Positions 1 through 64,000 of a stretch of 64,000 nt of DNA are shown piece by piece (positions within the stretch are counted from its first letter, which is position 1; every line of letters begins with the position of its first letter). The notes beneath the pieces are model-generated. The model worked only from the letters and a program-made list of their open reading frames with translations, was not told the DNA's origin and did no database searches. The position numbers and the translations under genes were made by a program. Origin of the DNA: Streptomyces sp. NBC_01304 (GTDB taxonomy: Bacteria > Actinomycetota > Actinomycetes > Streptomycetales > Streptomycetaceae); assembly GCF_035975855.1 (NCBI RefSeq), contig NZ_CP109055.1, positions 10,230,001-10,294,000 of the forward strand, read 5' to 3'.

Positions 1-274
1 AGGACTGGAAGACGAAACCGATGTTCTCGCTGCGTACGCGGGTGAGCCGGGCCTCGGGCAGCGAGGCGAGGTCGGTGCCGTCGAGGTCGACGGTGCCGGA
101 GGTGGGCCGGTCCAGGCCGCCGAGCATCTGCAGCAGGGTGGACTTGCCGCCCCCGGTGGGCCCTTGGATGACGAGCCGGCCGCCGTCCTCGATGGTGAGG
201 TCGACCCCGGCGAGCGCGTCGACGCTGTCTCTGCCGCGGCGGTACGTCTTGGTGACGCCTCTGAGCTGGTACAT
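1..274 (-). CDS. ABC transporter ATP-binding protein (N-terminal part, cut by window edge)
   Basis: ATPase subunit of an exporter of the MacB/LolD type, energising the permease encoded just upstream on the same strand. Ninety-one residues are visible. The Walker A motif GPTGGGKS lies at about residues 38-45, followed by the LLQMLGGLDRPTSG stretch usual in this family, and a Q-loop Gln at about residue 90 just before the edge. The ABC signature and Walker B lie outside the window. The start is the ATG preceding YQLRGVTKTYRRG. It follows the permease by 58 bp, so the two probably form one operon. The substrate cannot be read from the sequence. Confidence 0.93.
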   Translation of the reverse strand, partial: MYQLRGVTKTYRRGRDSVDALAGVDLTIEDGGRLVIQGPTGGGKSTLLQMLGGLDRPTSGTVDLDGTDLASLPEARLTRVRSENIGFVFQS

Positions 275-332
275 GCTGGGTGACTCCTGGTGCTGGGTGA
301 TGTGCCGGGGACGGGGGTCGCGGGGCGCCGTA

Positions 333-1820
333 CTACTCGACGCGGCGCAACGCGTCCGCGGGCCGCAGCCGGGAGGCGCGCCAGCCGCCGAAGGCGCCCG
401 CGACGAGACCGCCGCCGACCGCCAGGCCGACCGCGAGGCCGATCGTGGCCAGGCTGACCGGTGCGCTGAGCGCGATGTCGAGGCTCTGGGCCGCGCCCTG
501 GCGCAGGCCGCCGCCACCGGGGCCCGCGATGTTCAGGGCGGGGCCGCCGCCGCCCGTCATCCCCGTGGAGCCGCCGAGTTCGGCGGTGAGCGTGGGGGAG
601 ATCGTCGTCACCAGGTACGCGCCGCCGAGCCCGACCGCGATGCCGAGCGCGCCGCCGAGCAGCCCGTTGACAAGTGCCTCGCCGACGACCTGGCGGGTGA
701 CCCGGCCGGACTTCCAGCCGAGCGCCTTGAGCGTGCCGAACTCGCGGACGCGCCGGCTGACCGCCGACGAGGTGAGCAGCCCGGCCACCAGGATGGCGGC
801 GAACAGCACCGCGTACGACAGCCACTTGCCGACGTTCGCGGCGAGATCCGATGCGGTGTCCAGCGAGCCGGAGACGGTCTTGGCGAGGTCGGCCGAGGTG
901 GTGACGGTGGTGCCGGTGACGTTCTTCTGGATGGCGCTCTTGACGGCCCCGATCTGCTGCGAGTCGGACGCCTTGACGTAGACCGTGGTGACCTTGTCCT
1001 TGGCGTCGGCGAGGGTCTGGGCCTGCTTGAGCGGGATGTAGACGTTGGCGGCGGACTGCCCGCGGTCGGCGGTGGCGATGCCGGCGACCTCGAACTTCAC
1101 CCCCTTGATCTTCAGGGTGTCGCCGGTCTTCAGGTCCTCGGTCTTGGCGTACGCGCTGTCGACGACCGCGACCTTCGCGTTGGTCTCGGACGTCTTGAAG
1201 GTGCGTCCCTCGGACACGGTCGAGGAGGTCAGCGGGCCGAGCGCGGGCTCGGTGACATCGGTGCCGAAGACGGTGAAGGAGTTGACGTCGAAGTCGGCGC
1301 CGCCGCCACGGACTTCACCGCTCGGAGCGCCGGAGGTGCCGCCCTTGCCGCCGCCCGGTCCGCCGCCGCCCTGCTGCGCGGACTCGTCCTGCTTGAACTC
1401 GCCGCGCTTGAACTCCCCGCTCACCTTGAGGTTGGTGAGGCTGAGCCCGCCGACCGCGTCCGCGACGCCGTCCTGCTGCGCGACCGTGGCGACGGTGGTG
1501 GACTTCAGGGTCTCAAAGCCCTGGACCATGAGGCGGTCGCTGGACTGCTCGCCGTCGTCGCCCTCCTCGCGGGCATCGAACTCGAAGCGCGGCCGTGACG
1601 GCTGCTCGCCCTCCTTGGGCTGCTCCTGGGCCTTGGTGACGGTCATGTCCGTGCCGAGCCCGTACAGGGACTGCAGGACGTTGTCCTGGGCCTGGCTCAT
1701 GCCCGCGGACACGGAGTTGACGACGATGACGAGCGCGATGCCGAGCGCGAGCCCGGAGGCGACGACGAGCGCCGCCTTTCTGCGACGGCGCAGTTCACGC
1801 CTCAGGTAGGTGAAGAACAT
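333..1820 (-). CDS. FtsX/MacB-type ABC transporter permease
   Basis: Membrane permease partner of the ATPase downstream. The 495-residue protein starts MFFTYLRRELRRRRKAALVV, a basic N-terminus followed by a first membrane segment at about residues 17-38. A long extracytoplasmic MacB_PCD-like domain follows, containing a charged and Gly-rich low-complexity stretch (GGGGPGGGKGG). Three more membrane segments fill the C-terminal third, around AVLFAAILVAGLLTSSAV, the NGLLGGALGIAVGLGGAYLV region and the last 50 residues. The RRVREFGTLKALGW sequence between membrane segments is the typical FtsX coupling loop. No peptidase or fused ATPase is present. The family exports lipids, peptides or drugs; which one applies here is unknown. 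Confidence 0.92.
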   Translation of the reverse strand: MFFTYLRRELRRRRKAALVVASGLALGIALVIVVNSVSAGMSQAQDNVLQSLYGLGTDMTVTKAQEQPKEGEQPSRPRFEFDAREEGDDGEQSSDRLMVQGFETLKSTTVATVAQQDGVADAVGGLSLTNLKVSGEFKRGEFKQDESAQQGGGGPGGGKGGTSGAPSGEVRGGGADFDVNSFTVFGTDVTEPALGPLTSSTVSEGRTFKTSETNAKVAVVDSAYAKTEDLKTGDTLKIKGVKFEVAGIATADRGQSAANVYIPLKQAQTLADAKDKVTTVYVKASDSQQIGAVKSAIQKNVTGTTVTTSADLAKTVSGSLDTASDLAANVGKWLSYAVLFAAILVAGLLTSSAVSRRVREFGTLKALGWKSGRVTRQVVGEALVNGLLGGALGIAVGLGGAYLVTTISPTLTAELGGSTGMTGGGGPALNIAGPGGGGLRQGAAQSLDIALSAPVSLATIGLAVGLAVGGGLVAGAFGGWRASRLRPADALRRVE

Positions 1821-1953
1821 GCGGCAGACGGTAGGGAGACGGTGTGAAGGAGGGATGGGAGCAGTCTGAGAGCAGCATGAGACGGCTTAACCGCCGCCTA
1901 CCTCGGGCGGATCGCCGTCCGCCTCGCAGGGATCGCCGCCCACCTGGAGCGGA

Positions 1954-4338
1954 TCAGAGCGCGTCGCGCCGTTGCAGCCAGGTCGTCGCGATCCAGCCCG
2001 GCACGATCGGCAGCCAGAAGGTGAGGAGCCGGAACAGGATCACCGCGGAGAACGCGACGGAGCCGCTGATCCCGGTCGCGGCCGCCAGGCCACCGGAGAG
2101 GACCGCCTCCACGGCGCCCAGGCCGCCGGGCGTGGGCACGATCGACCCGGCGGACTTGCCGATGAGGAACACGACCGCGACGGTCGCGAAGTCGATCTGC
2201 TTGCCTTCGGGTGCGAACGCGCAGACCGACGCCCACAGCGACAGGCTGCCGCACAGCGGCAGCAGGAACGCGCCGCCGACGCCCACGGCCAACTTCCGCG
2301 GATTGTGCAGCAGTTCCAGCATCCGCGGCCCGACCCCGGTGAAGACCGGCTTGACGCGCGTGACGACGAACTTGCGCAGTGCGGGCACGGCCGCCACCAC
2401 CAGGCACAGCACGGCCACCGCGAGCAGCACCGTCACGATCACCGACGACGGCGGCAGATGGGCGCTCGCCGACGACCCGGAGATCGAGCCGAGCAGCATC
2501 ACCAGGAGCAGGAACGCCGCGAACGCCACCACCTGCGAGGCCGCGATGCTGGTCACCGCGAGCGCGGAGGCGATGCCGGCCTTCTGCAGGAACCGGGTGT
2601 TGACCGCGACCCCGCCGACGGCGGCCGGCGTCACCAGCGTCACGAACGACCCGGCGATCTGCGCCAACAGCAGCCGTACGCGCGGCAGATGCTGCGGGAC
2701 GAACCCGGCGAGCCCCATCGCCGCGGCGACATAGCCGAGTGCGGTCCCGACCAGGGCCAGCGCGGCCCACGGCCAGGACATGCCCTTGAAGATGTTGCCG
2801 ATCGGCTGCCCGGAGAACTGCCCGATCAGGAAGTACACGGCGACCGCGCCGCCGAGCGCCGACAGGATCGTCCGCGGCCGCAGCCGCTCAAGGCTCACCG
2901 CCTTGGGCTGCGGCCCCTCCGGCTGGAACGCCAGGATCTCCTTGCTGACGCCTTCGAGGGCGCCCTTGTGCTTGCGCAGCCGCGCCCGCGTCTCCTGCGT
3001 GAACGCGGCGGGCCGCAGCAGCGGCAGCACCGAGGCCACCACGTCGTCACCGAGGACCTGGCGGGCGACGCCCACCGAGCGTTCGGCGCCCACCCGGGTG
3101 GCCAGCATCACCATCAACTCGGCGTCGTCAAGCCGGTGTTGCAGCGAGGAAGCGGCCACCTCGCCGGCCTCCAGGCGCGTCAGCCACACCTGTCCCGCGT
3201 CGTCGATGAGGAAGGCGCCGACACTCAGGCGCCGATGGCTGATCTGGTGCCGGTGCAGCTTGGCCACCACCCGCCACATCCGCCCGAGGAGCTCATCGGT
3301 CAGCTCCCCTTCCGCCAGCTCGTCCAACGTACGCCCGTCGACCCGCTCATAGGCGAGCAGCACGGCGTCCGGGCTGAGCTTGCGCACCGCGGCGAGGTGC
3401 GGGGTGCGGATGCCGCAGTCGGCCACCGCCAGCGCGAGCAGGGTGCGCTGCTCCACCACATGCTGGAGCGAGAAGAGTCCCTGGCCCTGGCTCTGCGCGG
3501 GCCGGCGCAGGCGCAGCCGCTGATAGAGGCGGTACGCGAGGCCGGCGGTGGCGCGATTGCGGTCCAGGACGGTCACGGAGAGGCGCCGGCCGCCCTCGAT
3601 GGTCGCCTCGTAACGGCGGTTCCCCGCCGGGCCGTTGGCGATGCGTTCACATGTCGCGGGCGGCAGCTCCGCCTCGGCCAGCGCCGCCGAGACCGCCGCG
3701 TCGGGCGGCGCGAGATCGGGACTGCCCCGCCACCAGCGCACCCCGAACGCGGCCGTGCGCCCGAGGACGAAGCTCACGATCAGCCCGATCAGGGTGATGC
3801 GATGCTCGACCAGGACCGCCGCCGCGGTGATCACCAGGGCGCCCCAGGCCGCGTTGCGCAGGACGAGCCGGTCGCCGAAGCCGACCACGGTGATGAAGGC
3901 GACCACGGTCGCGATGTACAGATGGACGGGCTCGACGTTCCCGCCGTCCGGGTGCGCCCGGGTCAGGGCCCTGCGGATCGCGTCGGGCGCGGGCCCGAGG
4001 ACGTACAGATTGATGCCGAGCGCGACGAGATACGTACCGAGGGCGGCAAGCACCCCGTCGGCGACGAGTCGTCCCTCGCGCCGCATCAGTCGCTCCACGG
4101 CGGCAAGCGCGGGGGCCACCGCCATGGCCACGCCGGCCGCGAAGACCACCGGGCCGATCAGCAGGTTCGGCACGGTCCGCTCGAGTGCGGCGAAGGCCAC
4201 GAGCAGCGCGATGCCCACCGCTCCGAGGGTGAACCGCATGCGGTCCACCGGGCGGCGGATCAGGCGGGAGCCGTCGGCCGCGGTGGCGCGCACGTCACCG
4301 GTCGGACCGTCGGGCTCATCTCTGCCGAACACCGCCAT
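1954..4338 (-). CDS. Flippase-like membrane protein with a degenerate kinase-like domain (LPG-synthase TM / UPF0104 family)
   Basis: A 794-residue membrane protein in three parts. The N-terminal about 210 residues have several hydrophobic helices. Residues of about 220-480 are soluble and kinase-like: the stretch around ISHRRLSVGAFLID corresponds to a catalytic loop and VWLTRLEAG to the DFG region, but the catalytic Asp (HRR instead of HRD) and the DFG Asp are both missing, so this looks like a pseudokinase. The C-terminal about 300 residues are an eight-helix block with the GKSAGSIVPTPGGLGAVEAVL motif region characteristic of the lysylphosphatidylglycerol synthase TM / UPF0104 flippase domain. 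No aminoacyl-transferase domain of full-length MprF is present. It could move or sense a lipid; activity is inferred only. Confidence 0.85.
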   Translation of the reverse strand: MAVFGRDEPDGPTGDVRATAADGSRLIRRPVDRMRFTLGAVGIALLVAFAALERTVPNLLIGPVVFAAGVAMAVAPALAAVERLMRREGRLVADGVLAALGTYLVALGINLYVLGPAPDAIRRALTRAHPDGGNVEPVHLYIATVVAFITVVGFGDRLVLRNAAWGALVITAAAVLVEHRITLIGLIVSFVLGRTAAFGVRWWRGSPDLAPPDAAVSAALAEAELPPATCERIANGPAGNRRYEATIEGGRRLSVTVLDRNRATAGLAYRLYQRLRLRRPAQSQGQGLFSLQHVVEQRTLLALAVADCGIRTPHLAAVRKLSPDAVLLAYERVDGRTLDELAEGELTDELLGRMWRVVAKLHRHQISHRRLSVGAFLIDDAGQVWLTRLEAGEVAASSLQHRLDDAELMVMLATRVGAERSVGVARQVLGDDVVASVLPLLRPAAFTQETRARLRKHKGALEGVSKEILAFQPEGPQPKAVSLERLRPRTILSALGGAVAVYFLIGQFSGQPIGNIFKGMSWPWAALALVGTALGYVAAAMGLAGFVPQHLPRVRLLLAQIAGSFVTLVTPAAVGGVAVNTRFLQKAGIASALAVTSIAASQVVAFAAFLLLVMLLGSISGSSASAHLPPSSVIVTVLLAVAVLCLVVAAVPALRKFVVTRVKPVFTGVGPRMLELLHNPRKLAVGVGGAFLLPLCGSLSLWASVCAFAPEGKQIDFATVAVVFLIGKSAGSIVPTPGGLGAVEAVLSGGLAAATGISGSVAFSAVILFRLLTFWLPIVPGWIATTWLQRRDAL

Positions 4339-4495
4339 CAGCGTCCGCCGCTCCCGTCGAGTTCCGCCATGCTCATTGCTTGCGAAGATCGTTCCATGGG
4401 GAGCCCGGTGTCGCCCGAGGGGAGCGGCCCGTCCCGGTGGGTACCGAGGACTGGTGTGGGCCGTTCAGGTGAGAGGGGTGAGGGGCCTCTGAGGC

Positions 4496-5698
4496 TCAGG
4501 CCTCGACGGGCGCGGCCCGCCGTCCGGAGCGGCCCTGCAGCAGCACCACGGCGAGCACGGCCGCCGCGAGCAGACCCAGCGCCGCCAGCGCGGGCACCAC
4601 CACGACCAGGGCTCCCGCCGCCAGACAGCCGAGCCCGCCCGCGACCAGCACCCACGACGGGCGCCTGCCGACCCGCCACAGGATCGCCGCGGCACCCAGG
4701 AGGAACACGCCCACCCCGCCGGTCAGCGACCAGGCCACCAGGCCGTGCAGCGGCTCGGTCAGGGCGTAGTGCTCGTTGTCGGCTATCTGGTGCAGGGCCT
4801 TCTTCATGCCGAGCGCCGCGAACACGACACCGGCGACCAGCGGCAGATGCAGGAAGGTGTACGTGTCCCGGGCGATGACCGTCCGCGCGTCGCCGGTCAG
4901 GGCGGACATCGCGTGCTCGGCCCGCTCGCTCAACTCCTGGAAGTACAGCCGCCACAGACCGGCCACGACCAGCAGCCCCGTGGCCGCCGCGACGATCACT
5001 GGCACGGAGATGGCCTCCGCCGCGACACCCACACCGATCGCGACGATCGACTCCCCGAGCGCGATGATCACGATCAGCCCGTGCCGCTCCGCGAAGTGCC
5101 CGGGCGAGGCGACCCGCCAGCCCTTCGAACCGGTGATGTAGATGCCGCTGTAGTCGACGACCACGGCCGCGAGCCAGATCAGGATCTGGGTGAGACCCGT
5201 GAAGAAGCTGCCCACGAGCAGCAGCACGAACGGCGGCGCCACCGAGAGCATCGCGGTACGCCGGATCGTGGCGTGCAGCGCCTGGTCGTCCGGATCGGAG
5301 ACCCAGTACGTGGCGAGGTGCAGCAGCCGCACCGCGCCGTAACAGACCACGAACACCAACGGCCCGTACAGGCCACCGGACTTGTCCTCGAACACCTCCG
5401 GCACGGTCAGCGAGACGACCAGCACGACCGCCATCACCGCGACCAAAACACCGAACATCGCCCCCGAGTCGGCGCGCACCACGTTGCCCAGCCAGGAGAA
5501 GCAGCACCAGCACCACCACAGCAGCGCGAGCACCACGAAGCCGCCGAGCATGAGCTCGGCGCTGGTGTGGTGCGCCATCAGCGCGGTGACCTGAGTGATC
5601 GCGTACACGAAGACCAGGTCGAAGAAGAGTTCCGCCGACGTGACGCGATGCGCGTCGTCCGTGGCGACCATGCGTGATTCATCCCTGCCCATGGCCAT
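4496..5698 (-). CDS. Low temperature requirement protein A (LtrA) family membrane protein
   Basis: About 400 residues with many hydrophobic helices. After a short polar N-terminus the sequence VTSAELFFDLVFVYAITQVT matches the start of the LtrA family, and HFAERHGLIVIIALGESIVAIG is its most conserved internal stretch. The frame stays open upstream, but similarity and the two ATGs at 5698 and 5692 (MAMGRDESRMV) place the start here. The biochemical role of LtrA proteins is not established. The gene is transcribed divergently from the MFS exporter across a 183-bp region and is followed by the flippase-like gene on the same strand after 157 bp, so an operon is possible but not evident. Confidence 0.9.
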   Translation of the reverse strand: MAMGRDESRMVATDDAHRVTSAELFFDLVFVYAITQVTALMAHHTSAELMLGGFVVLALLWWCWCCFSWLGNVVRADSGAMFGVLVAVMAVVLVVSLTVPEVFEDKSGGLYGPLVFVVCYGAVRLLHLATYWVSDPDDQALHATIRRTAMLSVAPPFVLLLVGSFFTGLTQILIWLAAVVVDYSGIYITGSKGWRVASPGHFAERHGLIVIIALGESIVAIGVGVAAEAISVPVIVAAATGLLVVAGLWRLYFQELSERAEHAMSALTGDARTVIARDTYTFLHLPLVAGVVFAALGMKKALHQIADNEHYALTEPLHGLVAWSLTGGVGVFLLGAAAILWRVGRRPSWVLVAGGLGCLAAGALVVVVPALAALGLLAAAVLAVVLLQGRSGRRAAPVEA

Positions 5699-5881
5699 AG
5701 GGCCCTCCCCGCCGACTGCCCCCGACCCCCACGGCCTGGCTCCAGGCGGAACAATAGGCCACGCCTGTGACATGCCGTACAGCCGGTCGATTCTGCCGCC
5801 GGGCAACCCGCCGGCCGTGCTCAGCCGCGTACCCGGCCGCCACGGCGTGCGACGTCGCGCCGCCCATGGTGACCTGGATAG

Positions 5882-7438
5882 ATGAGCGCGATGAGCGACG
5901 GACCGATACCCGAAGGCAAGGCGGCCGCGGCCGCGACGGGCGGACCGGCACCCGGGGAGCCGGACCCCCGGCGCTGGTGGGGCCTGGTGGTGATCGCCAT
6001 CGCGCAGCTCATGGTCGTCCTCGACGCGACCATCGTGAACATCGCCCTGCCCTCCGCCCAACGCGACCTGGGCATGTCGGACGGCAACCGGCAGTGGGTG
6101 ATCACCGCCTACACCCTCGCCTTCGGCGGGCTGCTGCTGCTCGGCGGCCGCATCGCCGACCTCGTCGGCCGCAAACGGACCTTCATCATCGGCCTGATCG
6201 GCTTCGCCGGGGCCTCCGCGATCGGCGGCGCCGCCACCGGGCCCGGAATGCTCTTCGGCGCCCGCGCGCTGCAGGGCGTCTTCGCCGCCGTGCTCTCGCC
6301 GTCCGCGCTGTCGCTGCTCACCACGACGTTCACGGACCCCAAGGAGCGCGGCAAGGCGTTCGGGATCTACGGTGCGATGGCCGGCGGCGGTTCGGCGATC
6401 GGGCTGCTCGCCGGCGGGCTGCTCACCGAGTATCTGAACTGGCGCTGGTGCCTGTACGTCAACATCCCGATCGCCGCGATCGCGGTCATCGGCGCGATCA
6501 TGATGCTGCACGACCGGCCCGGACACACCGGCGCCCGCCTCGACGCCCCCGGCGTGCTGCTCGGCTGCGGCGGACTCGTCGCCCTCGTCTACGGGTTCAG
6601 CGAGGCCCAACCGCGCGGCTGGACCGACGGGTTGGTCCTCGGCCTGTTCGCCGCGGCGGTCGTGCTGCTCGCGGGGTTCGTGTGGTGGCAGACGCGCGCC
6701 CCGAGCCCGCTCCTTCCGCTGCACATCATCAAGGACCGCAACCGCGCGGGCTGCTTCCTGACCATGGGTCTCGCGACCATCGGCATGTTCGCGCTGTTCC
6801 TGTTCCTGACGTACTACCTGCAGGGCATCCTCGAATACTCGCCGGTCAAGACGGGCCTGGCCTTCCTGCCCATGACGGCCGCGATCATCGTCGGCTCCAC
6901 CCAGATCTCGGCCCGGCTGCTGCACCACGTGGCGCCGCGCATGCTGATGGTTCCCGGCATGCTGCTCGCCGCCCTCGGACTGCTGCTGCTCACCGGCCTG
7001 ACCGTCGAGGGGGAGTACGCCACCCACGTCCTGCCCGGCATGCTCCTGACCGGCCTCGGCATGGGCCTCACCTTCATGCCGGTCTTCGCCACGGCCACCG
7101 CGGGCATCGCGCCGCAGGACTCCGGGGTGACCTCGGCGACGGTCAACACCGCCCAGCAGGTGGGCGGTTCGATCGGCACGGCACTGCTCAACACGATCGC
7201 GACCACGGCCTCGGCGACGTACATCGCCACGCATCTGCGGGACGTCGTCGCCAAGACGCACCAGCCGCCCACCGGCCCCGTCAAGCAACTGGTGACGGGC
7301 GAGGGCATCGTGCACGGCTATACGGTCGCCATCTGGTGGGCGGTCGGCATCATGCTCCTTGCCGGCCTGGTCGCCGGGGTGATGGTCACGGCGAAGGCGC
7401 CCAAGCACCATGAGCCGGCGGTGCCGGCGGCCGACTAG
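5882..7438 (+). CDS. MFS drug exporter, DHA2 / EmrB-QacA type (14 TM)
   Basis: A proton-driven efflux pump of 518 residues. After a polar N-terminal tail, LVVIAIAQLMVVLDATIVNIALPSA is the classic first helix with motif D1 of 14-TM exporters. GGRIADLVGRKRTF is motif A between helices 2 and 3, and GLLAGGLLTEYLNWRWCLYVNIP is motif C followed by the W-RW-F/Y-NIP signature. The C-terminus ends in a short Pro/Ala tail. The start is the ATG at 5882; a second ATG lies three codons later and no strong ribosome site precedes either. Streptomycetes carry dozens of such pumps and the substrate cannot be inferred. No regulator gene is adjacent. Confidence 0.93.
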   Translation: MSAMSDGPIPEGKAAAAATGGPAPGEPDPRRWWGLVVIAIAQLMVVLDATIVNIALPSAQRDLGMSDGNRQWVITAYTLAFGGLLLLGGRIADLVGRKRTFIIGLIGFAGASAIGGAATGPGMLFGARALQGVFAAVLSPSALSLLTTTFTDPKERGKAFGIYGAMAGGGSAIGLLAGGLLTEYLNWRWCLYVNIPIAAIAVIGAIMMLHDRPGHTGARLDAPGVLLGCGGLVALVYGFSEAQPRGWTDGLVLGLFAAAVVLLAGFVWWQTRAPSPLLPLHIIKDRNRAGCFLTMGLATIGMFALFLFLTYYLQGILEYSPVKTGLAFLPMTAAIIVGSTQISARLLHHVAPRMLMVPGMLLAALGLLLLTGLTVEGEYATHVLPGMLLTGLGMGLTFMPVFATATAGIAPQDSGVTSATVNTAQQVGGSIGTALLNTIATTASATYIATHLRDVVAKTHQPPTGPVKQLVTGEGIVHGYTVAIWWAVGIMLLAGLVAGVMVTAKAPKHHEPAVPAAD

Positions 7439-7484
7439 GCGGAGGTCCTGGACGGCGGTCCTGGAACGGAGGTCCGCCGGGAGG

Positions 7485-8354
7485 TCACAACCGTCTCGTG
7501 CGCAGCACGGCGGTGCGCATGGGCAGGGTGAACTCGCCCTCGGCGGTCTCCCGTCGGCTCGCGAGGAAGTCGCGGATCCGGCCGAGCGCTGCCTCGCGTT
7601 CCTGTTCCGGCATGACCAGCATCCCGGCGCGCGTGGCGAGCGTCGCGACGAGGGAGTCGGCCGTACGGAGCTGTCCGTGCGGGAAGTCGGCCTGCTCGGG
7701 CGAGCCGAACCGGGTGGCCGCGCCGGGCCTCGTGCCGGACTTCGGGCCGGTCTTCGGGCCGGTCTTCGGAAGGTGCATCTCTGCTGTCTCCGCGCGCCAA
7801 CTGGCGGGCGTGTCACGGGGGCCGATGGCCGCGCTCCCGCTGACCCGGGCGAGCCCGGCCACCCAGTCGACCTCGTCGTCCAGCACGTTCCACAGGCCGG
7901 CCAGCACGCCGCCGGGTGCGAGGACCCTGGCGATCTCGGGTCCCGCGACGGCCATGTCGAACCAGTGCATGGCATTGCCGGCCACCACGGCATCCACGGC
8001 CCCGTCCGGCAGCGGAATCGCCTCGGCACTGCCCGGCGGCGCGTGGACGGTCGGCAGCGCGCGGCGCAGCTCGGCCAGCATCGCCGGGGCGGGCTCGACC
8101 GCGACGACCTCGGCGCCCAGCGCGAGCAGCGTGGCGGTCAGCTTGCCGGTCCCGGCGCCGAGGTCGAGCACACGCGGACCCGGCGCGGAATCGAGCGCCC
8201 AACGCAGCGCGTCCTGCGCGTAGTCGGGGCGGTGCTCGGCGTAGGCGAGGGCCGCCGCGCCGAACGACGAGGCGTGAAGTTGCCGCTCATCCTGAGCCGT
8301 CTGAGCCGTCTGAGCCGTCTGAGCCGTCTGAGACACCTGATCCGTGTGATCCAT
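7485..8354 (-). CDS. Class I SAM-dependent methyltransferase
   Basis: A 289-residue methyltransferase of the UbiE/type 11 fold. The SAM-binding motif I is VLDLGAGTGKLT (about residues 60-72), the acidic residue ending strand 2 is in VVAVEPAPAML, and post-I motifs are IPLPDGAVDAVVAGNAMHWF and VLAPGGVLAGLWN. Proteins with the AYAEHRPDY and NAMHWF signatures are usually small-molecule methyltransferases. The N-terminus contains a Thr-Ala-Gln run encoded by a perfect 9-bp tandem repeat, and there is a second short repeat (KTGPKTGPKSG) mid-protein. The start ATG (MDHTDQ) precedes the repeat; a later start would still keep the whole fold. It converges on the exporter gene, 46 bp apart. Confidence 0.9.
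   Translation of the reverse strand: MDHTDQVSQTAQTAQTAQTAQDERQLHASSFGAAALAYAEHRPDYAQDALRWALDSAPGPRVLDLGAGTGKLTATLLALGAEVVAVEPAPAMLAELRRALPTVHAPPGSAEAIPLPDGAVDAVVAGNAMHWFDMAVAGPEIARVLAPGGVLAGLWNVLDDEVDWVAGLARVSGSAAIGPRDTPASWRAETAEMHLPKTGPKTGPKSGTRPGAATRFGSPEQADFPHGQLRTADSLVATLATRAGMLVMPEQEREAALGRIRDFLASRRETAEGEFTLPMRTAVLRTRRL
8292..8336. repeat. In-frame 9-bp tandem repeat in methyltransferase N-terminus
   Basis: Four perfect consecutive copies of CTGAGCCGT (plus strand) are followed by a partial fifth. On the coding strand each unit encodes Thr-Ala-Gln, so copy number changes would lengthen or shorten the N-terminal tail without shifting the frame. Confidence 0.9.
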
Positions 8355-8396
8355 CCGGCGACCGTATCGGCGCGACTCACGGTCGGCCAGGCCAAG

Positions 8397-9968
8397 TCAG
8401 GTCTGTTCGGCTCGCGTCAGCCCGCGCAGCGCCTTGCGGTCGAGCTTGCCGACGCTGGTCAGGGGCAGTCGGTCCAGGACGTGCACCTCACGCGGGTACT
8501 TGTGCGCGGACAGCTGCGTACGGGCGTACGTCCCCAACTCGCCGTCGTCCAGGGAGCAGCCGGGCCGCAGCGCGACGAAGGCCACCACCTCCTCGCCGAG
8601 GCGCGGATCGGGCTGGCCGACCACCGCGGCGGCGGCCACCTTGGGGTGGGTGAGCAGGGCGTCCTCGACGTCGCGCGGGTAGACGTTGAAGCCGCCGCGC
8701 AGGATCAGGTCCTTCTTGCGGTCGACGATGAACAGGAAGCCCTCGTCGTCGAGGGTGCCGATGTCGCCGGTCTGCAGCCAGCCGTCGCGCAGCGCCTGCG
8801 CGGTCTGCTCCGGGGAGTGCCAGTAGCCGCTCATCACGCCGGCGGAGCGTACGCAGATCTCGCCGGGGGAGCCCGCGGGCACGGCCCGGCCCTCGTCGTC
8901 GCGTATCTCGATGGCGTACCCGGGAAGCGGCAGCCCGACCGAACCGGGCCGGATCCGCCCCGGCCGGGTGGTGGCGATGACCGAGCCGGACTCGGTGCAG
9001 CCGTAGCCCTCCAGGATCTCGCTGCCCGGCACCACCCGCTCCCACTCGGCGCGGACCTCCGCGGGCAGCGGAGCCGCCCCGCTCGCCACATGGCGCAGCT
9101 CCGAGAGGTCGGCCTTCTCCAGCGGCTGCGCGAGCAGCATCTGGATCATGCTGGGCACGAGGGTGGTGCGCTGGACGCGGTACTCCTGGGCCAGGGCCAG
9201 CCACTCGGCCGGGGCGAACCAGCGCTGCAGGATGGCGAGTTGGGGCTCGACGGCATGCCAGCCGACCAGTGTCACGATCAGCCCGTACGCGTGCGAGAGG
9301 GGCAGCGGGATCAGGGTCCGGTTGATGCCTTCGGCCAGTCCGTCCTCCTGGCCGGCCTGGTGGGTGCTCGCCGCGCAGGAGCGCAGGTTGCGGTGGCTGA
9401 GCATGACGCCCTTGGCGCGGCCCGTGGTTCCGCCGGTGTAGAGCAGTGCGGCCAGCTCGTCGTCGCCGCGCAGCACGATGTCGGCCGGGGCGGCCGATTC
9501 CAGGTCCGCGAACGCCGTCAGCCGCACCCCGCCCGGCAGGTCCGGGGTCCCGTCCGGCGCCTCGCCCACGAGCACGACTTGACGCAGGGCGGGCGCGGCA
9601 GGCGCCGCCGCGGCGATCGTGGGCAGCAACTCCGGGCTCGTCACGACGACTTGGGCCCCCGAGTCCGCCAGGATGTGGCCGAGCTCCGTCCCCGACACCA
9701 GGAACATCACCGGCGTCACCACCCCACCGGCCCGCCAGACGGCGTTGTACGTGATGCCGACCTCGGGACAGTTGGCCATCAGGGCCACCACCCGGTCCCC
9801 GGGCCGCACCCCGAGCTGCGTCAGTCCGGCACCGACCCGCCGGGCGCGCTCCGCCAACTGCCCAGAGCGATAGGTGTGCCGGTCATAGACGAGTGCGTCG
9901 TGATCGCCGAGCCGCTCCAGGGCGGACTCGGCGAGCAGGGCGAGGTTCAGGGTGTGATCGAGAAGCAT
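8397..9968 (-). CDS. AMP-forming acyl-CoA synthetase / ligase
   Basis: Adenylate-forming enzyme of 523 residues that activates a carboxylic acid with ATP and usually transfers it to CoA. Motif A3 (the P-loop-like AMP site) is LLYTGGTTGRAKGVMLSH, A5 is LEGYGCTESG, A8 is GWLQTGDIGTLDDEG, followed by RKKDLILRGGFNVYPRDVE, and the catalytic Lys of motif A10 is in SVGKLDRKALR near the C-terminus. The pattern is that of medium or long chain fatty acid CoA ligases. The start is set at MLLDHTLNLALLAESALERLG, which matches the usual N-terminus; the open frame extends about 66 codons further without homology. Substrate unknown. Forty-two bases separate it from the methyltransferase gene on the same strand. 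Confidence 0.93.
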   Translation of the reverse strand: MLLDHTLNLALLAESALERLGDHDALVYDRHTYRSGQLAERARRVGAGLTQLGVRPGDRVVALMANCPEVGITYNAVWRAGGVVTPVMFLVSGTELGHILADSGAQVVVTSPELLPTIAAAAPAAPALRQVVLVGEAPDGTPDLPGGVRLTAFADLESAAPADIVLRGDDELAALLYTGGTTGRAKGVMLSHRNLRSCAASTHQAGQEDGLAEGINRTLIPLPLSHAYGLIVTLVGWHAVEPQLAILQRWFAPAEWLALAQEYRVQRTTLVPSMIQMLLAQPLEKADLSELRHVASGAAPLPAEVRAEWERVVPGSEILEGYGCTESGSVIATTRPGRIRPGSVGLPLPGYAIEIRDDEGRAVPAGSPGEICVRSAGVMSGYWHSPEQTAQALRDGWLQTGDIGTLDDEGFLFIVDRKKDLILRGGFNVYPRDVEDALLTHPKVAAAAVVGQPDPRLGEEVVAFVALRPGCSLDDGELGTYARTQLSAHKYPREVHVLDRLPLTSVGKLDRKALRGLTRAEQT

Positions 9969-10206
9969 GGAGACGCCTGCCTTCTGTGGACCGGCTTGCC
10001 TTCTGGTGACCGTTGCGTACGACTGACTCGTGGTGGACGAGTGCACCGCCGTGCACAGCTGACCGCTGCCTGCAACATGCCAGTCCACGCCGGGACTTCG
10101 ACAGTGGTGTGCAGGCACCTGTGTGCCGGCCGGGGCGGGCGGAGCGCCGGCCGGGCGTTCGCGCATGTCCGGACCTGATGGTCAACTGGTGCACTAGCGT
10201 GGGTAT

Positions 10207-11919
10207 ATGGCGCTGCATCAGCATCAGGACCGACCATGGCGGGTGCGGATCGACGACGAGCGGGGCGTACCGCGGGGCGCGGGAGTGCTGCTCGACGAGC
10301 ATCGGGTGCTGACCTGCGCCCACGTGGTCAAGAACGCCGCGGCGCACCCCGGGGGAGCCGCGGCGCACGTGCGGGTCAAGAGCGTGGCGTGCCGCCCGGA
10401 GTGGTCCCGCACCGCGCGCGTCGCCCCGGGCACCTGGGTGTACCGCGACGGCACGCGGCGCGGTGACGTGGTCCTGCTCGAACTCGACGAGCCGCCCGGC
10501 TGCGATGCCCGTACCAAGCTGTGGAAGGTGCCCATCTCCGGCGGCAGGGTGCGCGTCTACGGCTTCCCGGGAGTCGAGCCGGACGGGGTAGGGGTGGACG
10601 CCGAACTGGCGGGCTCCGGTGGCCGCGAGGGGGAATGGGGGCTGCTCAAGCGGATGGGCGAGGGCGACCCCTGGATCGAGGAAGGCTACTCGGGCGCCGG
10701 GGCGATGGCGCTGGACGGAGCGTTCGCGGACCGCGTGGTCGGCATCGTGGTCGCCGACTACGTCAACGACGGCGCCAAGGCGGCCTGGATGCTGCCGACC
10801 GAGCGGATCCTGTCCTATCTGCCGCAGCTCGCCACCCTGACCGGCGGTGACCGCACCGTCGACCTGGGATCCGCCGACGGAGACCTGCCCGGCGAACTGC
10901 TCGACGACCCGCTGCAGCTCGCGCTGACCCGGGAGCTGACCCGGCTGCTCGCCGCGGACCGGGCGGGCACCGTCGTCGTCGGCACCGGCAGTGCGACCGG
11001 TGCCGGCTCCTCGTGGCTGGTGCGCCTCGCGCGTACGTCGGACCCGGCAGCGCACTCCGACGCGCAGGACGACCGGGACCGGCCCGGCGGCACGCCGAGC
11101 GGGACCGTCCTGGGGTTCGGCGCCATCGACGCCGCCTACGACGCGCGGGGCAAGTCGACGGACGACGTACGCGCCTATCTGTCGAGCCGGTTCGGGCTCG
11201 GCGGGAACGGCGGCATCGGCGACCTGTTGCACATGCTGCTGCACCGGCGGCCGCCGCCCTGCCTGGTGGTGGACGGCATCGACCGGGCCGCCGACTGCGC
11301 CGGCCTTGTCGCCGATCTCCTCGCGCCACTGGCCCTGCGTGCGCGCACCCGCGGATTGCGGCTCGTCCTCGGCTTCGAGGGACCGCCGCCCGACGACCTG
11401 CCGTACGACACCTACCTCGACCCGACACCCCTGGCCGGCCCGGCCAGGGCGCGGACGGTCACCGACGACGAGGCCCGGGCGGCGGTCGACCGGCTGGCCG
11501 ACGCCGAGGACGAAGCCCTCGTACTGCACAGGTCGGGGGCGAAGTTCCTGGCGCCGCCGCGCCTGCCGGCGGGCCAGGCACCCCGACTGCGCGTACGCCT
11601 CGCCACCGCCCGGACCACCCACCCCAACCCGGAACTCGCAGCAGTCAAGGAACAGGCCGAGGCCGCCCGCACGGCCGTCGTCCGCAGCGACGACGCACTG
11701 CGGCAGATGAACGCCGAACACGAAGAACTCAGCGTCCGCCTGGAGCTGCACCGGGTACGGGCCGCGCGGCTGGTCGGCGCCGAGGACCTGCAGCTCGGGA
11801 AGCTCTACGTGGCCGCGGCCCGCGCACTGCAGAGCGTTCCCGTGGACCTCGCGGCAGCCAGGAGACGGGTCCCCAGATACATCGAGGCAGTCAACAGCCG
11901 CACCGGCGAAGGAGGTTGA
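10207..11919 (+). CDS. Trypsin-like serine protease fused to a degenerate NTPase-like domain
   Basis: First gene of the six-gene sensor operon; 570 residues, no signal peptide, so cytosolic. Residues 1-205 are a chymotrypsin-fold protease: His39 in VLTCAHVV, Asp87 in RRGDVVLLEL and Ser162 in EEGYSGAGAM, the last a variant of the usual GNSGGP. Residues of about 245-400 look like a STAND-type P-loop module: GTGSATGAGSS (259-269) sits where a Walker A would be but lacks the Lys, and CLVVDGID (352-359) resembles Walker B. The C-terminal about 90 residues are charged and probably coiled coil. The ATG follows a weak TAGCGT -10-like hexamer by 6 nt, so the mRNA could be leaderless. The next gene starts 4 nt after the stop. 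Known trypsin-NTPase fusions occur in actinobacterial conflict systems; this assignment is an inference. Confidence 0.8.
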   Translation: MALHQHQDRPWRVRIDDERGVPRGAGVLLDEHRVLTCAHVVKNAAAHPGGAAAHVRVKSVACRPEWSRTARVAPGTWVYRDGTRRGDVVLLELDEPPGCDARTKLWKVPISGGRVRVYGFPGVEPDGVGVDAELAGSGGREGEWGLLKRMGEGDPWIEEGYSGAGAMALDGAFADRVVGIVVADYVNDGAKAAWMLPTERILSYLPQLATLTGGDRTVDLGSADGDLPGELLDDPLQLALTRELTRLLAADRAGTVVVGTGSATGAGSSWLVRLARTSDPAAHSDAQDDRDRPGGTPSGTVLGFGAIDAAYDARGKSTDDVRAYLSSRFGLGGNGGIGDLLHMLLHRRPPPCLVVDGIDRAADCAGLVADLLAPLALRARTRGLRLVLGFEGPPPDDLPYDTYLDPTPLAGPARARTVTDDEARAAVDRLADAEDEALVLHRSGAKFLAPPRLPAGQAPRLRVRLATARTTHPNPELAAVKEQAEAARTAVVRSDDALRQMNAEHEELSVRLELHRVRAARLVGAEDLQLGKLYVAAARALQSVPVDLAAARRRVPRYIEAVNSRTGEGG

Positions 11920-11923
11920 GGCG

Positions 11924-14113
11924 ATGACGGCGTGCAACCGCCCCCAGTGCGGGCGCGGCACCATCGACGAGCAGGGGTTCTGCACCGTGTGCGACAGGGA
12001 GCCGCTGCCGCCGGGCGACGGCCCCGAGGTAGAGCAGCCGACATCGGAGAGACCGGCGAGCACCGGCGTGGCCCGGGTGCGTCCGGACCCCTGGTACGGG
12101 CTCGCCCTCGTCGACGACGACCCGCTGCCCGACGCCCCGGCGGCCGACGCGAAGGTGGATGGTGCGACGGCGGCCGATGCCCCGGAGGACGGGCAGGAGG
12201 AGCAGCCCGACATCGGACCCCTTGCCGAGGAGCACCGCTACTGCGCCGCCCCGGGCTGCCCGGAGCGCGTCGGGCGCGGCCACGGAGGCGAGCCGGGGCG
12301 GACCGTCGGCTTCTGCGCGCACTGCGGCACACGCTTCGACTTCCGCAAGGTCGACGACCTCGTCATCGCCGGGCGCTACGAGGTCCGCCGCCTGCTCGGC
12401 CAGGGATCGTACGGCGTGGCGTACCTCGCGTACGACCGTAATCTCGCCACCCGTGTGGTCGTCAAGGAGTTGCGTACGTCTTTGCAGTCGGGCAGGGAAC
12501 GCGACGTGCTGAAGGGACTGCGGCACGACGCCGTCGTCCGCATCCTGGGCCACGAGCTGGAGGACGGGCGCAACTACCTCGTCCTCGAGTACATCCCCGG
12601 CACCGGCTTTTCGGCACTGCCCGACGACCGCCTCGAGAACCTCCTCGCGCACGGCGTGCGGGTGCTGCAGGCGCTCGACTACCTGCACGCCCGGGGCCTG
12701 CTGCACTGCGACGTCAAACCCCTGAACATCGTCCGCTTCCACGAGGTGGCGCCCTTCGGCCGGCTCGACCGGGTGCGGCTCATCGACTTCGGCGCGGTGC
12801 GGTCCGTGACGGACCGAACCCCCCTCGCCGAATACACCGAGCGGTACGCACCGCTGGCGGGGGACGCGGAGTACGGGAAGACCGGCCCCACCCCCGGATT
12901 CGACCTGTACGGAATCGGCATGACACTGAAGGAGGTGTGCCGAACCCACCTGACGGACCACTCGGCAGTCGGCGTCCGCTCGCTCAACCTGCTCCTGGAG
13001 CGGGCGACGAACCCCAACGGGCCCTCGTGGCGGTTCACTTCGGCACGCCAGTTCGGCGAGCAGCTCAGCGGTGTGATCCGCCAGATCGTGGCGGCACCGC
13101 AGGCCGGCCGCCGCGTGGCACGCCCCTCGGCCCTGTTCGGCTCCCTCACCGAATCGCTGCACGGCGGCATCGGCGAGGCCCGGCCGCTCGGCCACTGGAT
13201 CAGAGCCGGCCTGGACGGAGCAGGCCCGGGCGAGGCGGCTGCCGGAGCGGACGGCGGCGTACTGACCCTGCCGCCGCCGTTCTCCCCGCCCGGCCCGCAC
13301 GCGATCGCCGCGGCGCTCCCGATCCCCCTTGAGGATCCGGACGACCGTACGGTGACCGAGGCCGCGACGAGGCAACTGGCCGAGAGCCGCGACGCGTTGC
13401 GGCGCAGGGACACCGACCGCGCCCAGCAGGCCCTGGCGCGGGCGAGGCTGCCCGAGGGCCACTGGCTGCACGCCTGGTTCGCCGCCCTGATCGCCCTCGT
13501 CCGCCAGGACGTCGCAGGCGCCGCGCGGCAGTTCACCGTCGTGCGCGCCGCACTCCCGGGCGAACTGATCCCCCAGATCTCGCTCGGCCTGTGCGCCGAA
13601 CACGCCGGCGACCACGTCGCCGCCGAGTCGTACTACGCCACCGCCTTCGGCACCACCCCGGCCCTCGGGGCGGCCGGGTTCGGTCTGGCCCGCGTCGTCT
13701 TCCGTACCAAAGGCGCGTCCGAGGCCGTACGGATCGTCGACGAGCTGCGCCAGGAGGACCGCTTCGCCCACGAGGCGCGGGTGGCGGCCTTCCGGTTCTC
13801 CGTGGCGGGGCTCGGACCCGAGGCCGCCGTGGCCGACCTGGCGCACGCGCGGGCGGAGCTCGAAACGCTGGACGTGGACGACGCGGACCATGCCGCGCTG
13901 CGTGCCGAGCTGCACCACGCGGAGTTCCAGCACCACGGCGACCGGCTCGCCCTCTCCGAGGCGGTACGCGACCTCGCGCGCCACTCGCTCAGCGAGCGCG
14001 ACTACGTCGCCCTGGTCGACCTGGCCAACCGGCTGCGTCCCGAACTGGATTGGCCATGGCGCAGAGTGCGCGCACGACGGCCGCGGCCCGCGGCCGCCGA
14101 CGCGGCGCAATGA
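11924..14113 (+). CDS. PknG-like serine/threonine kinase with two zinc ribbons and helical repeat tail
   Basis: A soluble 729-residue kinase. Two Cys4 zinc-binding modules open the protein: C4/C9/C20/C23, and C107/C112/C131/C134 directly before the kinase. The kinase domain has the Gly loop GQGSYG (159-164), the ATP Lys in VVVKEL (181), catalytic loop HCDVKPLN (261-268) and DFG (288-290). The C-terminal about 300 residues are alpha-helical, TPR-like, with repeated GHWLHAWFAAL and HAGDHVAAESYYATAFG units. Zinc module, kinase and TPR in this order is the layout of mycobacterial PknG, which controls glutamate metabolism through GarA/OdhI; no GarA-like FHA gene is in the window. The catalytic residues are intact, so it should be active. 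It sits between the protease and VWA genes in the operon. Confidence 0.9.
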   Translation: MTACNRPQCGRGTIDEQGFCTVCDREPLPPGDGPEVEQPTSERPASTGVARVRPDPWYGLALVDDDPLPDAPAADAKVDGATAADAPEDGQEEQPDIGPLAEEHRYCAAPGCPERVGRGHGGEPGRTVGFCAHCGTRFDFRKVDDLVIAGRYEVRRLLGQGSYGVAYLAYDRNLATRVVVKELRTSLQSGRERDVLKGLRHDAVVRILGHELEDGRNYLVLEYIPGTGFSALPDDRLENLLAHGVRVLQALDYLHARGLLHCDVKPLNIVRFHEVAPFGRLDRVRLIDFGAVRSVTDRTPLAEYTERYAPLAGDAEYGKTGPTPGFDLYGIGMTLKEVCRTHLTDHSAVGVRSLNLLLERATNPNGPSWRFTSARQFGEQLSGVIRQIVAAPQAGRRVARPSALFGSLTESLHGGIGEARPLGHWIRAGLDGAGPGEAAAGADGGVLTLPPPFSPPGPHAIAAALPIPLEDPDDRTVTEAATRQLAESRDALRRRDTDRAQQALARARLPEGHWLHAWFAALIALVRQDVAGAARQFTVVRAALPGELIPQISLGLCAEHAGDHVAAESYYATAFGTTPALGAAGFGLARVVFRTKGASEAVRIVDELRQEDRFAHEARVAAFRFSVAGLGPEAAVADLAHARAELETLDVDDADHAALRAELHHAEFQHHGDRLALSEAVRDLARHSLSERDYVALVDLANRLRPELDWPWRRVRARRPRPAAADAAQ

Positions 14114-14215
14114 AGCCGTTACGGACGGCAAACCGAGGCGCTACGCTCCTGCTGCCCACGGGGGGCACACGGGACGCGAAGCGGTCATGTGCGGCGAGGG
14201 GGTGGTGAGAGACCG

Positions 14216-15685
14216 ATGCGGGACACCACGCATTCAGGACTGAACTTCACCGTGGAGGTGGACGCGCCGACGGAGCTGGCCTTCGACGCGACGCGGGCCG
14301 ACGCCCTCCTCACGGTGCACGCCTCCTACGCCGACGAAGCCGCCGGAGACGCGGCCGGGAACGCCACGCGCAGCGCCGAGATCCTCATCATGGACCGGTC
14401 CCTGTCGATGGCGGGACTCGGCAAACTCGACGAGGCCAAGCGCGCGATCTGCGCCGCGGTCGACACCCTGCGCGACGGAACCCTCCTGGGGATCGTGGCC
14501 GGGCACCACCAGGCCGAAGTGGTCTACCCGCGCGGCGGCGGCCTCGCCCGCGTCGACTCCGCTGTCAAACGCGAGGCGAAGGGCCACGTCGTCGCCCAAC
14601 TCCCCGAAGGCGGAACGGCGATCGGGCAGTGGCTGGCCTGCGCCCGTTCGCTCTTCGACACGTCCGCCGGGCCCGGCACCGTACGGCACGCCGTGCTCTA
14701 CACCGACGGCAAGGACGAGCACGAGACCCGCGACGAGCTCGACGCCGTCCTCAGGGACTGCGCCGATCGCTTCACCTGTGACGTGCGCGGCCTCGGCGAG
14801 GACTGGCAGTACGCCGAGCTCCTTCGCATCACGGAGGCGCTGCAGGGCACCGCGGAAGCCATCATCGACGTCGCCGACCTCACCGAGGACTTCGTACGCC
14901 TCATGCATCAGGCTCAGCGCATTGTCGTGCCCCGGGCCTACTTGGGGCTGCGGATCAACTCGGTGTTCCGGCTGGAGTTCGTACGGCAGACGCGTCCTGT
15001 CCAGGCCGATCTGACGTCCCAGCGCCAGCAGTTCGGCGACGAGATCCACATCCCGCTCGGTGCGTGGTCCCCGGGCGACCGTCAGTATGAGATGTCGCTG
15101 CGCTTCGACCCCGAGGCGCTGCCCGTCGGCGAGAGACTGCGGGCCGCCCGCATCACGCTGCACACCGAACTGCCCGATGGACAGCGCCGGGTGTCCACCG
15201 CGTCGCCGCAGGCACTGGTCGTACGGCGGCACCATTCGATTCCGGACAATGACCATTTCTTCTTCGCCAACCGCACCCGGATCGAGAACGAGCGTGAGCT
15301 GGGCATGGCGATGCGGGCCTGCGTCGACGAGTACCTGCAGGGAAACCATCAGCGCGCGGACATGGAACTGCGCCAGGCGCTGCTCCTGGCCGAGCAGTTG
15401 GACGACCACGAGCAGGCGGCGCGGCTGCGCTCCGTGGCGGGCAGGGGCCCGGACAACCGGGCGATCGTACGTCGCAACGTGACTCGGGGAGAGCTGCAGC
15501 GGATCGGACTCGGCTCGACGAAGACCCGCCGTCCGCCCGCTGACGCGCTGCAACCGGACACGGTCGACGCCGCCACCGACACCCTCCACAGCCGCTGCCC
15601 GCACTGCGGCGCCGCGCTCCCTTCGGGCGTGGCCCGCTACTGCGAAGGATGCGGTCGTCAACTCGACGCGGGGAACGCCGAATGA
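14216..15685 (+). CDS. VWA domain protein with C-terminal zinc ribbon
   Basis: A 489-residue protein without a signal peptide. After a beta strand block the VWA domain begins at about residue 54; the metal-dependent adhesion site is complete, with D-x-S-x-S in ILIMDRSLSMAG (D60, S62, S64), a Thr in LPEGGTAIGQ and an Asp in VLYTDGKDEH. A beta-rich segment and a short helical repeat region follow, and the end is a Cys4 ribbon (CPHCGAAL...YCEGCGRQ), echoing those of the kinase. VWA proteins of this type act as Mg-dependent protein-protein scaffolds. The ATG at 14216 has GAGA upstream; an earlier in-frame start adds nine residues. The 102-bp gap after the kinase gene is the largest within the first five genes. 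Its stop overlaps the next start (ATGA). Confidence 0.88.
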   Translation: MRDTTHSGLNFTVEVDAPTELAFDATRADALLTVHASYADEAAGDAAGNATRSAEILIMDRSLSMAGLGKLDEAKRAICAAVDTLRDGTLLGIVAGHHQAEVVYPRGGGLARVDSAVKREAKGHVVAQLPEGGTAIGQWLACARSLFDTSAGPGTVRHAVLYTDGKDEHETRDELDAVLRDCADRFTCDVRGLGEDWQYAELLRITEALQGTAEAIIDVADLTEDFVRLMHQAQRIVVPRAYLGLRINSVFRLEFVRQTRPVQADLTSQRQQFGDEIHIPLGAWSPGDRQYEMSLRFDPEALPVGERLRAARITLHTELPDGQRRVSTASPQALVVRRHHSIPDNDHFFFANRTRIENERELGMAMRACVDEYLQGNHQRADMELRQALLLAEQLDDHEQAARLRSVAGRGPDNRAIVRRNVTRGELQRIGLGSTKTRRPPADALQPDTVDAATDTLHSRCPHCGAALPSGVARYCEGCGRQLDAGNAE

Positions 15686-16647
15686 GCGCGGCGAGTGGCA
15701 CGAAGGAGGCGGCAACCGGCCCACTGGGCGCGGGGGCCGCGGCATGGGCGCGGCTGCGTGCCGCGCATCCGGTGGCGGTGCTGCGCTGGCTGCGCGCGGG
15801 TGTCCTTGCGATGGTGTGCGCGACCGCGGTCGTCTATCTCATGGTGGCCGGCGACGGGGGGCAGCAGATCACCTCTGCTCGGCGTGCTGACGCGGCGGTC
15901 AAGGACATCCGGGACGCACGCGTGGCGGCCAAGGACGCGGACAAGGCGCTCAAGGCCGTCGCGGACATCGGACAGATCCAACTGACCGGCACGGGCAATG
16001 AGTTCGCGAACGCCGCCGCGAGCATCAGCACCCTGGTCACGGCGGCGGCCCAGGGCAATGCGGCCGGAAAGCGTGGGACGAAGCAGATCTCGTACGTCCA
16101 GAACCAACTGACCGCATTTCAGCAGGCCGCTGACACAGCCGATGACTCCGCGGCCGGCAACCGAACGGGTGTGGGGCCCGCACGCACCGCACTGAACGCC
16201 CCGCACTTGAACGATCCCGAGACCAAGCAGCCCCTCGCCGGTACCGGCGGTTTGCGCGCCTCGCTGAAGGACCTGGAGCGTCTCCAGCGCGCGGGCCTCG
16301 AGCGACAGCGGGACGAGGGCTGGCTCGACCCCGTCCAACTCTGGTGCCTGGCCGCCCTGCCACCCGCGGTGATGCTGGCACTGGTCCTCGTCACCGGACG
16401 CCTCCTGGCGCGGCACTTCCACCGGTACGTCAGCCCACGTCTGCTCGCTGCGCTCGTGGTGACCACAGGCGTCGCGGTCACCACCGCGGCGCTCACCGCG
16501 CACGACGAGAACCGGCTGGCCGCCCAGCCCTGGGCCGGGGAACCGGGAGCCATGACCCTCGTGCTGTCCGCGCTCGCCGCGGCCGCGGTCCTGAACCACT
16601 TCGCGTACCGCCCCCGCCTCGCCGAGTACAGGTACCCGCGCCCATGA
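15682..16647 (+). CDS. Four-TM membrane protein with large extracytoplasmic domain (GlnX-like topology)
   Basis: A 321-residue protein of no recognised family. TM1 is at about residues 38-57 (GVLAMVCATAVVYLMVAG), followed by about 165 mostly helical, polar residues predicted outside, then three closely spaced TMs (LWCLAALPPAVMLALVLV, LLAALVVTTGVAVTTAALTA, MTLVLSALAAAAVLNHF). This layout is like GlnX, the membrane relay between the lipoprotein GlnH and kinase PknG in mycobacteria, although I see no clear sequence similarity from memory. Starts and ends in ATGA overlaps with both neighbours, so it is translationally coupled to the VWA protein and the solute-binding lipoprotein. The inferred role is to pass ligand state of the lipoprotein to the cytosolic partners. 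Confidence 0.8.
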   Translation: MSAASGTKEAATGPLGAGAAAWARLRAAHPVAVLRWLRAGVLAMVCATAVVYLMVAGDGGQQITSARRADAAVKDIRDARVAAKDADKALKAVADIGQIQLTGTGNEFANAAASISTLVTAAAQGNAAGKRGTKQISYVQNQLTAFQQAADTADDSAAGNRTGVGPARTALNAPHLNDPETKQPLAGTGGLRASLKDLERLQRAGLERQRDEGWLDPVQLWCLAALPPAVMLALVLVTGRLLARHFHRYVSPRLLAALVVTTGVAVTTAALTAHDENRLAAQPWAGEPGAMTLVLSALAAAAVLNHFAYRPRLAEYRYPRP

Positions 16648-17972
16648 CGAAGGCCACGACGAAGCCCAAGAGGCAGTCCACCACGCGGCACACCACAGCG
16701 CCCGGGCGCGGCATCGGCGCCCGATTGCTGCAACTCGCCCTGACCCTCGGACTGTTACTGATCGCGGCCGGGTGCGGCGCTCCGGCCGCGCCCGACCGGG
16801 TGACGATCATGGTTCCCTGGACGCAGCAGGACGAATTCCAGACCTTCTACTCCGTCATCAAGCAGTTCGAGGAAGACAACGAGGGCATCCAGGTCGACTT
16901 CCAGGTCACCCGGGCGCTCACCCAGCAGCTCGACGCCTCGGTGGCGGCGGGAGCCCCGCCGGACCTCGCCGTGCTGCCGAGCGTCGGCGCCATCGCCAAG
17001 TATGTGGGCAAGGAGCCGGTACTGCAGGAGCTCGACGAGGACACCGTCGACATCACCGCGTACCTACAGCCCTTCCGCGGACTGGCCCAGGTGAACGGCG
17101 CGACCTACGCGGTGCCGGTCAAGGTTGATGTCAAAAGCCTTGTCTGGTACGACCCCGGGACGACCGCGAAGCCGCCCACGGAACCGACCGGCGCTCTTGA
17201 GGCCTACGCCCGCGAGCCCGACCACGCCTGGTGCCTGGGACTCGCCTCGGGCCCGACCTCCGGCTGGCCCGGAGCCGACTGGATCGCCGACATCCTGCTC
17301 GCCGACGCCGGGGCCGACGCCTATGCGGGCTGGCTCTCCGGGACCAAGTCCTGGGAGTCCCCGGAGGTCAGGCAGGCATGGTCGCAGTGGCAGAGCCTGG
17401 TGGGAAGGGAGACGCTGAAGGAGGCGTCCTCCCTGGGCTTCGCCGAAGCCTCCAAGGACATGACTGAGGCCTCGCCCAAGTGTCAACTCGCCCATGGCGC
17501 ACGCTCGGCCATGGCTTCAGACCTTCAGAAGGGCGACCGGTTCGCCTTCGCCCCGTCGGCCGCCCGACAGCCCCTCCAGGTGTCCGGCGACTTCATCGGC
17601 ATGTTCACGGACGACAACCCGAGTGCGCGCGCCCTGCTCGCCTATCTCGCGGGCAGCCGCGCCCAGCAGGCATGGGTCGATGCGGAGGGTTCCTCCGCCT
17701 TCTCCGCGCACACCGAAGTGACGCGTTACGCCAACGCGGTTCAGCAGCGGATCGCCGAACTGATCCAGCCGCGGTCCCATCGCACGCTCTGCTTCAGCGC
17801 CGCCGACGTGATGCACCCCGATGTCGCCGCGGCCTTCTACCGGGCCGTCCTCCACTACGCCGACGGCACCGACGACGACCTGAAAGACCTGCTGAACGAC
17901 CTCCAAGAGGTACAGGTCGGGCTGGGTAACTCTCCCGTTCCCGAGCGGAGCATCTGCGCCGCCCCGACCTGA
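16644..17972 (+). CDS. Extracytoplasmic solute-binding lipoprotein (sensor, no transporter nearby)
   Basis: A 442-residue family-1-type solute-binding protein. A basic N-terminal region precedes the hydrophobic stretch and lipobox LIAAGC, with the lipidated Cys at residue 44. The mature part begins with APDRVTIMVPW and continues with EDNEGIQVDFQV, PPDLAVLPSVGAIAKYV and VNGATYAVPVKVDVKSLVWYD, as in sugar-type binding proteins. No permease or ATPase gene follows, so a sensing role within the operon is more likely than import. The hydrophobic segment contains an in-frame TTA leucine codon at 16755-16757; in Streptomyces such codons need the bldA tRNA and delay translation until development. It overlaps the TM gene by 4 nt. 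The ligand is unknown. Confidence 0.87.
   Translation: MTKATTKPKRQSTTRHTTAPGRGIGARLLQLALTLGLLLIAAGCGAPAAPDRVTIMVPWTQQDEFQTFYSVIKQFEEDNEGIQVDFQVTRALTQQLDASVAAGAPPDLAVLPSVGAIAKYVGKEPVLQELDEDTVDITAYLQPFRGLAQVNGATYAVPVKVDVKSLVWYDPGTTAKPPTEPTGALEAYAREPDHAWCLGLASGPTSGWPGADWIADILLADAGADAYAGWLSGTKSWESPEVRQAWSQWQSLVGRETLKEASSLGFAEASKDMTEASPKCQLAHGARSAMASDLQKGDRFAFAPSAARQPLQVSGDFIGMFTDDNPSARALLAYLAGSRAQQAWVDAEGSSAFSAHTEVTRYANAVQQRIAELIQPRSHRTLCFSAADVMHPDVAAAFYRAVLHYADGTDDDLKDLLNDLQEVQVGLGNSPVPERSICAAPT
16755..16757 (+). other. TTA leucine codon (bldA-type control)
   Basis: Codon 38 of the solute-binding lipoprotein reads TTA, inside the signal-peptide hydrophobic core six codons before the lipobox Cys. 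TTA is very rare in Streptomyces and is read by the developmentally controlled bldA tRNA. I noticed no other in-frame TTA in the genes I read codon by codon, but I did not check all of them. Confidence 0.9.
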
Positions 17973-18044
17973 TCCGCACGCCGTACGAACCGCACCGGAT
18001 CCGCGCCGCCGAGGAACGGCCCCGACCACCGACCTAGGAGCCCC

Positions 18045-18398
18045 GTGTCCGAACCAGTCGAGTTCACCCTCTCCGACGGAACCACCGTCCTCGTCTCCGC
18101 ACCCCCACGGGTGGGCACCTCGATCGTAGGTCTGGGCGGGCGCCCGGAAGGAGCAGGCCGGACCCTGCGCCAGGTACTCGCCCCGATCACCGCCGCGGCC
18201 GCCGACGTGATCGCCGAGTTCCGCGAGCACACCCACCGCCCCGAGGAGGTCGAAGTGGCCTTCGGCGTCACGCTCGACACGCAGTTGGGCGCGATCATCA
18301 CGAGCGTAAAGACGACCGCCCACCTCGATGTACGCCTCCGCTGGAGCAGCCCGCCGCCCGCACCGGACGACGCGGGTACGCCGAGCTCTGGGGCCTGA
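18045..18398 (+). CDS. Trypco1-like (CU044_2847 family) small protein
   Basis: A 117-residue protein beginning with a GTG preceded by AGGAG at 5 nt. It has VEFTLSDGTTVLVSAPP at the N-terminus, a middle helical region (LAPITAAAADVIAEFREHT) and RPEEVEVAFGVTLDTQLGAIITSVKTTAHLDVRLRW at the end. This two-strand, helix, strand pattern matches the family named trypsin-co-occurring domain 1, found next to trypsin-like proteases in actinobacterial NTP-dependent conflict systems. The name is from memory, not a search. Its presence six genes after a trypsin-like protease supports the operon being one functional unit. The gap to the lipoprotein stop is 72 nt and no terminator is evident between them. Confidence 0.78.
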   Translation: MSEPVEFTLSDGTTVLVSAPPRVGTSIVGLGGRPEGAGRTLRQVLAPITAAAADVIAEFREHTHRPEEVEVAFGVTLDTQLGAIITSVKTTAHLDVRLRWSSPPPAPDDAGTPSSGA

Positions 18399-18445
18399 CC
18401 GACTGCCGGGTCAGGCAGCCACAACTCGTCGCCGGGGAGGCGGAG

Positions 18446-18922
18446 TCACGCCTTGATGGGCTCAGCCCGCACGTTCGCCAGCATCGTGCGCAGCACCCTG
18501 ACCGTAGTGGCGTAATCCGCGTCGTCGATGCCCCGGTGGATGTCCGCCCGGATCCGGGGAACCGCGGCCTTGACCCGCTGCCGTGCCGCCTCCCCGGCCT
18601 CGGTGATCCACAGCTGACCGTCGTCGTCCCGCAGCAGCCACCCGCGAGCGAGGAGCACCTCGGCGTCCGCGACGGGTTCGTCACCGGGCTGTACGTACTC
18701 CCGCAGGGCGGCGGCCAGTTCATCGACGGTCCGCCCCTGACCGTCGGCGGAGAGATCGTGTGCCGACAGGTGCCGCAGCAGCCAGTACTGCGGCTGTGAG
18801 AGGCCGAGCTCCGCGAGCTGCCCGCGGATGAACCCGATGACTTCCTTGTGCGTGATGTCGGTCCAGTAGGCGACGGGCTGGGCGGCCAATTCCTCGTCAG
18901 CAGTGTGCGTGTCCGTGTTCAT
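18446..18922 (-). CDS. MarR-type winged-helix regulator
   Basis: A 158-residue winged helix-turn-helix protein. TDITHKEVIGFIRGQLAELGLSQPQYWLLRHL corresponds to helices 1-2 and the start of the DNA-binding part, GRTVDELAAALREY to the helix-turn-helix and EVLLARGWLLRDDDGQLWITEAGEAARQRV to the wing and last helix. Target unknown. Transcription is towards the sensor operon end, converging on the Trypco1-like gene. The promoter has the 19-bp spaced dyad described separately and the ATG lies directly at the expected transcription start, suggesting a leaderless mRNA. The MITE-like element lies just upstream, between this gene and the aldo/keto reductase. Confidence 0.85.
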   Translation of the reverse strand: MNTDTHTADEELAAQPVAYWTDITHKEVIGFIRGQLAELGLSQPQYWLLRHLSAHDLSADGQGRTVDELAAALREYVQPGDEPVADAEVLLARGWLLRDDDGQLWITEAGEAARQRVKAAVPRIRADIHRGIDDADYATTVRVLRTMLANVRAEPIKA

Positions 18923-18929
18923 GCCGGCG

Positions 18930-18960
18930 AACGTACGACCTCAAGTTCGGTCGAGGTCAA
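18930..18960 (-). promoter_or_regulatory. MarR gene promoter with 19-bp spacer and dyad
   Basis: On the minus strand TTGACC (18955-18960) and TACGTT (18930-18935) are separated by 19 bp containing the inverted repeat GACCTC-N10-GAGGTC. Spacing of 19 bp with an internal dyad is typical of promoters controlled by MerR-family activators. The ATG at 18922 begins 7 nt after the -10 box. Confidence 0.6.
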
Positions 18961-18987
18961 CAAGTACGGCGGCCGCCCCTACGCCCC

Positions 18988-19200
18988 TAGGGCCTGTCTT
19001 CAAACTCCCGTCTGCCTCGCGACGCCTGGCACGCTCCCCCAAGCTCTTCGAGCAGGGGGGACCCCCTCTCGCCGCACCGGGCGAAAGCCCAAGTACGTCC
19101 GGTCCGTCGACGGGGCCTTCCACCCGGCACGCCGAGAGCGCGCACCAGACGCCGCAGGGCCGCCCTTCGGGCGACGACGGGAGTTTGAAGACAGGCCCTA
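18988..19200. mobile_element. 213-bp MITE-like element, TA target duplication, 23-bp perfect terminal inverted repeats
   Basis: The dinucleotide TA flanks both ends (18988-18989 and 19199-19200). Inside are perfectly matching inverted termini of 23 bp: GGGCCTGTCTTCAAA... at 18990-19012 and its reverse complement at 19176-19198. The core is GC-rich and has an internal hairpin (GCTC-TTC-GAGC flanked by C and G runs, about 19036-19060). It encodes no transposase. TA duplication is characteristic of IS630/Tc1 type transposition, so this is probably a non-autonomous derivative of such an element. The right end supplies the stop codon of the neighbouring aldo/keto reductase gene. Confidence 0.85.
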
Positions 19201-20247
19201 AGCCGCAGCCCGCTCGCCCGTCACCCGTCGCCGCGCCGCGACATCCGTGAGCGCCGGGTGCTGCCAAGCCCCGTCCGGGTGGTACAGGTTGGTGCCGGGC
19301 GGCACGATCGCGTCGATCCGGTCGAGGGCGGCATCGTCCAGGACGAGCGAGGCTCCCTTGAGGGCGCTGTCCAGCTGCTCCTGCGTACGCGGCCCGATGA
19401 TCACCGAGGTGACCGCCGGGTGCGCGGCCGGGAAGGCGAGGGCCAGCTCGGGCAGCGTGCAGCCGATGTCTTCGGCAAGGCGGGCCAGTTCCTCCACTGC
19501 GGCGAACTTGGCCTGGTTCTGCGGCAGTTCAGGGTCGAAGCGCCCGGGCGTCAGCTTGGCGCGGCCGCTGTTCATGTCGACGGCACGCCCCTGGCGGACC
19601 TTGCCGCTCAGGAAGCCGGAGGCGAGCGGCGACCAGGTCAGCACGCCCATGCCGAAGCGCTGTGCGGTGGGCAGGACCGACGACTCGATGCCGCGGGCGA
19701 GGATCGAGTACGGCGGCTGCTCGGTGCGGAAGCGCTGCAGCCCGCGCCGCTCGGCGACGTGCTGGGCCTCGACGATGTCCTCGGCCGGGAACGTGGAGTG
19801 CCCGAAAGCGCGGATCTTCCCCTCCCGCACGAGGTCGCCGAGCACCCCGAGGGTCTCCTCGATGTCGGTGCGGTGGTCGGGCCGGTGCACCTGGTAGAGG
19901 TCGATCCAGTCCGTCTGCAGCCGCCGCAGGCTGTTCTCGACCTCCTTGACGATCCAGCGCCGCGAGTTGCCGCTGCGGTTGCGGCCCTCGCCCATCTGGA
20001 AGTGCACCTTCGTGGCGAGTACGACATCGTCGCGGCGGCCCTTGAGGGCCTTGCCGACGATGTCCTCGGACTCGCCCGCGGAGTACATGTCCGCGGTGTC
20101 CACGAAGTTGATGCCCGCGTCGAGGGCGGAGTGGATGATGCGCACGGAGTCCTCGTGGTCGGGGTTTCCGACCGCGCCGAACATCATGGTGCCGAGGCAG
20201 TACGTGCTGACCTCAATGCCGGTGCCGCCGAGGGCGCGGTAGCGCAT
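19198..20247 (-). CDS. Aldo/keto reductase
   Basis: A 349-residue NADPH-dependent reductase. It begins MRYRALGGTGIEVSTYCLGTMMFG, has the catalytic region GINFVDTADMYSAGESEDIVGKAL (Asp and Tyr of the tetrad), DVVLATKVHF (Lys) and YQVHRPDH (His), and the cofactor-binding ending SVIIGPRTQEQLDSAL. The catalytic tetrad is therefore complete. The ATG at 20247 is chosen by homology; the frame continues open upstream. Its TAG stop (19198-19200) is formed by the end of the MITE-like element, so the original C-terminus has been altered; the tail VAARRRVTGERAAA may be shorter or longer than the ancestral one. The promoter shows MerR-type geometry. The physiological substrate is unknown. Confidence 0.93.
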   Translation of the reverse strand: MRYRALGGTGIEVSTYCLGTMMFGAVGNPDHEDSVRIIHSALDAGINFVDTADMYSAGESEDIVGKALKGRRDDVVLATKVHFQMGEGRNRSGNSRRWIVKEVENSLRRLQTDWIDLYQVHRPDHRTDIEETLGVLGDLVREGKIRAFGHSTFPAEDIVEAQHVAERRGLQRFRTEQPPYSILARGIESSVLPTAQRFGMGVLTWSPLASGFLSGKVRQGRAVDMNSGRAKLTPGRFDPELPQNQAKFAAVEELARLAEDIGCTLPELALAFPAAHPAVTSVIIGPRTQEQLDSALKGASLVLDDAALDRIDAIVPPGTNLYHPDGAWQHPALTDVAARRRVTGERAAA

Positions 20248-20287
20248 GGTGGGGTTCCTTGCCTGCTCAAAAGGGTGGGTGAGCCGC

Positions 20288-20318
20288 ACTCTAGAAGCTG
20301 GAGTCGACTCGAAGTCAA
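20288..20318 (-). promoter_or_regulatory. MerR-type promoter of the aldo/keto reductase gene
   Basis: The minus strand carries TTGACT, a 19-bp spacer containing the palindrome GAGTCGACTC, and TAGAGT. This stretched spacer with central dyad is the signature of MerR-family activation. The -10 lies about 40 nt upstream of the ATG at 20247. Confidence 0.6.
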
Positions 20319-20388
20319 GGCCCTGTCCGCGCCGGCCGCCCACTACGTGCCCCGGCTCGGGCCCCGGCCGTGGTGAGGAAAGCGGCAC

Positions 20389-20556
20389 TCACGTGATGCG
20401 AGCCGTGGTGTGTGTGGGGGCGACCAGGAGCAGACGCACGATCGCCGCCTCCCCGTTCACGGCCGCCTGATACAGCGGGGTGATGCCCTCGCCGGTGCCA
20501 CGCTCCGGGGCGGCCCCGGCCCGCGCCGCCCAGGGTGGAGATATGCGCAGCAGCCC
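20389..20556 (-). pseudogene. Ankyrin-repeat remnant
   Basis: Directly after the TGA of the NTF2-like gene, and in the same frame, the minus strand encodes one near-perfect ankyrin unit: GITPLYQAAVNGEAAIVRLLL, then APTHTTARIT and a stop. There is no start codon or ribosome site in this frame, and the upstream part is low-complexity GC-rich sequence, so it is best read as the last repeat of a lost ankyrin-repeat gene. Confidence 0.6.
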
Positions 20557-20970
20557 TCAACCCACCTGCTCAGGCGCGAAATAGTCGCGCAACCGGGCGA
20601 TCTTCCCGTCGCGCACGCGGAAGATCCGCACGAGCGAAACGGTCTCGTCCGGCCCGCCGTCATCCCCGTCGAAGACAGTGTCGATCTCGGCGATGAACAC
20701 GTCGGGGTCGGAGGTGGTGTGCAGGACGTACCCGGTCTTCTCCAGGTTCGGCATCCGTCCGCCGGGCGGCTGGCGCTCGTAGTACGCCGCCAGCGCCGCG
20801 CGGATCTCCTCGCGGCCCTCCATCCGCCTGGGAAAGACGGCGCCGACCGGGACGAGCGGCGCCTCGAAGACGCCGTCCGGCGTGAAGCACTCGGCCACGG
20901 CGGCGGCGTTCCGGGTCAGGGAACCCGCGTACACGTACTTCTGGAAGATCTCCTGTGGGCTCTTGGACAC
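20557..20970 (-). CDS. SnoaL/NTF2-like protein
   Basis: A 137-residue cone-shaped alpha+beta barrel protein. SPQEIFQKYVYAGSLTRNAAAVAECFTPDGVFEAPL is the N-terminal helix pair and first strand usual for SnoaL-like folds, and TVFDGDDGGPDETVSLVRIFRVRDGKIARLRDYF is the closing sheet. Members include small isomerases, hydrolases and proteins of unknown function; no catalytic pair can be assigned with confidence. The ATG MSKSPQEIF fits the family start. It is divergent from the secreted propeller protein, with a 219-bp region between them. Confidence 0.82.
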   Translation of the reverse strand: MSKSPQEIFQKYVYAGSLTRNAAAVAECFTPDGVFEAPLVPVGAVFPRRMEGREEIRAALAAYYERQPPGGRMPNLEKTGYVLHTTSDPDVFIAEIDTVFDGDDGGPDETVSLVRIFRVRDGKIARLRDYFAPEQVG

Positions 20971-21082
20971 GACGGCCTCCGGAACGCGGGTGGGGCATAC
21001 AGGGCAGGAGACATCATCACAGGGCTGATCGCCGCTGCCGCCGACAATCAGCCGATCGACGACTGCACTGAACCGGTATCAG

Positions 21083-21150
21083 GGTCAACAAGCCCTTATT
21101 GACAGTAAGTTGATGGCTCGTCAGTACGAAGGTGATCGATGGCTCATCGA
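21083..21150. promoter_or_regulatory. Intergenic regulatory region with TTGACA box and repeats
   Basis: A consensus -35 TTGACA (21099-21104, plus strand) lies inside the inverted repeat GTCAA-N10-TTGAC. The related direct repeats GATGGCTCGTC and GATGGCTCATC follow near 21111 and 21138. No good -10 hexamer is seen at 17 bp, which suggests an activator-dependent promoter for the plus-strand gene. Confidence 0.4.
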
Positions 21151-21189
21151 CACGGAGCCTGCCCCTGTCCTTCCGTCGAAAGGCCCCGC

Positions 21190-22161
21190 ATGACCCCGAC
21201 CCCTGTGCGAGCACCGAAGCCGAACCGCCTCCCGTCCCGCCTCGCGGCAGGCCTGCTGTCCGCGTTGCTGGTCGGCGCGTCCCAGATACCCGCCGCCGCG
21301 TCCGCACCGCAGCCCGCCCCGGCGACGGCCCCGGCGCCCTGCCCGCAACAGGCCCGCCTCCAGGTCTTCCACGAAGGCGGCGTCCCCCTGCTCGACTGGC
21401 GGGAGAACCTCGAGTTCGACGGGCACGGCACCCTCTGGGTCAGCCACATCACCCAGAACCGCGTGGAGGGATACGCCCCCGACGGAAGCCTGCGGACCAG
21501 CGTCGAGGTGCCCGGACCCGGCGGCATCCGCCGTGGCCCGGACGGTCTGATGTACGTCAACTACGGGGTGAGCCCCACGAGTTCGGACGCCGGCATCATG
21601 CGCTTCGACCCGCGCGCCGCCGAGCCGCAGCCCGCCAAGGTCGTCGGCGGCCTGTCCGGCATCAACGGCCTGGCGATCGACGACGCCGGCAACTTCTACC
21701 TCGGCCGGGAATTCGCCAAGGGCGTCCTCAAGCTCCGCCCGGACGGCAGCAAGGACGAGGCGTGGACGGCGGCCGCCGACGTCTTCGGCACCAACGGCGT
21801 CGAGGTCGTCGGCGACCAGCTCTACGCGAGCGTCATCACCGACTTCGCCTCCCCGGTCGTCCGGATCCCGCTCGCCGACCCGGCCGCCCACACCACCGTC
21901 GCCGACCTCAGCCCGAACCCGCTCGCCATCAAGCTCCTCGACGACCTCACGTACGCCGACGACCGGATCGTCGTCACGTCCTTCCGCGACGGCGAACTGA
22001 TCCGGGTCGACCCGGACACCGGCCGCTCCTGCGTCCTGGCGAGGGGCCTGCGTCTGCCCAGCAGCGTCCGCGTGGCACGGGGCTTCGGCGAACACAGCAC
22101 GCAGCACGCGCCGTTCGTCACCGAAGCCTCCGGCCGGATCGTGAAGGTCACCCCGCGCTGA
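21190..22161 (+). CDS. Secreted SMP-30/gluconolactonase-like beta-propeller protein
   Basis: A 323-residue exported protein. The start at 21190 (MTPTPVRAPKPNRL) is preferred over an upstream ATG at 21139 because AAAGG lies 7 nt ahead and a proper signal peptide follows: basic residues, LAAGLLSALLVGASQI and cleavage near AAASA. The mature chain has repeated propeller blades such as GTLWVSHITQNRVEGYAPDGSL, GPDGLMYVNYG, INGLAIDDAGNFYLGREFAKGVLKLRPDGSK and DRIVVTSFRDGELIRVDPDTG, as in SMP-30/NHL type lactonases. The substrate is unknown. It converges on the lipase gene, with only 19 bp between stops. Confidence 0.87.
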   Translation: MTPTPVRAPKPNRLPSRLAAGLLSALLVGASQIPAAASAPQPAPATAPAPCPQQARLQVFHEGGVPLLDWRENLEFDGHGTLWVSHITQNRVEGYAPDGSLRTSVEVPGPGGIRRGPDGLMYVNYGVSPTSSDAGIMRFDPRAAEPQPAKVVGGLSGINGLAIDDAGNFYLGREFAKGVLKLRPDGSKDEAWTAAADVFGTNGVEVVGDQLYASVITDFASPVVRIPLADPAAHTTVADLSPNPLAIKLLDDLTYADDRIVVTSFRDGELIRVDPDTGRSCVLARGLRLPSSVRVARGFGEHSTQHAPFVTEASGRIVKVTPR

Positions 22162-22180
22162 CGCGAGGGCGCGCAGCGCC

Positions 22181-23095
22181 TCAGCCGGGCGAACCGACCG
22201 CGCAGACCTTGATGCGCGTGGCGTTCTTCGGGTCGAGCGCGTTGCGCACCAGGTGCCAGACGTTCAGGTCGTACGCCTCGCCGATGTGCCCCACCGGATC
22301 CAACGGGCAGAAGTCCTGCACGTATTGATTGGTGACACCCGGCTCCCGGACGAAGGACGTCTCGGTCGGCGTGACGATCTCGTCGAACCGTGAGGTGATG
22401 ATGGTGTACGCGATCCCGGGCTGGGCCACGGGCCCGTCGTTGAGGGCCTTGATGGCGGGTCCGCCCGGGAACTCGTCGGACAGCACCGGGAATCCGAGCG
22501 TCGCCGCGATCTTGTCGAGGGTGCCCCGGCCGAGCAGCTTGTCGCCGAGCTTGACAAGGCCGGCCGCGTCGGTGCCGTGGGTGGGCGGGGCGATGGCCAC
22601 CACCCGTGCGATGTGCGGCTGTATGCCCTGCATCTTGGCGAGGTAGAGCGACTGCAGGCCGCCCTCGGAGTGCCCGACGACGGCGACCTTCGCCGCGCCC
22701 GTCGCGCCCCGCACCTTCTCCACGTACTCCTTGATCTCGACGTTCGACTCGGCCACCGGCTTCAACCCGCCCACCAGCGGAAACTCCGGATACTCGCCAT
22801 AGGTCGAAGCGAAGGTGCAGTAGCCGCGGGCCGCCAGGTCCGCCTGCAGGAAGTTGATGTCTTCGTACCAGGTGGCGAAGGTGCCGTGGAGCAGCACCAC
22901 CGGCTCCGGATGCGCCGAACTCGGCTTGCACGAGAAGTCGTTGATGCCTCCGCCGCCGGCAGCTGCGGCGCCGTCCTGCGCCGCGGAGGCGGGCAGCGCC
23001 GCACCGAGGGCGAGCGTGAGCGCGAGGCCCGTGCGAGCCAGCCAGCTACGGGTGCGGCGCCGGGTCCTGGGAGCCGAATCGGCCGTGCGCGCCAT
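22181..23095 (-). CDS. Secreted triacylglycerol lipase / esterase (alpha/beta hydrolase)
   Basis: A 304-residue exported hydrolase. The twin-Arg-rich N-terminus (TRRRTRSWLARTGLALTLALGAALPASAA) is a signal peptide. PVVLLHGTFATWYEDINFLQADLAARGYCTFA carries the oxyanion His-Gly, VAVVGHSEGGLQSLYLAK the nucleophilic Ser in GHSEGG, and the acid/His pair probably lie in SRFDEIVTPTETSF and DPVGHIGEAYDLNVW. Family members act on short or medium acylglycerols outside the cell. The ATG at 23095 gives the complete signal peptide. It is divergent from the PucR-type gene. It belongs to the same lipase class as the protein at 38528-39478 but is clearly a distinct sequence. Confidence 0.9.
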   Translation of the reverse strand: MARTADSAPRTRRRTRSWLARTGLALTLALGAALPASAAQDGAAAAGGGGINDFSCKPSSAHPEPVVLLHGTFATWYEDINFLQADLAARGYCTFASTYGEYPEFPLVGGLKPVAESNVEIKEYVEKVRGATGAAKVAVVGHSEGGLQSLYLAKMQGIQPHIARVVAIAPPTHGTDAAGLVKLGDKLLGRGTLDKIAATLGFPVLSDEFPGGPAIKALNDGPVAQPGIAYTIITSRFDEIVTPTETSFVREPGVTNQYVQDFCPLDPVGHIGEAYDLNVWHLVRNALDPKNATRIKVCAVGSPG

Positions 23096-23244
23096 GAGGG
23101 TCCCTTTCGTAGAGGGTGTCGAGGGGGGCGAGGTTGTCGCGGGTTTCGTCCGGCTGCACAGAATGCTCCGCCGGAGCGCCCAAGTCCCTTGGCTGTACGC
23201 GCAGAAGGCTTCCTCTTGCGTTTGTGCACGGTGACAATGCGCGG

Positions 23245-24492
23245 ATGCATCAAGAGCCCGCCCCGCTCGCCCCGCAGCCCGCCCCGCTCGCCCCGGCGCC
23301 GGATCCAGCTCCCAGGACGCCGGACCCGGCCCTGACCGCGCTGCGTCGCCGGATAGGCGCCATCGCCGCGGCCACCGCGGCCCGGTGCGCCGAGGAGATC
23401 CCCGCCTACCGGGAGCTGCCCGCGCAGATCCGCGAGGGCGACCTGGTGACCAACACCGCGGCCGTGCTCGACCTGTTCCTGACCACGGTCGACGAAGGGC
23501 GCGCTCCCAGCGAGCAGGAGCTCGCCCTGCCCATCGCCTGGGGCGCGGAGCGCGCCCGGGACGGCGTACCGCTGGGAGCTCTGCTGAAGATCTATCCGCT
23601 GGCCGCGCGCGAGGCCTGGCTGCTCGCGAGGGCCGAACCGGATGACCGGGTGGAGCCGGACCGCCTGGCCGCGGGCATGCTCGACTTCCTCGGCGAGGTC
23701 GTGCCGCGCGTCGCGGAGGCATACCTGCGCGAGCGCGAGGACCTCGACTGGGAGCAGCGCGAACAGCGCCAGCACCTGGCCGGCGCGCTGCTCGACGGGC
23801 GCCCGGCACGACGGACCGCCGAGCGCTACGGGCGAAGCCTGGCCGACCGCTACGACATCGTGGTGTTCCGGCTGCCCGCCCTCTCGTCGGCAACCGCCGG
23901 GACGCGCGCCGCCGCGGACGGCCTCCGTGCGGTACGTACCGAACTCGACCGGCGCCCCGAGGTGTTGGCGACCTTCAAGGGCGACGGCGGCGTCCTGCTC
24001 GTCCCGGTCCACGACTCGCCGACCGACGGGGCGGGCCGTCTGCTCGCCCGCATCGAGGCCGTCGCGGACCTGCGCTGCACGGCCGCCGCGGCCCTCGCCG
24101 AGAGTCACGACGCGATCCCGGCCGCCCAGGCGGAGGCCGCCGAGCTGCTCGCCCTGGCCGAGGACGTACGCCGCCCGCCGGGCCTGTACCGGCTGCCCGA
24201 CCTGGCCCTGGAGTACCAGCTCGCCCGCCCGGGCCCGGCCCGCGCGGCCCTCGCCGGCACCCTCGCGCCGCTCGCCGCGCACCCTCATCTCCTCGACACA
24301 CTGCGGGAGTTCATCGCCGGCGGCTATCAACGGGCCGAGGCGGCAGCGGCGCTCACGGTGCACCGCAATACGCTCACCTACCGCCTCGGCCGCATCCAGC
24401 TCCTCACCGGCTACGACCCCACCCGTCCGGCCGACGCCCGACGGCTGGCCGCCGCGCTGACCGCGTACGACATCGCGCACCACGGCGGGTGA
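23245..24492 (+). CDS. PucR/CdaR-type transcriptional regulator
   Basis: A 415-residue regulator. A Pro/Ala-rich N-terminus with repeated PAPLAPQPAPLAPAP is followed by a helical sensory-type region (residues about 30-200, RIGAIAAATAARCAEEIPAYR), a GGDEF-like middle domain and the C-terminal helix-turn-helix LLDTLREFIAGGYQRAEAAAALTVHRNTLTYRLGRIQLLTGYD, which is the diagnostic HTH_30 signature. Such proteins often control purine, sugar-acid or lipid degradation genes. It is divergent from the secreted lipase gene, which is the obvious candidate target. The start ATG (MHQEPAP) has only a weak ribosome site. Confidence 0.9.
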   Translation: MHQEPAPLAPQPAPLAPAPDPAPRTPDPALTALRRRIGAIAAATAARCAEEIPAYRELPAQIREGDLVTNTAAVLDLFLTTVDEGRAPSEQELALPIAWGAERARDGVPLGALLKIYPLAAREAWLLARAEPDDRVEPDRLAAGMLDFLGEVVPRVAEAYLREREDLDWEQREQRQHLAGALLDGRPARRTAERYGRSLADRYDIVVFRLPALSSATAGTRAAADGLRAVRTELDRRPEVLATFKGDGGVLLVPVHDSPTDGAGRLLARIEAVADLRCTAAAALAESHDAIPAAQAEAAELLALAEDVRRPPGLYRLPDLALEYQLARPGPARAALAGTLAPLAAHPHLLDTLREFIAGGYQRAEAAAALTVHRNTLTYRLGRIQLLTGYDPTRPADARRLAAALTAYDIAHHGG

Positions 24493-24513
24493 GGGCGCGT
24501 TCGGCGCCAGGAG

Positions 24514-25221
24514 TCAGGCCGCGTACCCCTTGGGCGGGATGAGGGTGGCCAGCTGGTCGAAGGAGAGCCAGTAGATCTGGTTGCCGGAGAAGGAGGCCGG
24601 GTCGGCTATCAGGACGCTCATGTTGGCGTCGTCGTAGCCGATCACGGTGAAGTAGTGGTAGATCGTCTGGTCCGGCGGATAGCCGGGCGGCTGGTTGCCC
24701 GGCGGCGCCACGATGTTGGTGACGAGCGGGTAGTTGTTGTTGATGTCCAGGGTGATGTCGCGCCAGAGCAGGTCCTTCTGCTCCTGCGTGGGCGGGTCGT
24801 TGGGCATCTCCTTGGTCTCGTACCAGCCGGTGCCCAGGTTGGCGTTGAGCACGGAGGTGACCTGGCTGATGTGGTCGGTTCCGTTCTCCGTGGTGCCCAG
24901 CTGGGCCGCCAGATCGGCCTGGCTCGGCGGTCCGATCCGGGCGGACAGGGCTATCCGGGTCGCGGCGGGGCCGCACCAGTACCCCGTCTCCTGGACCTGG
25001 TAGTCGATCTCCAGCGTCCGGGCGGTCTGCGTGCGCGAGGCAGCGGTGTGCAACTGCCCGTCGCTGCGGCTCACTTGTACGCCGGGGGCCGAGGCGCCCG
25101 GCAGCGTGGCGACCCGGGTGACGGACGCCGGGTGCGCGTCGGCCGCGCTCGCCATGCCGACCGGGACGAGCAGCCCGGTGGCCGACAAGGCCACGGCCAC
25201 AGCCATGGATCTGATACGCAT
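24514..25221 (-). CDS. Secreted C39-like cysteine peptidase
   Basis: A 235-residue exported protein. The signal peptide is MRIRSMAVAVALSATGLLVPVGMASA, preceded by AGGAGG at the right distance. The peptidase C39-like fold is recognisable in LEIDYQVQETGYWCGPAATRIALSA (catalytic Cys with preceding Gln) and IYHYFTVIGYDDANMSVLIADPAS (catalytic His and Asp). Relatives are papain-like hydrolases of unknown substrate that are commonly secreted by streptomycetes. It is followed upstream by the lysozyme-like gene on the same strand, across a region with a short tandem repeat. Confidence 0.87.
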   Translation of the reverse strand: MRIRSMAVAVALSATGLLVPVGMASAADAHPASVTRVATLPGASAPGVQVSRSDGQLHTAASRTQTARTLEIDYQVQETGYWCGPAATRIALSARIGPPSQADLAAQLGTTENGTDHISQVTSVLNANLGTGWYETKEMPNDPPTQEQKDLLWRDITLDINNNYPLVTNIVAPPGNQPPGYPPDQTIYHYFTVIGYDDANMSVLIADPASFSGNQIYWLSFDQLATLIPPKGYAA

Positions 25222-25250
25222 CGCGGTCCTCCTGTTTCTTGTGGGGGAGA

Positions 25251-25286
25251 GGTGCAGGTGGGTGCAGGTGCAGGTGCAGGTGCAGG
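25251..25286. repeat. GGTGCA tandem repeat
   Basis: Six copies of the hexamer GGTGCA, the first two set off by extra G-rich bases, lie in the leader between the C39-like gene and the gene upstream on the minus strand. It may affect mRNA structure; otherwise it looks like simple-sequence expansion. Confidence 0.85.
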
Positions 25287-25293
25287 GAACGAG

Positions 25294-25986
25294 CTAGGGA
25301 ATGGGTTCGACGGTGGGCCCCTCGACGGCGAGCAGGTCGCGGGCGAACTGCTCCCACTGCGCGTACGCGTCCGGGAAGGCGGAGACCTGTACGGCCTGGC
25401 ACACGTCGCCCGGCGGCATCGACTCCCAGCCGGATAACTGGATCAGCCCGGGGTTGCTGCCGAAGGGGGCGACGCCGTAGAAGGACTTCGACGAGGTGGG
25501 CACGTCCGTGATCTGCTCCGGAGTGCCCCAGCCGGTGCTCGGCCGCTGCTGGAAGATGCCGAGCGAGTCATGGTCGACGGGCACGGTGTAGTTGACGAAC
25601 TTCGACTCCTGCATGGCGGTCATCAGGGCGATGACGATGCCCTGTTCGGGGATCTGGGCGCCGTAGCCGACGCCGATGACGGTGCGGGCGTTGGCGAGTT
25701 CCTCGGGCCCGAGATCCGCGGCGGAGCGGAAGGTGCGGCGCAGCTCGGCGTCGGACGCCTGCTGCAGGGCTCGGGCTGTGGACGCGTCGACCGAGCCGGT
25801 CGGACGCAGGCCGTGCCGCTCCTGGAACCACTTCAGGCCGTGGCCCTGCTGGTCGGCTTCCGCGGCTGCCCGTGGGGGAGCGGCCTGGGCGGCGCCGGGG
25901 GCGGCGGTCGCTCCGGCGGCGGCGAGGAATGCCGCGGCCATGACAATCTTGCGGACGTGGATGTGGATGCGGGTGGGGGTACGCAT
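25294..25986 (-). CDS. Secreted peptidoglycan-active or lysozyme-like protein
   Basis: A 230-residue exported protein. Start ATG at 25986 is set by GGAGG 7 nt upstream, although an in-frame ATG exists seven codons earlier. The signal peptide runs to about AAPGAAQAAPP. LKWFQERHGLRPTGSVDASTARALQQ resembles a peptidoglycan-binding repeat, and the C-terminal domain has IVIALMTAMQESKFVNY (Glu in an ALxxAMQES context) and DHDSLGIFQQRPSTGWGTPEQITD, a pattern typical of streptomycete transglycosylase-like modules. It therefore probably acts on the cell wall. It lies 72 bp upstream of the C39-like peptidase gene and is possibly cotranscribed with it. Confidence 0.78.
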   Translation of the reverse strand: MRTPTRIHIHVRKIVMAAAFLAAAGATAAPGAAQAAPPRAAAEADQQGHGLKWFQERHGLRPTGSVDASTARALQQASDAELRRTFRSAADLGPEELANARTVIGVGYGAQIPEQGIVIALMTAMQESKFVNYTVPVDHDSLGIFQQRPSTGWGTPEQITDVPTSSKSFYGVAPFGSNPGLIQLSGWESMPPGDVCQAVQVSAFPDAYAQWEQFARDLLAVEGPTVEPIP

Positions 25987-26100
25987 CAGAAGTCCTCCGT
26001 TCAACACCCTCTGAAGGACGGGGTGTTGATCCTGTGACGGCAGGTCGGCGACCAGCGTGCTGCGGTGGCCGACGGGGCCGCAAGGAAGGAAAGTTCAGGC

Positions 26101-27093
26101 TTACGGTGCGTGCTCCGGGCTGTCGATCAGTGCCCGTCCCGCCTCCGTGGCGACATGCAGCGAACGCCCCGCCCTGCGCACGGTCGTGACGAGCCCCGCG
26201 GCCCGCAGCACCTGCAGGTGCTGGCTTATCGCGGGATGCGTGACCCCGAGCCGGCGGGCCAGCTCGACGGTGGAACAGCCGGTGCAAGCACCCCGCAGCA
26301 CGGCCGCACGGGTGTGCCCGAGCAGCGGACCCAACGCGTCCGCGCCCGCGCCCGAGTGCCCACCCGTACGCGGCCCGGCCCAGCCCTCGGCGTGCTCGAT
26401 GGGGTATCCGAGGACGGGCGGCAGCTCCTCGTCGGCGAGTGTGAAGGGGGTGGGCCAGCAGAAGAACGACGGCTGCAACGTCAGCCCCCGCCCCCGCAGA
26501 TGCAGTTCCTGGCCGACCGGATAGCTGACCTCCAGGACGGGCGGCCGCCAACGGATCTGCGGCCCGAGGCCGGACAGTAGCCCCTCGGTCCCGCCGTCGA
26601 GCAGGGCCCTGGCGCGCAGCATCCGGTCGGCGTCGATGTGCGCGCGGATGCGCCCCCAGAACGGCGCGAGCGCTTCCAGGTGGTACGTGTGCACCGCCCG
26701 CCCCAACTCCCTCAGTGCCGCCCCGTCCCCGCCCGCCAGCGAACCCGCCCAGCCCGGCAGCCGACGCGAGGCGGCAAGGAGCGTGAGATCGGCCCGCAGC
26801 CTGGGCCGTGGCGTACGCAGCAACGTATCGACCGACGCCTGCAGCGTGCTGCGGTCGCCCGAGGTGGGTGTGAGGAAGTCCGGCGAATAGCCGTGCGGCG
26901 GCAGCAGCGGGGACAGCAGTCGGCAGCTCGCCGAGAGCCGCGGCCGCGCCCAGCTGCGCCAGGCCCCGAACACCCGGTCGCCGTCGCGCCGTTGCAGCGT
27001 CTGCACGCTGTTGGCGACCTCCCACAGGAAGTCCGGCCCGGGGGCGACCCGTACCCGCGCCAGGTCCTCGGACGTGAAGTGCACCCGCAGCAT
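26101..27093 (-). CDS. ArsR-type winged-helix regulator (DUF5937-like sensor domain)
   Basis: A 330-residue regulator. The N-terminal about 240 residues (MLRVHFTSEDLARVRVAPGPDFLWEV...) match the domain found in streptomycete ArsR relatives annotated DUF5937. The C-terminus has LLGHTRAAVLRGACTGCSTVELARRLGVTHPAISQHLQVLRAAGLVTTVRRAGRSLHVAT, a standard ArsR winged helix with recognition helix HPAISQHL. No Cys-based metal site is evident. The start is the ATG where family similarity begins; the open frame runs on upstream. It is divergent from the chitinase gene, 273 bp apart, but the chitinase promoter already has its own known-type elements. Confidence 0.85.
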   Translation of the reverse strand: MLRVHFTSEDLARVRVAPGPDFLWEVANSVQTLQRRDGDRVFGAWRSWARPRLSASCRLLSPLLPPHGYSPDFLTPTSGDRSTLQASVDTLLRTPRPRLRADLTLLAASRRLPGWAGSLAGGDGAALRELGRAVHTYHLEALAPFWGRIRAHIDADRMLRARALLDGGTEGLLSGLGPQIRWRPPVLEVSYPVGQELHLRGRGLTLQPSFFCWPTPFTLADEELPPVLGYPIEHAEGWAGPRTGGHSGAGADALGPLLGHTRAAVLRGACTGCSTVELARRLGVTHPAISQHLQVLRAAGLVTTVRRAGRSLHVATEAGRALIDSPEHAP

Positions 27094-27222
27094 GGCCCTC
27101 CCGCCGGACGCCGTCGAGTCACAGGTGCCGGCCATCCTGCGCCGTACGCGCCACCACGGCCAGGGCCCTCGGGCCCAGTGAGAGGTGCCGCTGGGCCCAG
27201 CCGGGCCGGCGAACGGCTCACC

Positions 27223-27263
27223 GGTCCAGACCTCTTGACGAAAGGTCTGGACCAACTTACCTT
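27223..27263 (+). promoter_or_regulatory. Chitinase promoter with inverted GGTCCAGACC repeats
   Basis: GGTCCAGACC (27223-27232) and its reverse complement GGTCTGGACC (27244-27253) flank a -35 box TTGACG (27235-27240); TACCTT (27258-27263) is the -10 at 17 bp. Paired 12-bp TGGTCCAGACCT-like repeats over the -35 region are the hallmark of Streptomyces chitinase promoters, and the second arm (AAGGTCTGGACCAACT) also resembles the DasR site. Chitin or N-acetylglucosamine control is thus expected. Confidence 0.8.
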
Positions 27264-27366
27264 CGCGGTACCCGCACCACCCCTGCTCTCCCCCCCCAAC
27301 TCTCCTGAGCCGCGCGGCAATTGGCCCCCCACCGGCCACCGCGTACGGCCGGAACGGAGCATGGAA

Positions 27367-28443
27367 ATGACCGCTCGGACGCTACGTCTCCTCGGCGCCG
27401 CCCTGGCCCTGGCCGGAGCCACCCAGCTCCCCGCCGCGGCGGCCGACGCGCCACAGGCTCCGCGGGCCTCGCAGGCCGCGCAGGCCGAGGTCTGCGCGAC
27501 GAAGCCGAAGCCCACCGGCAAGGTGCTGCAGGGCTACTGGGAGAACTGGGACGGCGCCGCCAACGGCGTGCACCCGCCCTTCGGCTGGACCCCGATCACC
27601 GACCCGCAGATCCGTGCGCACGGCTACAACGTCATCAACGCCGCGTTCCCCGTCATCCGCTCCGACGGCACCGCGCTGTGGGAGGACGGCATGGACGCGA
27701 CCGTGAAGGTCGCGACCCCCGCCGAGATGTGCCAGGCCAAGGCGGACGGCGCCACCATCCTCATGTCCATCGGCGGCGCCGCGGCCGGCATCGACCTGAG
27801 CAACAGCACGGTCGCCGACCGCTTCGTCGACACGATCGTGCCGATCCTGCAGAAGTACAACTTCGACGGCATAGACATCGACATCGAGACGGGCCTCGTC
27901 GGCAGCGGCACCATCACCCAACTCTCCCCTTCCCAGGCCAACTTGATCCGCATCATCGACGGCATCTTCGCCCGGATGCCCGCCGGCTTCGGCCTGACGA
28001 TGGCCCCCGAGACCGCGTACGTCACCGGCGGCAGCGTCACCTACGGCTCGATCTGGGGCGCGTACCTGCCGATCGTGAAGAAGTACGCCGACAACGGCCG
28101 CCTGTGGTGGCTGAACATGCAGTACTACAACGGCAGCATGTACGGCTGCTCCGGCGACTCCTACGAAGCGGGCACGGTCACCGGCTTCACCGCCCAGACG
28201 GACTGCCTCAACAAGGGCCTCGTCATCCAGGGCACCACGATCAAGGTCCCCTACGACAAGCAGGTCCCGGGCCTGCCCGCCCAGCCCGGAGCGGGCGGCG
28301 GCCACATGTCGACGGGCCTCGTCGCGCAGGCGTGGAACCACTACGGCGGTGGGCTCAAGGGGCTGATGACCTGGTCGATCAACTGGGACGGCTCTAAGGG
28401 GTGGACGTTCGGGGACAATGTCAAGGGGCTTCAGGGTCGCTGA
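27367..28443 (+). CDS. Secreted GH18 chitinase
   Basis: Hydrolyses chitin by the GH18 retaining mechanism. The 358-residue protein has a signal peptide (LRLLGAALALAGATQLPAAAA) and then the catalytic TIM barrel directly, without carbohydrate-binding or fibronectin modules. VLQGYWENWDG is strand 1, ILMSIGG strand 3 and FDGIDIDIETG the catalytic strand 4, with Glu174 as acid/base and the DxDxE pattern intact. LWWLNMQYYN and LMTWSINWD are strands 6 and 8. GGAG lies 7 nt before the second ATG (27367), so this start is preferred to 27361. It is one of the smaller streptomycete chitinases. Confidence 0.95.
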   Translation: MTARTLRLLGAALALAGATQLPAAAADAPQAPRASQAAQAEVCATKPKPTGKVLQGYWENWDGAANGVHPPFGWTPITDPQIRAHGYNVINAAFPVIRSDGTALWEDGMDATVKVATPAEMCQAKADGATILMSIGGAAAGIDLSNSTVADRFVDTIVPILQKYNFDGIDIDIETGLVGSGTITQLSPSQANLIRIIDGIFARMPAGFGLTMAPETAYVTGGSVTYGSIWGAYLPIVKKYADNGRLWWLNMQYYNGSMYGCSGDSYEAGTVTGFTAQTDCLNKGLVIQGTTIKVPYDKQVPGLPAQPGAGGGHMSTGLVAQAWNHYGGGLKGLMTWSINWDGSKGWTFGDNVKGLQGR

Positions 28444-28520
28444 AGTCGTGGGTAAAGGTGCAGGTCAGGGGCTGTTCGCGCTGTCTGCCGCTCGACGTTC
28501 CGGTGAACGTCGCGCGGCAG
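28441..28520 (+). repeat. Direct repeat copy 1 (island boundary)
   Basis: About 80 bp beginning at the chitinase stop codon, containing GTAAAGGTGCAGGTCAGG. A diverged copy in the same orientation occurs at 35662-35741. The two match along the whole length by eye, at roughly three quarters of positions, with at most single-base gaps. Confidence 0.7.
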
Positions 28521-28843
28521 ACGCGGTTCGCCCGACCGTGCTCGCCCGCAGGGCATGGTGTTCAAGCGCCCCTCGGTGTGCGCGTGTGACCTCCTGGGCT
28601 TCGCGCCTCTGCTCATGGGGCAGCAGCCTCCGTACGTGCTGAGCGGGCACGGGAATCAGCACCTTCGCCGGCCTTCCGCTGCTCAACTCGCTTCCGTAGA
28701 TGCTTTTGATTCCTGGCAAGGCCGAGACGCCGAGCGTGCGCCGCAGCTGCGCCTGGGCACGGGTTCCCGCGCGGCCCCGCGTGGTCAGCAAGCAGTGTGT
28801 GATCTGCGCGGTCCGGGCATCGGCGTGATGCCCCGGGCGCTGG
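28521..28843. other. Intergenic stretch without recognisable gene
   Basis: Codon-like composition is lost and none of the six frames shows a convincing product. Lower GC patches (CTCGCTTCCGTAGATGCTTTTGATT region) suggest acquired or decayed DNA. Possibly remnant of an insertion, but no transposase motif was found. Confidence 0.5.
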
Positions 28844-29512
28844 TCACCGTGTGCCCCGGCTACCTCCGTCGGCGGTTGTGCGCAGGAAGTGGTCGGCGTC
28901 CTCGGGGTCGGCAAGACGGCCGAGTTCGAGCCAGGAGCCGTCGGGGAAGCGCAGCCGGAACGCGGCGAAGCCGCGCGGCTGACCTGTCTCGGCCTCGATG
29001 TGCGCCTCGCGTGTGGAGAACTGCTCGGTCAGGTGGAAGTCGTCGGCCTTGGCCGGGGACAGCCGGCGACCGGGCGAGGCCGCCAGGCAGATCCGGTCCG
29101 AGGTGAGCAGCACCAGGCGTTTGGGGTTGGGGGAGCGGCCGTACCAGTTCAGAAGAAGTTGGCCTGCGGTCAAGTTCCAGTCGCCGTCGAAGACTTGGCG
29201 GGGCCCTCGAGCGGGCTGCGGCGTGGAGCGGCGGGGTTCGCGCCGGTCGGGTGAGCTCTGCGGTCCCAGAGGCCGGTCGATCCGGCCCCCCAGTTTGTCG
29301 ACGAGCATCATCGGAATGACGATGAAGAAGAACAGCGCCCCGCCGACGTAGAGCAGCCAGTGATGCCCTGGCGCGAGTCTCCCCTTGCCTGCTGCCCGGT
29401 GGATCTCCTTGGGCGGTTTCGGGATCGGACCCGGTATCTCGCACCAGACCAGGGCTACGGGGTCCTCTCCCAAGATCTTCCGTGCCCGGCGGTGAACGCT
29501 GCGCTTTGCCAT
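28844..29512 (-). CDS. Membrane-anchored protein with PH-like C-terminal domain
   Basis: A 222-residue protein of no recognised family. Basic N-terminus (MAKRSVHRRARKILGEDP), then PGPIPKPPKEIHRAAGKGRLAPGHH leads to a single hydrophobic segment (WLLYVGGALFFFIVIPMMLV, about residues 55-75). After a Pro/Arg-rich linker the C-terminal about 110 residues look like a bacterial PH-type fold: LVLLTSDRICLAAS, EQFSTREAHIEAETG, GFAAFRLRFPDGSWLELGRL, closing helix EDADHFLRTT. ATG 29512 has AGGA at a suitable distance; an ATG three codons earlier does not. It is the first gene inside the direct-repeat-bounded segment. Confidence 0.7.
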   Translation of the reverse strand: MAKRSVHRRARKILGEDPVALVWCEIPGPIPKPPKEIHRAAGKGRLAPGHHWLLYVGGALFFFIVIPMMLVDKLGGRIDRPLGPQSSPDRREPRRSTPQPARGPRQVFDGDWNLTAGQLLLNWYGRSPNPKRLVLLTSDRICLAASPGRRLSPAKADDFHLTEQFSTREAHIEAETGQPRGFAAFRLRFPDGSWLELGRLADPEDADHFLRTTADGGSRGTR

Positions 29513-29734
29513 GGCGGGCATCCTACGACCGGTTCCGGGGGCCCTGACGCCCGGCGTTCGAGGCGTGATGGCCTGGCGGCCGGTCGGCTGTGGCGCGGCC
29601 GATCCGGTGCCACGGGCCCCTGGCGACGCGCGTCCGCCGACGCCGCGTACGGACGTCTCGGAACCGTTCCCCTGGATCGCGACGTGATGGATCACGAACA
29701 CCTGGGCGACCGGTCGGCAGGGAGGCAGCGCGTG

Positions 29735-31465
29735 ATGGCGGATTTGGGCATGCCGAGCACCGAGCGGGATCTGGTGCAAGCGCGCCGGAACGTCGACGAG
29801 TTGCGACGGCGTGCCCGTACCGACCCTGACCGGCATCTCCCCGACCTCGGTCACTGGCTGGCGCGGCTTGCTGCACGGCTCGTCGAACGGCCCGAGCGGC
29901 ACGAGGAGTTGCTCGACATCCGCGGGGAGTGCGTCGGCGTGTGCCGGCGGCTGGCCGCCGAGGACCCCCGCCAGTGGCGCCCCGACCTCGCGCTGGCGCT
30001 GTATCAGCATGCGCTGGCCCTGGGCGTCCTCGGGCACCGGAGCCGGGCGCTCCCCGTGGCTCAGGAATCTGTCGACCTGTTGCGTGACCTCGTACGAGAA
30101 GAGGGTGACGCCCATCTGCCGGAACTGGCGCTGGCGCTGACCGGCCTCGGCGATCAGCTGACCGAGCTGGGCAGGTCCGACGAGGGCCTGGAGCTAGTAC
30201 GGGAAGCAGTCGCGGTGCGTCGCGACCTGGCAGCTCGACGGCCTGCGGATGCGGATGCGGATGCGGAGGCGGAGGCGGAACCCGAACTCGCCTCCGCTCT
30301 GGTGGATCTGGGTATCAAGCTGGGGGAGCTGGAGCGCAAGGAGGAGGCCGTGGCCGTCCTGGGTGACGCGCTCGGCCGCCATCGCCTGCTCGACCCAGCG
30401 GACCCCACCGGCTTGTGGCTGGCACTGTTCACTCTCGCCCGAGAGCTGACTGCCCTTGGCCGTGCCGACGAGGCGCGCCCTCTCTTTGATGAGGCCGCCG
30501 CCCAGTACCGCGAACTGACTGACGCCTACCCGGACTTCACGAACTACATGGCCGCGCTCATGCGCCGGTACAACTACACGATCACCGGGGACGGCCGATT
30601 CGCGCAGGTGGACGCGTATACGGAGAGCGCCATCGACCCTGCCGTGCAAGGCCGCATCCGGCAGCGCAGTGCGCAAGGCGTCAAGCTGGCCCTGGCCGGT
30701 GACTTCGGCCGGGCTGTCGAGATGGCGCGGGATGCGGTGGATCTGTGCCGCCAGGCACTCTTCGACGGCGGTGCCCGCACCGGCACGATGATCGAGCTGG
30801 CGCGCTGCCTGCACAACCTGGGACTCGCCTCGGCGTGGGGCGGTCGTCGCACGGAGGCGCTGGCCGCCACCGACGAGGCCGTGCGTCTGTACCGACGTAC
30901 CCTCTCATCCGCTCCCGATGTCGTACGGCCCCTGCTCGCGGACTCGCTCGACAGCCTCGGCACGCGGCTCGCCGCGGCAGGCCGGCAGAGTGAGGCGCTC
31001 ACGGCCGCCGAGGAGTCGGTCGCCTTGTACCGCCAACTCGCCGATGCCGACCCCGCCACCCGTCGGCCGTTGCTGGCTCGTGCCCTCAACAACTTGAGCA
31101 TCCGGCTCACCGACAGCGATCGGCACCACCAGTCACTGACCGCAACGCAGGAAGTGGTGGACATTTACCGGCAGTTGCATCGGGCCGACCCCACCCGACA
31201 CCTCGACGGCCTCATCCACGGTCTGTCCAACCTCGCCCTCAGGCTGGCCCGCGTAGGGCGCGACGACGAGATCCTCACCCCGACGACGGAGGCCGTACAG
31301 CACCTGGAGGAACTGCCCGTTCTTGATCACAGCAGTGACATCGGGGCCCTCGCGGAATCCTTGGCCTGGCTCGGCCACCGCCTCGCCGGGCAAGGGCACC
31401 GCAGGGAGGGGCGGAGAGCCTCACGGATGGCGAATGACCTGCGGCGCAGGGCCGCAGCGCGCTGA
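29735..31465 (+). CDS. Tetratricopeptide repeat protein
   Basis: A 576-residue all-helical protein made of about ten TPR units, for example LALALYQHALALGVLGHRSRALPVAQESVDLLRDL, ELASALVDLGIKLGELERKEEAVAVLGDALG and LADSLDSLGTRLAAAGRQSEALTAAEESVALYRQLADADP. There is no NTPase, CHAT or DNA-binding domain. GGGAGG lies 9 nt before the ATG at 29735, which is preferred to the ATG at 29687. A short Ala-Asp/Ala-Glu run (encoded near 30245-30278) interrupts the repeats. In actinobacteria such scaffolds commonly accompany NTPase or type VII genes. Followed by a six-fold 14-bp tandem repeat and the Cys-rich gene. Confidence 0.85.
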   Translation: MADLGMPSTERDLVQARRNVDELRRRARTDPDRHLPDLGHWLARLAARLVERPERHEELLDIRGECVGVCRRLAAEDPRQWRPDLALALYQHALALGVLGHRSRALPVAQESVDLLRDLVREEGDAHLPELALALTGLGDQLTELGRSDEGLELVREAVAVRRDLAARRPADADADAEAEAEPELASALVDLGIKLGELERKEEAVAVLGDALGRHRLLDPADPTGLWLALFTLARELTALGRADEARPLFDEAAAQYRELTDAYPDFTNYMAALMRRYNYTITGDGRFAQVDAYTESAIDPAVQGRIRQRSAQGVKLALAGDFGRAVEMARDAVDLCRQALFDGGARTGTMIELARCLHNLGLASAWGGRRTEALAATDEAVRLYRRTLSSAPDVVRPLLADSLDSLGTRLAAAGRQSEALTAAEESVALYRQLADADPATRRPLLARALNNLSIRLTDSDRHHQSLTATQEVVDIYRQLHRADPTRHLDGLIHGLSNLALRLARVGRDDEILTPTTEAVQHLEELPVLDHSSDIGALAESLAWLGHRLAGQGHRREGRRASRMANDLRRRAAAR

Positions 31466-31481
31466 TCTCGGCAGGCAGATG

Positions 31482-31566
31482 CCAACCGGAAGATCCCAAC
31501 CGGAAGATCTCAACCGGAACATCCCAACTGGCAGATCCCAACGGGCAGATCCCAGCTGCCAGAATC
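31482..31566. repeat. Six-fold 14-bp tandem repeat
   Basis: Unit CCAACCGGAAGATC, first two copies identical, then progressively diverged, the last extended by one base. It occupies the whole gap between the TPR gene and the Cys-rich gene up to the ribosome site. Since 14 is not a multiple of three it is unlikely to be coding. Confidence 0.9.
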
Positions 31567-31583
31567 CGACAGGAGGCTGCGGC

Positions 31584-31892
31584 ATGGCGACCGAGACCAA
31601 GTCCATGCGTACCTGCACGGTCTGTGGACACTCGCGTTACCGCCACGAGCGGCAACGCGGTCGATGCACTGCAGAGACCGGCGAGCCAGGCGCTCTGTGT
31701 ACCTGCCGTACTTTCCGGGGCAAGACACATCAAGCCGGGAGCAGATCCGCGGACCAGTCCGAACCGGCCCGCGGCAGATGCATGATGTGCCCGCACGAGA
31801 CACACCTGCCCGAGACTTGCCCCGCTGCGTGTGCCTGCCCCTGGCGGGAAGGTGACCTTCCCCCTTGGTCACGATCCTGGCCGACGATCTGA
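31584..31892 (+). CDS. Small cysteine-rich zinc-binding-type protein
   Basis: A 102-residue hypothetical protein with an excellent ribosome site (AGGAGG, 7 nt). It contains two Cys-rich modules: CTVCGHSRYRHERQRGRC followed by a CTC motif, and a second RCMMCPHETHLPETC with a further CAC. The CxxCGHxxxxH pattern suggests two treble-clef or zinc-ribbon sites. No known family. No membrane segment. Likely cotranscribed with the TPR gene. Confidence 0.7.
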   Translation: MATETKSMRTCTVCGHSRYRHERQRGRCTAETGEPGALCTCRTFRGKTHQAGSRSADQSEPARGRCMMCPHETHLPETCPAACACPWREGDLPPWSRSWPTI

Positions 31893-32265
31893 CGGCACCA
31901 GGTCGCGGTCTTCGGGGCCCTGGATTCACTTGTTCTGTCCCGCCTGTGCCTTCGCGGCAGGGTGCCCTGCCAGGTGCCGATGTAGCAAGAATGGGTGCAA
32001 GGGTCGATTCCTCCCTGCGATGACCGCAATGGTCCGACGGCGCAGCGCGGGTCATGGGCGCTCGCAGTGCCAAACTCGGTGAGATCCCGCAGTAGGAATG
32101 CATAAACTCACTCATGGGGAGTTGGATGTAAATCCAGGCGCTGTACGCCCAGGTGTGAGGAAACGACGCATCTCCCGTGATGAATTGGTCATGTCGGGAG
32201 AGGTGTTGCTGGGCCGGCGACGCATTTGATATTTTCCCGCGGATAGCAACGGGGAGGATGACGGA
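31893..32265. other. Intergenic region ahead of WXG100 genes
   Basis: No gene seen. GC is visibly lower than the surroundings, and the last 80 bases hold a plausible promoter (TTGCTG, 16 bp, GATATT) and GGGGAGG 8 nt before the next ATG. TATCAAATGCGTCG-like AT-rich patch near 32230 marks it as atypical for the chromosome. Confidence 0.5.
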
Positions 32266-32628
32266 ATGGTGCGCCCTGACGGCCCGGATGGCTCCACACT
32301 GCGTGTGGACGACGCCAAGCTGAACGAGGCCAGTAATAATTTGGTGGAACTGCGCGGCGATACGGACAAGGTCGACAACACTGCGCACGACGACACATTG
32401 AACGCTGTATCGGGCCTCAATAGGCACGGCGCGCCCGATGGTGGGGCCTGGGACACAGCGCATGGCTTGTTCGAGATGGACACTCGCTGGGCCCATCAAG
32501 TCGGCAACCTCAAAGGCATGCTGCAGTCCATCAGCGAGAAGATCCACGACACTCGCGGCAACTACACACGACGCGAGCAGCACGAGCAGGCCAAGAACGA
32601 CCGTTCCATGATGAGCGACTTCGGCTGA
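32266..32628 (+). CDS. WXG100-like small protein, type VII secretion candidate
   Basis: A 120-residue helical protein with the size and hairpin layout of ESX/WXG100 proteins. The first helix begins at LRVDDAKLNEASNNLVELRGDTDKV, the turn contains GAPDGGAWDTA and the second helix runs WAHQVGNLKGMLQSISEKIHDT. A YTRRE sequence near the C-terminus fits the YxxxD/E secretion signal. The expected WXG is degenerate (AWDTA). GGGGAGG precedes the ATG. It lies 53 bp upstream of the large WXG-headed protein, as for paired type VII substrates. No EccC or other core component lies in the window. Confidence 0.72.
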   Translation: MVRPDGPDGSTLRVDDAKLNEASNNLVELRGDTDKVDNTAHDDTLNAVSGLNRHGAPDGGAWDTAHGLFEMDTRWAHQVGNLKGMLQSISEKIHDTRGNYTRREQHEQAKNDRSMMSDFG

Positions 32629-32681
32629 CGTTTCGCTGTGCAACTCTGCCAGTTCGCCCAACCAACTCGGGAATGGTACCC

Positions 32682-34883
32682 ATGGTGTCGTTTGCGTTCC
32701 TCAATGAAGCCAATCTCGCCAACCTGGACACCGCTGCCAAGTCATGGGCCAAAATGCCTGCCAAGTACGAGGGGCTTGCCACCGAATTTGATCGGCGCGT
32801 CCACGATGTCCTGCAAGGCCACTGGGAGGGCGAGGCCTCCGCTGCCGCCTTCCGCACGATGAAGCAGGCCACTCGTGAGTACGAGGCCGCGGCCGATGAA
32901 TCCCGCCGCACAGCGAAACTCATCGCCGACGCCCACCTCGAGTTCTCCAAGTGTCAGAAGGACCTCCACGACACCGTGCAGGACGCCGCCGACAAGAGCT
33001 ACAAGGTGTCGGACAAAGGCAAGGTCGAAGACGTCGACTCCCGCTGGAACAGCCCAACAGCCACTGCCGCACCGGGATTCGCGGAGGAGCGCAAGAAGGG
33101 GCTCGACGCGGTCGTGCACCGCATCGAGGACATTCTCAAGAAGGTGACCATCGTCGATGAGGCGTGCGGTGCGGCGCTCCGGAAGGATGCCAACGGCGCC
33201 GGCAACGACAACTTCAACGGCAAGCGGGTGTCCGAGAGCGTCGACGACGCCGAGGCGGACAAGGCATCCCGGCTCATGAAGAAGAAGGGGCGGCTCACGG
33301 ACGGCGAGTTCATGCAGCTCAACCAACTGCTCGAACTCAACAAGAACGACCCCGAGTTCGCCCGCAAGTTCGCCGTCCGCACGGGTGCCGAGAACACTGT
33401 TGAGAAGTACAACCAGCTCCTCAACCCCCCGAGTGACAGGCCCCTTTCGAAGGCCGACTTCGCGCGGCTCAAGGCGTTCCGGAAGAATCTCGGCACCACC
33501 TTGGGCACCGCGACCACGTCCGACGACAAGCCCAGGAACGGCGCCAAGAAGGCCGTGGCCGACCCTGGGATCACGAAGTTCCAGAATGAGCTTCTTGCCC
33601 TGGGGAAGCGTGACTTCAACGCCAACCCGGACGAGATGAACAACGGCCTGAAGGGTTACCACCTCACCAGCAGCCTGATGAGTGAGGGCCAGTGGGACAA
33701 GAACCTGCTCACGGACTACGGCGAGAAGCTGATCACCGCCGAGAAGCAAGACCGACTCGCCTTCGACCTCGACCGCGAGTCCTACTACCCCGCCAACCTG
33801 GAGCGCACCGAGAACCTGGGCAAGCTGGGCGTCCTCGACCCCATGGAGGGTTTCGTGGAGGGCCTGGGACACAACCCGGACGCGTCCTTGGACTTCCTCA
33901 CCTCCAAGACCGAGGTCGACGGTGAGTCCGTGAACCACCTCGACTATCTCCTCGAAGACCGTCCATGGCCGCACGGGGGCGTCTACCGGGACCCGTCGAA
34001 CGGCATCGACAACCTCGGCCACGCCCTGGAGTCCGCCACCTCGGGCAGGTCCTACGAGTACGAGGGCAACGACATGCCCAAGCACACGGCCGAGCAGTCG
34101 GCACTGGTCAAGGACCTCGTCGGCAAGATCGGATGGGAGGGCGGCGCGGAACTCGTCACGGGCGACGGGGCCCGGCTGGCGCCCCTGAACGACAGCCTGG
34201 GGAACATCACCGGCAACTACATGGGCGACTTCCAGCAGGCCCTGTCGGAGCAGAGCGGACTCCCCACCAACGGCCACGCCGCCGACCTGAACCGCGCCGA
34301 GACCGTGGCTTTCCTCGGAGCGGTCGGCCAGGACCCGGACGCGTACAAGGCCATCACCGCCTCGCAACAGGCGTACACCAGCGGGCTCGTGGACGAGGCC
34401 ATGTATCCGCCGAAGGGATCGCAGGCGGATACCCAGGACCGGGTGAACGTCAAGGTCGGACCGGGCTCCACCATCGCCGGAATCATGAGCCAGGCCCGGG
34501 CGGAGGCCATCCATGAGGCCCATACCGCCACTGCCGACGAGTTCAAATCCGACGCCGAGTTCGTCAGTAAATGGATAGGCAGAGGGGTCTCCTTGGCAAC
34601 CGACGTCCCTGTCGCGGCGTGGATCGAAGAGGACCTCCGGCAAGCTGTCCTGGAAAGCATCGCGAAGGACGACGCGTCCAAGGCGGAGCACGACGCCCAC
34701 AAGGGGTATTACAACGGCGAGCAGCAGGCCGAGAAGGCGGCGCGGGAAGCAGTGGAGCGAGCAGGCAAGCGCGGTGGTCACTACTCCCAGGGGGAGATCG
34801 ACGCCATCGCCGACGGGGCCGGGGAGCAGGCCCGCACGGGCCACGGCACGGGCGCCACAGGGAGGGCGGCAGGCCATGGCTGA
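32682..34883 (+). CDS. Large protein with WXG100-type N-terminal domain, probable type VII effector
   Basis: A 733-residue protein. The first about 100 residues are a WXG100 hairpin: LNEANLANLDTAAKSWAKMP, the turn HWEGEASAAAF (W-x-G present) and a second helix ending near FSKCQKDLHDTVQDAA. The rest has no family I recognise. It is helical and charged, with GNDMPKHTAEQSALVKDLVGKIGWEGG, AETVAFLGAVGQDPDAYKAI and a C-terminal Lys/Glu/Ala-rich stretch. No toxin motif, signal peptide or membrane segment was seen. ATG 32682 is chosen over 32673 because GGGA lies 9 nt upstream. Similar long WXG-headed proteins are common in streptomycetes. Its stop overlaps the next gene by 8 bp. Confidence 0.75.
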   Translation: MVSFAFLNEANLANLDTAAKSWAKMPAKYEGLATEFDRRVHDVLQGHWEGEASAAAFRTMKQATREYEAAADESRRTAKLIADAHLEFSKCQKDLHDTVQDAADKSYKVSDKGKVEDVDSRWNSPTATAAPGFAEERKKGLDAVVHRIEDILKKVTIVDEACGAALRKDANGAGNDNFNGKRVSESVDDAEADKASRLMKKKGRLTDGEFMQLNQLLELNKNDPEFARKFAVRTGAENTVEKYNQLLNPPSDRPLSKADFARLKAFRKNLGTTLGTATTSDDKPRNGAKKAVADPGITKFQNELLALGKRDFNANPDEMNNGLKGYHLTSSLMSEGQWDKNLLTDYGEKLITAEKQDRLAFDLDRESYYPANLERTENLGKLGVLDPMEGFVEGLGHNPDASLDFLTSKTEVDGESVNHLDYLLEDRPWPHGGVYRDPSNGIDNLGHALESATSGRSYEYEGNDMPKHTAEQSALVKDLVGKIGWEGGAELVTGDGARLAPLNDSLGNITGNYMGDFQQALSEQSGLPTNGHAADLNRAETVAFLGAVGQDPDAYKAITASQQAYTSGLVDEAMYPPKGSQADTQDRVNVKVGPGSTIAGIMSQARAEAIHEAHTATADEFKSDAEFVSKWIGRGVSLATDVPVAAWIEEDLRQAVLESIAKDDASKAEHDAHKGYYNGEQQAEKAAREAVERAGKRGGHYSQGEIDAIADGAGEQARTGHGTGATGRAAGHG

Positions 34884-35556
34884 GCCCCGGCTCCGGAAGG
34901 CCGCCATCGCCGCGTTCGCCGCCCTGGTCTGCGCCGGCGGGGCTACGTGGTGGTGGCTGAGCGGCGACGAGGAGCCCGAGCGTCCTTCGGTCGCGCTGCC
35001 CGCCTCGTTCTGCAAGACCCCGATATCCACCGAACCGATCGAGGTCCTTGCCCCCGCCCCGTATAAGGGGATCCGTATGCACACCGCCATGGACGGTGAG
35101 ATCGACGGCCTCCTCAACCGCGGGAAGGGAGGGGGAGGATCCTGCTGGGTGACCGTGTCCGGGAAGACGGACGACGATGGCGGTCGTGCTCTGCACATCC
35201 GAGTGCAACTGCTGGAGGAGACGCCCCGTACTCAGCTCAAGTACTACCGTGCAAGCCGCCGCCCAGCGGACAGGCGCGAGGCGACCTTCGGGCCGGGCAT
35301 CGGCTGGGTGGCGCCGACTGAGGGCGTTCTGTTCTTCCCGTGCACTCCTCCCAAGGGAAGCGGCTTCGAGAACGAGCGGTCTCTGATGGTCAAGGCCGAG
35401 GGTCCGGACCCGGCCGACCCCGAGGTGCCCCGGGCGAAGCTCATCAAGGCGCAGGCCGACCTCATCGCCGACACCGCCCGCTACGCGGTGACGGAGGTCG
35501 GCTGCATACCTACCCCAGGACTCCCTCAAGAAGGGACACTCAGATACGACGAGTGA
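34876..35556 (+). CDS. Membrane-anchored extracytoplasmic protein coupled to the WXG effector
   Basis: A 226-residue protein with an N-terminal membrane segment (AAIAAFAALVCAGGATWWWL); a Cys in it does not fit a good lipobox, so it is more likely a type II anchor. The exported domain of about 190 residues has four or five Cys (SFCKTP, GSCWVTV, FFPCTPP, VGCIPT), likely two disulfides, and beta-rich stretches such as ALHIRVQLLEE. No known family. Its ATG lies 8 bp inside the preceding gene, so the two are translationally coupled, suggesting joint function, for instance as receptor, immunity or secretion partner of the large protein. Confidence 0.7.
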   Translation: MAEPRLRKAAIAAFAALVCAGGATWWWLSGDEEPERPSVALPASFCKTPISTEPIEVLAPAPYKGIRMHTAMDGEIDGLLNRGKGGGGSCWVTVSGKTDDDGGRALHIRVQLLEETPRTQLKYYRASRRPADRREATFGPGIGWVAPTEGVLFFPCTPPKGSGFENERSLMVKAEGPDPADPEVPRAKLIKAQADLIADTARYAVTEVGCIPTPGLPQEGTLRYDE

Positions 35557-35661
35557 GTGCCATCGCCTCTCCGCCAACATGGTCACGCAGACCCCCAGGG
35601 GCTTGTCCCGCCGACTGTGAAGCCACATCGAGCGGCATGGCGGAAGTCGTCCCGGCTACGC

Positions 35662-35741
35662 TGAGGTCGTGGTAAAGGTGCAGTTCAGGTGCTGTTTTCG
35701 TGGTCTGCTGCCCAAGGTTCCCGGTGGACGTCGGGCGGCGG
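35662..35741 (+). repeat. Direct repeat copy 2 (island boundary)
   Basis: Second copy of the 80-bp repeat at 28441-28520, same orientation, sharing GTAAAGGTGCAG and TGGACGTCGGGCGGC-like segments. Together they bracket the TPR/WXG segment. Confidence 0.7.
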
Positions 35742-35784
35742 GATGTGAGCCGGGCAGGGCCCGTCGGAGCCCCGCCTGCGCCGC

Positions 35785-36057
35785 TCACTCCCCGGTCGGC
35801 ACCCGCAGCCCGGGCGTGGCTCCGCCCATCGGGGCAAGGAACAACTCGCCCATGCTCTGCATGAAGTTCGGCCCGAACAGCCAGAGCAGCGAGATGTGCA
35901 TCCCGCGGGTGGTGAGGCCGCCGACATTGATGCAGGCGTAGAACTTGCCGTACTCCGCGTCCCGCTCCCGGTCCGTGTGGTCCGTGTGGTCCGCGCAGAC
36001 CTTGCCGACCAGGGCCGTGAAGGTCCACCCGGAAAACCAAGGACGAAAGTCCCTAAA
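35785..36057 (-). pseudogene. Decayed membrane transporter fragment (POT/PTR-like)
   Basis: An open minus-strand stretch of 90 codons without an acceptable start. It reads EYGKFYACINVGG, then ISLLWLFGPNFMQSMGELFLAPMGG and ends VPTGE. The first part resembles the FYxxINxG helix and the second the LWL...GELxLSPxG helix of proton-dependent oligopeptide transporters, which lie far apart in an intact protein, so an internal deletion is implied. The similarity is from memory and weak. Between the parts and upstream is DHTDHTD, encoded by a short tandem repeat. Confidence 0.4.
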
Positions 36058-36117
36058 TCATAGCTAAGTTCCGCTCTAGGCTGGACTTTTCGTGTCTGTG
36101 CACATCTGTGGGAAGGG

Positions 36118-36636
36118 TTGGCCGAGTTGAACTGGTTCCTCGGCCTCGGGGCCGTCGGCGTCATCGTGCTGCTGTTCTCGTACGTCCTGGACGGCGTGCT
36201 CGACGGGCTGCTCGACCTCGGCCTCGACGGGTGGCTCTCGCTGCCGGCAATCGCCGGATTCGTGTCGATGCTCGGGTTCGTGGGGGCCATTGCGTACGGC
36301 GGGATCGGGCTTGGGACAGCTGCTTCGGTGGGGATCGGGGCAGCGGCGGGGGTCGGGGCCGCATGGTTCGCCGGTCGGTTGAGCCGGGCGCTGATGCGCG
36401 GGCAGACCGACTCGACGCTGACCGGGGACGCGCTGGTGGGGGCCGCCGGACGGGTGGTCACGCCGATCGCCGCCGAGGGTTACGGCGAGGTGCTGCTCTC
36501 CGTACACGGCCAGCCGCTCAAGTACGCCGCCCGCTCCCGGTCGGGGCCGCTCACGCTCGGCACCGAGGTCTGGGTGACCGCGAGCCTGACCACAACATCC
36601 GTCGAAGTAGCCGAAGTCAGGAGCATTTCCTCATGA
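36118..36636 (+). CDS. NfeD-like membrane protein, flotillin partner
   Basis: A 172-residue protein with two or three N-terminal membrane segments (LNWFLGLGAVGVIVLLFSYVL; AIAGFVSMLGFVGAIAYGGIGLG; ASVGIGAAAGVGAAWFAG) and a C-terminal OB-fold (residues about 105-165): LVGAAGRVVTPIAAEGYGEVLLSVHGQPLKYAARSRSGPLTLGTEVWV. That is the architecture of NfeD/YuaF-type proteins that pair with flotillins. The start is a TTG at 36118, directly after GGGAAGG; a second TTG lies three codons later and has better spacing. Its end overlaps the flotillin ATG (ATGA). Confidence 0.85.
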   Translation: MAELNWFLGLGAVGVIVLLFSYVLDGVLDGLLDLGLDGWLSLPAIAGFVSMLGFVGAIAYGGIGLGTAASVGIGAAAGVGAAWFAGRLSRALMRGQTDSTLTGDALVGAAGRVVTPIAAEGYGEVLLSVHGQPLKYAARSRSGPLTLGTEVWVTASLTTTSVEVAEVRSISS

Positions 36637-38162
36637 GTCCCGTACTCATAGCGGTGGCCGGAGTCGTCGTACTCCTGGCCCTGCTGGCCCTCGTCGTCAT
36701 CACCCGTTACAAGGTCGCGGGACCCAACGAGGCGTTCCTGATAACCGGTCGGCGCGGCAAGAAGTCCGTGGACCCGGTCACCGGTTCCATCAGCCATGAC
36801 ACCAGCGGCCAAAAGGTCATCGTCGGCGGCGGCATCTTCGTGGTGCCGTTCGTCCAGCAGCGCTTTGTGATGGACCTGTCCAGCCGGCACATCCCGGTCA
36901 CCGTGCGCGGCGCGGTCACGCTGCGCGGCGTGAAGGTCAACCTCGACGGCGTCGCCATCGTCAAGGTCGGCGGCGGCGAGGACGCGATCCGGGCCGCCGC
37001 CCAGCGCTTCCTCACCCAGCAGGACGGCATCGTCTCCTTCACACAGGAGGTGCTGTCCGGTGCGCTGCGCTCGATCGTGGGCCGGATGTCGGTGGAGGAC
37101 GTGATCCGGGACCGGGCCGCGTTCGCGTCCCAGGTGGCGGAGGAGGCCGAGGCCTCACTGTCCGGGCAGGGCCTGGTCCTCGACACCTTCCAGATCCAGG
37201 ACATCACCGCCGAGGGCTCCTACCTCGAGGACCTGGGCCGCCCCGAGGCCGCCAAGGCCAAGCAGGAGGCGGACACCGCCGAGGCCGAGGCCCGCCGGAT
37301 CTCCGAGCAGGCCCGGCTGCGCGCCGAGGAGGAGATCGCGGTCGCCCAGCGGACGCTGTACCTGCGCCAGGCCGAGATCAAGGCCGAGACCGACGCGGCG
37401 GCCGCCCAGGCCGGCGCCGCCGGTCCGCTCGCCGAGGCAGACCGCCAGCAGGAGATCCTCACCCAGCAGGAGAAGGTCGCCGAGCGCCAAGCAGCCCTCA
37501 AGGACCGGCAGTTGGACACGGAGGTGCGCAAGCCCGCCGACGCCGCCCGCTACCAGTCCGAGCAGGAGGCCGAGGCCAAGCGCGTCGCCCGCGTCAAGCA
37601 GGCCGAGGCCGAGCGGGAGGCCCAGATCGCGGCCGCCCAGGCCGAGGCCGAGCGGGCCCGGCTCACCGGTGAGGGCGAAAAGCAGCGCCGTTCCGCCCTC
37701 GCCGAGGCCGAGGCCATCGAGGGCCTGAAGCGTGGTGAGGCCGAGCGGTCCCGCCGTGCGGCGATCGCGGACGCGGTGCGGATCGAGGGTGAGGCGGAGG
37801 CCTCCTCGATCCTGGCGCAGGGTACGGCCGAGGCCGAGGCGATGCAGAAGAAGGCGGACGCGTACGAGCGGTACGGCGAGGCCGCCCAGCTGCAGATGCT
37901 CATCGAGGTGCTGCCGCAGGTGGTGGCCAAGGCCTCCGAGCCGCTGTCCGCGGTGGACAAGCTGACGGTGATCTCGACGGACGGCGCGGGCCAGCTGCCG
38001 CGTACGGTCGCCAACAATGTGGCGCAGGGCATCGAGCTGCTCTCCTCCGCGACGGGGGTCGATGTGGCCTCGATCCTCACGGGGGCGGCGAAGCCGAAGG
38101 GCGCGGCCGCGGTGAACGGCGCGGCCGAGGCCAAGCCGGGTCGGATCGAAGTCACCGACTGA
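36633..38162 (+). CDS. floT: Flotillin (SPFH/band 7 protein)
   Basis: A 509-residue membrane scaffold protein of lipid microdomains. An N-terminal hydrophobic segment (VLIAVAGVVVLLALLALVVI) is followed by the SPFH domain (about residues 30-200, GPNEAFLITGRRG to VLDTFQIQDITAEGSYLEDLGRPEAAK). A long coiled coil of Glu/Ala repeats covers about residues 205-430 (KQEADTAEAEARRISEQ, EGEAEASSILAQGTAEAEAM) and the end is the conserved VVAKASEPLSAVDKLTVIS region. AGGAG precedes the ATG and the gene is coupled to the NfeD-like gene by a 4-nt overlap. A strong hairpin terminator follows. Confidence 0.95.
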   Translation: MSPVLIAVAGVVVLLALLALVVITRYKVAGPNEAFLITGRRGKKSVDPVTGSISHDTSGQKVIVGGGIFVVPFVQQRFVMDLSSRHIPVTVRGAVTLRGVKVNLDGVAIVKVGGGEDAIRAAAQRFLTQQDGIVSFTQEVLSGALRSIVGRMSVEDVIRDRAAFASQVAEEAEASLSGQGLVLDTFQIQDITAEGSYLEDLGRPEAAKAKQEADTAEAEARRISEQARLRAEEEIAVAQRTLYLRQAEIKAETDAAAAQAGAAGPLAEADRQQEILTQQEKVAERQAALKDRQLDTEVRKPADAARYQSEQEAEAKRVARVKQAEAEREAQIAAAQAEAERARLTGEGEKQRRSALAEAEAIEGLKRGEAERSRRAAIADAVRIEGEAEASSILAQGTAEAEAMQKKADAYERYGEAAQLQMLIEVLPQVVAKASEPLSAVDKLTVISTDGAGQLPRTVANNVAQGIELLSSATGVDVASILTGAAKPKGAAAVNGAAEAKPGRIEVTD

Positions 38163-38192
38163 GCAGGCCTGTTGGCGCATGGGCAGTGAGTA

Positions 38193-38236
38193 CGGGCGGG
38201 GCCGTCCTCGGAGGATTCCGGGGACGGCCCCGCCCG
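38193..38236 (+). terminator. Terminator after flotillin
   Basis: GC hairpin with arms CGGGCGGGGCCGTCC and GGACGGCCCCGCCCG, about 15 bp paired, 30 nt after the stop. No U-run, as usual for Streptomyces. Confidence 0.85.
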
Positions 38237-38527
38237 TTGGCCGCGTGGCCCACCGGGGCTGGAGCCGTGCCATGGCCAGGGGTTCGGCCGCCCTCCCGTG
38301 CGTGGCTCCCGGCACACCTCGAAGCAGCCGGCGAGTACCCGAGGCGGCCTGGTGCGGCCCGGGCCATGCACTCGACAAGGGGAGGTAGTCATGCCAACTC
38401 CGAAGGCCGGTAACCCCGTTGCGGGGCACCGACGGCGGTAAGGGGGATTCGGCCGCCTCGCTTTCCGGCGATCCTCCGGCAGCCGACCGACGATCGACAT
38501 CGGCCAAGGCGGACCTTCGGGCCCGAA
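38237..38527. other. Intergenic region with a short ORF
   Basis: No protein family seen. The only coding-like item is a 16-codon frame at 38391-38441 preceded by GGGAGG (MPTPKAGNPVAGHRRR). It could be a small peptide or chance. Confidence 0.35.
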
Positions 38528-39478
38528 TCAGAACGCGGGCGCCCTCGGCACACAGGGAGCCGCCGGGGCCGATGGGTCCAGGGCCCGTTTGACCAGCCCG
38601 ATCGCACGCGGGCTGTACGACATGCTCAGATGGGCGGAGAAGTCGACGAAGCAGCCGTCCTGCAAGGTGATGTTCTGCACCGTTGCTCCGGGGCCCGCCG
38701 TCATGAAGGTGCTCCGCCAGGGAGTGGTGATCTCGTCGTACTTCGTGCCGATCACGGTGTAATCGACCCCAGGAACGGTGTCGCCGTCCGCGTTGAGCTC
38801 CTTGATGAAGTCGGACTTCTCGTACTGCTGGATGCCCGCCTTCCCGAGGGGCTTCTCCCCGGATTCCAGCATGTGGAACGTGTCGGCGAGTGTCTCGATG
38901 CCGCTCATGGTGGTGCCGTGGTTGGTCGCGCCGAGTTGGACGACCTTCTTGACCTTGTTCTTCGAGGGGTCGGTCGTGTTCGCGCCCCCGTCGGCCTTGA
39001 GATACCAGCGGGCCAGGGTTCCGCCCTGGGAGTGGCCGACGAGGTCCACCTGGCTGGAGCCGCCGGCAGCGAGCACCTTGTCCACGAAGGCGGCGAGCTC
39101 CTTGGAGGACTCCTTGATGTCTCCGTAACCCTTGACGGTGGGAGCGACACTCACTCCGGCGTCGTCGGTGTCGCCGAAGTCGAGGGCGTAGACGCAGTAG
39201 CCCTGGGCCTTCAACTCGGGGGACATGCGAGCCCAGTTGTTGTAGCGGTTCTCGTAGGTCCCGTGTACCAGGACGACCGGACGCGGGTGGGCGGCGCCGG
39301 GGCGGCAGTTCCAGTCGTTGGCGCCCGGCGGATCGATGTCGAGGTGGAGGATGGAATGGCCCAGGGCGGGCAGGAAATTGTCCTGCTCAGGGCCGGTCTC
39401 CGCTGCCGCGGACGGGGAGGTGGCCAAGACCGTGGCCGTGGCGGCACAGACGGCGGTGGCGTACTTGAGTATGTGCAA
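38528..39478 (-). CDS. Secreted lipase / esterase (lipase class 2 type)
   Basis: A 316-residue exported hydrolase. The TTG at 39478 has GGAG 5 nt upstream and starts a compact signal peptide (HILKYATAVCAATATVLATSPSAAA); an ATG eleven codons earlier is possible but lacks a ribosome site. RPVVLVHGTYENRYNNWARMSPELKAQGYCVYALD holds the oxyanion His-Gly, VDLVGHSQGGTLARWYL the Ser nucleophile, and the His is probably in the GCFVDFSAHLSMSY region. Two Cys pairs fit extracytoplasmic disulfides. Same class as the lipase at 22181-23095. Confidence 0.9.
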   Translation of the reverse strand: MHILKYATAVCAATATVLATSPSAAAETGPEQDNFLPALGHSILHLDIDPPGANDWNCRPGAAHPRPVVLVHGTYENRYNNWARMSPELKAQGYCVYALDFGDTDDAGVSVAPTVKGYGDIKESSKELAAFVDKVLAAGGSSQVDLVGHSQGGTLARWYLKADGGANTTDPSKNKVKKVVQLGATNHGTTMSGIETLADTFHMLESGEKPLGKAGIQQYEKSDFIKELNADGDTVPGVDYTVIGTKYDEITTPWRSTFMTAGPGATVQNITLQDGCFVDFSAHLSMSYSPRAIGLVKRALDPSAPAAPCVPRAPAF

Positions 39479-39806
39479 GACGGCTCCAGAGGGGTGGCGA
39501 ACTCGGGCCACGCGCGATGTTTCGCAAGAGTGCAGACCGAGGAGTGAACCTCGGGTGACCTCCTCCGACGCCCCACGCCCTCACCGGATGACGCACCGTC
39601 AGGCCGCCGGCCCTGGTGCCGCCCGAGGAGGATCCCGGACCGTCGGCCGTGCGTCCCCGGGTGATCTTCCGGGCCCTCAGTATGCACACCGGGAGGCTCC
39701 GGAGGGAGGGAAACGTAAACCTCGAAGAACGCCTTGGTCGTGGCCCCGCCACCGTCATTCCTCGTCGGCGGCGCCCTAGTTCCCCCGTGGATAAGGCGGT
39801 GCCGAG
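39479..39806. other. Intergenic region between lipase and MerR genes
   Basis: About 330 bp, no gene recognised in either strand. It must contain the promoters of the two divergent genes; only that of MerR can be pointed to. Confidence 0.5.
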
Positions 39807-39837
39807 TTGCAGGTGACGTTACGGAATGCGCTGTTAT
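39807..39837 (+). promoter_or_regulatory. Putative autoregulated MerR promoter
   Basis: TTGCAG (39807-39812) and TGTTAT (39832-39837) are 19 bp apart, and the sequence between and around them has a rough dyad (GGTGACGTTAC against GTTATGTACC). This is the geometry of MerR-controlled promoters. Transcription would begin at about 39844-39845, exactly at the second ATG. Confidence 0.5.
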
Positions 39838-39844
39838 GTACCGC

Positions 39845-40690
39845 ATGAGCAAGAACAGATTCCGCGACAAGCCCCTGACCATCGGCGAGGTGTCCGAGCT
39901 GACGTCCCTCACGCCCAGGACCATCCGCTACTACCACGAGATCGGCCTGGTTCCCGAGCCGGGCCGGGACGGCGCGGGCAACCGTGCGTATCGCTTTGAG
40001 GAGATCACTCGGCTGCTCTGGGTCCAGCGGATGGCCGCGGCCGGGCTGAGCCTGGAGGCCGTCAAGGAGGCCGCGGAGGCGACCGATGACCAGCAGATCC
40101 AGACGCTCCTGACCGAGCTGGACCGCATTCTGGCGGCCAAGGAGGAACAGCTGAGGCAGCAGCGCGCGGCGGTGGCCCGCCTCCGTGAGTTCGGCAGTGC
40201 CAGGGGGCTGTTCACTCCTGAGGTGGCAGCCGCCCACCAAGCGGGCGGCCTTGACGTCCCGAGTGAGGAGGAGCAGGGGTTCCTGCTCCTGCTGGAGGCG
40301 ACCCATGGCGTCGGGGCGGCGCTGGGCAGTGTGCAGTCCGATGCCTTCCTGGCCGGCCGGCCGCACCTCGAGGCAGCGGCGCTCCGGCTGAGCGCGCAGT
40401 TCGACGAGCTGGCCGACGCGGCCGTCGACGACCCTCGGGTCGAGGTGTGGGCCCAGGAGATGGCGGCGCAGTGCGCCGCGGTGGAGGCCGAGGAGGAGGC
40501 GTCCGGAGTCCGCCATTCGGAAATCGACTTCACTGAGGTCGACGAACGGAGCCTCATGCTGGGTGCCCAGGCCATGGGCGCCGCGACCGTCCAGCCGTCC
40601 GCGGCACAGGAGCGCGCCATGGAGCGGTATCTGGAGCTCGCGATGGCCGGGTACTTCGAGGAGAACCCCCGGCCGGGCGCGGAGCAGTGA
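39845..40690 (+). CDS. MerR-family transcriptional regulator
   Basis: A 281-residue regulator. The DNA-binding domain is LTIGEVSELTSLTPRTIRYYHEIGLVPEPGRDGAGNRAYRFEEITRLLWVQRMAAAGLSLEAVKEA, clearly MerR. A dimerisation helix (LLTELDRILAAKEEQLRQQRAAVARLREF) follows, and the C-terminal about 160 residues form an acidic helical domain of unknown ligand. No Cys cluster for metals. ATG 39836 is nine bases earlier but overlaps the -10, so 39845 is preferred with a leaderless transcript. It converges on the DUF3472-like gene with a strong hairpin between. Confidence 0.92.
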   Translation: MSKNRFRDKPLTIGEVSELTSLTPRTIRYYHEIGLVPEPGRDGAGNRAYRFEEITRLLWVQRMAAAGLSLEAVKEAAEATDDQQIQTLLTELDRILAAKEEQLRQQRAAVARLREFGSARGLFTPEVAAAHQAGGLDVPSEEEQGFLLLLEATHGVGAALGSVQSDAFLAGRPHLEAAALRLSAQFDELADAAVDDPRVEVWAQEMAAQCAAVEAEEEASGVRHSEIDFTEVDERSLMLGAQAMGAATVQPSAAQERAMERYLELAMAGYFEENPRPGAEQ

Positions 40691-40784
40691 GGCGGACTCC
40701 GGACAGGCTTCGGGTGCGCCGATTCCCAGAGGCCGCTCGGATCCGCAAGAAGCGGTCTGCTGCCTCGCGAGGGAGTGCGTGCCG

Positions 40785-40827
40785 GGCTGTGCCTGCCCTC
40801 GCCTCCGGGGCGCCGGCAGGCACAGCC
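40785..40827. terminator. Bidirectional terminator between convergent genes
   Basis: Perfect 13-bp inverted repeat GGCTGTGCCTGCC / GGCAGGCACAGCC with a 17-nt loop, placed just after the MerR gene end and just before the stop of the convergent gene. Confidence 0.85.
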
Positions 40828-40832
40828 GAGCG

Positions 40833-41585
40833 TCAGCCGCCGGTGACCGTGGTCAGGCCCGAGCCGCTGATGGTGTAGCCGGCCTTGCTCTTGCAGGTGC
40901 CGAGGGTGAGGCCACTGCTGAACGGCCCCGTGTAGGCGCCCCCGTTGCCCTTGGGATTGGCGAAGAACGCCTGCGCGTGGGGGAGTGCGTCGCAGTTCGC
41001 GACGGAGAGGTAGTACTCCGTGAACTGGATGCTGAAGGTGTCCAACAGCCCTTGGCCGGAGGAGATCGTCCAGCTGCCGATGTGCGTCGTGCTGCCCGTG
41101 ACGGTGTCGGTGACGACCCCCTCCCACTTGCTGCCGCCGGCGCCTCGCACCGTGAGGTGGTAGGTCCGCCCCACGGTGTACGGGTAGCTCGTGCTGCAGG
41201 TGACACCGGGCCCGCCGTCCGCTCCCGGCGCGCAGTTGGCGTCGGCGGTGGAGGCGCCTTCGCCGAAGACGCTGAAGTACGCGCGGCCGCCGCCCGGCCT
41301 GGGCTGCAGACCGGTGTAGGCCTGCTGGCCGCCCTTGAAGAAGAACGACTGGGCGAAGAAGTAGCCGCTGGCGTTGGGCTGGCTGTCGACCCGGATCGGG
41401 TACGTGATGCTGCTGAGGCCTTGGGACGGCGCGCCTTGGATGGTGGTGTAGGCGTTGACCAGATGACTGGGCGTCAGCGCGGCCGCCGCGGGCGAGTGGA
41501 GCGCCAGGACCAGTGATGCGCCGCCGAAGAGTGCGACTGCGCCGAGGCGGAGCCGCCGTATGAGGTGAGTCGTACGCCGTGCCAT
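40833..41585 (-). CDS. Secreted DUF3472-type protein
   Basis: A 250-residue exported protein of unknown function. GGGGAGG precedes the ATG at 41585 (MARRTTHLIRR) and a signal peptide follows, cleaving near HSPAAAA. The mature chain is beta-rich, with YTTIQGAPSQGLSSITYPIRVDSQPNASGYFFAQSFFFKGGQQAYTGLQPRPGGGRAYFSVFGEG, which resembles the start of DUF3472 domains, and a later SKWEGVVTDTVTGSTTHIGSWTISSGQGLL. Four Cys suggest disulfides. A DUF3472 domain is often linked to carbohydrate or cell-surface binding. The assignment is from memory. Confidence 0.72.
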   Translation of the reverse strand: MARRTTHLIRRLRLGAVALFGGASLVLALHSPAAAALTPSHLVNAYTTIQGAPSQGLSSITYPIRVDSQPNASGYFFAQSFFFKGGQQAYTGLQPRPGGGRAYFSVFGEGASTADANCAPGADGGPGVTCSTSYPYTVGRTYHLTVRGAGGSKWEGVVTDTVTGSTTHIGSWTISSGQGLLDTFSIQFTEYYLSVANCDALPHAQAFFANPKGNGGAYTGPFSSGLTLGTCKSKAGYTISGSGLTTVTGG

Positions 41586-41724
41586 GAGCATCCTCCCCGT
41601 GGGGTGATGAAGTGGAACGCGACGTTCCCAGAGGGTGGTGCAAGCGCTTTCCAAGCGCAAGGGCATGGTCCGAACCAATGCCGGGCTACACCGTTCCACG
41701 GCCGGTACGACCACACGACGACCG

Positions 41725-41756
41725 CCGGCCGCCGGCCGCCGGCCGCCGGTCGTCAG
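41725..41756. terminator. GCCGGCC tandem hairpin
   Basis: Tandem CCGGCCG units flanked by GACGACC and GGTCGTC form a very strong hairpin ending at the stop of the minus-strand lipoprotein gene, so it can act as its terminator. Confidence 0.6.
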
Positions 41757-42670
41757 CCCCAGCCGAGCAGCAGCAGCCTCGGCAGCTTCGAGGTCTGGTC
41801 GTTCTCCCGGGGGAGGTGGCCGGACTTGGAAGTGGTCTTCCACGTCATGGAGACGACCGGGGCGTCGCCGTCACCCGTGGCAACCGTGCTGCCCGCGTAG
41901 GGCTCGCCCTTCGCCGTCTTCGTACGGAGTTTGGCGGCGGTGCGATCGGCGGCCTTCTTGGAGGCGTTGACCGTGCAGATGGTCTCCGACGAGGTGCCGC
42001 CCGCGTCGAGGCGTCCGCCGATCGCCAGCAGGACGACGTCCCCCTTCTTGCGCTTCGCATAGAACGACGCGTAGTACACATCGCCCAGGCAGTCGGCGAC
42101 GGCCGCATAGGCGGGATCATCGGTGAGGGAGTTCTCGGGCTCGGCCAACGACAGGGCGAATGCGCGGTCGGAGTCCGAGCGGACGCGGACGGATTCGGTC
42201 ACCTCGAAGGTGGAACCCTTCTTGCCCGGTTCCTCGAACCGGGTGCCGTCGCCCGCGCTGCCGGCGCGAAAGCCCTTCTTCTTCAGGGCGGCCGCGATCG
42301 CCTCGGTGTCGAACGTGCCGGTCAGGCGGCTGGATTGGCCCTGGACGTCGAATGCGGTCCGTACGTCCTTCTCGTCGAAGCCCCAGTTCTCGCGAGGGTT
42401 CCCGGCGTAGTCGGACAGCTCTCCGATGCCGTAGCCGTTCAGGACCCGGTAGAGCTTTTCGTCCTTGGCCACCAGCTTGCGCGCGGTCCGCACGTCGAAG
42501 TACGTGAGGGCTTTTGAACCGACCGACGAGGGTGCCGCACCGAGCGCGCGCTCCAGACCGGTGCCCCCGCCGCCCTCTCCGTCCGCGTTCTTGCCGGAGG
42601 AACAGCCGACCGTGCCCACGGTCAGCACGCCGGCGAGGGCAAGGGCGGAAAGGGAAGGGGGTATGCGCAT
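41753..42670 (-). CDS. Secreted lipoprotein of unknown function
   Basis: A 305-residue lipoprotein. The signal peptide LSALALAGVLTVGTVGC ends in a lipobox with Cys at residue 23. After a Gly-rich linker, KALTYFDVRTARKLVAKDEKLYRVLNGYGIGELSDY begins a globular domain of two similar halves resembling streptomycete lipoproteins of unknown role. Two Cys pairs are in the C-terminal half (DCLGDVYY, TICTVNA). No catalytic motif was recognised. Followed directly by a strong hairpin. Confidence 0.85.
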   Translation of the reverse strand: MRIPPSLSALALAGVLTVGTVGCSSGKNADGEGGGGTGLERALGAAPSSVGSKALTYFDVRTARKLVAKDEKLYRVLNGYGIGELSDYAGNPRENWGFDEKDVRTAFDVQGQSSRLTGTFDTEAIAAALKKKGFRAGSAGDGTRFEEPGKKGSTFEVTESVRVRSDSDRAFALSLAEPENSLTDDPAYAAVADCLGDVYYASFYAKRKKGDVVLLAIGGRLDAGGTSSETICTVNASKKAADRTAAKLRTKTAKGEPYAGSTVATGDGDAPVVSMTWKTTSKSGHLPRENDQTSKLPRLLLLGWG

Positions 42671-42843
42671 GCGGCGCAGTGTGGCACAGCATCACTTGAG
42701 CGGTCTGAGTCAACTGTGGGGTCTGCGTGGAGATCTTGCGCAAGCAGCGTACAAACGGCGTATGGCCGAGAGCGGCCCCCGGTGCTTGCTTGGACGGTGC
42801 GGGTTTTCGGCCCAGGGAACCTGGCACTACCGGGAGGGACACC

Positions 42844-43143
42844 ATGAAGTTCGCCCAGATCATCGAGGTCGAGACCGAGCGCATGGACGAGATGCGCGCG
42901 CTGATCGAGCGGTTCGAGAAGACGTCGATGGGCAAGGACCGCCCCAGCCACCGCACGGTCCTCCAGGACCGCGCCAAGTCCAACCGGTTCCTGATCATCA
43001 TCGAGTTCGAGTCGTACGAGAAGGCCATGCGCAACAGCAGCGACCCCGAGGTCGGCAAGCTGTCCGAGCAACTCGCCGCGCTCGCCACCAAGAAGCCGGT
43101 GTTCACGGACTGCGACATCCGCGAACAGGCCGACATCAAGTAG
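42844..43143 (+). CDS. Small dimeric alpha/beta-barrel-like protein
   Basis: A 99-residue protein with GGGAGG upstream of the ATG. The pattern KFAQIIEVETERMDEMRALIERFEKTS, RFLIIIEFESYEKAMRNSSDPEVGKLSEQLAALAT, FTDCDI fits one ferredoxin-like repeat of ABM or stress-responsive barrel proteins. Function unknown; such proteins may be monooxygenases or structural. Confidence 0.75.
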   Translation: MKFAQIIEVETERMDEMRALIERFEKTSMGKDRPSHRTVLQDRAKSNRFLIIIEFESYEKAMRNSSDPEVGKLSEQLAALATKKPVFTDCDIREQADIK

Positions 43144-43159
43144 CCGACATCACGTGGCA

Positions 43160-43734
43160 GTGAGGCACCGGGGCGCCGCCGAGGAGTGGTGCGGCCGCGT
43201 TCCGGTGCCAGGCGCTGAGTCAGCGTCGGGAAGAGGGCGGTGCCGTCGGCGGAGATGGTCAACAGGGCTGTGGCGTACTTCGAGTTGTCGTCGACGCCGA
43301 CTGTGAGTCTGAGGCGATTCCACTCGCGTCCCAGGTTGAAGTCGATGGCTCCGCGGCCCGGACACGAGTGAGTGGACGTGGAGGAGTCTGCGAAATCTCG
43401 CCCGCTCAGCGTGGCCCCACGTGCCTTGAAGGCCGGGCTGCCGACCGGGGTGAGAGTGGTGAGTGACGTCCGCTCGGGCGGCGGCCTTGTCACCGTCGAA
43501 CTCGGGCCGGGCGTCCGTGAGATGTCATCCCCGGGGGACACGACCGAAGGCGGTCCTGCGCTGCTGCTCCCGTCCTGCGCCGAGATGGCCGGCGCCGTTG
43601 CCACTGTTCCCGCCACGGGCACGACGCTGCAGATCACCCACCAGGCCCAGCGGGGTGGATGCCCCGAAGGACCCCCGCCGACCGGGCGTCTGTGAGGTGT
43701 CTTCCGGGTCCGGCTGCCCCGCTGTCCGCGCCAT
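43160..43734 (-). pseudogene. Decayed NPCBM-type membrane protein
   Basis: A start ATG at 43734 (with AGGGGG upstream) opens MARTAGQPDPEDTSQTPG, then a frameshift leads into AWWVICSVVPVAGTVATAPAISA (a membrane segment), a Ser/Pro-rich linker and TTLTPVGSPAFKARGATLSG, RGAIDFNLGREWNRLRLTVGVDDNS and TALLTISADGTALF. That series is the NPCBM/NEW2-like domain of streptomycete membrane proteins, but it breaks off after DGTALF and lacks the last strands. Frameshift and truncation mark it as a pseudogene. Confidence 0.6.
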
Positions 43735-43821
43735 GTGTGCCCCCTGGACAGCAGGCTCATGGCTGCCCTCTGGACAGCAGACCAGTGCGGTGGCCGGCCG
43801 GGTTCATCAGTCGTGGCAGTG

Positions 43822-44511
43822 CTACTCGTGCGCGGCGCACGGACGCAGGACCATGAGTGAGTCCTCCAAGGTCGCCACCATGGCGAAGGCGAACCGGTCG
43901 ACCTCCAGGCAGAGTTCGACGTCGTCGGGATGGACTCCTTGACGTACGCCCTGCGCCAACTCGGCGGCCGCGCGTGATGCGGCGGCACGGCGGACGTACT
44001 CGGCGGCAGCCGTCCCGGGCTCGGTGACCCGGCGGGCGATGTACTGGGCACATGCCAGGTCTTCGTCGGCCTGCCCGCCCTCGCCCGTGACCACGAACGT
44101 GACGCTGTCGCTCGCGCGCGCCCGCAGGAGCCGAGCCGTTGCCTCCGCGACCACGAAGCCGGCGCACAGCACCAGCGACGCCTCCTTGACCGCGAGGGCG
44201 CCGACCGTCCCGGCCGTGGTCTTCTGTACGACGGTTCGTCCGCGGAGGTCGGCGGACCGCAGCAGGCCCGGCGAGTTGACCAGGTCGAACCCGGGTGCGG
44301 CCGGGCCGTCCTTGAGCGCCGCCCAGTCCGGGTGGCGGGCCTTGAGCGCCAGGGCTTCGTCCAGCGTCTCGGCAAGGACGATCTTCTCTGCCCCTCGGGC
44401 GAAGGCCCAGGCGGCCACGGTGTAAGCACGCATGACGTCGATCACGACCGCCACGGACGGGGCTTCGGCCAACTCAGGGATGCCAAGGAAACGTGAGTCC
44501 ATTCTGATCAT
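43822..44511 (-). CDS. ComB-like 2-phosphosulfolactate phosphatase family protein
   Basis: A 229-residue enzyme of the ComB family, Mg-dependent phosphatases named for coenzyme M synthesis but widespread in bacteria without that pathway. Motifs are [50 protein letters not shown] and [10 protein letters not shown], typical for the family. In actinobacteria the true substrate is not known. The start may be either Met in MIRMDSRF. Separated by a strong hairpin from the SDR gene. Confidence 0.87.
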
Positions 44512-44574
44512 GATCGCGCATGCCTGACCGGAGGCGCCCGGAGGGGGGAGCACCTCAGCACGACGGCGACCGGC

Positions 44575-44629
44575 GGGCAGGCTGGGCGCCGCCCGTCTCA
44601 GGTGCGGACGGGCGGCGCCTTGCCTGCCC
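44575..44629. terminator. Terminator after the SDR gene
   Basis: Two nested stems, GGGCAGGC/GCCTGCCC and GCGCCGCCCGTC/GACGGGCGGCGC, beside the minus-strand SDR stop at 44675. Confidence 0.85.
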
Positions 44630-44674
44630 GGCCCGGTACGCGTATCCGGACGGGCGGCCGTGTACTGCTCGGTG

Positions 44675-45415
44675 TCAGGCGGTGTATCCGCCGTCCACGG
44701 CGAGGCCGGTGCCGGTGATGTAGCGACCGCCCGGACCCGCCAGGTAGGCCACCGCGGCGGCGATGTCCTCGGCCTGGCCGAAACGTCCCAGCGCGGTGAG
44801 GGAGCTCTGGAAGTCGGCGCTGTCGCCGTCAGCCGGGTTCATGTCGGTGTCGATCGGGCCCGGGTCGACGGAGGTGACGTTGATCCCGCGCGGCCCCAAC
44901 TCCCGGGCGAGCCCCTTGGTCAGTCCGATGAGCGCGGTCTTGGCAGTCGCCTGGAGGACGAAGTTCCCGCCGGGGACACGCCCGTTGAAGCACGACCCGA
45001 TGCTGATGATCCGCCCGCCCTCGCCCAGGCGCGGGGCGGCGGCCTGGGCCGCCAGGAAGACCGAGCGGACGTCCACGGCGAGCACCCGGTCCAGGTCCTC
45101 GGCGGTCACCTCGGCCAGCGGACCGTACGCGAGGAAGCTCGCGTTGTTCACCAGGATGTCGATGCGGCCCAGCTCCCGCACGGTCTGCTCCACCGCCCGC
45201 GCCGCGTCCGTCGGCTGCGTCAGGTCGGCCCGGATGACGACTGCAGTGCCCCCGTCCGCCTCGATCTGCTTGGCGACCTCGCGCGCCCGGTCCGCGGCCC
45301 GGACGTACGTCAGCGCGACCGCGGCTCCCTCGTGGGCCAGCCGCTTCGCCACCGCCGCGCCGATCCCGCGGCTGCCGCCGGTCACCAGCGCTGCCTTGCC
45401 CGTCAGGTCACTCAT
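44675..45415 (-). CDS. Short-chain dehydrogenase/reductase-like protein lacking the catalytic Tyr
   Basis: A 246-residue Rossmann protein. The cofactor motif GGSRGIG (13-19), the structural NNAS (90-93), Ser141 and [13 protein letters not shown] are as in active SDRs of the 3-oxoacyl reductase type. At the YxxxK site, however, the sequence is QATAK, so Gln155 replaces the catalytic Tyr while Lys159 is retained. The nucleotides read CAG GCG ACT GCC AAG, so it is not a misread. Either the enzyme has lost reductase activity or the tyrosine is substituted by another group. The promoter holds the palindrome TGACATTGGTGTCA. Confidence 0.9.
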
Positions 45416-45468
45416 GGTTGCTTCCTCCGTGGACGACGTGATGTGTGCCGTGCCGTCACGGTAGGAGT

Positions 45469-45482
45469 TGACATTGGTGTCA
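45469..45482. promoter_or_regulatory. Operator-like palindrome upstream of the SDR gene
   Basis: TGACATTGGTGTCA, with 5-bp arms TGACA/TGTCA, overlaps the putative promoter. Such palindromes are common operators of TetR- and MerR-type regulators; no cognate regulator gene is adjacent. Confidence 0.5.
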
Positions 45483-45522
45483 GATTCAAGTGCCGGATTC
45501 GAGCGGGCCGCCGCCGGTCCGG

Positions 45523-46566
45523 TCACACGCCGACGGGCGGCTCCGCCAGCTCCCGGGCCTGCGTCAGCAGCAGGTCCGCGTGGTGGCGGGCCGCGACCAG
45601 GGGGTGGGCGCGGAGCTTGCCCTTGAGCTCATTACGGCCGTACTCGGCGAACAGCGGGTTCGCCGGATCAGCCGTGGCGCCGGGCGCCCGGTCCGCGTAC
45701 GGGAAGTCCAGCGGACGTACGCGGGCGTCGAGACGCGGGTTGTAGAAGAACGGGACCGAGTAGCGCTCGGTGGCTCCGGGCGGGCTGACCACCCGGTGGT
45801 TGGTGGCCAGGAGATAGCCGTTCGTGGCGACTTCGAGCAGCTCGCCGAGGTTGACGACGAAGGCGCCCGGTATCGGCGGCACATCGTGGAACGCGCCGTC
45901 CTCGCGCTGGACTTGAAGCCCGCCGACGGTGTCCTGGTGCAGCAACGTGAGGAAGCCGTAGTCCTTGTGCGCGCCCACGCCCTGGTCGGCGCCGTCGGCC
46001 GCGCTGCCGGGGTAGCGCACGAGCTTGAGGTGCGGGTGGGCGCGGTCGCCGAAGATGTCGTCGTAGAAGTCCGCGGGGGCGCCGATCGAGGCCAGCAGCT
46101 CGTGCAGCAGCTTCTCGGCGACGCTGCTCAGCCGTTCCACCCAGGTGAGGGCGGCGGTGCGCAGGCCCGGCAGGGCGGTGGGCCACTGGTTGGGGCCCTG
46201 CAGCCACCAGTACGCGGGCTCGTGCGGGCCGGGGACGTGGGCGGGCCGTTCGGCGCCTATGTCCAGTTGGTCGCGCCAGTCCCGCGAGCCGCCGGTGCGC
46301 TCGTCCCCGGTGCGCGTATAGCCGCGGAAGTGGGGCGAGTTGATGTTGTCGAGGGCGAGGCGGTCGGCCTCCGGCAGGGCGAAGAAGGCGCGCATCGCCT
46401 CGTTGAGGGCCCGGGTCTCGGCCTCGGTGACGCCGTGCCCGATGAGCTGGAAGAACCCGACGCCGTGGGCGGCGCTGTGCAGCTGGGCGTGGAGCAGACG
46501 GCGGGCCTGAGGGCCGCGGTCGGCGGCCGAGAGGTCGATGATCGGGAGCTGCGAAACGTACGACAT
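45523..46566 (-). CDS. Isopenicillin N synthase-like 2-oxoglutarate/Fe(II) oxygenase
   Basis: A 347-residue non-haem iron dioxygenase. The N-terminal DIOX_N segment is LPIIDLSAADRGPQARRLLHAQLHSAAHGVGFFQLIGHGV. The C-terminal jelly roll has the HxD pair (VGAHKDYGFLTLL), the distal His in TNHRVVSP and the 2-oxoglutarate Arg/Ser in ERYSVPFF, so the full iron site and co-substrate site are present. Substrate unknown. The gene lies about 110 nt downstream of a short Cys-containing leader peptide, which points to control by cysteine or sulfur status. ATG 46575 gives a variant start three codons earlier. Confidence 0.92.
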   Translation of the reverse strand: MSYVSQLPIIDLSAADRGPQARRLLHAQLHSAAHGVGFFQLIGHGVTEAETRALNEAMRAFFALPEADRLALDNINSPHFRGYTRTGDERTGGSRDWRDQLDIGAERPAHVPGPHEPAYWWLQGPNQWPTALPGLRTAALTWVERLSSVAEKLLHELLASIGAPADFYDDIFGDRAHPHLKLVRYPGSAADGADQGVGAHKDYGFLTLLHQDTVGGLQVQREDGAFHDVPPIPGAFVVNLGELLEVATNGYLLATNHRVVSPPGATERYSVPFFYNPRLDARVRPLDFPYADRAPGATADPANPLFAEYGRNELKGKLRAHPLVAARHHADLLLTQARELAEPPVGV

Positions 46567-46674
46567 GAGATGCATCCGCTCGGTGCGGCCCGGTCGGCGC
46601 GGATCTGCGCGGGCTCGGCGCCGCCGGGGTGGGGCGGGCGCGGAAGGACCGGGAGGGTGGAAAGGGGGCCTGGG

Positions 46675-46749
46675 TCAGCGCTGAGCGCGACAGGCCATGC
46701 TCGTGACGCGGACGTAGTCCACGTGGCGGCGTCGTACGAGCGGAGGCAT
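46675..46749 (-). CDS. 24-residue putative leader peptide with single Cys
   Basis: Encodes MPPLVRRRHVDYVRV followed by TSMACRAQR and a stop. The R-R-H-V-D-x-x-R-V-x-S-x-x-C pattern is that of short actinobacterial peptides annotated as putative leader peptides and placed ahead of sulfur-metabolism genes. A TATCCT -10 box lies 6 nt before the ATG, so the mRNA would start at the ATG (leaderless), as is usual for these peptides. No longer gene overlaps it. Confidence 0.7.
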   Translation of the reverse strand: MPPLVRRRHVDYVRVTSMACRAQR

Positions 46750-46793
46750 GCGGCAAGGATACTCCGCCCCTCCCTTTCCGCAGGTGACGGGCC

Positions 46794-46837
46794 TCACACA
46801 GCGAGGGGTGCGAGCGGTAGCGCCCCTCGCCGTGTGA
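46794..46837 (-). terminator. Terminator after the secretory lipase gene
   Basis: Long imperfect stem formed by TCACACAGCGAGGGG and CCCCTCGCCGTGTGA, immediately after the lipase stop codon on the minus strand. Confidence 0.75.
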
Positions 46838-46843
46838 CCCGGT

Positions 46844-48007
46844 TCAGCTCTTCGTGAGCCGCTCGTCCAGCCACTCCTGGACCGGCGGCAGCGAGTCGAG
46901 CACGGTGGTGGCGTGGTTGCCGAAGGGCACGGAACGCAGCGTGACGGCGTCGTTGCCGCGGCTCCACGCGGACCGCAGCCGGGGCACGTCCTCGTACGGA
47001 ATGAGCTCGTCGGCCTGCCCCTGGAAGAGGAAGACCGGACGGTCGGGGACGATCCGACCCGGGTCCGAGGAGCGCATGCGCTTGCGCCACAGGGGAGCGT
47101 CGAGCGGGTTCTTGTGCGTGATGTCGGACATTCGCTTGCCGCTCATGGCGGCGAGGGTCTCACCCACGCAGCCGGCGCTCGCCAGGCGGGCGAGGCGCCG
47201 TCCCTCGGGGTTGAGGTAGCGGGCGAGCCCGAGCTCCGGGTAGGCCGCGTCATGGCCGATGGCCGCCATCAGGGCGAAGCCGGAGCCGGGACCGCCGTCG
47301 TTGTGCGCGAAGGCCCGGAGCAGGTTGGCCGGGACGCCGCCCGCCGCCGTGCCCTTGAGGTCGAGGTCGGGTGCGTACGCGGCGTGCAGCTGGGCCGCCC
47401 AGGCCGCGGCGTGGCCGCCCTGGGAGTAGCCGACGATGCCCACGGGGGAGCGCCTGTCGACGCCGCGGGCGCGGGCCTGCGGCAGCCGCTGGGCGGCGCG
47501 GGCCGCGTCCAGGACCGCCTGTCCCTCGGCCCTGCCCACCAGGTAGGTGTGCTCGCCGGGGGTGCCGAGACCTTCGTAGTCGGTGACGACCATCGCCCAG
47601 CCCTTGCGCAGGGCACGGTCGAACAGCAGCGACTCCAGGGCGAAGCCGGACCTGGAGCTCGCGCACCGGTCGGCCAGCCCCACCGTGCCCGGGGCGAAGG
47701 CGATCAGGGGCCGTGGTCCCTTGCGCCCGTCGCGCGGGACGACGACCAGTCCGGACACGGTGTTGGAGCGTCCCGTGGCGCCCCTGGAGCGATAGGTGAT
47801 GCGCCAGGCGTCGGTCGGCTGGGTGAGCAGCCCGGGCAGCAGCCCCGCGGTGGCCGGTGTACTGCCCACCACGCTTCCGGCGCGGTCTTCTCGCGCGGTG
47901 GCCGGCCGGGGATCGGCGGCGGTGGCTCCGGTGCTCGGCAGGACGAGCGCGGTCAGTACGGCGATGGCCACCGCGTACTTCCCAGCGATGGGGTGGTGCA
48001 GCTTCAA
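46844..48007 (-). CDS. Secretory lipase (LIP family)
   Basis: A 387-residue exported lipase. The TTG start at 48007 has GGAG 5 nt upstream and opens KLHHPIAGKYAVAIAVLTALVLPSTGATA, a good signal peptide; the same TTG/GGAG arrangement occurs in the lipase at 38528. Motifs follow the fungal and actinobacterial LIP family: RITYRSRGATGRSNTVSGLVVVP, FAPGTVGLADRCA, WAMVVTDYEGLGTPG, the nucleophile in VGIVGYSQGGHAAAWAA, and FLFQGQADELIPYEDVPRL with the acidic residue, with His in PFGNHATT. Acts on long-chain acylglycerols outside the cell. Confidence 0.92.
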   Translation of the reverse strand: MKLHHPIAGKYAVAIAVLTALVLPSTGATAADPRPATAREDRAGSVVGSTPATAGLLPGLLTQPTDAWRITYRSRGATGRSNTVSGLVVVPRDGRKGPRPLIAFAPGTVGLADRCASSRSGFALESLLFDRALRKGWAMVVTDYEGLGTPGEHTYLVGRAEGQAVLDAARAAQRLPQARARGVDRRSPVGIVGYSQGGHAAAWAAQLHAAYAPDLDLKGTAAGGVPANLLRAFAHNDGGPGSGFALMAAIGHDAAYPELGLARYLNPEGRRLARLASAGCVGETLAAMSGKRMSDITHKNPLDAPLWRKRMRSSDPGRIVPDRPVFLFQGQADELIPYEDVPRLRSAWSRGNDAVTLRSVPFGNHATTVLDSLPPVQEWLDERLTKS

Positions 48008-48502
48008 CTCGGGCTCCAGAGGTGCGACAAAGGAGGGAAAGTACGGGAACGTCCCCCATCCTGAGGGCACTTGGCCGGAGATCCGGGAGGCGGGCGGGAT
48101 GTTCCGCCTGTTCGGCCGACACTGAATTCCGCGGCGGGGCATGGGCGGCGACGCGGTGCGATATTCGTGGCGAGGGTCGCCCTCGCGACCATCGAGCGGC
48201 CCTCCCGGCCGGCGCCGTCCGCGAGGTGGTGCCGTCCGCGAGGTGGCGCCGTACGACCTGCTGCCCGCACCGCCCACCGCGCACGGGCTGACGGCGCCGG
48301 CGGACTCGGTGGTCCTGCTCACCGTGGTCGAGCGGCACGGCCGACCCGTACCCGCCCGGTGCGCCCGGGAGGGCCTGTGCGGCGGACGCCAAGTGCGCCC
48401 GGACCGGCGGTCGATGTGACGCAGGCCATGCTCGGCGGGTGTCACGGTCGCGGTGCGCGCCGTGTCTCAGTGGGCGTCCGCGGAATCGTGAGGAGCCTCG
48501 TC
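48008..48502. other. Gap without confident gene
   Basis: About 495 bp. One plus-strand frame reads VREVAPYDLLPAPPTAHGLTAPADSVVLL, which could be a decayed or small protein, but it lacks a ribosome site and family. A BglI-like GC repeat pattern is seen, nothing else. Confidence 0.3.
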
Positions 48503-49000
48503 ATGAAGAGCATCATCGTGTGCACGTCGGTGTCGCACGGCAACACCAAGAGGGTCGCCGACGTCATGGGCCGTACGCTCGACGCTGCCGTTGTCGCCCC
48601 CGAGCAGGTCGACGTGGCGGAGCTGTCCCGCTACGACCTCGTGGGATTCGGCTCGGGGATCTTCCTGGGGTCTTTCCACGCGCAGCTGCGGGAGTTCGTC
48701 CGCTCGCTCCCGCGGGAGCGGCGGGGCCAAGCGTTCGTGCTGGCCACCAGCGGCTTTCCCGAAGCGGGATTTCAGCGCTTCTCCCGGCCCCTGGTACGGC
48801 AGTTGGAGGTGAAGGGCTTCGACGTGGTCGACACCTTCTCGTGCCGTGGCTTCGACACCTACCTGCCGTTCAAGGCGGTCGGCGGCATCAGGAAGGGCCG
48901 GCCCGACGCCGGCGACCTGGCGGCGGCACACGCGTTCGCCGAAGGGTTGCGGGAGCGGGTCGGCGCCAACGGCGGGCGACCGGCAGGGCCGGGCCACTGA
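48503..49000 (+). CDS. Flavodoxin-like protein
   Basis: A 165-residue flavodoxin. The FMN phosphate-binding loop is the start VCTSVSHGNTKRVADVM, and VGFGSGIFLGSFHAQLREFVRSLP and FVLATSGFPEAGFQRFSRPL are strand/loop elements that bind the isoalloxazine. GAGGAG precedes the ATG. This branch of short flavodoxins is widespread in streptomycetes, partner unknown. It converges on the secreted protein gene with a strong hairpin between. Confidence 0.85.
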   Translation: MKSIIVCTSVSHGNTKRVADVMGRTLDAAVVAPEQVDVAELSRYDLVGFGSGIFLGSFHAQLREFVRSLPRERRGQAFVLATSGFPEAGFQRFSRPLVRQLEVKGFDVVDTFSCRGFDTYLPFKAVGGIRKGRPDAGDLAAAHAFAEGLRERVGANGGRPAGPGH

Positions 49001-49084
49001 CCGGCCCGCCGAGCCGACCCACGGGCCGGCCGCACGGCGGACATGCGCTCCGCGTCGTCCGGCAGCGGCCCGTGCACCGGCGGC

Positions 49085-49116
49085 GGGTGCCCCGCGACGC
49101 GGCGTCGGGGGCACCC
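49085..49116. terminator. Bidirectional terminator
   Basis: GGGTGCCCC / GGGGCACCC stem with a 14-nt loop between the convergent flavodoxin and secreted-protein genes. Confidence 0.8.
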
Positions 49117-49121
49117 TCGCG

Positions 49122-49895
49122 TCACTGCCCGGCGGCGGCCCGCTCGGGGAAGTTCTTCTGCTCGTTCCAGCGGACGGTGATGTGCCCGGCCGTCTTGCCG
49201 ATCAGCGGGTCGACGTTGATCCCCGCGGCCGTCTTGACGGCGGCGGCGGTCTCCGCGGTCAGCCGGACCGGCAGCGCGGTCGGGCCCCAGCTCCACTTGC
49301 CGTACGCGTCCTTCTTGGGCAGCAGCGAGCCGTTGAAGAACGCCTCGATGATCTCCAGGGTGAGGAAGCGGGTGTTCTCCTTGGCCTTCACACCGTTGAC
49401 GTAGGGCGTGATGTAGAAGCCGCCGGTGCCCGGGCGCAGGCCCAGCCAGGCGCCGTTGGCGGCGATGCCCTTCTTGCCGCCGTCGATCTCGAGGGCGAAC
49501 CCGCCCGGATAGTCGATCTTGGTGGCGGACTGCAGCAGCCGGCTCGCCATGGTGGGCATGTCGAAGACCTTGAGGTCGAGGCCGTCGAGCCCGGCGCCCA
49601 CCGGCATGTAGAAGCCGTCGTTGGGGTCGCGCAGTGCGCCGTCGGGCTTGCTGAGGTCCTTGGGGAGGGCGGTCCAGGGGGCGATGTAGCGGAACTTCGC
49701 CTTGTTGTCCTTGAGGGCCTTCTTGACCTCGGGGGTGAACTCGACGAAGGCGTAGCCGCCACCGGCGACGTAGAGGCCCGTGCTCTGGATCGTCGGATCC
49801 GGGGGCGGATCCTCGACCGCCGCGGCGGGCAAGGCGCTGGTCAGGACGGCGGCTGCGGCCATGGCGACGGTGGCAAGACGGGTGGTGAGGCGCAT
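49122..49895 (-). CDS. Secreted protein of unknown function (HtaA-like features possible)
   Basis: A 257-residue exported protein: signal peptide LATVAMAAAAVLTSALPAAAVE, then about 230 residues rich in beta strands (GLYVAGGGYAFVEFTPEV, KFRYIAPWTALPK, GFYMPVGAGLDGLDLKVFDMP, GFALEIDGG). The two-repeat layout with ALEIDGGKKGI and TLEIIEAFF, each followed by Pro-rich turn, is weakly reminiscent of HtaA-type or streptomycete surface proteins. No transmembrane anchor at the C-terminus, so secreted freely. Confidence 0.7.
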   Translation of the reverse strand: MRLTTRLATVAMAAAAVLTSALPAAAVEDPPPDPTIQSTGLYVAGGGYAFVEFTPEVKKALKDNKAKFRYIAPWTALPKDLSKPDGALRDPNDGFYMPVGAGLDGLDLKVFDMPTMASRLLQSATKIDYPGGFALEIDGGKKGIAANGAWLGLRPGTGGFYITPYVNGVKAKENTRFLTLEIIEAFFNGSLLPKKDAYGKWSWGPTALPVRLTAETAAAVKTAAGINVDPLIGKTAGHITVRWNEQKNFPERAAAGQ

Positions 49896-50223
49896 CCAGG
49901 GCTCCTAGAGGTCTCGGAGAGGCATGGGGATACTCCGAGCACAGCCTGGACACCCCTGAGGCGCACCTGGTCGGGACCGAACGAGTGGTACGGCCCGGTC
50001 TCCTCATGCGGCAATGTCGCCCGGGGAGAGACGGGCCCCGGGTGGGGGCCGACCAGTGCGTTTTCGGCCGTCCTGCGTCAATGGCAGGCGGAATCCGGCC
50101 CGTTGAGAGCGGCCGGACCCGGGACCTGACCACATCCTCGCCGGACGCTCAGAATGGGCACGTGGAAGGGACAGCCGACCCTGCTCCCCTCCGCGCTGCG
50201 TGCCGGGAGGGGGGACCTCTATG
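49896..50223. other. Intergenic region, nothing recognised
   Basis: Both strands were read; no protein, palindrome or clear promoter stood out. It must contain the promoter of the secreted protein gene to its left. Confidence 0.5.
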
Positions 50224-50376
50224 TCAGGCCGGCAGGTACCGGACGCGCTCAAGGTCTTCGAAGGTGAGCGGAGACCCCTCGGCGATGGTGAGCCCGATCC
50301 GCGCGCAGGAGCCGACGAACAACCGCTGATCCTGTGCGCCGATCTCCACGTCGACCGGAAGCTGTTGCAGTGCCAC
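50224..50376 (-). CDS. 50-residue small protein, GTG start
   Basis: Starts with GTG 5 nt after AAGGAGG, a near-perfect ribosome site. Encodes VALQQLPVDVEIGAQDQR, then LFVGSCARIGLTIAEGSP and LTFEDLERVRYLPA. Codon usage is normal for the genome. A helix-strand-helix could be formed; there is one Cys. No family recognised. Confidence 0.6.
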   Translation of the reverse strand: MALQQLPVDVEIGAQDQRLFVGSCARIGLTIAEGSPLTFEDLERVRYLPA

Positions 50377-50774
50377 GGGAACCTCCTTCGAGCGGACGTG
50401 CGAGCACGCCGCAACCCAGGAGGGCGGGGCGGGCCGGTCGCCAGGGAACGACCCGGGGTTTCCCCCGGGGTGGCGAGCGGAGCGGACACCGATGGATCGC
50501 CTCGGCGCCGTGGGACCCGGCGGCGGACCGCGTCGTCCGGATCCCGGCTCCGCCCGGGAGCGTACGCGCGGCCGAAACCACGCCGGACGGCCGCTTTCCG
50601 CGCCCGATCCGGCGGCCCTCGGGTCGGCGGATTCCGGGGACAGCCCTGGGTGCATCCCTGGGGTGTTGCCCCGGCTCCCGCTCCTGGCGTGCGTCGTGCA
50701 TGTGCCGGGCCGACCGCTCGCGGTGCACCGCCGAGAGGCGTCTGTCCGGCCGGCGAAAACAGGGGGACGCTGCC
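50377..50774. other. Intergenic region, no gene recognised
   Basis: About 400 bp between the short minus-strand gene and the lipoprotein gene. A frame stays open but reads as Arg/Pro/Gly-rich composition, typical of non-coding high-GC DNA. Confidence 0.5.
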
Positions 50775-51413
50775 ATGACAGGAAACCTGCAACTCACCGA
50801 TGTGCAGCGGAAGTTGTACGCCCACACCTCTGCCCCGCCCGTCAGGTCCGCCGCACGACGGCCGGGCATCCGCGCGGCCGGGGCGCTCGTCGCCGCGCTG
50901 CTGCTCGGAAGCGCCGCGGCCTGCTCCTCGCCCGACCCGCCCGATCCACCCCGCGCCGGGACCTCCGCCACGCGCCCGACGCCCAGTCCGTCGGCCGAGG
51001 CCCCGACCGCGACGGATCGGAGCGAGGCGCCGGATGAGGCAGCGCTCCCCGAGATTCTCGTGGGCGCCTGGGAGAGCAATCCGCCCAAGGGCACCGCCTC
51101 CATCACCTACCGGTTCACGGCGGACGGGCGCTACATGTACGTCGGTCTGCTCTTCGTCGCCAACGGGGAGGGAGATGTCGCCCAGGCCACCTTCGTCGCG
51201 GAAGGCACCGCCCGCGTCGAGGGCGACGCACTCCTCCTGACCCCGGTCACGGCCACCAGGTCGCTGCACGATCCGACCAATCCGGCCGGCGACTACACCG
51301 ACCGGCCCTCCGACCTGACGCCCACCCGCCACCTCTGGGAAGTCGCCGACGACATGCTGGCGCTCACCGACGCACAGGGTGCGCAGATCGTCTTCGAGCG
51401 GCAGTCGCTGTGA
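50775..51413 (+). CDS. Lipoprotein with lipocalin-like domain
   Basis: A 212-residue lipoprotein. AGGGGG precedes the ATG. An unusually long 28-residue polar N-terminus precedes the hydrophobic stretch GALVAALLLGSAAAC, whose lipobox is AAAC (weak). A Ser/Pro/Thr linker follows, and the rest is a beta barrel: LPEILVGAWESNPPKGTASITYRFTADGRYMYVGLLFV, ATFVAEGTARVEGDALLLTPVTATRSL, ADDMLALTDAQGAQIVFERQSL. Ligand unknown. Its stop overlaps the GTG of the next gene, so the pair is translationally coupled. Confidence 0.75.
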   Translation: MTGNLQLTDVQRKLYAHTSAPPVRSAARRPGIRAAGALVAALLLGSAAACSSPDPPDPPRAGTSATRPTPSPSAEAPTATDRSEAPDEAALPEILVGAWESNPPKGTASITYRFTADGRYMYVGLLFVANGEGDVAQATFVAEGTARVEGDALLLTPVTATRSLHDPTNPAGDYTDRPSDLTPTRHLWEVADDMLALTDAQGAQIVFERQSL

Positions 51414-52678
51414 CCTCCCGGCCGCAGCGCTTCAGCCTCCGGATCCGCGTCCAGATCACCCTGCTCGCGGTCGTCGTCGGTGCGACCCTGCTGGCCGGCT
51501 GGCAGCTCAGCCAGTCGTCCGGCTCCTACCAGAGCGCGGTGCGGGAGGACCTCCGCCGCCAGGCCGCCATGATCGAGGACATCCGGAAGGTCTACGCCGA
51601 CGAGGCGCCCCGCGCCTTGCAGGTGGCCGTCGCACAGGCCCGGGCCGACCGGCTGCGACCCCTCAGGAACCAAGGAAGGCTCGCGGCGTCCGAGTACACC
51701 CTGGCCTCCCAGTTCGCCTTCCACATGCGCCGTTCCTCTCCCCGCGACAGCCTGCTCGGCAACGACGGCTACCGCTACCAGGATCTCGGCTACGACGTGC
51801 TGCGACGGCTGGCCGACGTGCAGCACGACTCACCCGAGCTGTACGGGCTCGACCCCGACGCGCGCATGCGCGCCGGGGACCGGTGGGCGACCTGGGGCCT
51901 TGCCGCCGCCGGAGTGGGAGCGGGGGCCGTGCTCGCCGCCGTGTGCGCCGCGAACGTCGTGCGGCCCCGGCGAATGCAGCGGGCTCCGGCGCCGTCCGCA
52001 AGCAGGGTGCTGAGGGAACTGGAACTCCTGCCCCAGCCCGCCACCGCGCGGACCGGGCATCGTCGCGGCGCCCTGTTCCACCTGTCCGTCTTCGTCCTGC
52101 CGCTGGTGCTGACCCTGGGCCAGATCCTCGTGGCGGGCGCCGAACAGCGCGCCCAGGCGGAAGCCTCGCGCAAGGCCGCCCAGGTGAGCGCCTCCATCGA
52201 CGGGTACGGCCTGCGCACCGCCTTCCACACCGAGGCCCAACAGACGGCTCTCGCGGTGGAGTTCGCCGCCACAGCGCGTGAACTGGCCTCCCTGGACACG
52301 GGGGTCAGCCCGCGCGACGCACAAGACGAGCGGGTCCTTGCGGCCGTGGAGAGCACGCTCGCGGTCCGGGTCCGGGCGATCGCCGACTACATGGGGCGGA
52401 CCCCGGGGCCACAGGACCGCATCGACGCGACCGCGGCCAACGCGCTGAGCGTACGGCCAAAGACCCTCTCGGCGGCCGTCGCCGAGCAGAACCACCAAGT
52501 GACCCTGGCCGAACAGGCCGGCCGCCGCTCCCTGCTGCTGTCCGCGGCCACGGCCCTGGCCGTCGTCGCCGAAATCCTGGCCGTGGCCGCCTTCGCCATC
52601 GGGCGCCCCCGCTGGCTGTGGTGGCCCGCGCTCGGTGCGCTCGCCTCGACGGCACTCGCGGTCGTCGCCTTCATCTGA
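51410..52678 (+). CDS. Multi-pass membrane protein with two similar halves
   Basis: A 422-residue protein beginning with a GTG that overlaps the previous stop (GTGA). TM1 RIRVQITLLAVVVGATLLAGW, then an outside helical loop; TM2 WGLAAAGVGAGAVLAAVCAANVV; a cytosolic linker; TM3 LFHLSVFVLPLVLTLGQILVAG; a second outside loop; and TM4/TM5 in the last 70 residues. Loops are helical and charged, so a dimeric coiled coil sensor without kinase domain is possible. No family recognised. The lipoprotein encoded before it is probably its partner. Confidence 0.7.
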   Translation: MTSRPQRFSLRIRVQITLLAVVVGATLLAGWQLSQSSGSYQSAVREDLRRQAAMIEDIRKVYADEAPRALQVAVAQARADRLRPLRNQGRLAASEYTLASQFAFHMRRSSPRDSLLGNDGYRYQDLGYDVLRRLADVQHDSPELYGLDPDARMRAGDRWATWGLAAAGVGAGAVLAAVCAANVVRPRRMQRAPAPSASRVLRELELLPQPATARTGHRRGALFHLSVFVLPLVLTLGQILVAGAEQRAQAEASRKAAQVSASIDGYGLRTAFHTEAQQTALAVEFAATARELASLDTGVSPRDAQDERVLAAVESTLAVRVRAIADYMGRTPGPQDRIDATAANALSVRPKTLSAAVAEQNHQVTLAEQAGRRSLLLSAATALAVVAEILAVAAFAIGRPRWLWWPALGALASTALAVVAFI

Positions 52679-52753
52679 CCTCGGCCACCTGACCTCGACC
52701 ATCTGACCTCAACTTCCCGACCTCGAGTGCCCATCTCGACCATCCGACCTCGA
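52672..52753. repeat. Degenerate 14-bp tandem repeat
   Basis: About five diverged copies of CATCTGACCTCGAC follow the membrane protein stop codon and fill the gap to the next ribosome site. Confidence 0.75.
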
Positions 52754-52806
52754 GCAGACTGCCGGGAGGAGACCGACGGGTCGCCTCCCGGGGATCGGAG
52801 CCCGCA

Positions 52807-53535
52807 ATGACCAGCCGGCACAGTCCCCTCCTCGCCCTGATCGCCTGCGTGGTCCTCACCGCGAGCGGCTGCTTCGGCGGCGACGACCCGGAGCCGAGCA
52901 CCCCGACGAGCGCCGCGGCACCGGCCACGGCCCGCAGCGCCGCCCCGCCGGACGACCAGGAGGAGCCGCCTCCCGCCGGCACGCAGGACGCCGGCTGGCA
53001 GGCGGAGGCGGAGGACGCCGTATCCGTGGTGGACGGATTCTGGCGCGCCCACTGGAACGACCACTTCAGCGGTGTCTACGAGGCCCCGACGGTCGTCGGC
53101 GCCTACATCGCCGACGACGCGGACGCACCGGACTGCGCCGGTGAACCGGCCGCCGCGTTCAACGCGTTCTACTGCCCGCCCGAGGATTTCATCGCCTGGG
53201 ACGTGCAGTTGATGAGCGCCGGCTACGAAGAGGGCGACGCCTGGATCTACTTGGTGATCGCCCACGAGTGGGCCCACGCCGTGCAGAACAGGGTCGAGGG
53301 CCTTTCGGTCGACGCGGCGGAACTGCAGGCCGACTGCCTCGCGGGAGCGACCCTCTTCGGCGCCGACGACCTGCAGTTCGAGCCCGGCGACACCGACGAA
53401 CTCGCCCAGGCCCTCACTGCCCTCGCCGACACCACGCCGTGGACCAGCTCCCAGGACCACGGCGACGCCGACGAGCGGGTCACCGCGTTCAGCAGCGGCG
53501 GCAGCGACGGAGTCCCGGCCTGCCTGCCCGCATGA
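52807..53535 (+). CDS. Neutral zinc metallopeptidase lipoprotein (YpfJ-type)
   Basis: A 242-residue secreted peptidase. A lipobox (LTASGC) sits behind a typical signal peptide, followed by a Pro/Ala linker. The catalytic HExxH is HEWAH in YLVIAHEWAHAVQN, followed by ELQADCLAGATLFGADD, the Asp-containing second motif of the PF04228 family. Earlier in the protein DCAGEPAAAFNAFYCPPEDFIAWD matches the family. Substrate unknown. Codes for a functional enzyme, metal ligands all present. Confidence 0.88.
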   Translation: MTSRHSPLLALIACVVLTASGCFGGDDPEPSTPTSAAAPATARSAAPPDDQEEPPPAGTQDAGWQAEAEDAVSVVDGFWRAHWNDHFSGVYEAPTVVGAYIADDADAPDCAGEPAAAFNAFYCPPEDFIAWDVQLMSAGYEEGDAWIYLVIAHEWAHAVQNRVEGLSVDAAELQADCLAGATLFGADDLQFEPGDTDELAQALTALADTTPWTSSQDHGDADERVTAFSSGGSDGVPACLPA

Positions 53536-53665
53536 CGCACCCGGCACGGACGGACAAGCGGCGGGCGTCACCCCAACGGCCGTGAGCGCGAGCCCGGCAG
53601 GTGGTCGGGATGCGACGGTGGGAGCCGCAGGACAGGCCTGTGACCTTGTGCGAGCGGGAGCCGGC

Positions 53666-54190
53666 ATGACCTGTTTCGACCGACGTGATCTGGGCCTGCT
53701 CCTCCTGCGCGTGGGCATCGGCGGGGTGGTGGCTGCGCACGGTGCGCAGAAGGTCTTCGGCTGGTTCGGCGGCGGCGGTCTCGAAGGGACCGGCCGCTTC
53801 ATGGAGTCCGTCGGCTACCGGCCGGGGAAGGTGAGTGCCCTGGCGGCCGGGCTGACGGAGCTGGGCGGCGGATCGCTCCTCGCGCTCGGACTGGCCACAC
53901 CGGCGGCCGGCGCCGCCGCCGCGGGCGCGATGGCGGGAGCCGCCTCCGTGCACGTGCCCAACGGCTTCTTCGCGCAGGGCGGCGGCTACGAGTACCCGGC
54001 CGCGCTGGGCCTGACGACCGTCGGCCTCGCCGTCACGGGGCCCGGCCGCCTCTCCCTCGACCACGCCCTCGACCACACCTTGAACCGTGACTGGATGGTC
54101 CCGGCGGCCCTGCTGGGAACGGCAGCGGTCACAGCGATGGTGGTCGGCGCCCGGAACAGAAGAGTGCGCGAGGCGGGGGAAGGCGAGTAA
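53666..54190 (+). CDS. DoxX-family membrane protein
   Basis: A 174-residue protein with four helices. The start MTCFDRRDLGLLLLRVGIGGVVAAHGAQKVFGWFGGGG is the DoxX signature, with GREG at the ATG. FMESVGYRPGKVSALAAGLTELGGGSLLALGLATP, GAMAGAASVHVPNGFFAQGGGYEYPAALGLTTVGLAVTGPG complete it. The family takes part in thiol stress responses and lipid integrity of the membrane in mycobacteria; function here not known. ATG 53666 has GGGAG 5 nt upstream. Confidence 0.88.
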   Translation: MTCFDRRDLGLLLLRVGIGGVVAAHGAQKVFGWFGGGGLEGTGRFMESVGYRPGKVSALAAGLTELGGGSLLALGLATPAAGAAAAGAMAGAASVHVPNGFFAQGGGYEYPAALGLTTVGLAVTGPGRLSLDHALDHTLNRDWMVPAALLGTAAVTAMVVGARNRRVREAGEGE

Positions 54191-54212
54191 CAGGGTCGTG
54201 GCGGACGTAACG

Positions 54213-55505
54213 ATGGCCGATCCCGCCGATCCCGCCGAGGCGCCGGTGTCCGGCCCGGGTGGTCGTCGCTGGGTCTGGGCCTCCATCGTCTCGCTGGCGG
54301 TGTTCCTGTACGGCTACTGCGCAGGCGTGGCCGGCGGAGCCGTCCTCTACATCCCGGACGACTACCGCCTGTCCACGTCCCAGAAGGGCCTGGTCGTCTC
54401 CGTCTTCCTGCTCGGCGCCGCCGTGGGGGCGCTGGGCACCGGGCGGATCAGCGACCGCTACGGCCGCAAGCCGGTCCTGGTGGCGAGCGGCGTGCTCTTC
54501 GCCGTCGGCATGCTGGTCACGATGACCGCCCCGGACCTCGTGGTGCTGCTGCTCGGCCGGGTGGTGCAGGGCCTCGCGGCGGGCCTGGCCTCGGCCGTCG
54601 TACCCGTCTACCTCTCCGAGGTCTCCACGCCGCGCATCCGGGGCCGGATGGTCTCCCTCAACCAACTGGGCGTCACCCTCGGCCTGTTGGCCGCCTATCT
54701 GGTCGGCCTCGCCTTCTCCGGCGCACGGGACTGGCGCTGGATGTTCGGCGCCGGCCTGGTCCCCACCGTCGTACTCCTCGCCGGGCTGCTCTTCGTCCCC
54801 GAGTCCTCGGCGCGGCACTCGTCCGAGGACGCCTCGTCGGGCAGCGGCGGATTCAAGGCGCTCCTCGACCGTTCGCTGCGGCCCGCCATGGCGATCGGCC
54901 TCGTCCTCGCGGTCCTGCAGCAGGTCGCGGGCATCAACGCCGTGCTCTACTTCGCGCCGACCATCATGCAGGACACCGGCCTCGACGCCTCCAACTCCCT
55001 CCTGTACTCGGTGTACCTGGGCGCCCTGAACGTGGTCCTGACCATGGTCTCGATCCAACTGGTCGACCGCTGGGGCCGCAGGCCGCTGCTGTTGCTGTCG
55101 ACGGGCCTGATGGTGGTGGCCCTGATCCCGCTGGGCGCGAGCTTCGTGTGGGACCTGGGCTCCGGCCCGATCGCCCTGATCTGCCTCCTCGCGTACGTCG
55201 CCGCCTTCGCGATCGGTCTCGGCCCGGTCTTCTGGCTGATGGTTCCGGAGATGCTGCCGGCGAAGGCGCGGGCCGCGGGCGCGGCGCTGTGCACGATGGC
55301 CAACTGGGCGGCGAACTTCGTCGTCAGCCAGTTCTTCCTGAACGTCATCGACGCCATCGGTGAGGGCCAGACCTTCTGGCTCTTCGCGGTGCTGTGTGCG
55401 GCGGGCTTCTTCTACATCCTGTGGCGCGTCCCGGAGACCAAGGACCGCACGGTCGGCGAGATCACGGCAGGCCTGGGGGCTCAGCACGCTCGGAGGGCCG
55501 GTTAG
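54213..55505 (+). CDS. MFS transporter, sugar porter type
   Basis: A 430-residue 12-TM transporter. The sugar-porter marks are all present: VAGGAVLYIPDDYRLSTSQKGLVVS in helix 1-2, GRISDRYGRKP (motif A), VPVYLSEVSTPRIRGRMVSLNQL (PESPR/RGR-type), VLQQVAGINAVLYFAPTI and VPEMLPAKARAAGAAL. The start may be the GTG at 54198 five codons earlier; neither has a good ribosome site. Substrate could be a sugar, polyol or organic acid. Confidence 0.9.
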   Translation: MADPADPAEAPVSGPGGRRWVWASIVSLAVFLYGYCAGVAGGAVLYIPDDYRLSTSQKGLVVSVFLLGAAVGALGTGRISDRYGRKPVLVASGVLFAVGMLVTMTAPDLVVLLLGRVVQGLAAGLASAVVPVYLSEVSTPRIRGRMVSLNQLGVTLGLLAAYLVGLAFSGARDWRWMFGAGLVPTVVLLAGLLFVPESSARHSSEDASSGSGGFKALLDRSLRPAMAIGLVLAVLQQVAGINAVLYFAPTIMQDTGLDASNSLLYSVYLGALNVVLTMVSIQLVDRWGRRPLLLLSTGLMVVALIPLGASFVWDLGSGPIALICLLAYVAAFAIGLGPVFWLMVPEMLPAKARAAGAALCTMANWAANFVVSQFFLNVIDAIGEGQTFWLFAVLCAAGFFYILWRVPETKDRTVGEITAGLGAQHARRAG

Positions 55506-55538
55506 GGTCGGTCAGGGCCGACACAATGCGCGCCGCCG

Positions 55539-56387
55539 TCAGCTGAAGTCCGCCACGTGGTCCGCCACCCACTCCCGGTACGTCCGCCCCGGCCGCCCCG
55601 TGATCCGCTCGACGGCCGGCGAGACCGTCTCCGGCTCCGCCACCATGTGCCGGTGCGCCGCCACGATGCCCTGCGCGTACTCCGGCGGCAGCCCCTGGGC
55701 CTCGTAGGCCGCCGCCGCCTCCGCCTCGCCGATCTCCTCGAACTCGAGCCCCCGGGCCAGGACTTCGCCGATCGTACGGACCTGCTCGGCCTGCGTGAGT
55801 GCCTGCGGCCCGGTCAGGTGTGGCGCGGCGCCCACCAGTTCGTCGGTGGTCAGCGCCCGTACCGCTACGGCCGCGATGTCCGCCTCGTGGATCAGCGACC
55901 GGGTGGCGCGGGCATGCGCACCGCGCACCACGTCCCCGCCGCGGATCTGCTCGGCCCACCCCAGCGTGTTCGCGGCGAACCCGCCGGCGCGCAGCAGCGT
56001 CCACTCCAGCCCCGACCCCCGGATGGCCCGCTCGATGGCGGTGTGAGTCCCGAGGATCCCGGGCTCCGGCTCGCCGGAGTCGTCGTCGGGAACGCCGTGC
56101 GCCGACAGATGGACGACCCTTCCGGCGTGCTTCTCCACGGCCGCGAGCACGTCGTACGCGCCCTCCACGGCAGGCAGCGGCCATACCAGGAAGACCGCGT
56201 CCACGCCCTCGGCCGCCCGCTGGACCGACTGCGCATCCGTGAGGTCGCCGCGAGCCAACTCCACCCCGGCGGGAAGCGCGGCCGACTGTGGGTCACGCAC
56301 CAGGGCCCGCACCCCGACCCCCGCATCCCGCAATTGTGCGACGACCTGTCGGCCGACCTTGCCGGTGGCACCGGTGACCAGAATCAT
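55539..56387 (-). CDS. NmrA-like NAD(P)-binding protein
   Basis: A 282-residue atypical SDR. ILVTGATGKVGRQVVAQLRDAG is the N-terminal Rossmann motif GxxGxxG, VRALVRDPQ binds NADP, and there is no YxxxK. WPLPAVEGAYDVLAAVEKHAGRVVHLSAHGV and TLLRAGGFAANTL are typical of NmrA and isoflavone-reductase-like proteins; many are redox sensors or quinone reductases. GAGGAGAT precedes the ATG. The promoter has the dyad CAACCT-N6-AGGTTG. Confidence 0.87.
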   Translation of the reverse strand: MILVTGATGKVGRQVVAQLRDAGVGVRALVRDPQSAALPAGVELARGDLTDAQSVQRAAEGVDAVFLVWPLPAVEGAYDVLAAVEKHAGRVVHLSAHGVPDDDSGEPEPGILGTHTAIERAIRGSGLEWTLLRAGGFAANTLGWAEQIRGGDVVRGAHARATRSLIHEADIAAVAVRALTTDELVGAAPHLTGPQALTQAEQVRTIGEVLARGLEFEEIGEAEAAAAYEAQGLPPEYAQGIVAAHRHMVAEPETVSPAVERITGRPGRTYREWVADHVADFS

Positions 56388-56431
56388 GACGATCTCCTCG
56401 CTCGAATGACGATCACGACCCCCAAAGGGTG

Positions 56432-56456
56432 CAACCTGAACAAAGGTTGAGGTCAA
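56432..56456 (-). promoter_or_regulatory. NmrA-like gene operator: dyad with TTGACC box
   Basis: On the minus strand TTGACC (56451-56456) precedes the inverted repeat CAACCT-N6-AGGTTG. The layout mirrors the MarR gene promoter (TTGACCTC followed by a dyad), but no good -10 is found 19 bp away (CACCCT). Confidence 0.45.
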
Positions 56457-56484
56457 GCCCGTGACCCGGCACGTCCCATGACGC

Positions 56485-57570
56485 TCAGACCGCAGTCGCC
56501 TCGACGACCGAAGCGAAGGCCTTGGTGGCGATGACGCGTTCCGGGCGGAACCCTGCCGCCGTCAGGAGCGTGCCGAACTCGGCCTCCGTGCGCTCCCGGC
56601 CGCGCAGCACCGCCAGCATGACGATGTCGACCAGCTTGCCCAGATCCGGTTCGTTGCCCGGGGCCAGCACGGCGTCCACCACGAGCAGCCGGGCCCCGGC
56701 CGGTGCCGCGGCCCGGACCGCGCGCAGGATGCGCAGGCAGTCCTCGTCGTTCCAGTCGTGCAGCACGTGCTTGAGCAGGTAGAGGTCGCCGCCCGCCGGT
56801 ACGGACGTGAAGAAGTCGCCGCCCTCCGCCCGCCAGCGACCCGCCAACTCCTCGTTGTCCAGGTGGTGTTCGCCGACGACCTGCGGCTGGTCGAAGAGCA
56901 CGCCGGTCAGCCCGGGGGCGCGGTTCAGCACGGCCCGCAGGAGCCCGCCGCGGCCGCCCCCGACATCGACGACCGTGCCGCTGTCCGGCAACGTACAACT
57001 GTCGGCGACGATGTCGTCGACCGATCCGGAGAAGGCGGCCATGCCGGCGTCGAACGCCTGCTGTTCGGCGGGCTCGGACATGAGATGGGCGAAGAACGTC
57101 CGGCCGTACACCGCGTCGAAGGCCGGTGCGCCGGTACGTACCGTCTCCGCGAGCCCGCCCGCCGAGCGCTGCATGAACTCGGCCGTGAAGGTGAGCGTCG
57201 AGGCGTGCTGCGAGCCGGGTGTGTCGCGGCGCAGCAGGTGCGCGGCCGGTGTCAGGCCGAACGCGCCGGCGTCGTCCTCGTGGAAGACGCCGTGCATGGC
57301 GAGCAGTCGCAGCACGCGCTGCAGGGACGGGGCGTGGGTGCCCGAGCGGTGGGCGAGTTCCGCCACGGGCAGCGGGCCGTCGGCGAGATGGTCGGCGATG
57401 TGGTGGACGGCCGCGGCGTTCAGCGCGCCCACGGTGAACGAGGCGAGCGCGAGGTCGTGCAGGAGGCCGGCCGCAAGGGCGGGGGAGTCGGCGGGGTGAC
57501 CAGCGGGGCGACTCGATGAAATCGTCAACGTCCGTGTCCCGTCGTCGAGTTGAGAATGTCGGTCGGTCAT
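56485..57570 (-). CDS. O-methyltransferase (plant COMT/acetylserotonin type, dimerisation domain)
   Basis: A 361-residue SAM-dependent O-methyltransferase. The N-terminal dimerisation winged-helix domain includes ALNAAAVHHIADHLADGPLPVAELAHRSGTHAPSLQRVLRLLAMHGVF, and the C-terminal domain has VVDVGGGRGGLLRAVLNRAPGL (SAM motif I), GDFFTSVPAGGDLYLLKHVLHDWND (catalytic His before DWND) and RLLVVDAVLAP. These enzymes methylate phenolic OH groups of polyketides or other metabolites. No polyketide synthase is nearby. The start is the ATG MTDRHSQ. Confidence 0.92.
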   Translation of the reverse strand: MTDRHSQLDDGTRTLTISSSRPAGHPADSPALAAGLLHDLALASFTVGALNAAAVHHIADHLADGPLPVAELAHRSGTHAPSLQRVLRLLAMHGVFHEDDAGAFGLTPAAHLLRRDTPGSQHASTLTFTAEFMQRSAGGLAETVRTGAPAFDAVYGRTFFAHLMSEPAEQQAFDAGMAAFSGSVDDIVADSCTLPDSGTVVDVGGGRGGLLRAVLNRAPGLTGVLFDQPQVVGEHHLDNEELAGRWRAEGGDFFTSVPAGGDLYLLKHVLHDWNDEDCLRILRAVRAAAPAGARLLVVDAVLAPGNEPDLGKLVDIVMLAVLRGRERTEAEFGTLLTAAGFRPERVIATKAFASVVEATAV

Positions 57571-57607
57571 CCTCGCAGCGCGCGCCGGGACCCGCACCGG
57601 TGCGAAC

Positions 57608-57651
57608 CGGACGGCCCCCCGCTCCCAGGAGGCGGGGCGGGGGGCCGTCCG
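57608..57651. terminator. Terminator after the NlpC/P60 gene
   Basis: CGGACGGCCCCCCGC and GCGGGGGGCCGTCCG-type arms flank a short loop, downstream of the minus-strand NlpC/P60 gene. Confidence 0.85.
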
Positions 57652-57705
57652 ACGCTGACCGGCAGGTCGGCCGATCCGGGCCGCGTCAGCAGATCCGGAC
57701 CGGAG

Positions 57706-58674
57706 TTACAGGACGCGCACGGCCCCGCTCGCCGGGTAGCCCGACAGGTTCTGCAGCGATATGCCCTTACGCGGATTGGCCGCGTCGATGTACTGGCCGT
57801 TGCCGACGTACACGCCGACGTGGAACGCCGAGCCCTTGCCGCCCCAGTAGAGGAGGTCGCCGGCCTGGAGGTTGGACAGCGACACCGGGGTGCCGCTCGC
57901 GGACTGCGCCTGCGAGGTGCGCGGCAGGCTGACCCCGGCCTGCCGGAACGCGGCCTGGGTCAGGCCCGAGCAGTCGTACGCGGACGGGCCGGTCGCGCCG
58001 AACACGTACGCCTTGCCGACCTGGGCCTGCAGGAAGCTGACGACGCTCGCGGCGCTGCCGCTCGCGGGCGCCGACGGGGCGTTCTGGGTGCCGCCGGGCG
58101 CGGTGGCACCCGAACTTCCGGTCGAGCGCTTGCCGGTGGCCTTGCTCCCCGTGGCCTTGGAGCCGGAACCGGAGCCCGTGGCCTTGGAGCCGGTGCCCTT
58201 CTGCTGCGCCGACGCCTGCCGCGCGGCGCGTTCCTTGCGGTCTGCCTCGGCCTGCTTGCGTTCCGCCGCGGCCTTGCGTTCGGCCTCGGCCTTCTGTCGC
58301 TGCGCCCGTTCCTTGCGCTCGGCCTCGGCCTCGGCCTTGGCCTGCTTGCGCTCCGCTTCGGCCTTGACCTGCTCGGCCTGCTGCGCGGCGCGCTCGGTGG
58401 CGGCGTCCTGTTCGGCCCGCTCGGCCAGGGAGAGGGCCGCGCGCTGGGTGGCGTCGGCCGACCGGGCGCCCTGCAGGGCGCGGCTCTTGGCGAGCGTGGG
58501 CATCTCGATCGTCTGGGTGACGGGATCGTCGGCGCCCGCCTGAGCGGGGGACGCCGCCGCGCTGGTCACGGTGACGGCGCCGAGTACGCCGGTCGCAACT
58601 CCGGCACGGAGTGCGAGGGTCGAGGCGTTTCGGCGGGGCTTTCGATGGCGGGGGAGGGATGCGGTGCGTGACAT
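57706..58674 (-). CDS. Secreted NlpC/P60 peptidoglycan endopeptidase
   Basis: A 322-residue exported cell wall hydrolase. Signal peptide LRAGVATGVLGAVTVTSAAASPAQA, followed by a 100-residue coiled coil of Lys/Glu/Ala repeats (QAEQVKAEAERKQAKAEAE), a Gly/Ser/Lys linker (TGSKATG repeats), and the NlpC/P60 domain from about residue 210: VGKAYVFGATGPSAYDCSGLTQAAFRQAG with the catalytic Cys, SAFHVGVYVGNGQYIDAAN with the catalytic His and third polar residue. It cleaves stem peptides in peptidoglycan. Layout is as in RipA-like proteins of streptomycetes. Confidence 0.95.
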   Translation of the reverse strand: MSRTASLPRHRKPRRNASTLALRAGVATGVLGAVTVTSAAASPAQAGADDPVTQTIEMPTLAKSRALQGARSADATQRAALSLAERAEQDAATERAAQQAEQVKAEAERKQAKAEAEAERKERAQRQKAEAERKAAAERKQAEADRKERAARQASAQQKGTGSKATGSGSGSKATGSKATGKRSTGSSGATAPGGTQNAPSAPASGSAASVVSFLQAQVGKAYVFGATGPSAYDCSGLTQAAFRQAGVSLPRTSQAQSASGTPVSLSNLQAGDLLYWGGKGSAFHVGVYVGNGQYIDAANPRKGISLQNLSGYPASGAVRVL

Positions 58675-59076
58675 GTGATCAAGCCGTACCAGGCATCCCG
58701 GACGAAGATCAAAAAAGGTGCATTACGCCACACTTGGTGGCCTGTCGTCGCGGGCGTCCCCGATCGTGCCGATTTCCACCTGTCGGTCACGCGAGGGGTG
58801 GGGCTTCATGGTGTCGGTGAGCCCCTGAACTCCGGGTTTTGCCTGCGCCTTGCTCCCTTTCGGCCCCTATCATTCGGGGCCGAAAGGGAGCAACTCGGAC
58901 ACTTCGTTCCCGTGTCCCGCGTGATGGATGCCACGCGGGACGCGACAACGACGGCGTACGGCGGCCTTGTTGAGGTCGCCGCCGCGGGTGGGCCGTGCCA
59001 CGTTCGGGGCCGGATGATGTCGGCTCTCAGCGGCCCCTACCGCAGGGTGGTTGCCTCGGCACTCACCGCGGGCCGG
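58675..59076. other. Gene-free region with a perfect 17-bp inverted repeat
   Basis: Between the NlpC/P60 gene and the cyclodipeptide synthase locus. It contains a perfect inverted repeat, arms TGCTCCCTTTCGGCCCC (58851-58867) and its complement (58876-58892), 8-nt loop, and no visible gene. A c-di-AMP riboswitch, common upstream of such hydrolases, was looked for and not recognised. Confidence 0.6.
58851..58892. terminator. Perfect 17-bp hairpin
   Basis: Arms TGCTCCCTTTCGGCCCC and GGGGCCGAAAGGGAGCA, loop TATCATTC. It lies 185 nt downstream of the P450 gene (minus strand) and upstream of the NlpC gene. A terminator of the P450 operon is likely, an operator cannot be excluded. Confidence 0.65.
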
Positions 59077-60288
59077 CTACCAGAGAACCGGCAGCCGCTC
59101 CGGGATCCGCTTCATGAAGCCCGTGCGCCACACCAACTGATCGATCGGCACCGCCAGCTCAAGCTCGGGCAGCCGGTCGAGCAGCGTCTCCAGGGCGATC
59201 TCGGCGTGCTTCTTGCCGAGCGCGGTCGCCGGGCAGTAGTGCTGACCGCCGCCGAAGGAGAGGTGCGCGGTGTTGTTCTCGCGGGTCAGATCCACCCGCT
59301 CCGGGTCGGTGAACGCCTCCGGGTCGAAGTTGGCGCCCTCCACCAGGACCAGGGCCAGCTCACCCTTCTTGACGAGGACATCGCCCAGCTGGACGTCCTC
59401 CAGCGCGAGCCGGGGCAGGCCGTCGCCGATGGACAGGTTGATGCGAAGGAGCTCGTCGACGGCCGCCGGAATCTTGCCGCGGTCGGCGAGGAGTTCGGCC
59501 CGCAGCTCCGGGTGCTGGATCAGCGACACCAGCGCCATGGTGAGGAACCCCGCCGTCGAGATGACGCCCGCGCCGAACATGGTCACACCGACGGTCGCCA
59601 GCATCTCGTCGGTGAGGTGCGCGTACTCCGGGTCCTCGCGCAGCGCCGCGAGCTCGGCCATCAGCCCGGTCGTGGCCGGGTCGTCGAGCTTCTTCACCAT
59701 GTACGCGATGTCGCGGTCCCAGTTCAGCTTCGCGCCCGAGATCGGGCAGGCGGAGTTCATGAACGCGATGTCCAGGCTGCGCATCAGCTTGGGTGCGTCC
59801 TGCTGCGGGATGCCCAGGATGTGGCAGTGCATGCCCGCCGAGTACGGGTCCGCGAAACCGGCCCGCAGATCGCCCGGCGCACCCTCGGCCACCAGGCCGT
59901 CGACCAGTTCGGCGGCCTGCTTGCGCATCCACTCCTGCAGACCCGCGGCCTTCGGGTTGAGCGCCTTGAGGACCGCCTTGCGCAGTCCGGCGCCCGTGAT
60001 GTTGCCCATGTTGTTGACGACCTCGGGCGGGATCGTCAGCGCGTACTGGCGCGGTACGCCCGGCGCGGAGGTGTCCTTCAGGCTGAAGCGCCGGTCCTCA
60101 AGAACCTGCTTGCACAGCGCGTGCGACGACACCAGCCACGCCTCGTCACCGGCGATCGTGCGCACCCGGCGCACGGGCGTCCTGCGCAACTCCTCGACCT
60201 GGTGCGGGATGCGGTCGCCCTGCCAGGAGAACGGGAAGTCGATGAGCTCCTCGGCGGCGACGGGAGATTCGAGCAGCTCAGCGGACAT
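59077..60288 (-). CDS. Cytochrome P450, CYP121-like (mycocyclosin synthase type)
   Basis: A 403-residue haem monooxygenase. From memory it closely follows M. tuberculosis CYP121: [31 protein letters not shown] (the Phe and Trp that line the active site), FGAGVIST in helix I, and [26 protein letters not shown] at the C-terminus, including the Arg of VWRT that contacts the cyclodipeptide. The haem Cys is at about 352 in [17 protein letters not shown]121 joins the two tyrosines of cyclo(Tyr-Tyr) by a C-C bond. Its ATG overlaps the synthase gene by 11 bp, so the two enzymes are coupled and work in sequence. Confidence 0.93.
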
Positions 60289-61072
60289 GGGTGGCTCCTT
60301 CAGTGGTCGCGGACGCGGCAGCGGGCGTCGACGCGGTGGCGGCGGGGGCGGGCGTGACGATGGCGTGGCCCTGATTGCGGGACGCACGCAGTCCGGAACC
60401 GCGCGAGTAGAGCAGCTCGGCCATCGGCAGGAGCTGGTGGTAGCAGTTCAGCGAGGACGGAACGCCCAGGATGGCGGGGGTGTCCAGGAACAGCGGCGCC
60501 TCGGCGCACACATACTCCAGGCACACCGCGCGCTGTTGCTCGGTGGCGGCCCGGCCGTCCAGGACCTTGTCGGACAGGAAGGTGTTCACGAGCGCGTCAC
60601 AGGTCGCGCGGAACTCCGGATCCGTCGCCAGACGGTTCTGCAGGTGGTCGTGGATTTCCCGGTACGCGGAATTCTCGGTGAACTCCGACATGGGATGCGC
60701 CCGGAGCCGGCTGCCACGCGGGTCCAGGGCGTCGACCGCGTTGTTCACTTTGGCACGCACGCCGCGCAGGTTCTTCACGAACTTCCGGCGGGCGTCCTCG
60801 GCGGTGTATCCGGAGGCCTCGTACATCTCCGCGACGTGCAAGTCGGTATAGACGAAGTCGACTTGGTCGAAGAGGCTGAGGCCCCAGTTGGCCAGATCGT
60901 TGATGCGCTGGGCTGAGAAGTAACTGTTACCCGGTGACACCCCTATCACGACGTGATCGCCGTCATCACAGATGACCTGGCAATGGGGGGTGTAGGGCGC
61001 TATGTGGAAGAGTCCTGCCGCGGAACTCCGCGGCGTGACCGGCTGGATCTCAAGAACGGTCGCAGCTGTCAA
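60278..61072 (-). CDS. Cyclodipeptide synthase (cyclo-Tyr-Tyr type, Rv2275-like)
   Basis: A 264-residue enzyme that takes aminoacyl groups from two charged tRNAs to make a diketopiperazine. [14 protein letters not shown] holds the catalytic Ser (about residue 46). [34 protein letters not shown] has the Tyr and Glu of the active site. [17 protein letters not shown] near the end is as in Rv2275 of M. tuberculosis, which makes cyclo(Tyr-Tyr). The C-terminal 25 residues are an extra Ala/Thr-rich tail. The start is a TTG preceded by AAAGGA at 10 nt. The promoter is described separately. Confidence 0.93.
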
Positions 61073-61145
61073 CTCGAGTGAATCCTTTGGCCGCCGCTAG
61101 TCCCAATGGAGCCTTGTGCTCCCGGTGTGGCGTCGACGACTCGAA

Positions 61146-61174
61146 GTTATAGTCCGGCTACGGAGCGGAGTCAA
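61146..61174 (-). promoter_or_regulatory. Consensus promoter of the cyclodipeptide synthase operon
   Basis: Minus-strand TTGACT (61169-61174), 17 bp, TATAAC (61146-61151), close to the vegetative HrdB consensus. Predicted transcription start is near 61139, giving a leader of about 65 nt. Confidence 0.85.
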
Positions 61175-61234
61175 CGGGTGGCTTTACGGGAGTGTGTAGG
61201 CGAGATGAACTCTCGGCCCGCGCAACACGGTCGA

Positions 61235-61265
61235 GGGGCGGTGCGCGGCAATCGCGCACCGCCCC
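61235..61265. terminator. Perfect 13-bp hairpin terminator
   Basis: GGGGCGGTGCGCG / CGCGCACCGCCCC with a 5-nt loop, positioned after the stop of the propeller-like gene on the minus strand. Confidence 0.85.
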
Positions 61266-61371
61266 ATTTCCGTCGGCGAACAGCGCCGCCCCTCGCTGTC
61301 GGCGGCATCGAAAACAAGCCAGCGGAAACGGAGTTGTTTGGCTCGAATCGAGCCAGGTCGAGCCGGGCGCG

Positions 61372-62238
61372 TCAGCCGAAGGCCGGCGTCCAGATGCGCA
61401 CCTTGTAGAACTCGGCGCCCCTGCGGGTACGGGAGAACGCCTTGTCGCCCGAGGCCCGGAAGAAGTCGACCGTCGGGCCCGCCCACTTCCTGGGGCCCCC
61501 GTGGTCGGCGCGGGTGCGCGCCCGCAGCCCGCTCGGCTGGCTCACGTACGACTTCACCCCGTTCGCCCCGTCGACCTCGTGGAAGGTCTTGGCCGGGATG
61601 TCGAAGCGGTAGACGCCGTAAGTGTCCGTGAACCACAGCGAGTCGGGGTCGCCGTACACCGGCTGGAGGTCGTGGCCGAGACCCCGGATCGCCTTCGTCG
61701 CCACCTTGTGCAGCCGCGTTCCCGTGCCGCTCCCCGTGATCCTGTACCGCACCAGACGTTTGTCGCCGACCGTCCACAGGACCTCGCGTTTGCTGTCGTA
61801 CAGCACTCCGTGCGCGCCGGGGAGCGGCACCTTCTTGAACGCGGTCGTGGACGGCGGCCGGTACAGCCGCAGATACCCGGCGGAGCTCGCGGTGACGATC
61901 ACCCCGCCGGGCAGACGCTCGATGGCGTGCGGATTCCCGCCCGGGGTCGCCGCCCACAGCACCCGCTCGGAATGCCGGCTCAGCATGGCGGCGCGGCCCC
62001 CGGAGGCGGTGACCAGGACGACGTTGTCGTGCAGCTTGGTGTTGCGCAGGCGAACGTCGGAAAGATTCACCCAGGGCGCCGCGCCCGGCGCGCTCCACCG
62101 CCAGGTCACCGCCTCCGCCTTGCTCCAGTCCTTGGCCTGGTCGAAGACGATGACGTCGTTGGCCACCTGCTCGACCGCGCCCACACCGAATGTGTCGTTC
62201 AACTCGCCCACCCCCGTGGTCAGTTGCCATCCCTGCAT
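61372..62238 (-). CDS. Beta-propeller-like protein (DUF6528-like)
   Basis: A 288-residue beta-rich protein of unknown function. Repeats contain SRHSERVLWAATPGGNPHAIERLPGGVIVTASSAGYLRLYRPPS, GAHGVLYDSKREVLWTVGDKRLVRYRI and DPDSLWFTDTYGVYRFDI, spaced as blades of a six-blade propeller. I think it belongs to DUF6528 but this is from memory. No signal peptide is seen in front of the ATG; the true gene may begin further upstream or be truncated. Followed by a strong terminator and, after it, the synthase operon. Confidence 0.7.
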   Translation of the reverse strand: MQGWQLTTGVGELNDTFGVGAVEQVANDVIVFDQAKDWSKAEAVTWRWSAPGAAPWVNLSDVRLRNTKLHDNVVLVTASGGRAAMLSRHSERVLWAATPGGNPHAIERLPGGVIVTASSAGYLRLYRPPSTTAFKKVPLPGAHGVLYDSKREVLWTVGDKRLVRYRITGSGTGTRLHKVATKAIRGLGHDLQPVYGDPDSLWFTDTYGVYRFDIPAKTFHEVDGANGVKSYVSQPSGLRARTRADHGGPRKWAGPTVDFFRASGDKAFSRTRRGAEFYKVRIWTPAFG

Positions 62239-62440
62239 CCAGGGTGACGCGTGGTCGCGGTCGGGGGGTTCCCGGCGTACGCGGCGTACGCGGCGGCCGG
62301 GGCTCGACGGTCAGGGCGCCGCGAGCGCTTGACCGCCGGGGCTCGACGGGGGCTCGACCGGTGCTCGAGCGACAGTGCTCCACCGCGACGGCGTGCCTGA
62401 TCCGGGACGGGCGCAGTCATCGCCGGGGCGGCGCCAACTC
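62239..62440. repeat. Degenerate GGCTCGAC repeats
   Basis: Several copies of (G)GGCTCGACGG occur in about 80 bp (62297-62376), and GGCGTACGC is repeated nearby. No gene is evident in the gap. Confidence 0.55.
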
Positions 62441-62962
62441 CTAGGAAGGGTCGGGCCCCTGGTCCCGTACCTTCTTCACGTTCGCCAGCGAGGCCCGCAG
62501 GTCGGCCAGCCACTCGTCGGTGTTGCGGCCCACGAGCCGGACGCACCAGGCCAGCGCCTCGCTGCGGCTGCGTGCGACGCCCGCCGCGATCAGGGTGTCG
62601 AGGACCTGGCGCTCCGGCTGCCGCAGCCGCGTCATCGCCGGTGCGGCGACATGGGTGTACAGCGCGCGCCGGTCCCCGCACTGCACGCCCCACGACACCT
62701 TGCGGTCGTACTTGCGCTCCGTCTCGCGGGCGACCCGGATGCGCGCGTCGCGGGTGCGCTCGCGGAACTCCGCGATGCGCCCGTCCAGTGCCGCGTCCCG
62801 CTCGGCCTCGCCGGCCGCGGCGTCCAGTTCGGGCTCCGGTATGCGACCTATGACCGTGATCTCCTCACGGTCGACGGTCACGTCCAGGAGCTCGAGGAAC
62901 AGATCTTCCGGCAGTCGCCCGGCGAACCAGCCTCGGACCGCCTCTCCCTCTTCCGTAGTCAT
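62441..62962 (-). CDS. Small protein with RHH-like C-terminal part
   Basis: A 173-residue protein. N-terminal about 70 residues: TEEGEAVRGWFAGRLPEDLFLELLDVTVDREEITVIGRIPEPEL; middle: highly charged helix (ERDAALDGRIAEFRERTRDARIRVARETERKYDRKVSW); C-terminus: RQPERQVLDTLIAAGVARSRSEALAWCVRLVG, which looks like a ribbon-helix-helix or CopG-like motif. A perfect TGTAAT-N4-ATTACA dyad overlaps the start codon, fitting autoregulation. Function unknown. Confidence 0.65.
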   Translation of the reverse strand: MTTEEGEAVRGWFAGRLPEDLFLELLDVTVDREEITVIGRIPEPELDAAAGEAERDAALDGRIAEFRERTRDARIRVARETERKYDRKVSWGVQCGDRRALYTHVAAPAMTRLRQPERQVLDTLIAAGVARSRSEALAWCVRLVGRNTDEWLADLRASLANVKKVRDQGPDPS

Positions 62963-62976
62963 GTAATGAAAATTAC
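62961..62976. promoter_or_regulatory. TGTAAT-GAAA-ATTACA palindrome over the start codon
   Basis: Perfect 6-bp arms, 4-nt centre. The AT-rich palindrome stands out from the surrounding GC-rich DNA and touches the ATG of the minus-strand gene, so it may act as operator and as -10 region at once. Confidence 0.6.
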
Positions 62977-63072
62977 ACCCGTTCGGAAGCTCCGGACAGA
63001 CCCAATGCGCCCCTTTGGAGGGGGAGTTGAGGGGGGCGGGTGCTCGCGCGATGCGGCGGTGACTCCGGGCGT

Positions 63073-63110
63073 GCGGAGTGGAAGTGGAGTGGAAGTGGAG
63101 TGGAAGCGGA
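63073..63110. repeat. 11-bp tandem repeat GTGGAGTGGAA
   Basis: Three copies plus a partial one, the first with CGG instead of GTGG, in the leader between the divergent genes. Confidence 0.75.
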
Positions 63111-63150
63111 CCGGAATACAGATTTCCTACCGAGGGGTAGGCCTGCCGAG

Positions 63151-63183
63151 GGGGCTTGTTATACGGTCCGTCTAACAAGCCCC
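63151..63183. promoter_or_regulatory. TetR-type palindromic operator upstream of the diiron oxygenase gene
   Basis: GGGGCTTGTTA (63151-63161) and TAACAAGCCCC (63173-63183) are perfect arms around ACGGTCCGT, itself palindromic. A TATACG -10-like hexamer is embedded. Such sequences are standard TetR-family operators. Confidence 0.75.
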
Positions 63184-63223
63184 CATGGACCGGACCATCT
63201 CTCTCGCCTGGAGGAGCCGCAGC

Positions 63224-64000
63224 ATGGCAAGCAGCACGGTCCCGCCGAAGACGCCCGCACGACCACGCCCAAAGAACGCAGAGAACGCAGAGAACCCGGG
63301 GAACCCCGAGCGCGACGTCACCCGGCGGCTGCTCGACTCGGCCGCGACACTCTCGTACGACCCGGCCACCGAGGTGGACTGGGAGACGCCCCTGGACAAG
63401 GACTTCCACGGCGCGAGCCCGGAGTGGAGCACGCTCTACGGCACCGCGTACTGGGGCGAGTTGAGCGACGCGCAGCGCAAGGAGCTGACCCGGCACGAGG
63501 CCGCGTCCGTGGCCAGCACCGGCATCTGGTTCGAGATGATCCTGCAGCAGATGGTGCTGCGTGACATCTACGCCAAGGACCCCACGGACGCCGACTTCCA
63601 GTGGGCGCTCACCGAGATAGCCGACGAGTGCCGGCACTCGATCATGTTCGCGCGCGGCGCGCAGAAGCTCGGCGCCCCCGCGTACCGGCCGCACCGAGTC
63701 GCGGTCGAACTGGGCAGGGCCTTCAAGACACTTGCCGTCGGCGAGGCGGCGTACGCGGCGATCCTGGTGGCCGAGGAAGTCCTCGACGTCATGCAGCGCG
63801 ACTGGATGCGCGACGAGCGGGTCGTGCCCTTCGTGCGCACCATCAACAACATCCATGTCGTCGAGGAATCCCGGCACATGAAGTTCGCCCGCGACGAGAC
63901 CCGCAAGCGCCTCGCGCACGCGGGCTGGGCGCGCCGCCAGTTCAGCGCCCTGGTCATCGCGATCGCGTCGTACGTCATCGTCACCAGCATGGTCAACAAG
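63224..64000 (+). CDS. AurF-type diiron oxygenase (N-terminal 259 residues, cut by window end)
   Basis: A soluble non-haem diiron protein. GGAGGAG lies 7 nt before the ATG (MASSTVPP). The diiron ligand motifs of the AurF/p-aminobenzoate N-oxygenase family are present: a Glu in STGIWFEMILQQM, EIADECRHSIMF, VAEEVLDVMQRDW and NNIHVVEESRHMKFARDE. Family members oxidise amines or act on lipids. The gene stands alone behind a TetR operator, its regulator is not in the window. The C-terminus lies outside the window. Confidence 0.9.
   Translation, partial: MASSTVPPKTPARPRPKNAENAENPGNPERDVTRRLLDSAATLSYDPATEVDWETPLDKDFHGASPEWSTLYGTAYWGELSDAQRKELTRHEAASVASTGIWFEMILQQMVLRDIYAKDPTDADFQWALTEIADECRHSIMFARGAQKLGAPAYRPHRVAVELGRAFKTLAVGEAAYAAILVAEEVLDVMQRDWMRDERVVPFVRTINNIHVVEESRHMKFARDETRKRLAHAGWARRQFSALVIAIASYVIVTSMVNK

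Follow-up and report, generated by a model that had tools for sequence, protein, structure and literature searches.

Architecture of the six-gene operon

The window, meaning the whole 64-kb stretch of DNA that was analysed, carries at positions 10207–18398 six genes, designated g1 to g6, all of which are co-directional. The following features were assigned.

9969..10206, unstranded: intergenic stretch between g1 and the divergent acyl-CoA ligase gene, presumed promoter region
10207..11919, + strand: g1, trypsin-like protease, 570 aa, presumed cytosolic, with catalytic triad, alpha/beta middle domain and helical C-terminal module
10240..10797, + strand: g1 residues 12–197, chymotrypsin/DegS-like protease domain (AlphaFold2 pLDDT 85.7, pTM 0.84)
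10891..11418, + strand: g1 residues 229–404, alpha/beta domain without Walker A (predicted structure)
11581..11904, + strand: g1 residues 459–566, helical C-terminal module, homologous to the 441-aa protein whose gene immediately precedes canonical pknG
11924..14113, + strand: g2, PknG-type Ser/Thr kinase, 729 aa, with N-terminal Cys ribbon, rubredoxin-like domain, kinase domain and TPR
14216..15685, + strand: g3, VWA protein; MIDAS-type residues intact (D60xSxS, T134 and D164), zinc ribbon at the C-terminus
15682..16647, + strand: g4, predicted GlnX-like relay with four TM helices and a single extracytoplasmic helical bundle (TM prediction, model, profile chain)
16644..17972, + strand: g5, solute-binding lipoprotein of the SBP_bac_1 type, presumably a dedicated sensor with no permease
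18045..18398, + strand: g6, Trypco1 protein, 117 aa (Pfam Trypco1, 2.8e-21)

Four nucleotides separate g1 from g2, 102 nt lie between g2 and g3 (g3 start at 14216) and 72 nt between g5 and g6, and ATGA overlaps join g3 to g4 (15682–15685) and g4 to g5 (16644–16647). A simple scan of 9800–18700 returned no terminator-like site, though such a scan says little in high-GC DNA; with that qualification, the layout given in an earlier sequence-only reading (co-directional genes, two ATGA overlaps, a 4-nt gap and no internal terminator) was seen in full. The neighbour divergent from g1 was typed by Pfam as an acyl-CoA ligase gene with its start taken as 9968, and a sigma-70 scan found no promoter in the stretch 9969–10206. 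By Pfam, the nine proteins flanking this copy are ordinary enzymes, transporters and regulators, and neither they nor the six operon genes gave a match to MoxR AAA ATPase or VMAP.

Domain content and homology

Class A comprises 16 copies, the one in the window included. Pfam assigned g1 to Trypsin_2 (4.5e-8), and among the PDB matches listed for its model the best were DegP, DegS and trypsin. The triad H39/D87/S162 is invariant in 8/8 aligned class-A rows, and the triad is intact in all 65 loci with a protease across the whole family. For the fold of residues 229–404 no solved counterpart was found, all 50 PDB matches listed being proteases; this middle domain may descend from a P-loop domain. 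Since a Walker A motif (GxxxxGK[ST]) was present in 0/65 related protease genes (at most 450 residues from the protease start) and in 0/8 class-A rows, the earlier label of protease-NTPase is unsupported and was dropped; the P-loop expected of a STAND/NTP-dependent trypsin-NTPase is likewise missing.

The C-terminal module of g1 leads to a different set of relatives. The genome that contains the window also has a canonical pknG cluster (L017), encoding GlnX, GlnH, the 441-aa protein, PknG, PP2C, VWA and FHA. Profiles of the g1 C-terminus matched the 441-aa protein with HHalign probabilities of 97.0 when built from class A alone and 98.8 when built from 39 rows; reversed controls gave 0.2 and 1.3. 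When 394 genomes of the class Actinomycetes were searched, the nine fetched matches restricted to this region all lay directly before pknG.

Three Pfam families, Pkinase, PknG_TPR and PknG_rubred, were above their cut-offs in g2, and the class-A kinase profile aligned with Mycobacterium tuberculosis PknG (2pzi) over 57–682 at E 1e-79. K181, D263 and D288 are invariant in 8/8 aligned class-A rows, and the K/D/D set is intact in 80 of 81 family kinases, the remaining one being a gap, so that the description of g2 as an intact PknG-like kinase held. Kinases of the operon type and 10 canonical ones fell on separate sides of one branch (SH-aLRT 100). In four genomes (L100, L106, L111 and L112) protease and PknG-type kinase form a single open frame, confirmed by Pfam for L111 (Trypsin_2, Pkinase and PknG_TPR). 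These fusions carry Ser for the catalytic-loop Lys and DVA for DFG, and their kinases may therefore be weakened.

The VWA protein g3 matched VWA_3 and is 38% identical to the VWA protein of the canonical cluster in the same genome. Its zinc ribbon scored below the Pfam cut-off, and the four cysteines (C461, C464, C476 and C479) are invariant in 8/8 class-A rows, in agreement with the first assignment of a VWA protein with zinc ribbon. Not part of that first reading were the findings that the ordinary pknG cluster has a VWA gene and a homologue of the g1 C-terminus, and that the window combination is a widespread family.

No Pfam family was found for g4. Its proposed likeness to GlnX stood when followed through intermediates, the profile-match probability being 99.5 for class A against class B and 97.2 and 97.9 for class B against GlnX; the direct match of class A to GlnX was weak (0.1 against a single GlnX, 19.6 against eight GlnX rows). 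Against the single GlnX, classes C and E scored 0.3 and 0.1; against the eight rows they scored 93.6 and 92.0, and there a reversed class-B control came to 31.5. The reference called GlnX is the Streptomyces gene in L017, which owes its name to its place and its resemblance and is not a characterised GlnX. On this chain of profile matches, g4 is probably a shortened GlnX. When the PDB was searched for the fold of the g4 model (pLDDT 71, 8 rows), nothing matched at E ≤ 0.001, and the weak g4-profile matches L016, L046 and L049 stood without operon genes beside them. Plasmid cargo was rejected as an explanation because none of 72,556 plasmid records matched the g4 protein.

For g5, Pfam gave SBP_bac_1, a sugar-type family (6e-11), and the lipobox Cys44 is invariant in 8/8 class-A rows. 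Its closest solved relative is AcbH, the ligand of which is a sugar. An ABC permease adjoined the SBP gene in 0/82 loci, as against 14/14 control SBPs, three of which were the source of the query permeases; in two of the 82 a permease was present more than 8 kb away. The whole 64-kb window held no ORF for such a permease. A role for g5 as an ABC transporter component is contradicted by these results, and the notion of a solute-binding protein without transporter was upheld, pairing with a permease not being seen.

Distribution, co-inheritance and Trypco partners

The genome search scored the top candidates per genome, and family counts are thus lower bounds: the wider family comprises at least 78 loci in at least 77/293 genomes of the order Streptomycetales, and class A, defined by a strong TM-probe match, occurs in at least 11/293. 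The family-SBP line was set on the score list ahead of fetching, at a point where the gap to background is small (8.6e-38 vs 3.4e-37); all 62 further rows above it were fetched, together with 14 picked below. Outside the order the SBP profile was rejected as a stand-alone marker: its widened version A8, with matches in at least 46/396 genomes, also picks up SBPs there that need not go with PknG.

A PknG-type kinase gene is present in 77/78 family loci and a four-TM ORF in 76/82 (the misses being L063, L090, L092, L099, L103 and L105). The order and strand of g1–g5 are unchanged in 15/15 fetched class-A loci, and distances between kinase, SBP, TM, VWA and protease genes correlate at r 0.82–0.97, a range not reached in any of 500 permutations and one that plain co-inheritance would also give. 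The neighbourhood survey thus found the genes conserved together, as had been proposed. That they are chance neighbours on a common transcript has nothing beyond the common strand in its favour; it is contradicted by the constant order, the protease–kinase fusions and the distance correlations, and can practically be discarded.

The protease was likewise not found alone within the operon family. Related trypsin domains without PknG or SBP genes do exist (L127–L130 and L133–L137), with the match confined to the protease domain, and the original expectation holds with this qualification; L132, also fetched on a g1-profile match, gave nothing with separate domain profiles.

No protease was detected in 17 of the 82 fetched loci. 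Twelve of these form one kinase clade in which protease and VWA genes are gone and kinase, TM and SBP genes are kept, which suggests that the sensor part can work without protease and VWA protein. The others are L056, where the first gene has lost all three catalytic residues as judged by eye (a pseudoprotease), L055, a remnant without kinase gene, L079 and L099, which start at a contig edge, and L051. Retention of kinase, TM and SBP in the protease-less clade would fit a protease that either precedes the sensor in the pathway or is directed at it, so that cleavage of kinase, VWA protein or Trypco switches signalling off or on, with a phosphorylated, unlinked FHA protein as the true output; so would the lack of an FHA or PP2C gene in the window unit, unlike the canonical cluster. 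Canonical PknG, however, works without a linked protease, so kinase output needs none, and we consider this arrangement improbable.

Trypco1 stands at the operon end in 13 of the 15 fetched class-A loci and is missing in two. Across the 65 protease loci, a Trypco2 gene lies divergent beside the protease gene in 33, Trypco1 follows the SBP gene at the operon end in 14 and neither is present in 18; the two are mutually exclusive, no locus having both. Of the 17 loci without detected protease, L051 alone has a Trypco2 gene, ~8 kb away. The contrast, 47/65 vs 1/17, gave a Fisher p of 7e-7 (relatedness uncorrected), and 3e-6 (47/65 vs 1/15) once the contig-edge loci L079 and L099 were left out, bearing out the suspected tie between trypsin and Trypco.

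A protease-effector role has been proposed for the trypsin/Trypco modules of VMAP ternary systems (PMC7159879), and the operon might similarly serve conflict with phages or competitors, the sensor or VWA protein detecting attack and the protease stopping the host or killing the intruder. Such a role would agree with the separation of Trypco1 from Trypco2 in protease loci, as in conflict systems (PMC7159879), with the patchy spread (class A in at least 11/293 genomes, the family in at least 77/293) and with flanks that mostly differ from copy to copy (in class A, with its 16 copies, same-side flanks matched over >300 bp in eight pairs). Around the window copy, however, none of the nine flanking proteins is a MoxR ATPase, a VMAP protein or another effector, and the PADLOC matches are generic for the kinase and weak for the protease. 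The class-A sensor SBP evolves no faster than the other genes (identity to the window copy 49–62%, against 48–64% for g1–g3 and 37–57% for g4), and a sugar-type external sensor would be an odd detector of intruders. A conflict role is rated as less likely than not.

Proposed signalling and relation to known systems

Taken together, the data suggest that a signal outside the cell switches protein cutting inside it. Our best reading, with a probability of about 0.62, is that the operon is one signalling unit for ligand-gated, kinase-controlled proteolysis. An extracytoplasmic ligand, probably of carbohydrate type because of the SBP family of g5, would be caught by this lipoprotein; loaded g5 would touch the helical bundle of g4, which would hand its state to the TPR domain of g2. 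Held with g3, the kinase would control the cytosolic protease g1, with g1, g3 or g6 as candidate phosphorylation targets. The protease may dock via the C-terminal module that it has in common with the 441-aa partner of the ordinary pknG cluster, and g6 would act as its adaptor, inhibitor or first substrate. The output would be regulated proteolysis, in place of or besides control of 2-oxoglutarate dehydrogenase; in the GlnH-GlnX-PknG pathway the kinase substrate is OdhI/GarA.

Such a unit could serve nutrient or cell-envelope signalling, with outside sugar or wall fragments determining how a transcription factor or an enzyme is proteolysed during growth or differentiation, and with no conflict role. 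The closest solved relative of the SBP (AcbH), the intact catalytic residues and the canonical cluster kept in the same genome all point this way, and the last suggests that the operon serves as a further sensor for a different input. Nutrient sensing is also what the closest characterised pathway does (PMC6069109, PMC9769921). Against this, protease and Trypco were associated in the literature found with proposed conflict systems only, and the family is patchy (at least 77/293 genomes); the odds are put a little short of even.

Ligand-gated, kinase-controlled proteolysis might alternatively define a streptomycete transmembrane alarm family, evolved from GlnH-GlnX-PknG, in which an SBP sensor signals through a PknG-type relay to a Trypco-partnered protease as immune or programmed-death effector. 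This is speculative and rather unlikely; if true, bacteria would have a conflict system that works through an outside receptor and a kinase step. What is known of PknG signalling concerns metabolic control, and trypsin/Trypco pairs appear in the literature found only as predicted conflict modules. A family joining both, with natural protease–kinase fusions, offers a bacterial example in which the driving of a protease by a sensor kinase can be tested, and a functional handle on Trypco domains. The 441-aa protein, VWA, PP2C and FHA of the ordinary pknG cluster may also belong to PknG signalling in Streptomyces.

Among known systems, GlnH-GlnX-PknG is an amino-acid sensing pathway of mycobacteria and corynebacteria, conserved in Streptomyces (PMC6069109, PMC9769921, PMC8546545). 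Shared with the operon are the PknG Rdx-kinase-TPR architecture, a permease-less lipoprotein SBP and the placement in one operon, and the four-TM relay is probably of GlnX type. The two differ in that g5 belongs to SBP family 1 (SBP_bac_1) and GlnH to family 3 (the canonical GlnH of L017 being SBP_bac_3), and in that the g4 model has one extracytoplasmic bundle whereas GlnX has two helical domains. The window unit has a VWA protein, adds trypsin-like protease and Trypco1, and lacks PP2C and FHA. The canonical cluster L017 resembles it in PknG-type kinase, VWA, GlnX-like protein, SBP and the g1 C-terminal module in its 441-aa protein; it adds PP2C and FHA, and no protease domain or Trypco was found in it. 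SGR_4432 and SCO1468 are other Streptomyces Ser/Thr kinases genetically linked to SBPs, as in the operon, a link published in 2018, and the passage that describes them does not mention protease, VWA or Trypco (PMC6069109). VMAP ternary conflict systems (MoxR-vWA-VMAP) combine trypsin with either Trypco1 or Trypco2, which are mutually exclusive, and their kinases are reported to be mostly disrupted (PMC7159879); the operon shares with them the protease with mutually exclusive Trypco partners and the vWA protein, and differs in its intact kinase catalytic residues and its external SBP sensor.

The window operon and its closest copies

The window (G000:C1:10230001-10294000, in the 10.99-Mb genome of Streptomyces sp. 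NBC_01304) carries six genes, g1 to g6, whose coordinates match the places and single strand assigned to them by the sequence-only reading.

10207..18398, all genes on one strand: g1, trypsin-like protease; g2, PknG-type kinase with rubredoxin and TPR; g3, VWA; g4, membrane protein; g5, family-1 solute-binding lipoprotein (SBP); g6, Trypco1

These are Pfam assignments, except for g4, to which no Pfam family was assigned. Gaps of 4, 102 and 72 nt separate g1 from g2, g2 from g3 and g5 from g6, respectively, and ATGA overlaps join g3 to g4 and g4 to g5, in keeping with the two overlaps and one 4-nt gap previously described.

A g4 probe matched 5 of 81 genomes, the own genome included, and three named Streptomyces records; a second match in one of the five was weak, with no operon surrounding it. 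A g4 profile run against the order (293 genomes) found matches in 18 genomes, of which 11 were strong; five of the seven weaker genomes hold more distant family members, and two were spurious. In all 15 strong loci examined (L009-L015 and L036-L043, termed class A), g1 to g5 share strand and gene order, and Trypco1 follows the SBP in 13 (it is missing from L012 and L013). The genes are kept together in other genomes. Overlaps of 4 bases, measured in seven loci with script-chosen start codons, join g3 to g4 in four and g4 to g5 in six. Flanking DNA mostly differs between copies.

The wider family and its conserved parts

A search of these 293 genomes with a g5 profile found 78 SBPs that scored high, above the background of other SBPs. 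They come from 77 genomes, which include the 11 with a strong g4 match. All remaining high-scoring SBPs (62 loci), 14 background SBPs and four protease-only matches were examined, and the family was counted over 82 loci. A PknG-type kinase-TPR gene was present in 81 of these, and beside 0 of the 14 background SBPs. L055, the one family locus without it, is a remnant that retains VWA, TM and SBP genes; upstream of these, neither a kinase-TPR nor a protease gene was detected. A four-TM ORF directly precedes the SBP in 76 loci, and protease and VWA genes occur in 65 and 64, respectively. Distances co-vary between family genes (r 0.82-0.97), indicating co-inheritance. Outside the order, one genome (G918) carries the protease-kinase-VWA-TM-SBP set.

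The protease triad is intact in 65/65 loci and the kinase Lys/Asp/Asp in 80/81, the other having a gap, in agreement with the intact kinase noted in the window. The label "protease-NTPase" for g1 was rejected, because Walker A is missing from all 65 protease genes; in the structure model of g1 (pLDDT 85.7 for the whole), its middle domain has an alpha/beta fold. By eye, the first gene of the related operon L056 (L056:6967-8736) has lost the whole catalytic triad and would be a pseudoprotease that has stayed in position.

In a quick kinase tree with long branches flagged, 83 family rows were separated from 10 canonical kinases (SH-aLRT 100), and class A formed one group (SH-aLRT 100). Twelve loci without protease nest in protease-bearing lineages, which points to an early presence of the protease in the family and its loss from these loci. 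Upstream of five protease-free operons (L058, L061, L068, L069, L083) lies a divergent gene for a second Ser/Thr kinase, and the C-terminal half of the L058 one contains repeats that look PQQ-like by eye. In L100, L106, L111 and L112, protease, kinase and PknG-type TPR lie within one open frame (Trypsin_2, Pkinase and PknG_TPR by Pfam in L111), with DLS in the catalytic loop and DVA at the DFG position. Because the four kinases group together (SH-aLRT 83), these fusions would count as one event, not four.

A Trypco2 ORF divergently adjoins the protease gene in 33 of the 65 protease loci (in L111, Pfam 4e-27). Another 14 loci (L044 and 13 of class A) carry Trypco1, located after the SBP on the operon strand, ~4.6-6.0 kb from the protease frame. 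The two never occur together (0/65), and 18 loci have neither. Trypco is present in 47/65 protease loci versus 1/17 without detected protease (L051, Trypco2 ORF ~8 kb away; contig ends truncate two of the 17), with a Fisher p of 7e-7, which relatedness among the loci makes too small. This distribution agrees with PMC7159879, where Trypco domains are defined by their co-occurrence with trypsin and by excluding one another. Five stretches (L130, L133, L134, L135, L136) contain a protease-domain match and a Trypco1 ORF, without PknG or SBP, and are perhaps other trypsin/Trypco systems.

Four permeases from three of the 14 control loci, Pfam-confirmed as BPD_transp_1, served as queries. No permease adjoins the family SBP in any of the 82 loci (two stretches have one >8 kb away) or lies within the window, while all 14 background SBPs have one adjoining. 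This most likely makes the SBP a sensor and not an importer part, and its description as a lipoprotein without a transporter stands. Since the nearest solved SBP to g5 is AcbH (E 3e-11), the ligand is probably, if weakly, indicated as carbohydrate-like. Cysteines C197 and C383 of the window g5 are shared by every one of the 36 family SBPs aligned, suggesting a structural disulfide.

Relation to the canonical PknG cluster

The canonical pknG cluster of the same genome (L017, G000:C1:7007000-7026000) encodes GlnX, GlnH (SBP_bac_3 by Pfam), a 441-aa protein, PknG, PP2C, VWA and FHA. Neither GlnX nor the helical 441-aa protein matched a Pfam family, and the name GlnX was given from the gene's position and its resemblance. 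Clusters of this type were also seen in L138-L146, and much of the cluster recurs in f19, another family within the class (L138-L140, L144). The C-terminal part of g1 matches the 441-aa protein by BLAST (36% over 85 residues) and HHalign (97.0 and 98.8; reversed controls 0.2 and 1.3). When 394 genomes of the class were searched, C-terminal-only matches came from many genomes among the matches listed, L017 included, and 9/9 examined were the gene directly before pknG. From this homology and shared place, g1 looks like the 441-aa partner protein fronted by a protease and middle domain. At L142:8131-12174 (genome G013), a single long frame covers PknG and the 441-aa protein in part, and another frame holds a piece of the latter, which could be a true fusion or a sequencing frameshift.

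The proposed GlnX likeness of g4 was recovered through class B (HHalign A-B 99.5; B-GlnX 97.2 with one sequence and 97.9 with eight; reversed controls for B-GlnX 0.1 and 31.5), but not by direct comparison of class A with GlnX, which was weak (0.1 and 19.6). The g4 model (modest pLDDT, 71) is a single bundle with a short TM3-TM4 loop, whereas two periplasmic domains, ~156 and ~153 residues long, are described for Corynebacterium glutamicum GlnX in PMC9769921.

Proposed signalling chain and known systems

We infer signal direction, docking and substrates as follows: an outside ligand, probably carbohydrate-like, would be bound by g5, which would act through the GlnX-like relay g4 on the PknG-type kinase g2, and this in turn on the protease g1, with Trypco as the protease's partner. 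The anatomy supports such a chain, through the composition, catalytic intactness, co-inheritance and protease-kinase fusion found across the loci. As its purpose, regulation is weighed somewhat higher than conflict, because nine flanking genes of the window copy tested by Pfam were all ordinary and the nearest pathway studied so far is a nutritional one.

In open-licence literature on Trypco1, Trypco or "trypsin-co-occurring domain", PknG was not found in main text, nor were PknG, trypsin-like, Streptomyces and kinase found jointly. Streptomyces kinases linked to SBPs, SCO1468 and SGR_4432, appear in PMC6069109, and the names were not found in open-licence literature beyond it. In vWA ternary conflict systems, as described in PMC7159879, the kinases are mostly disrupted, whereas those of the g2 family keep Lys/Asp/Asp in 80/81.
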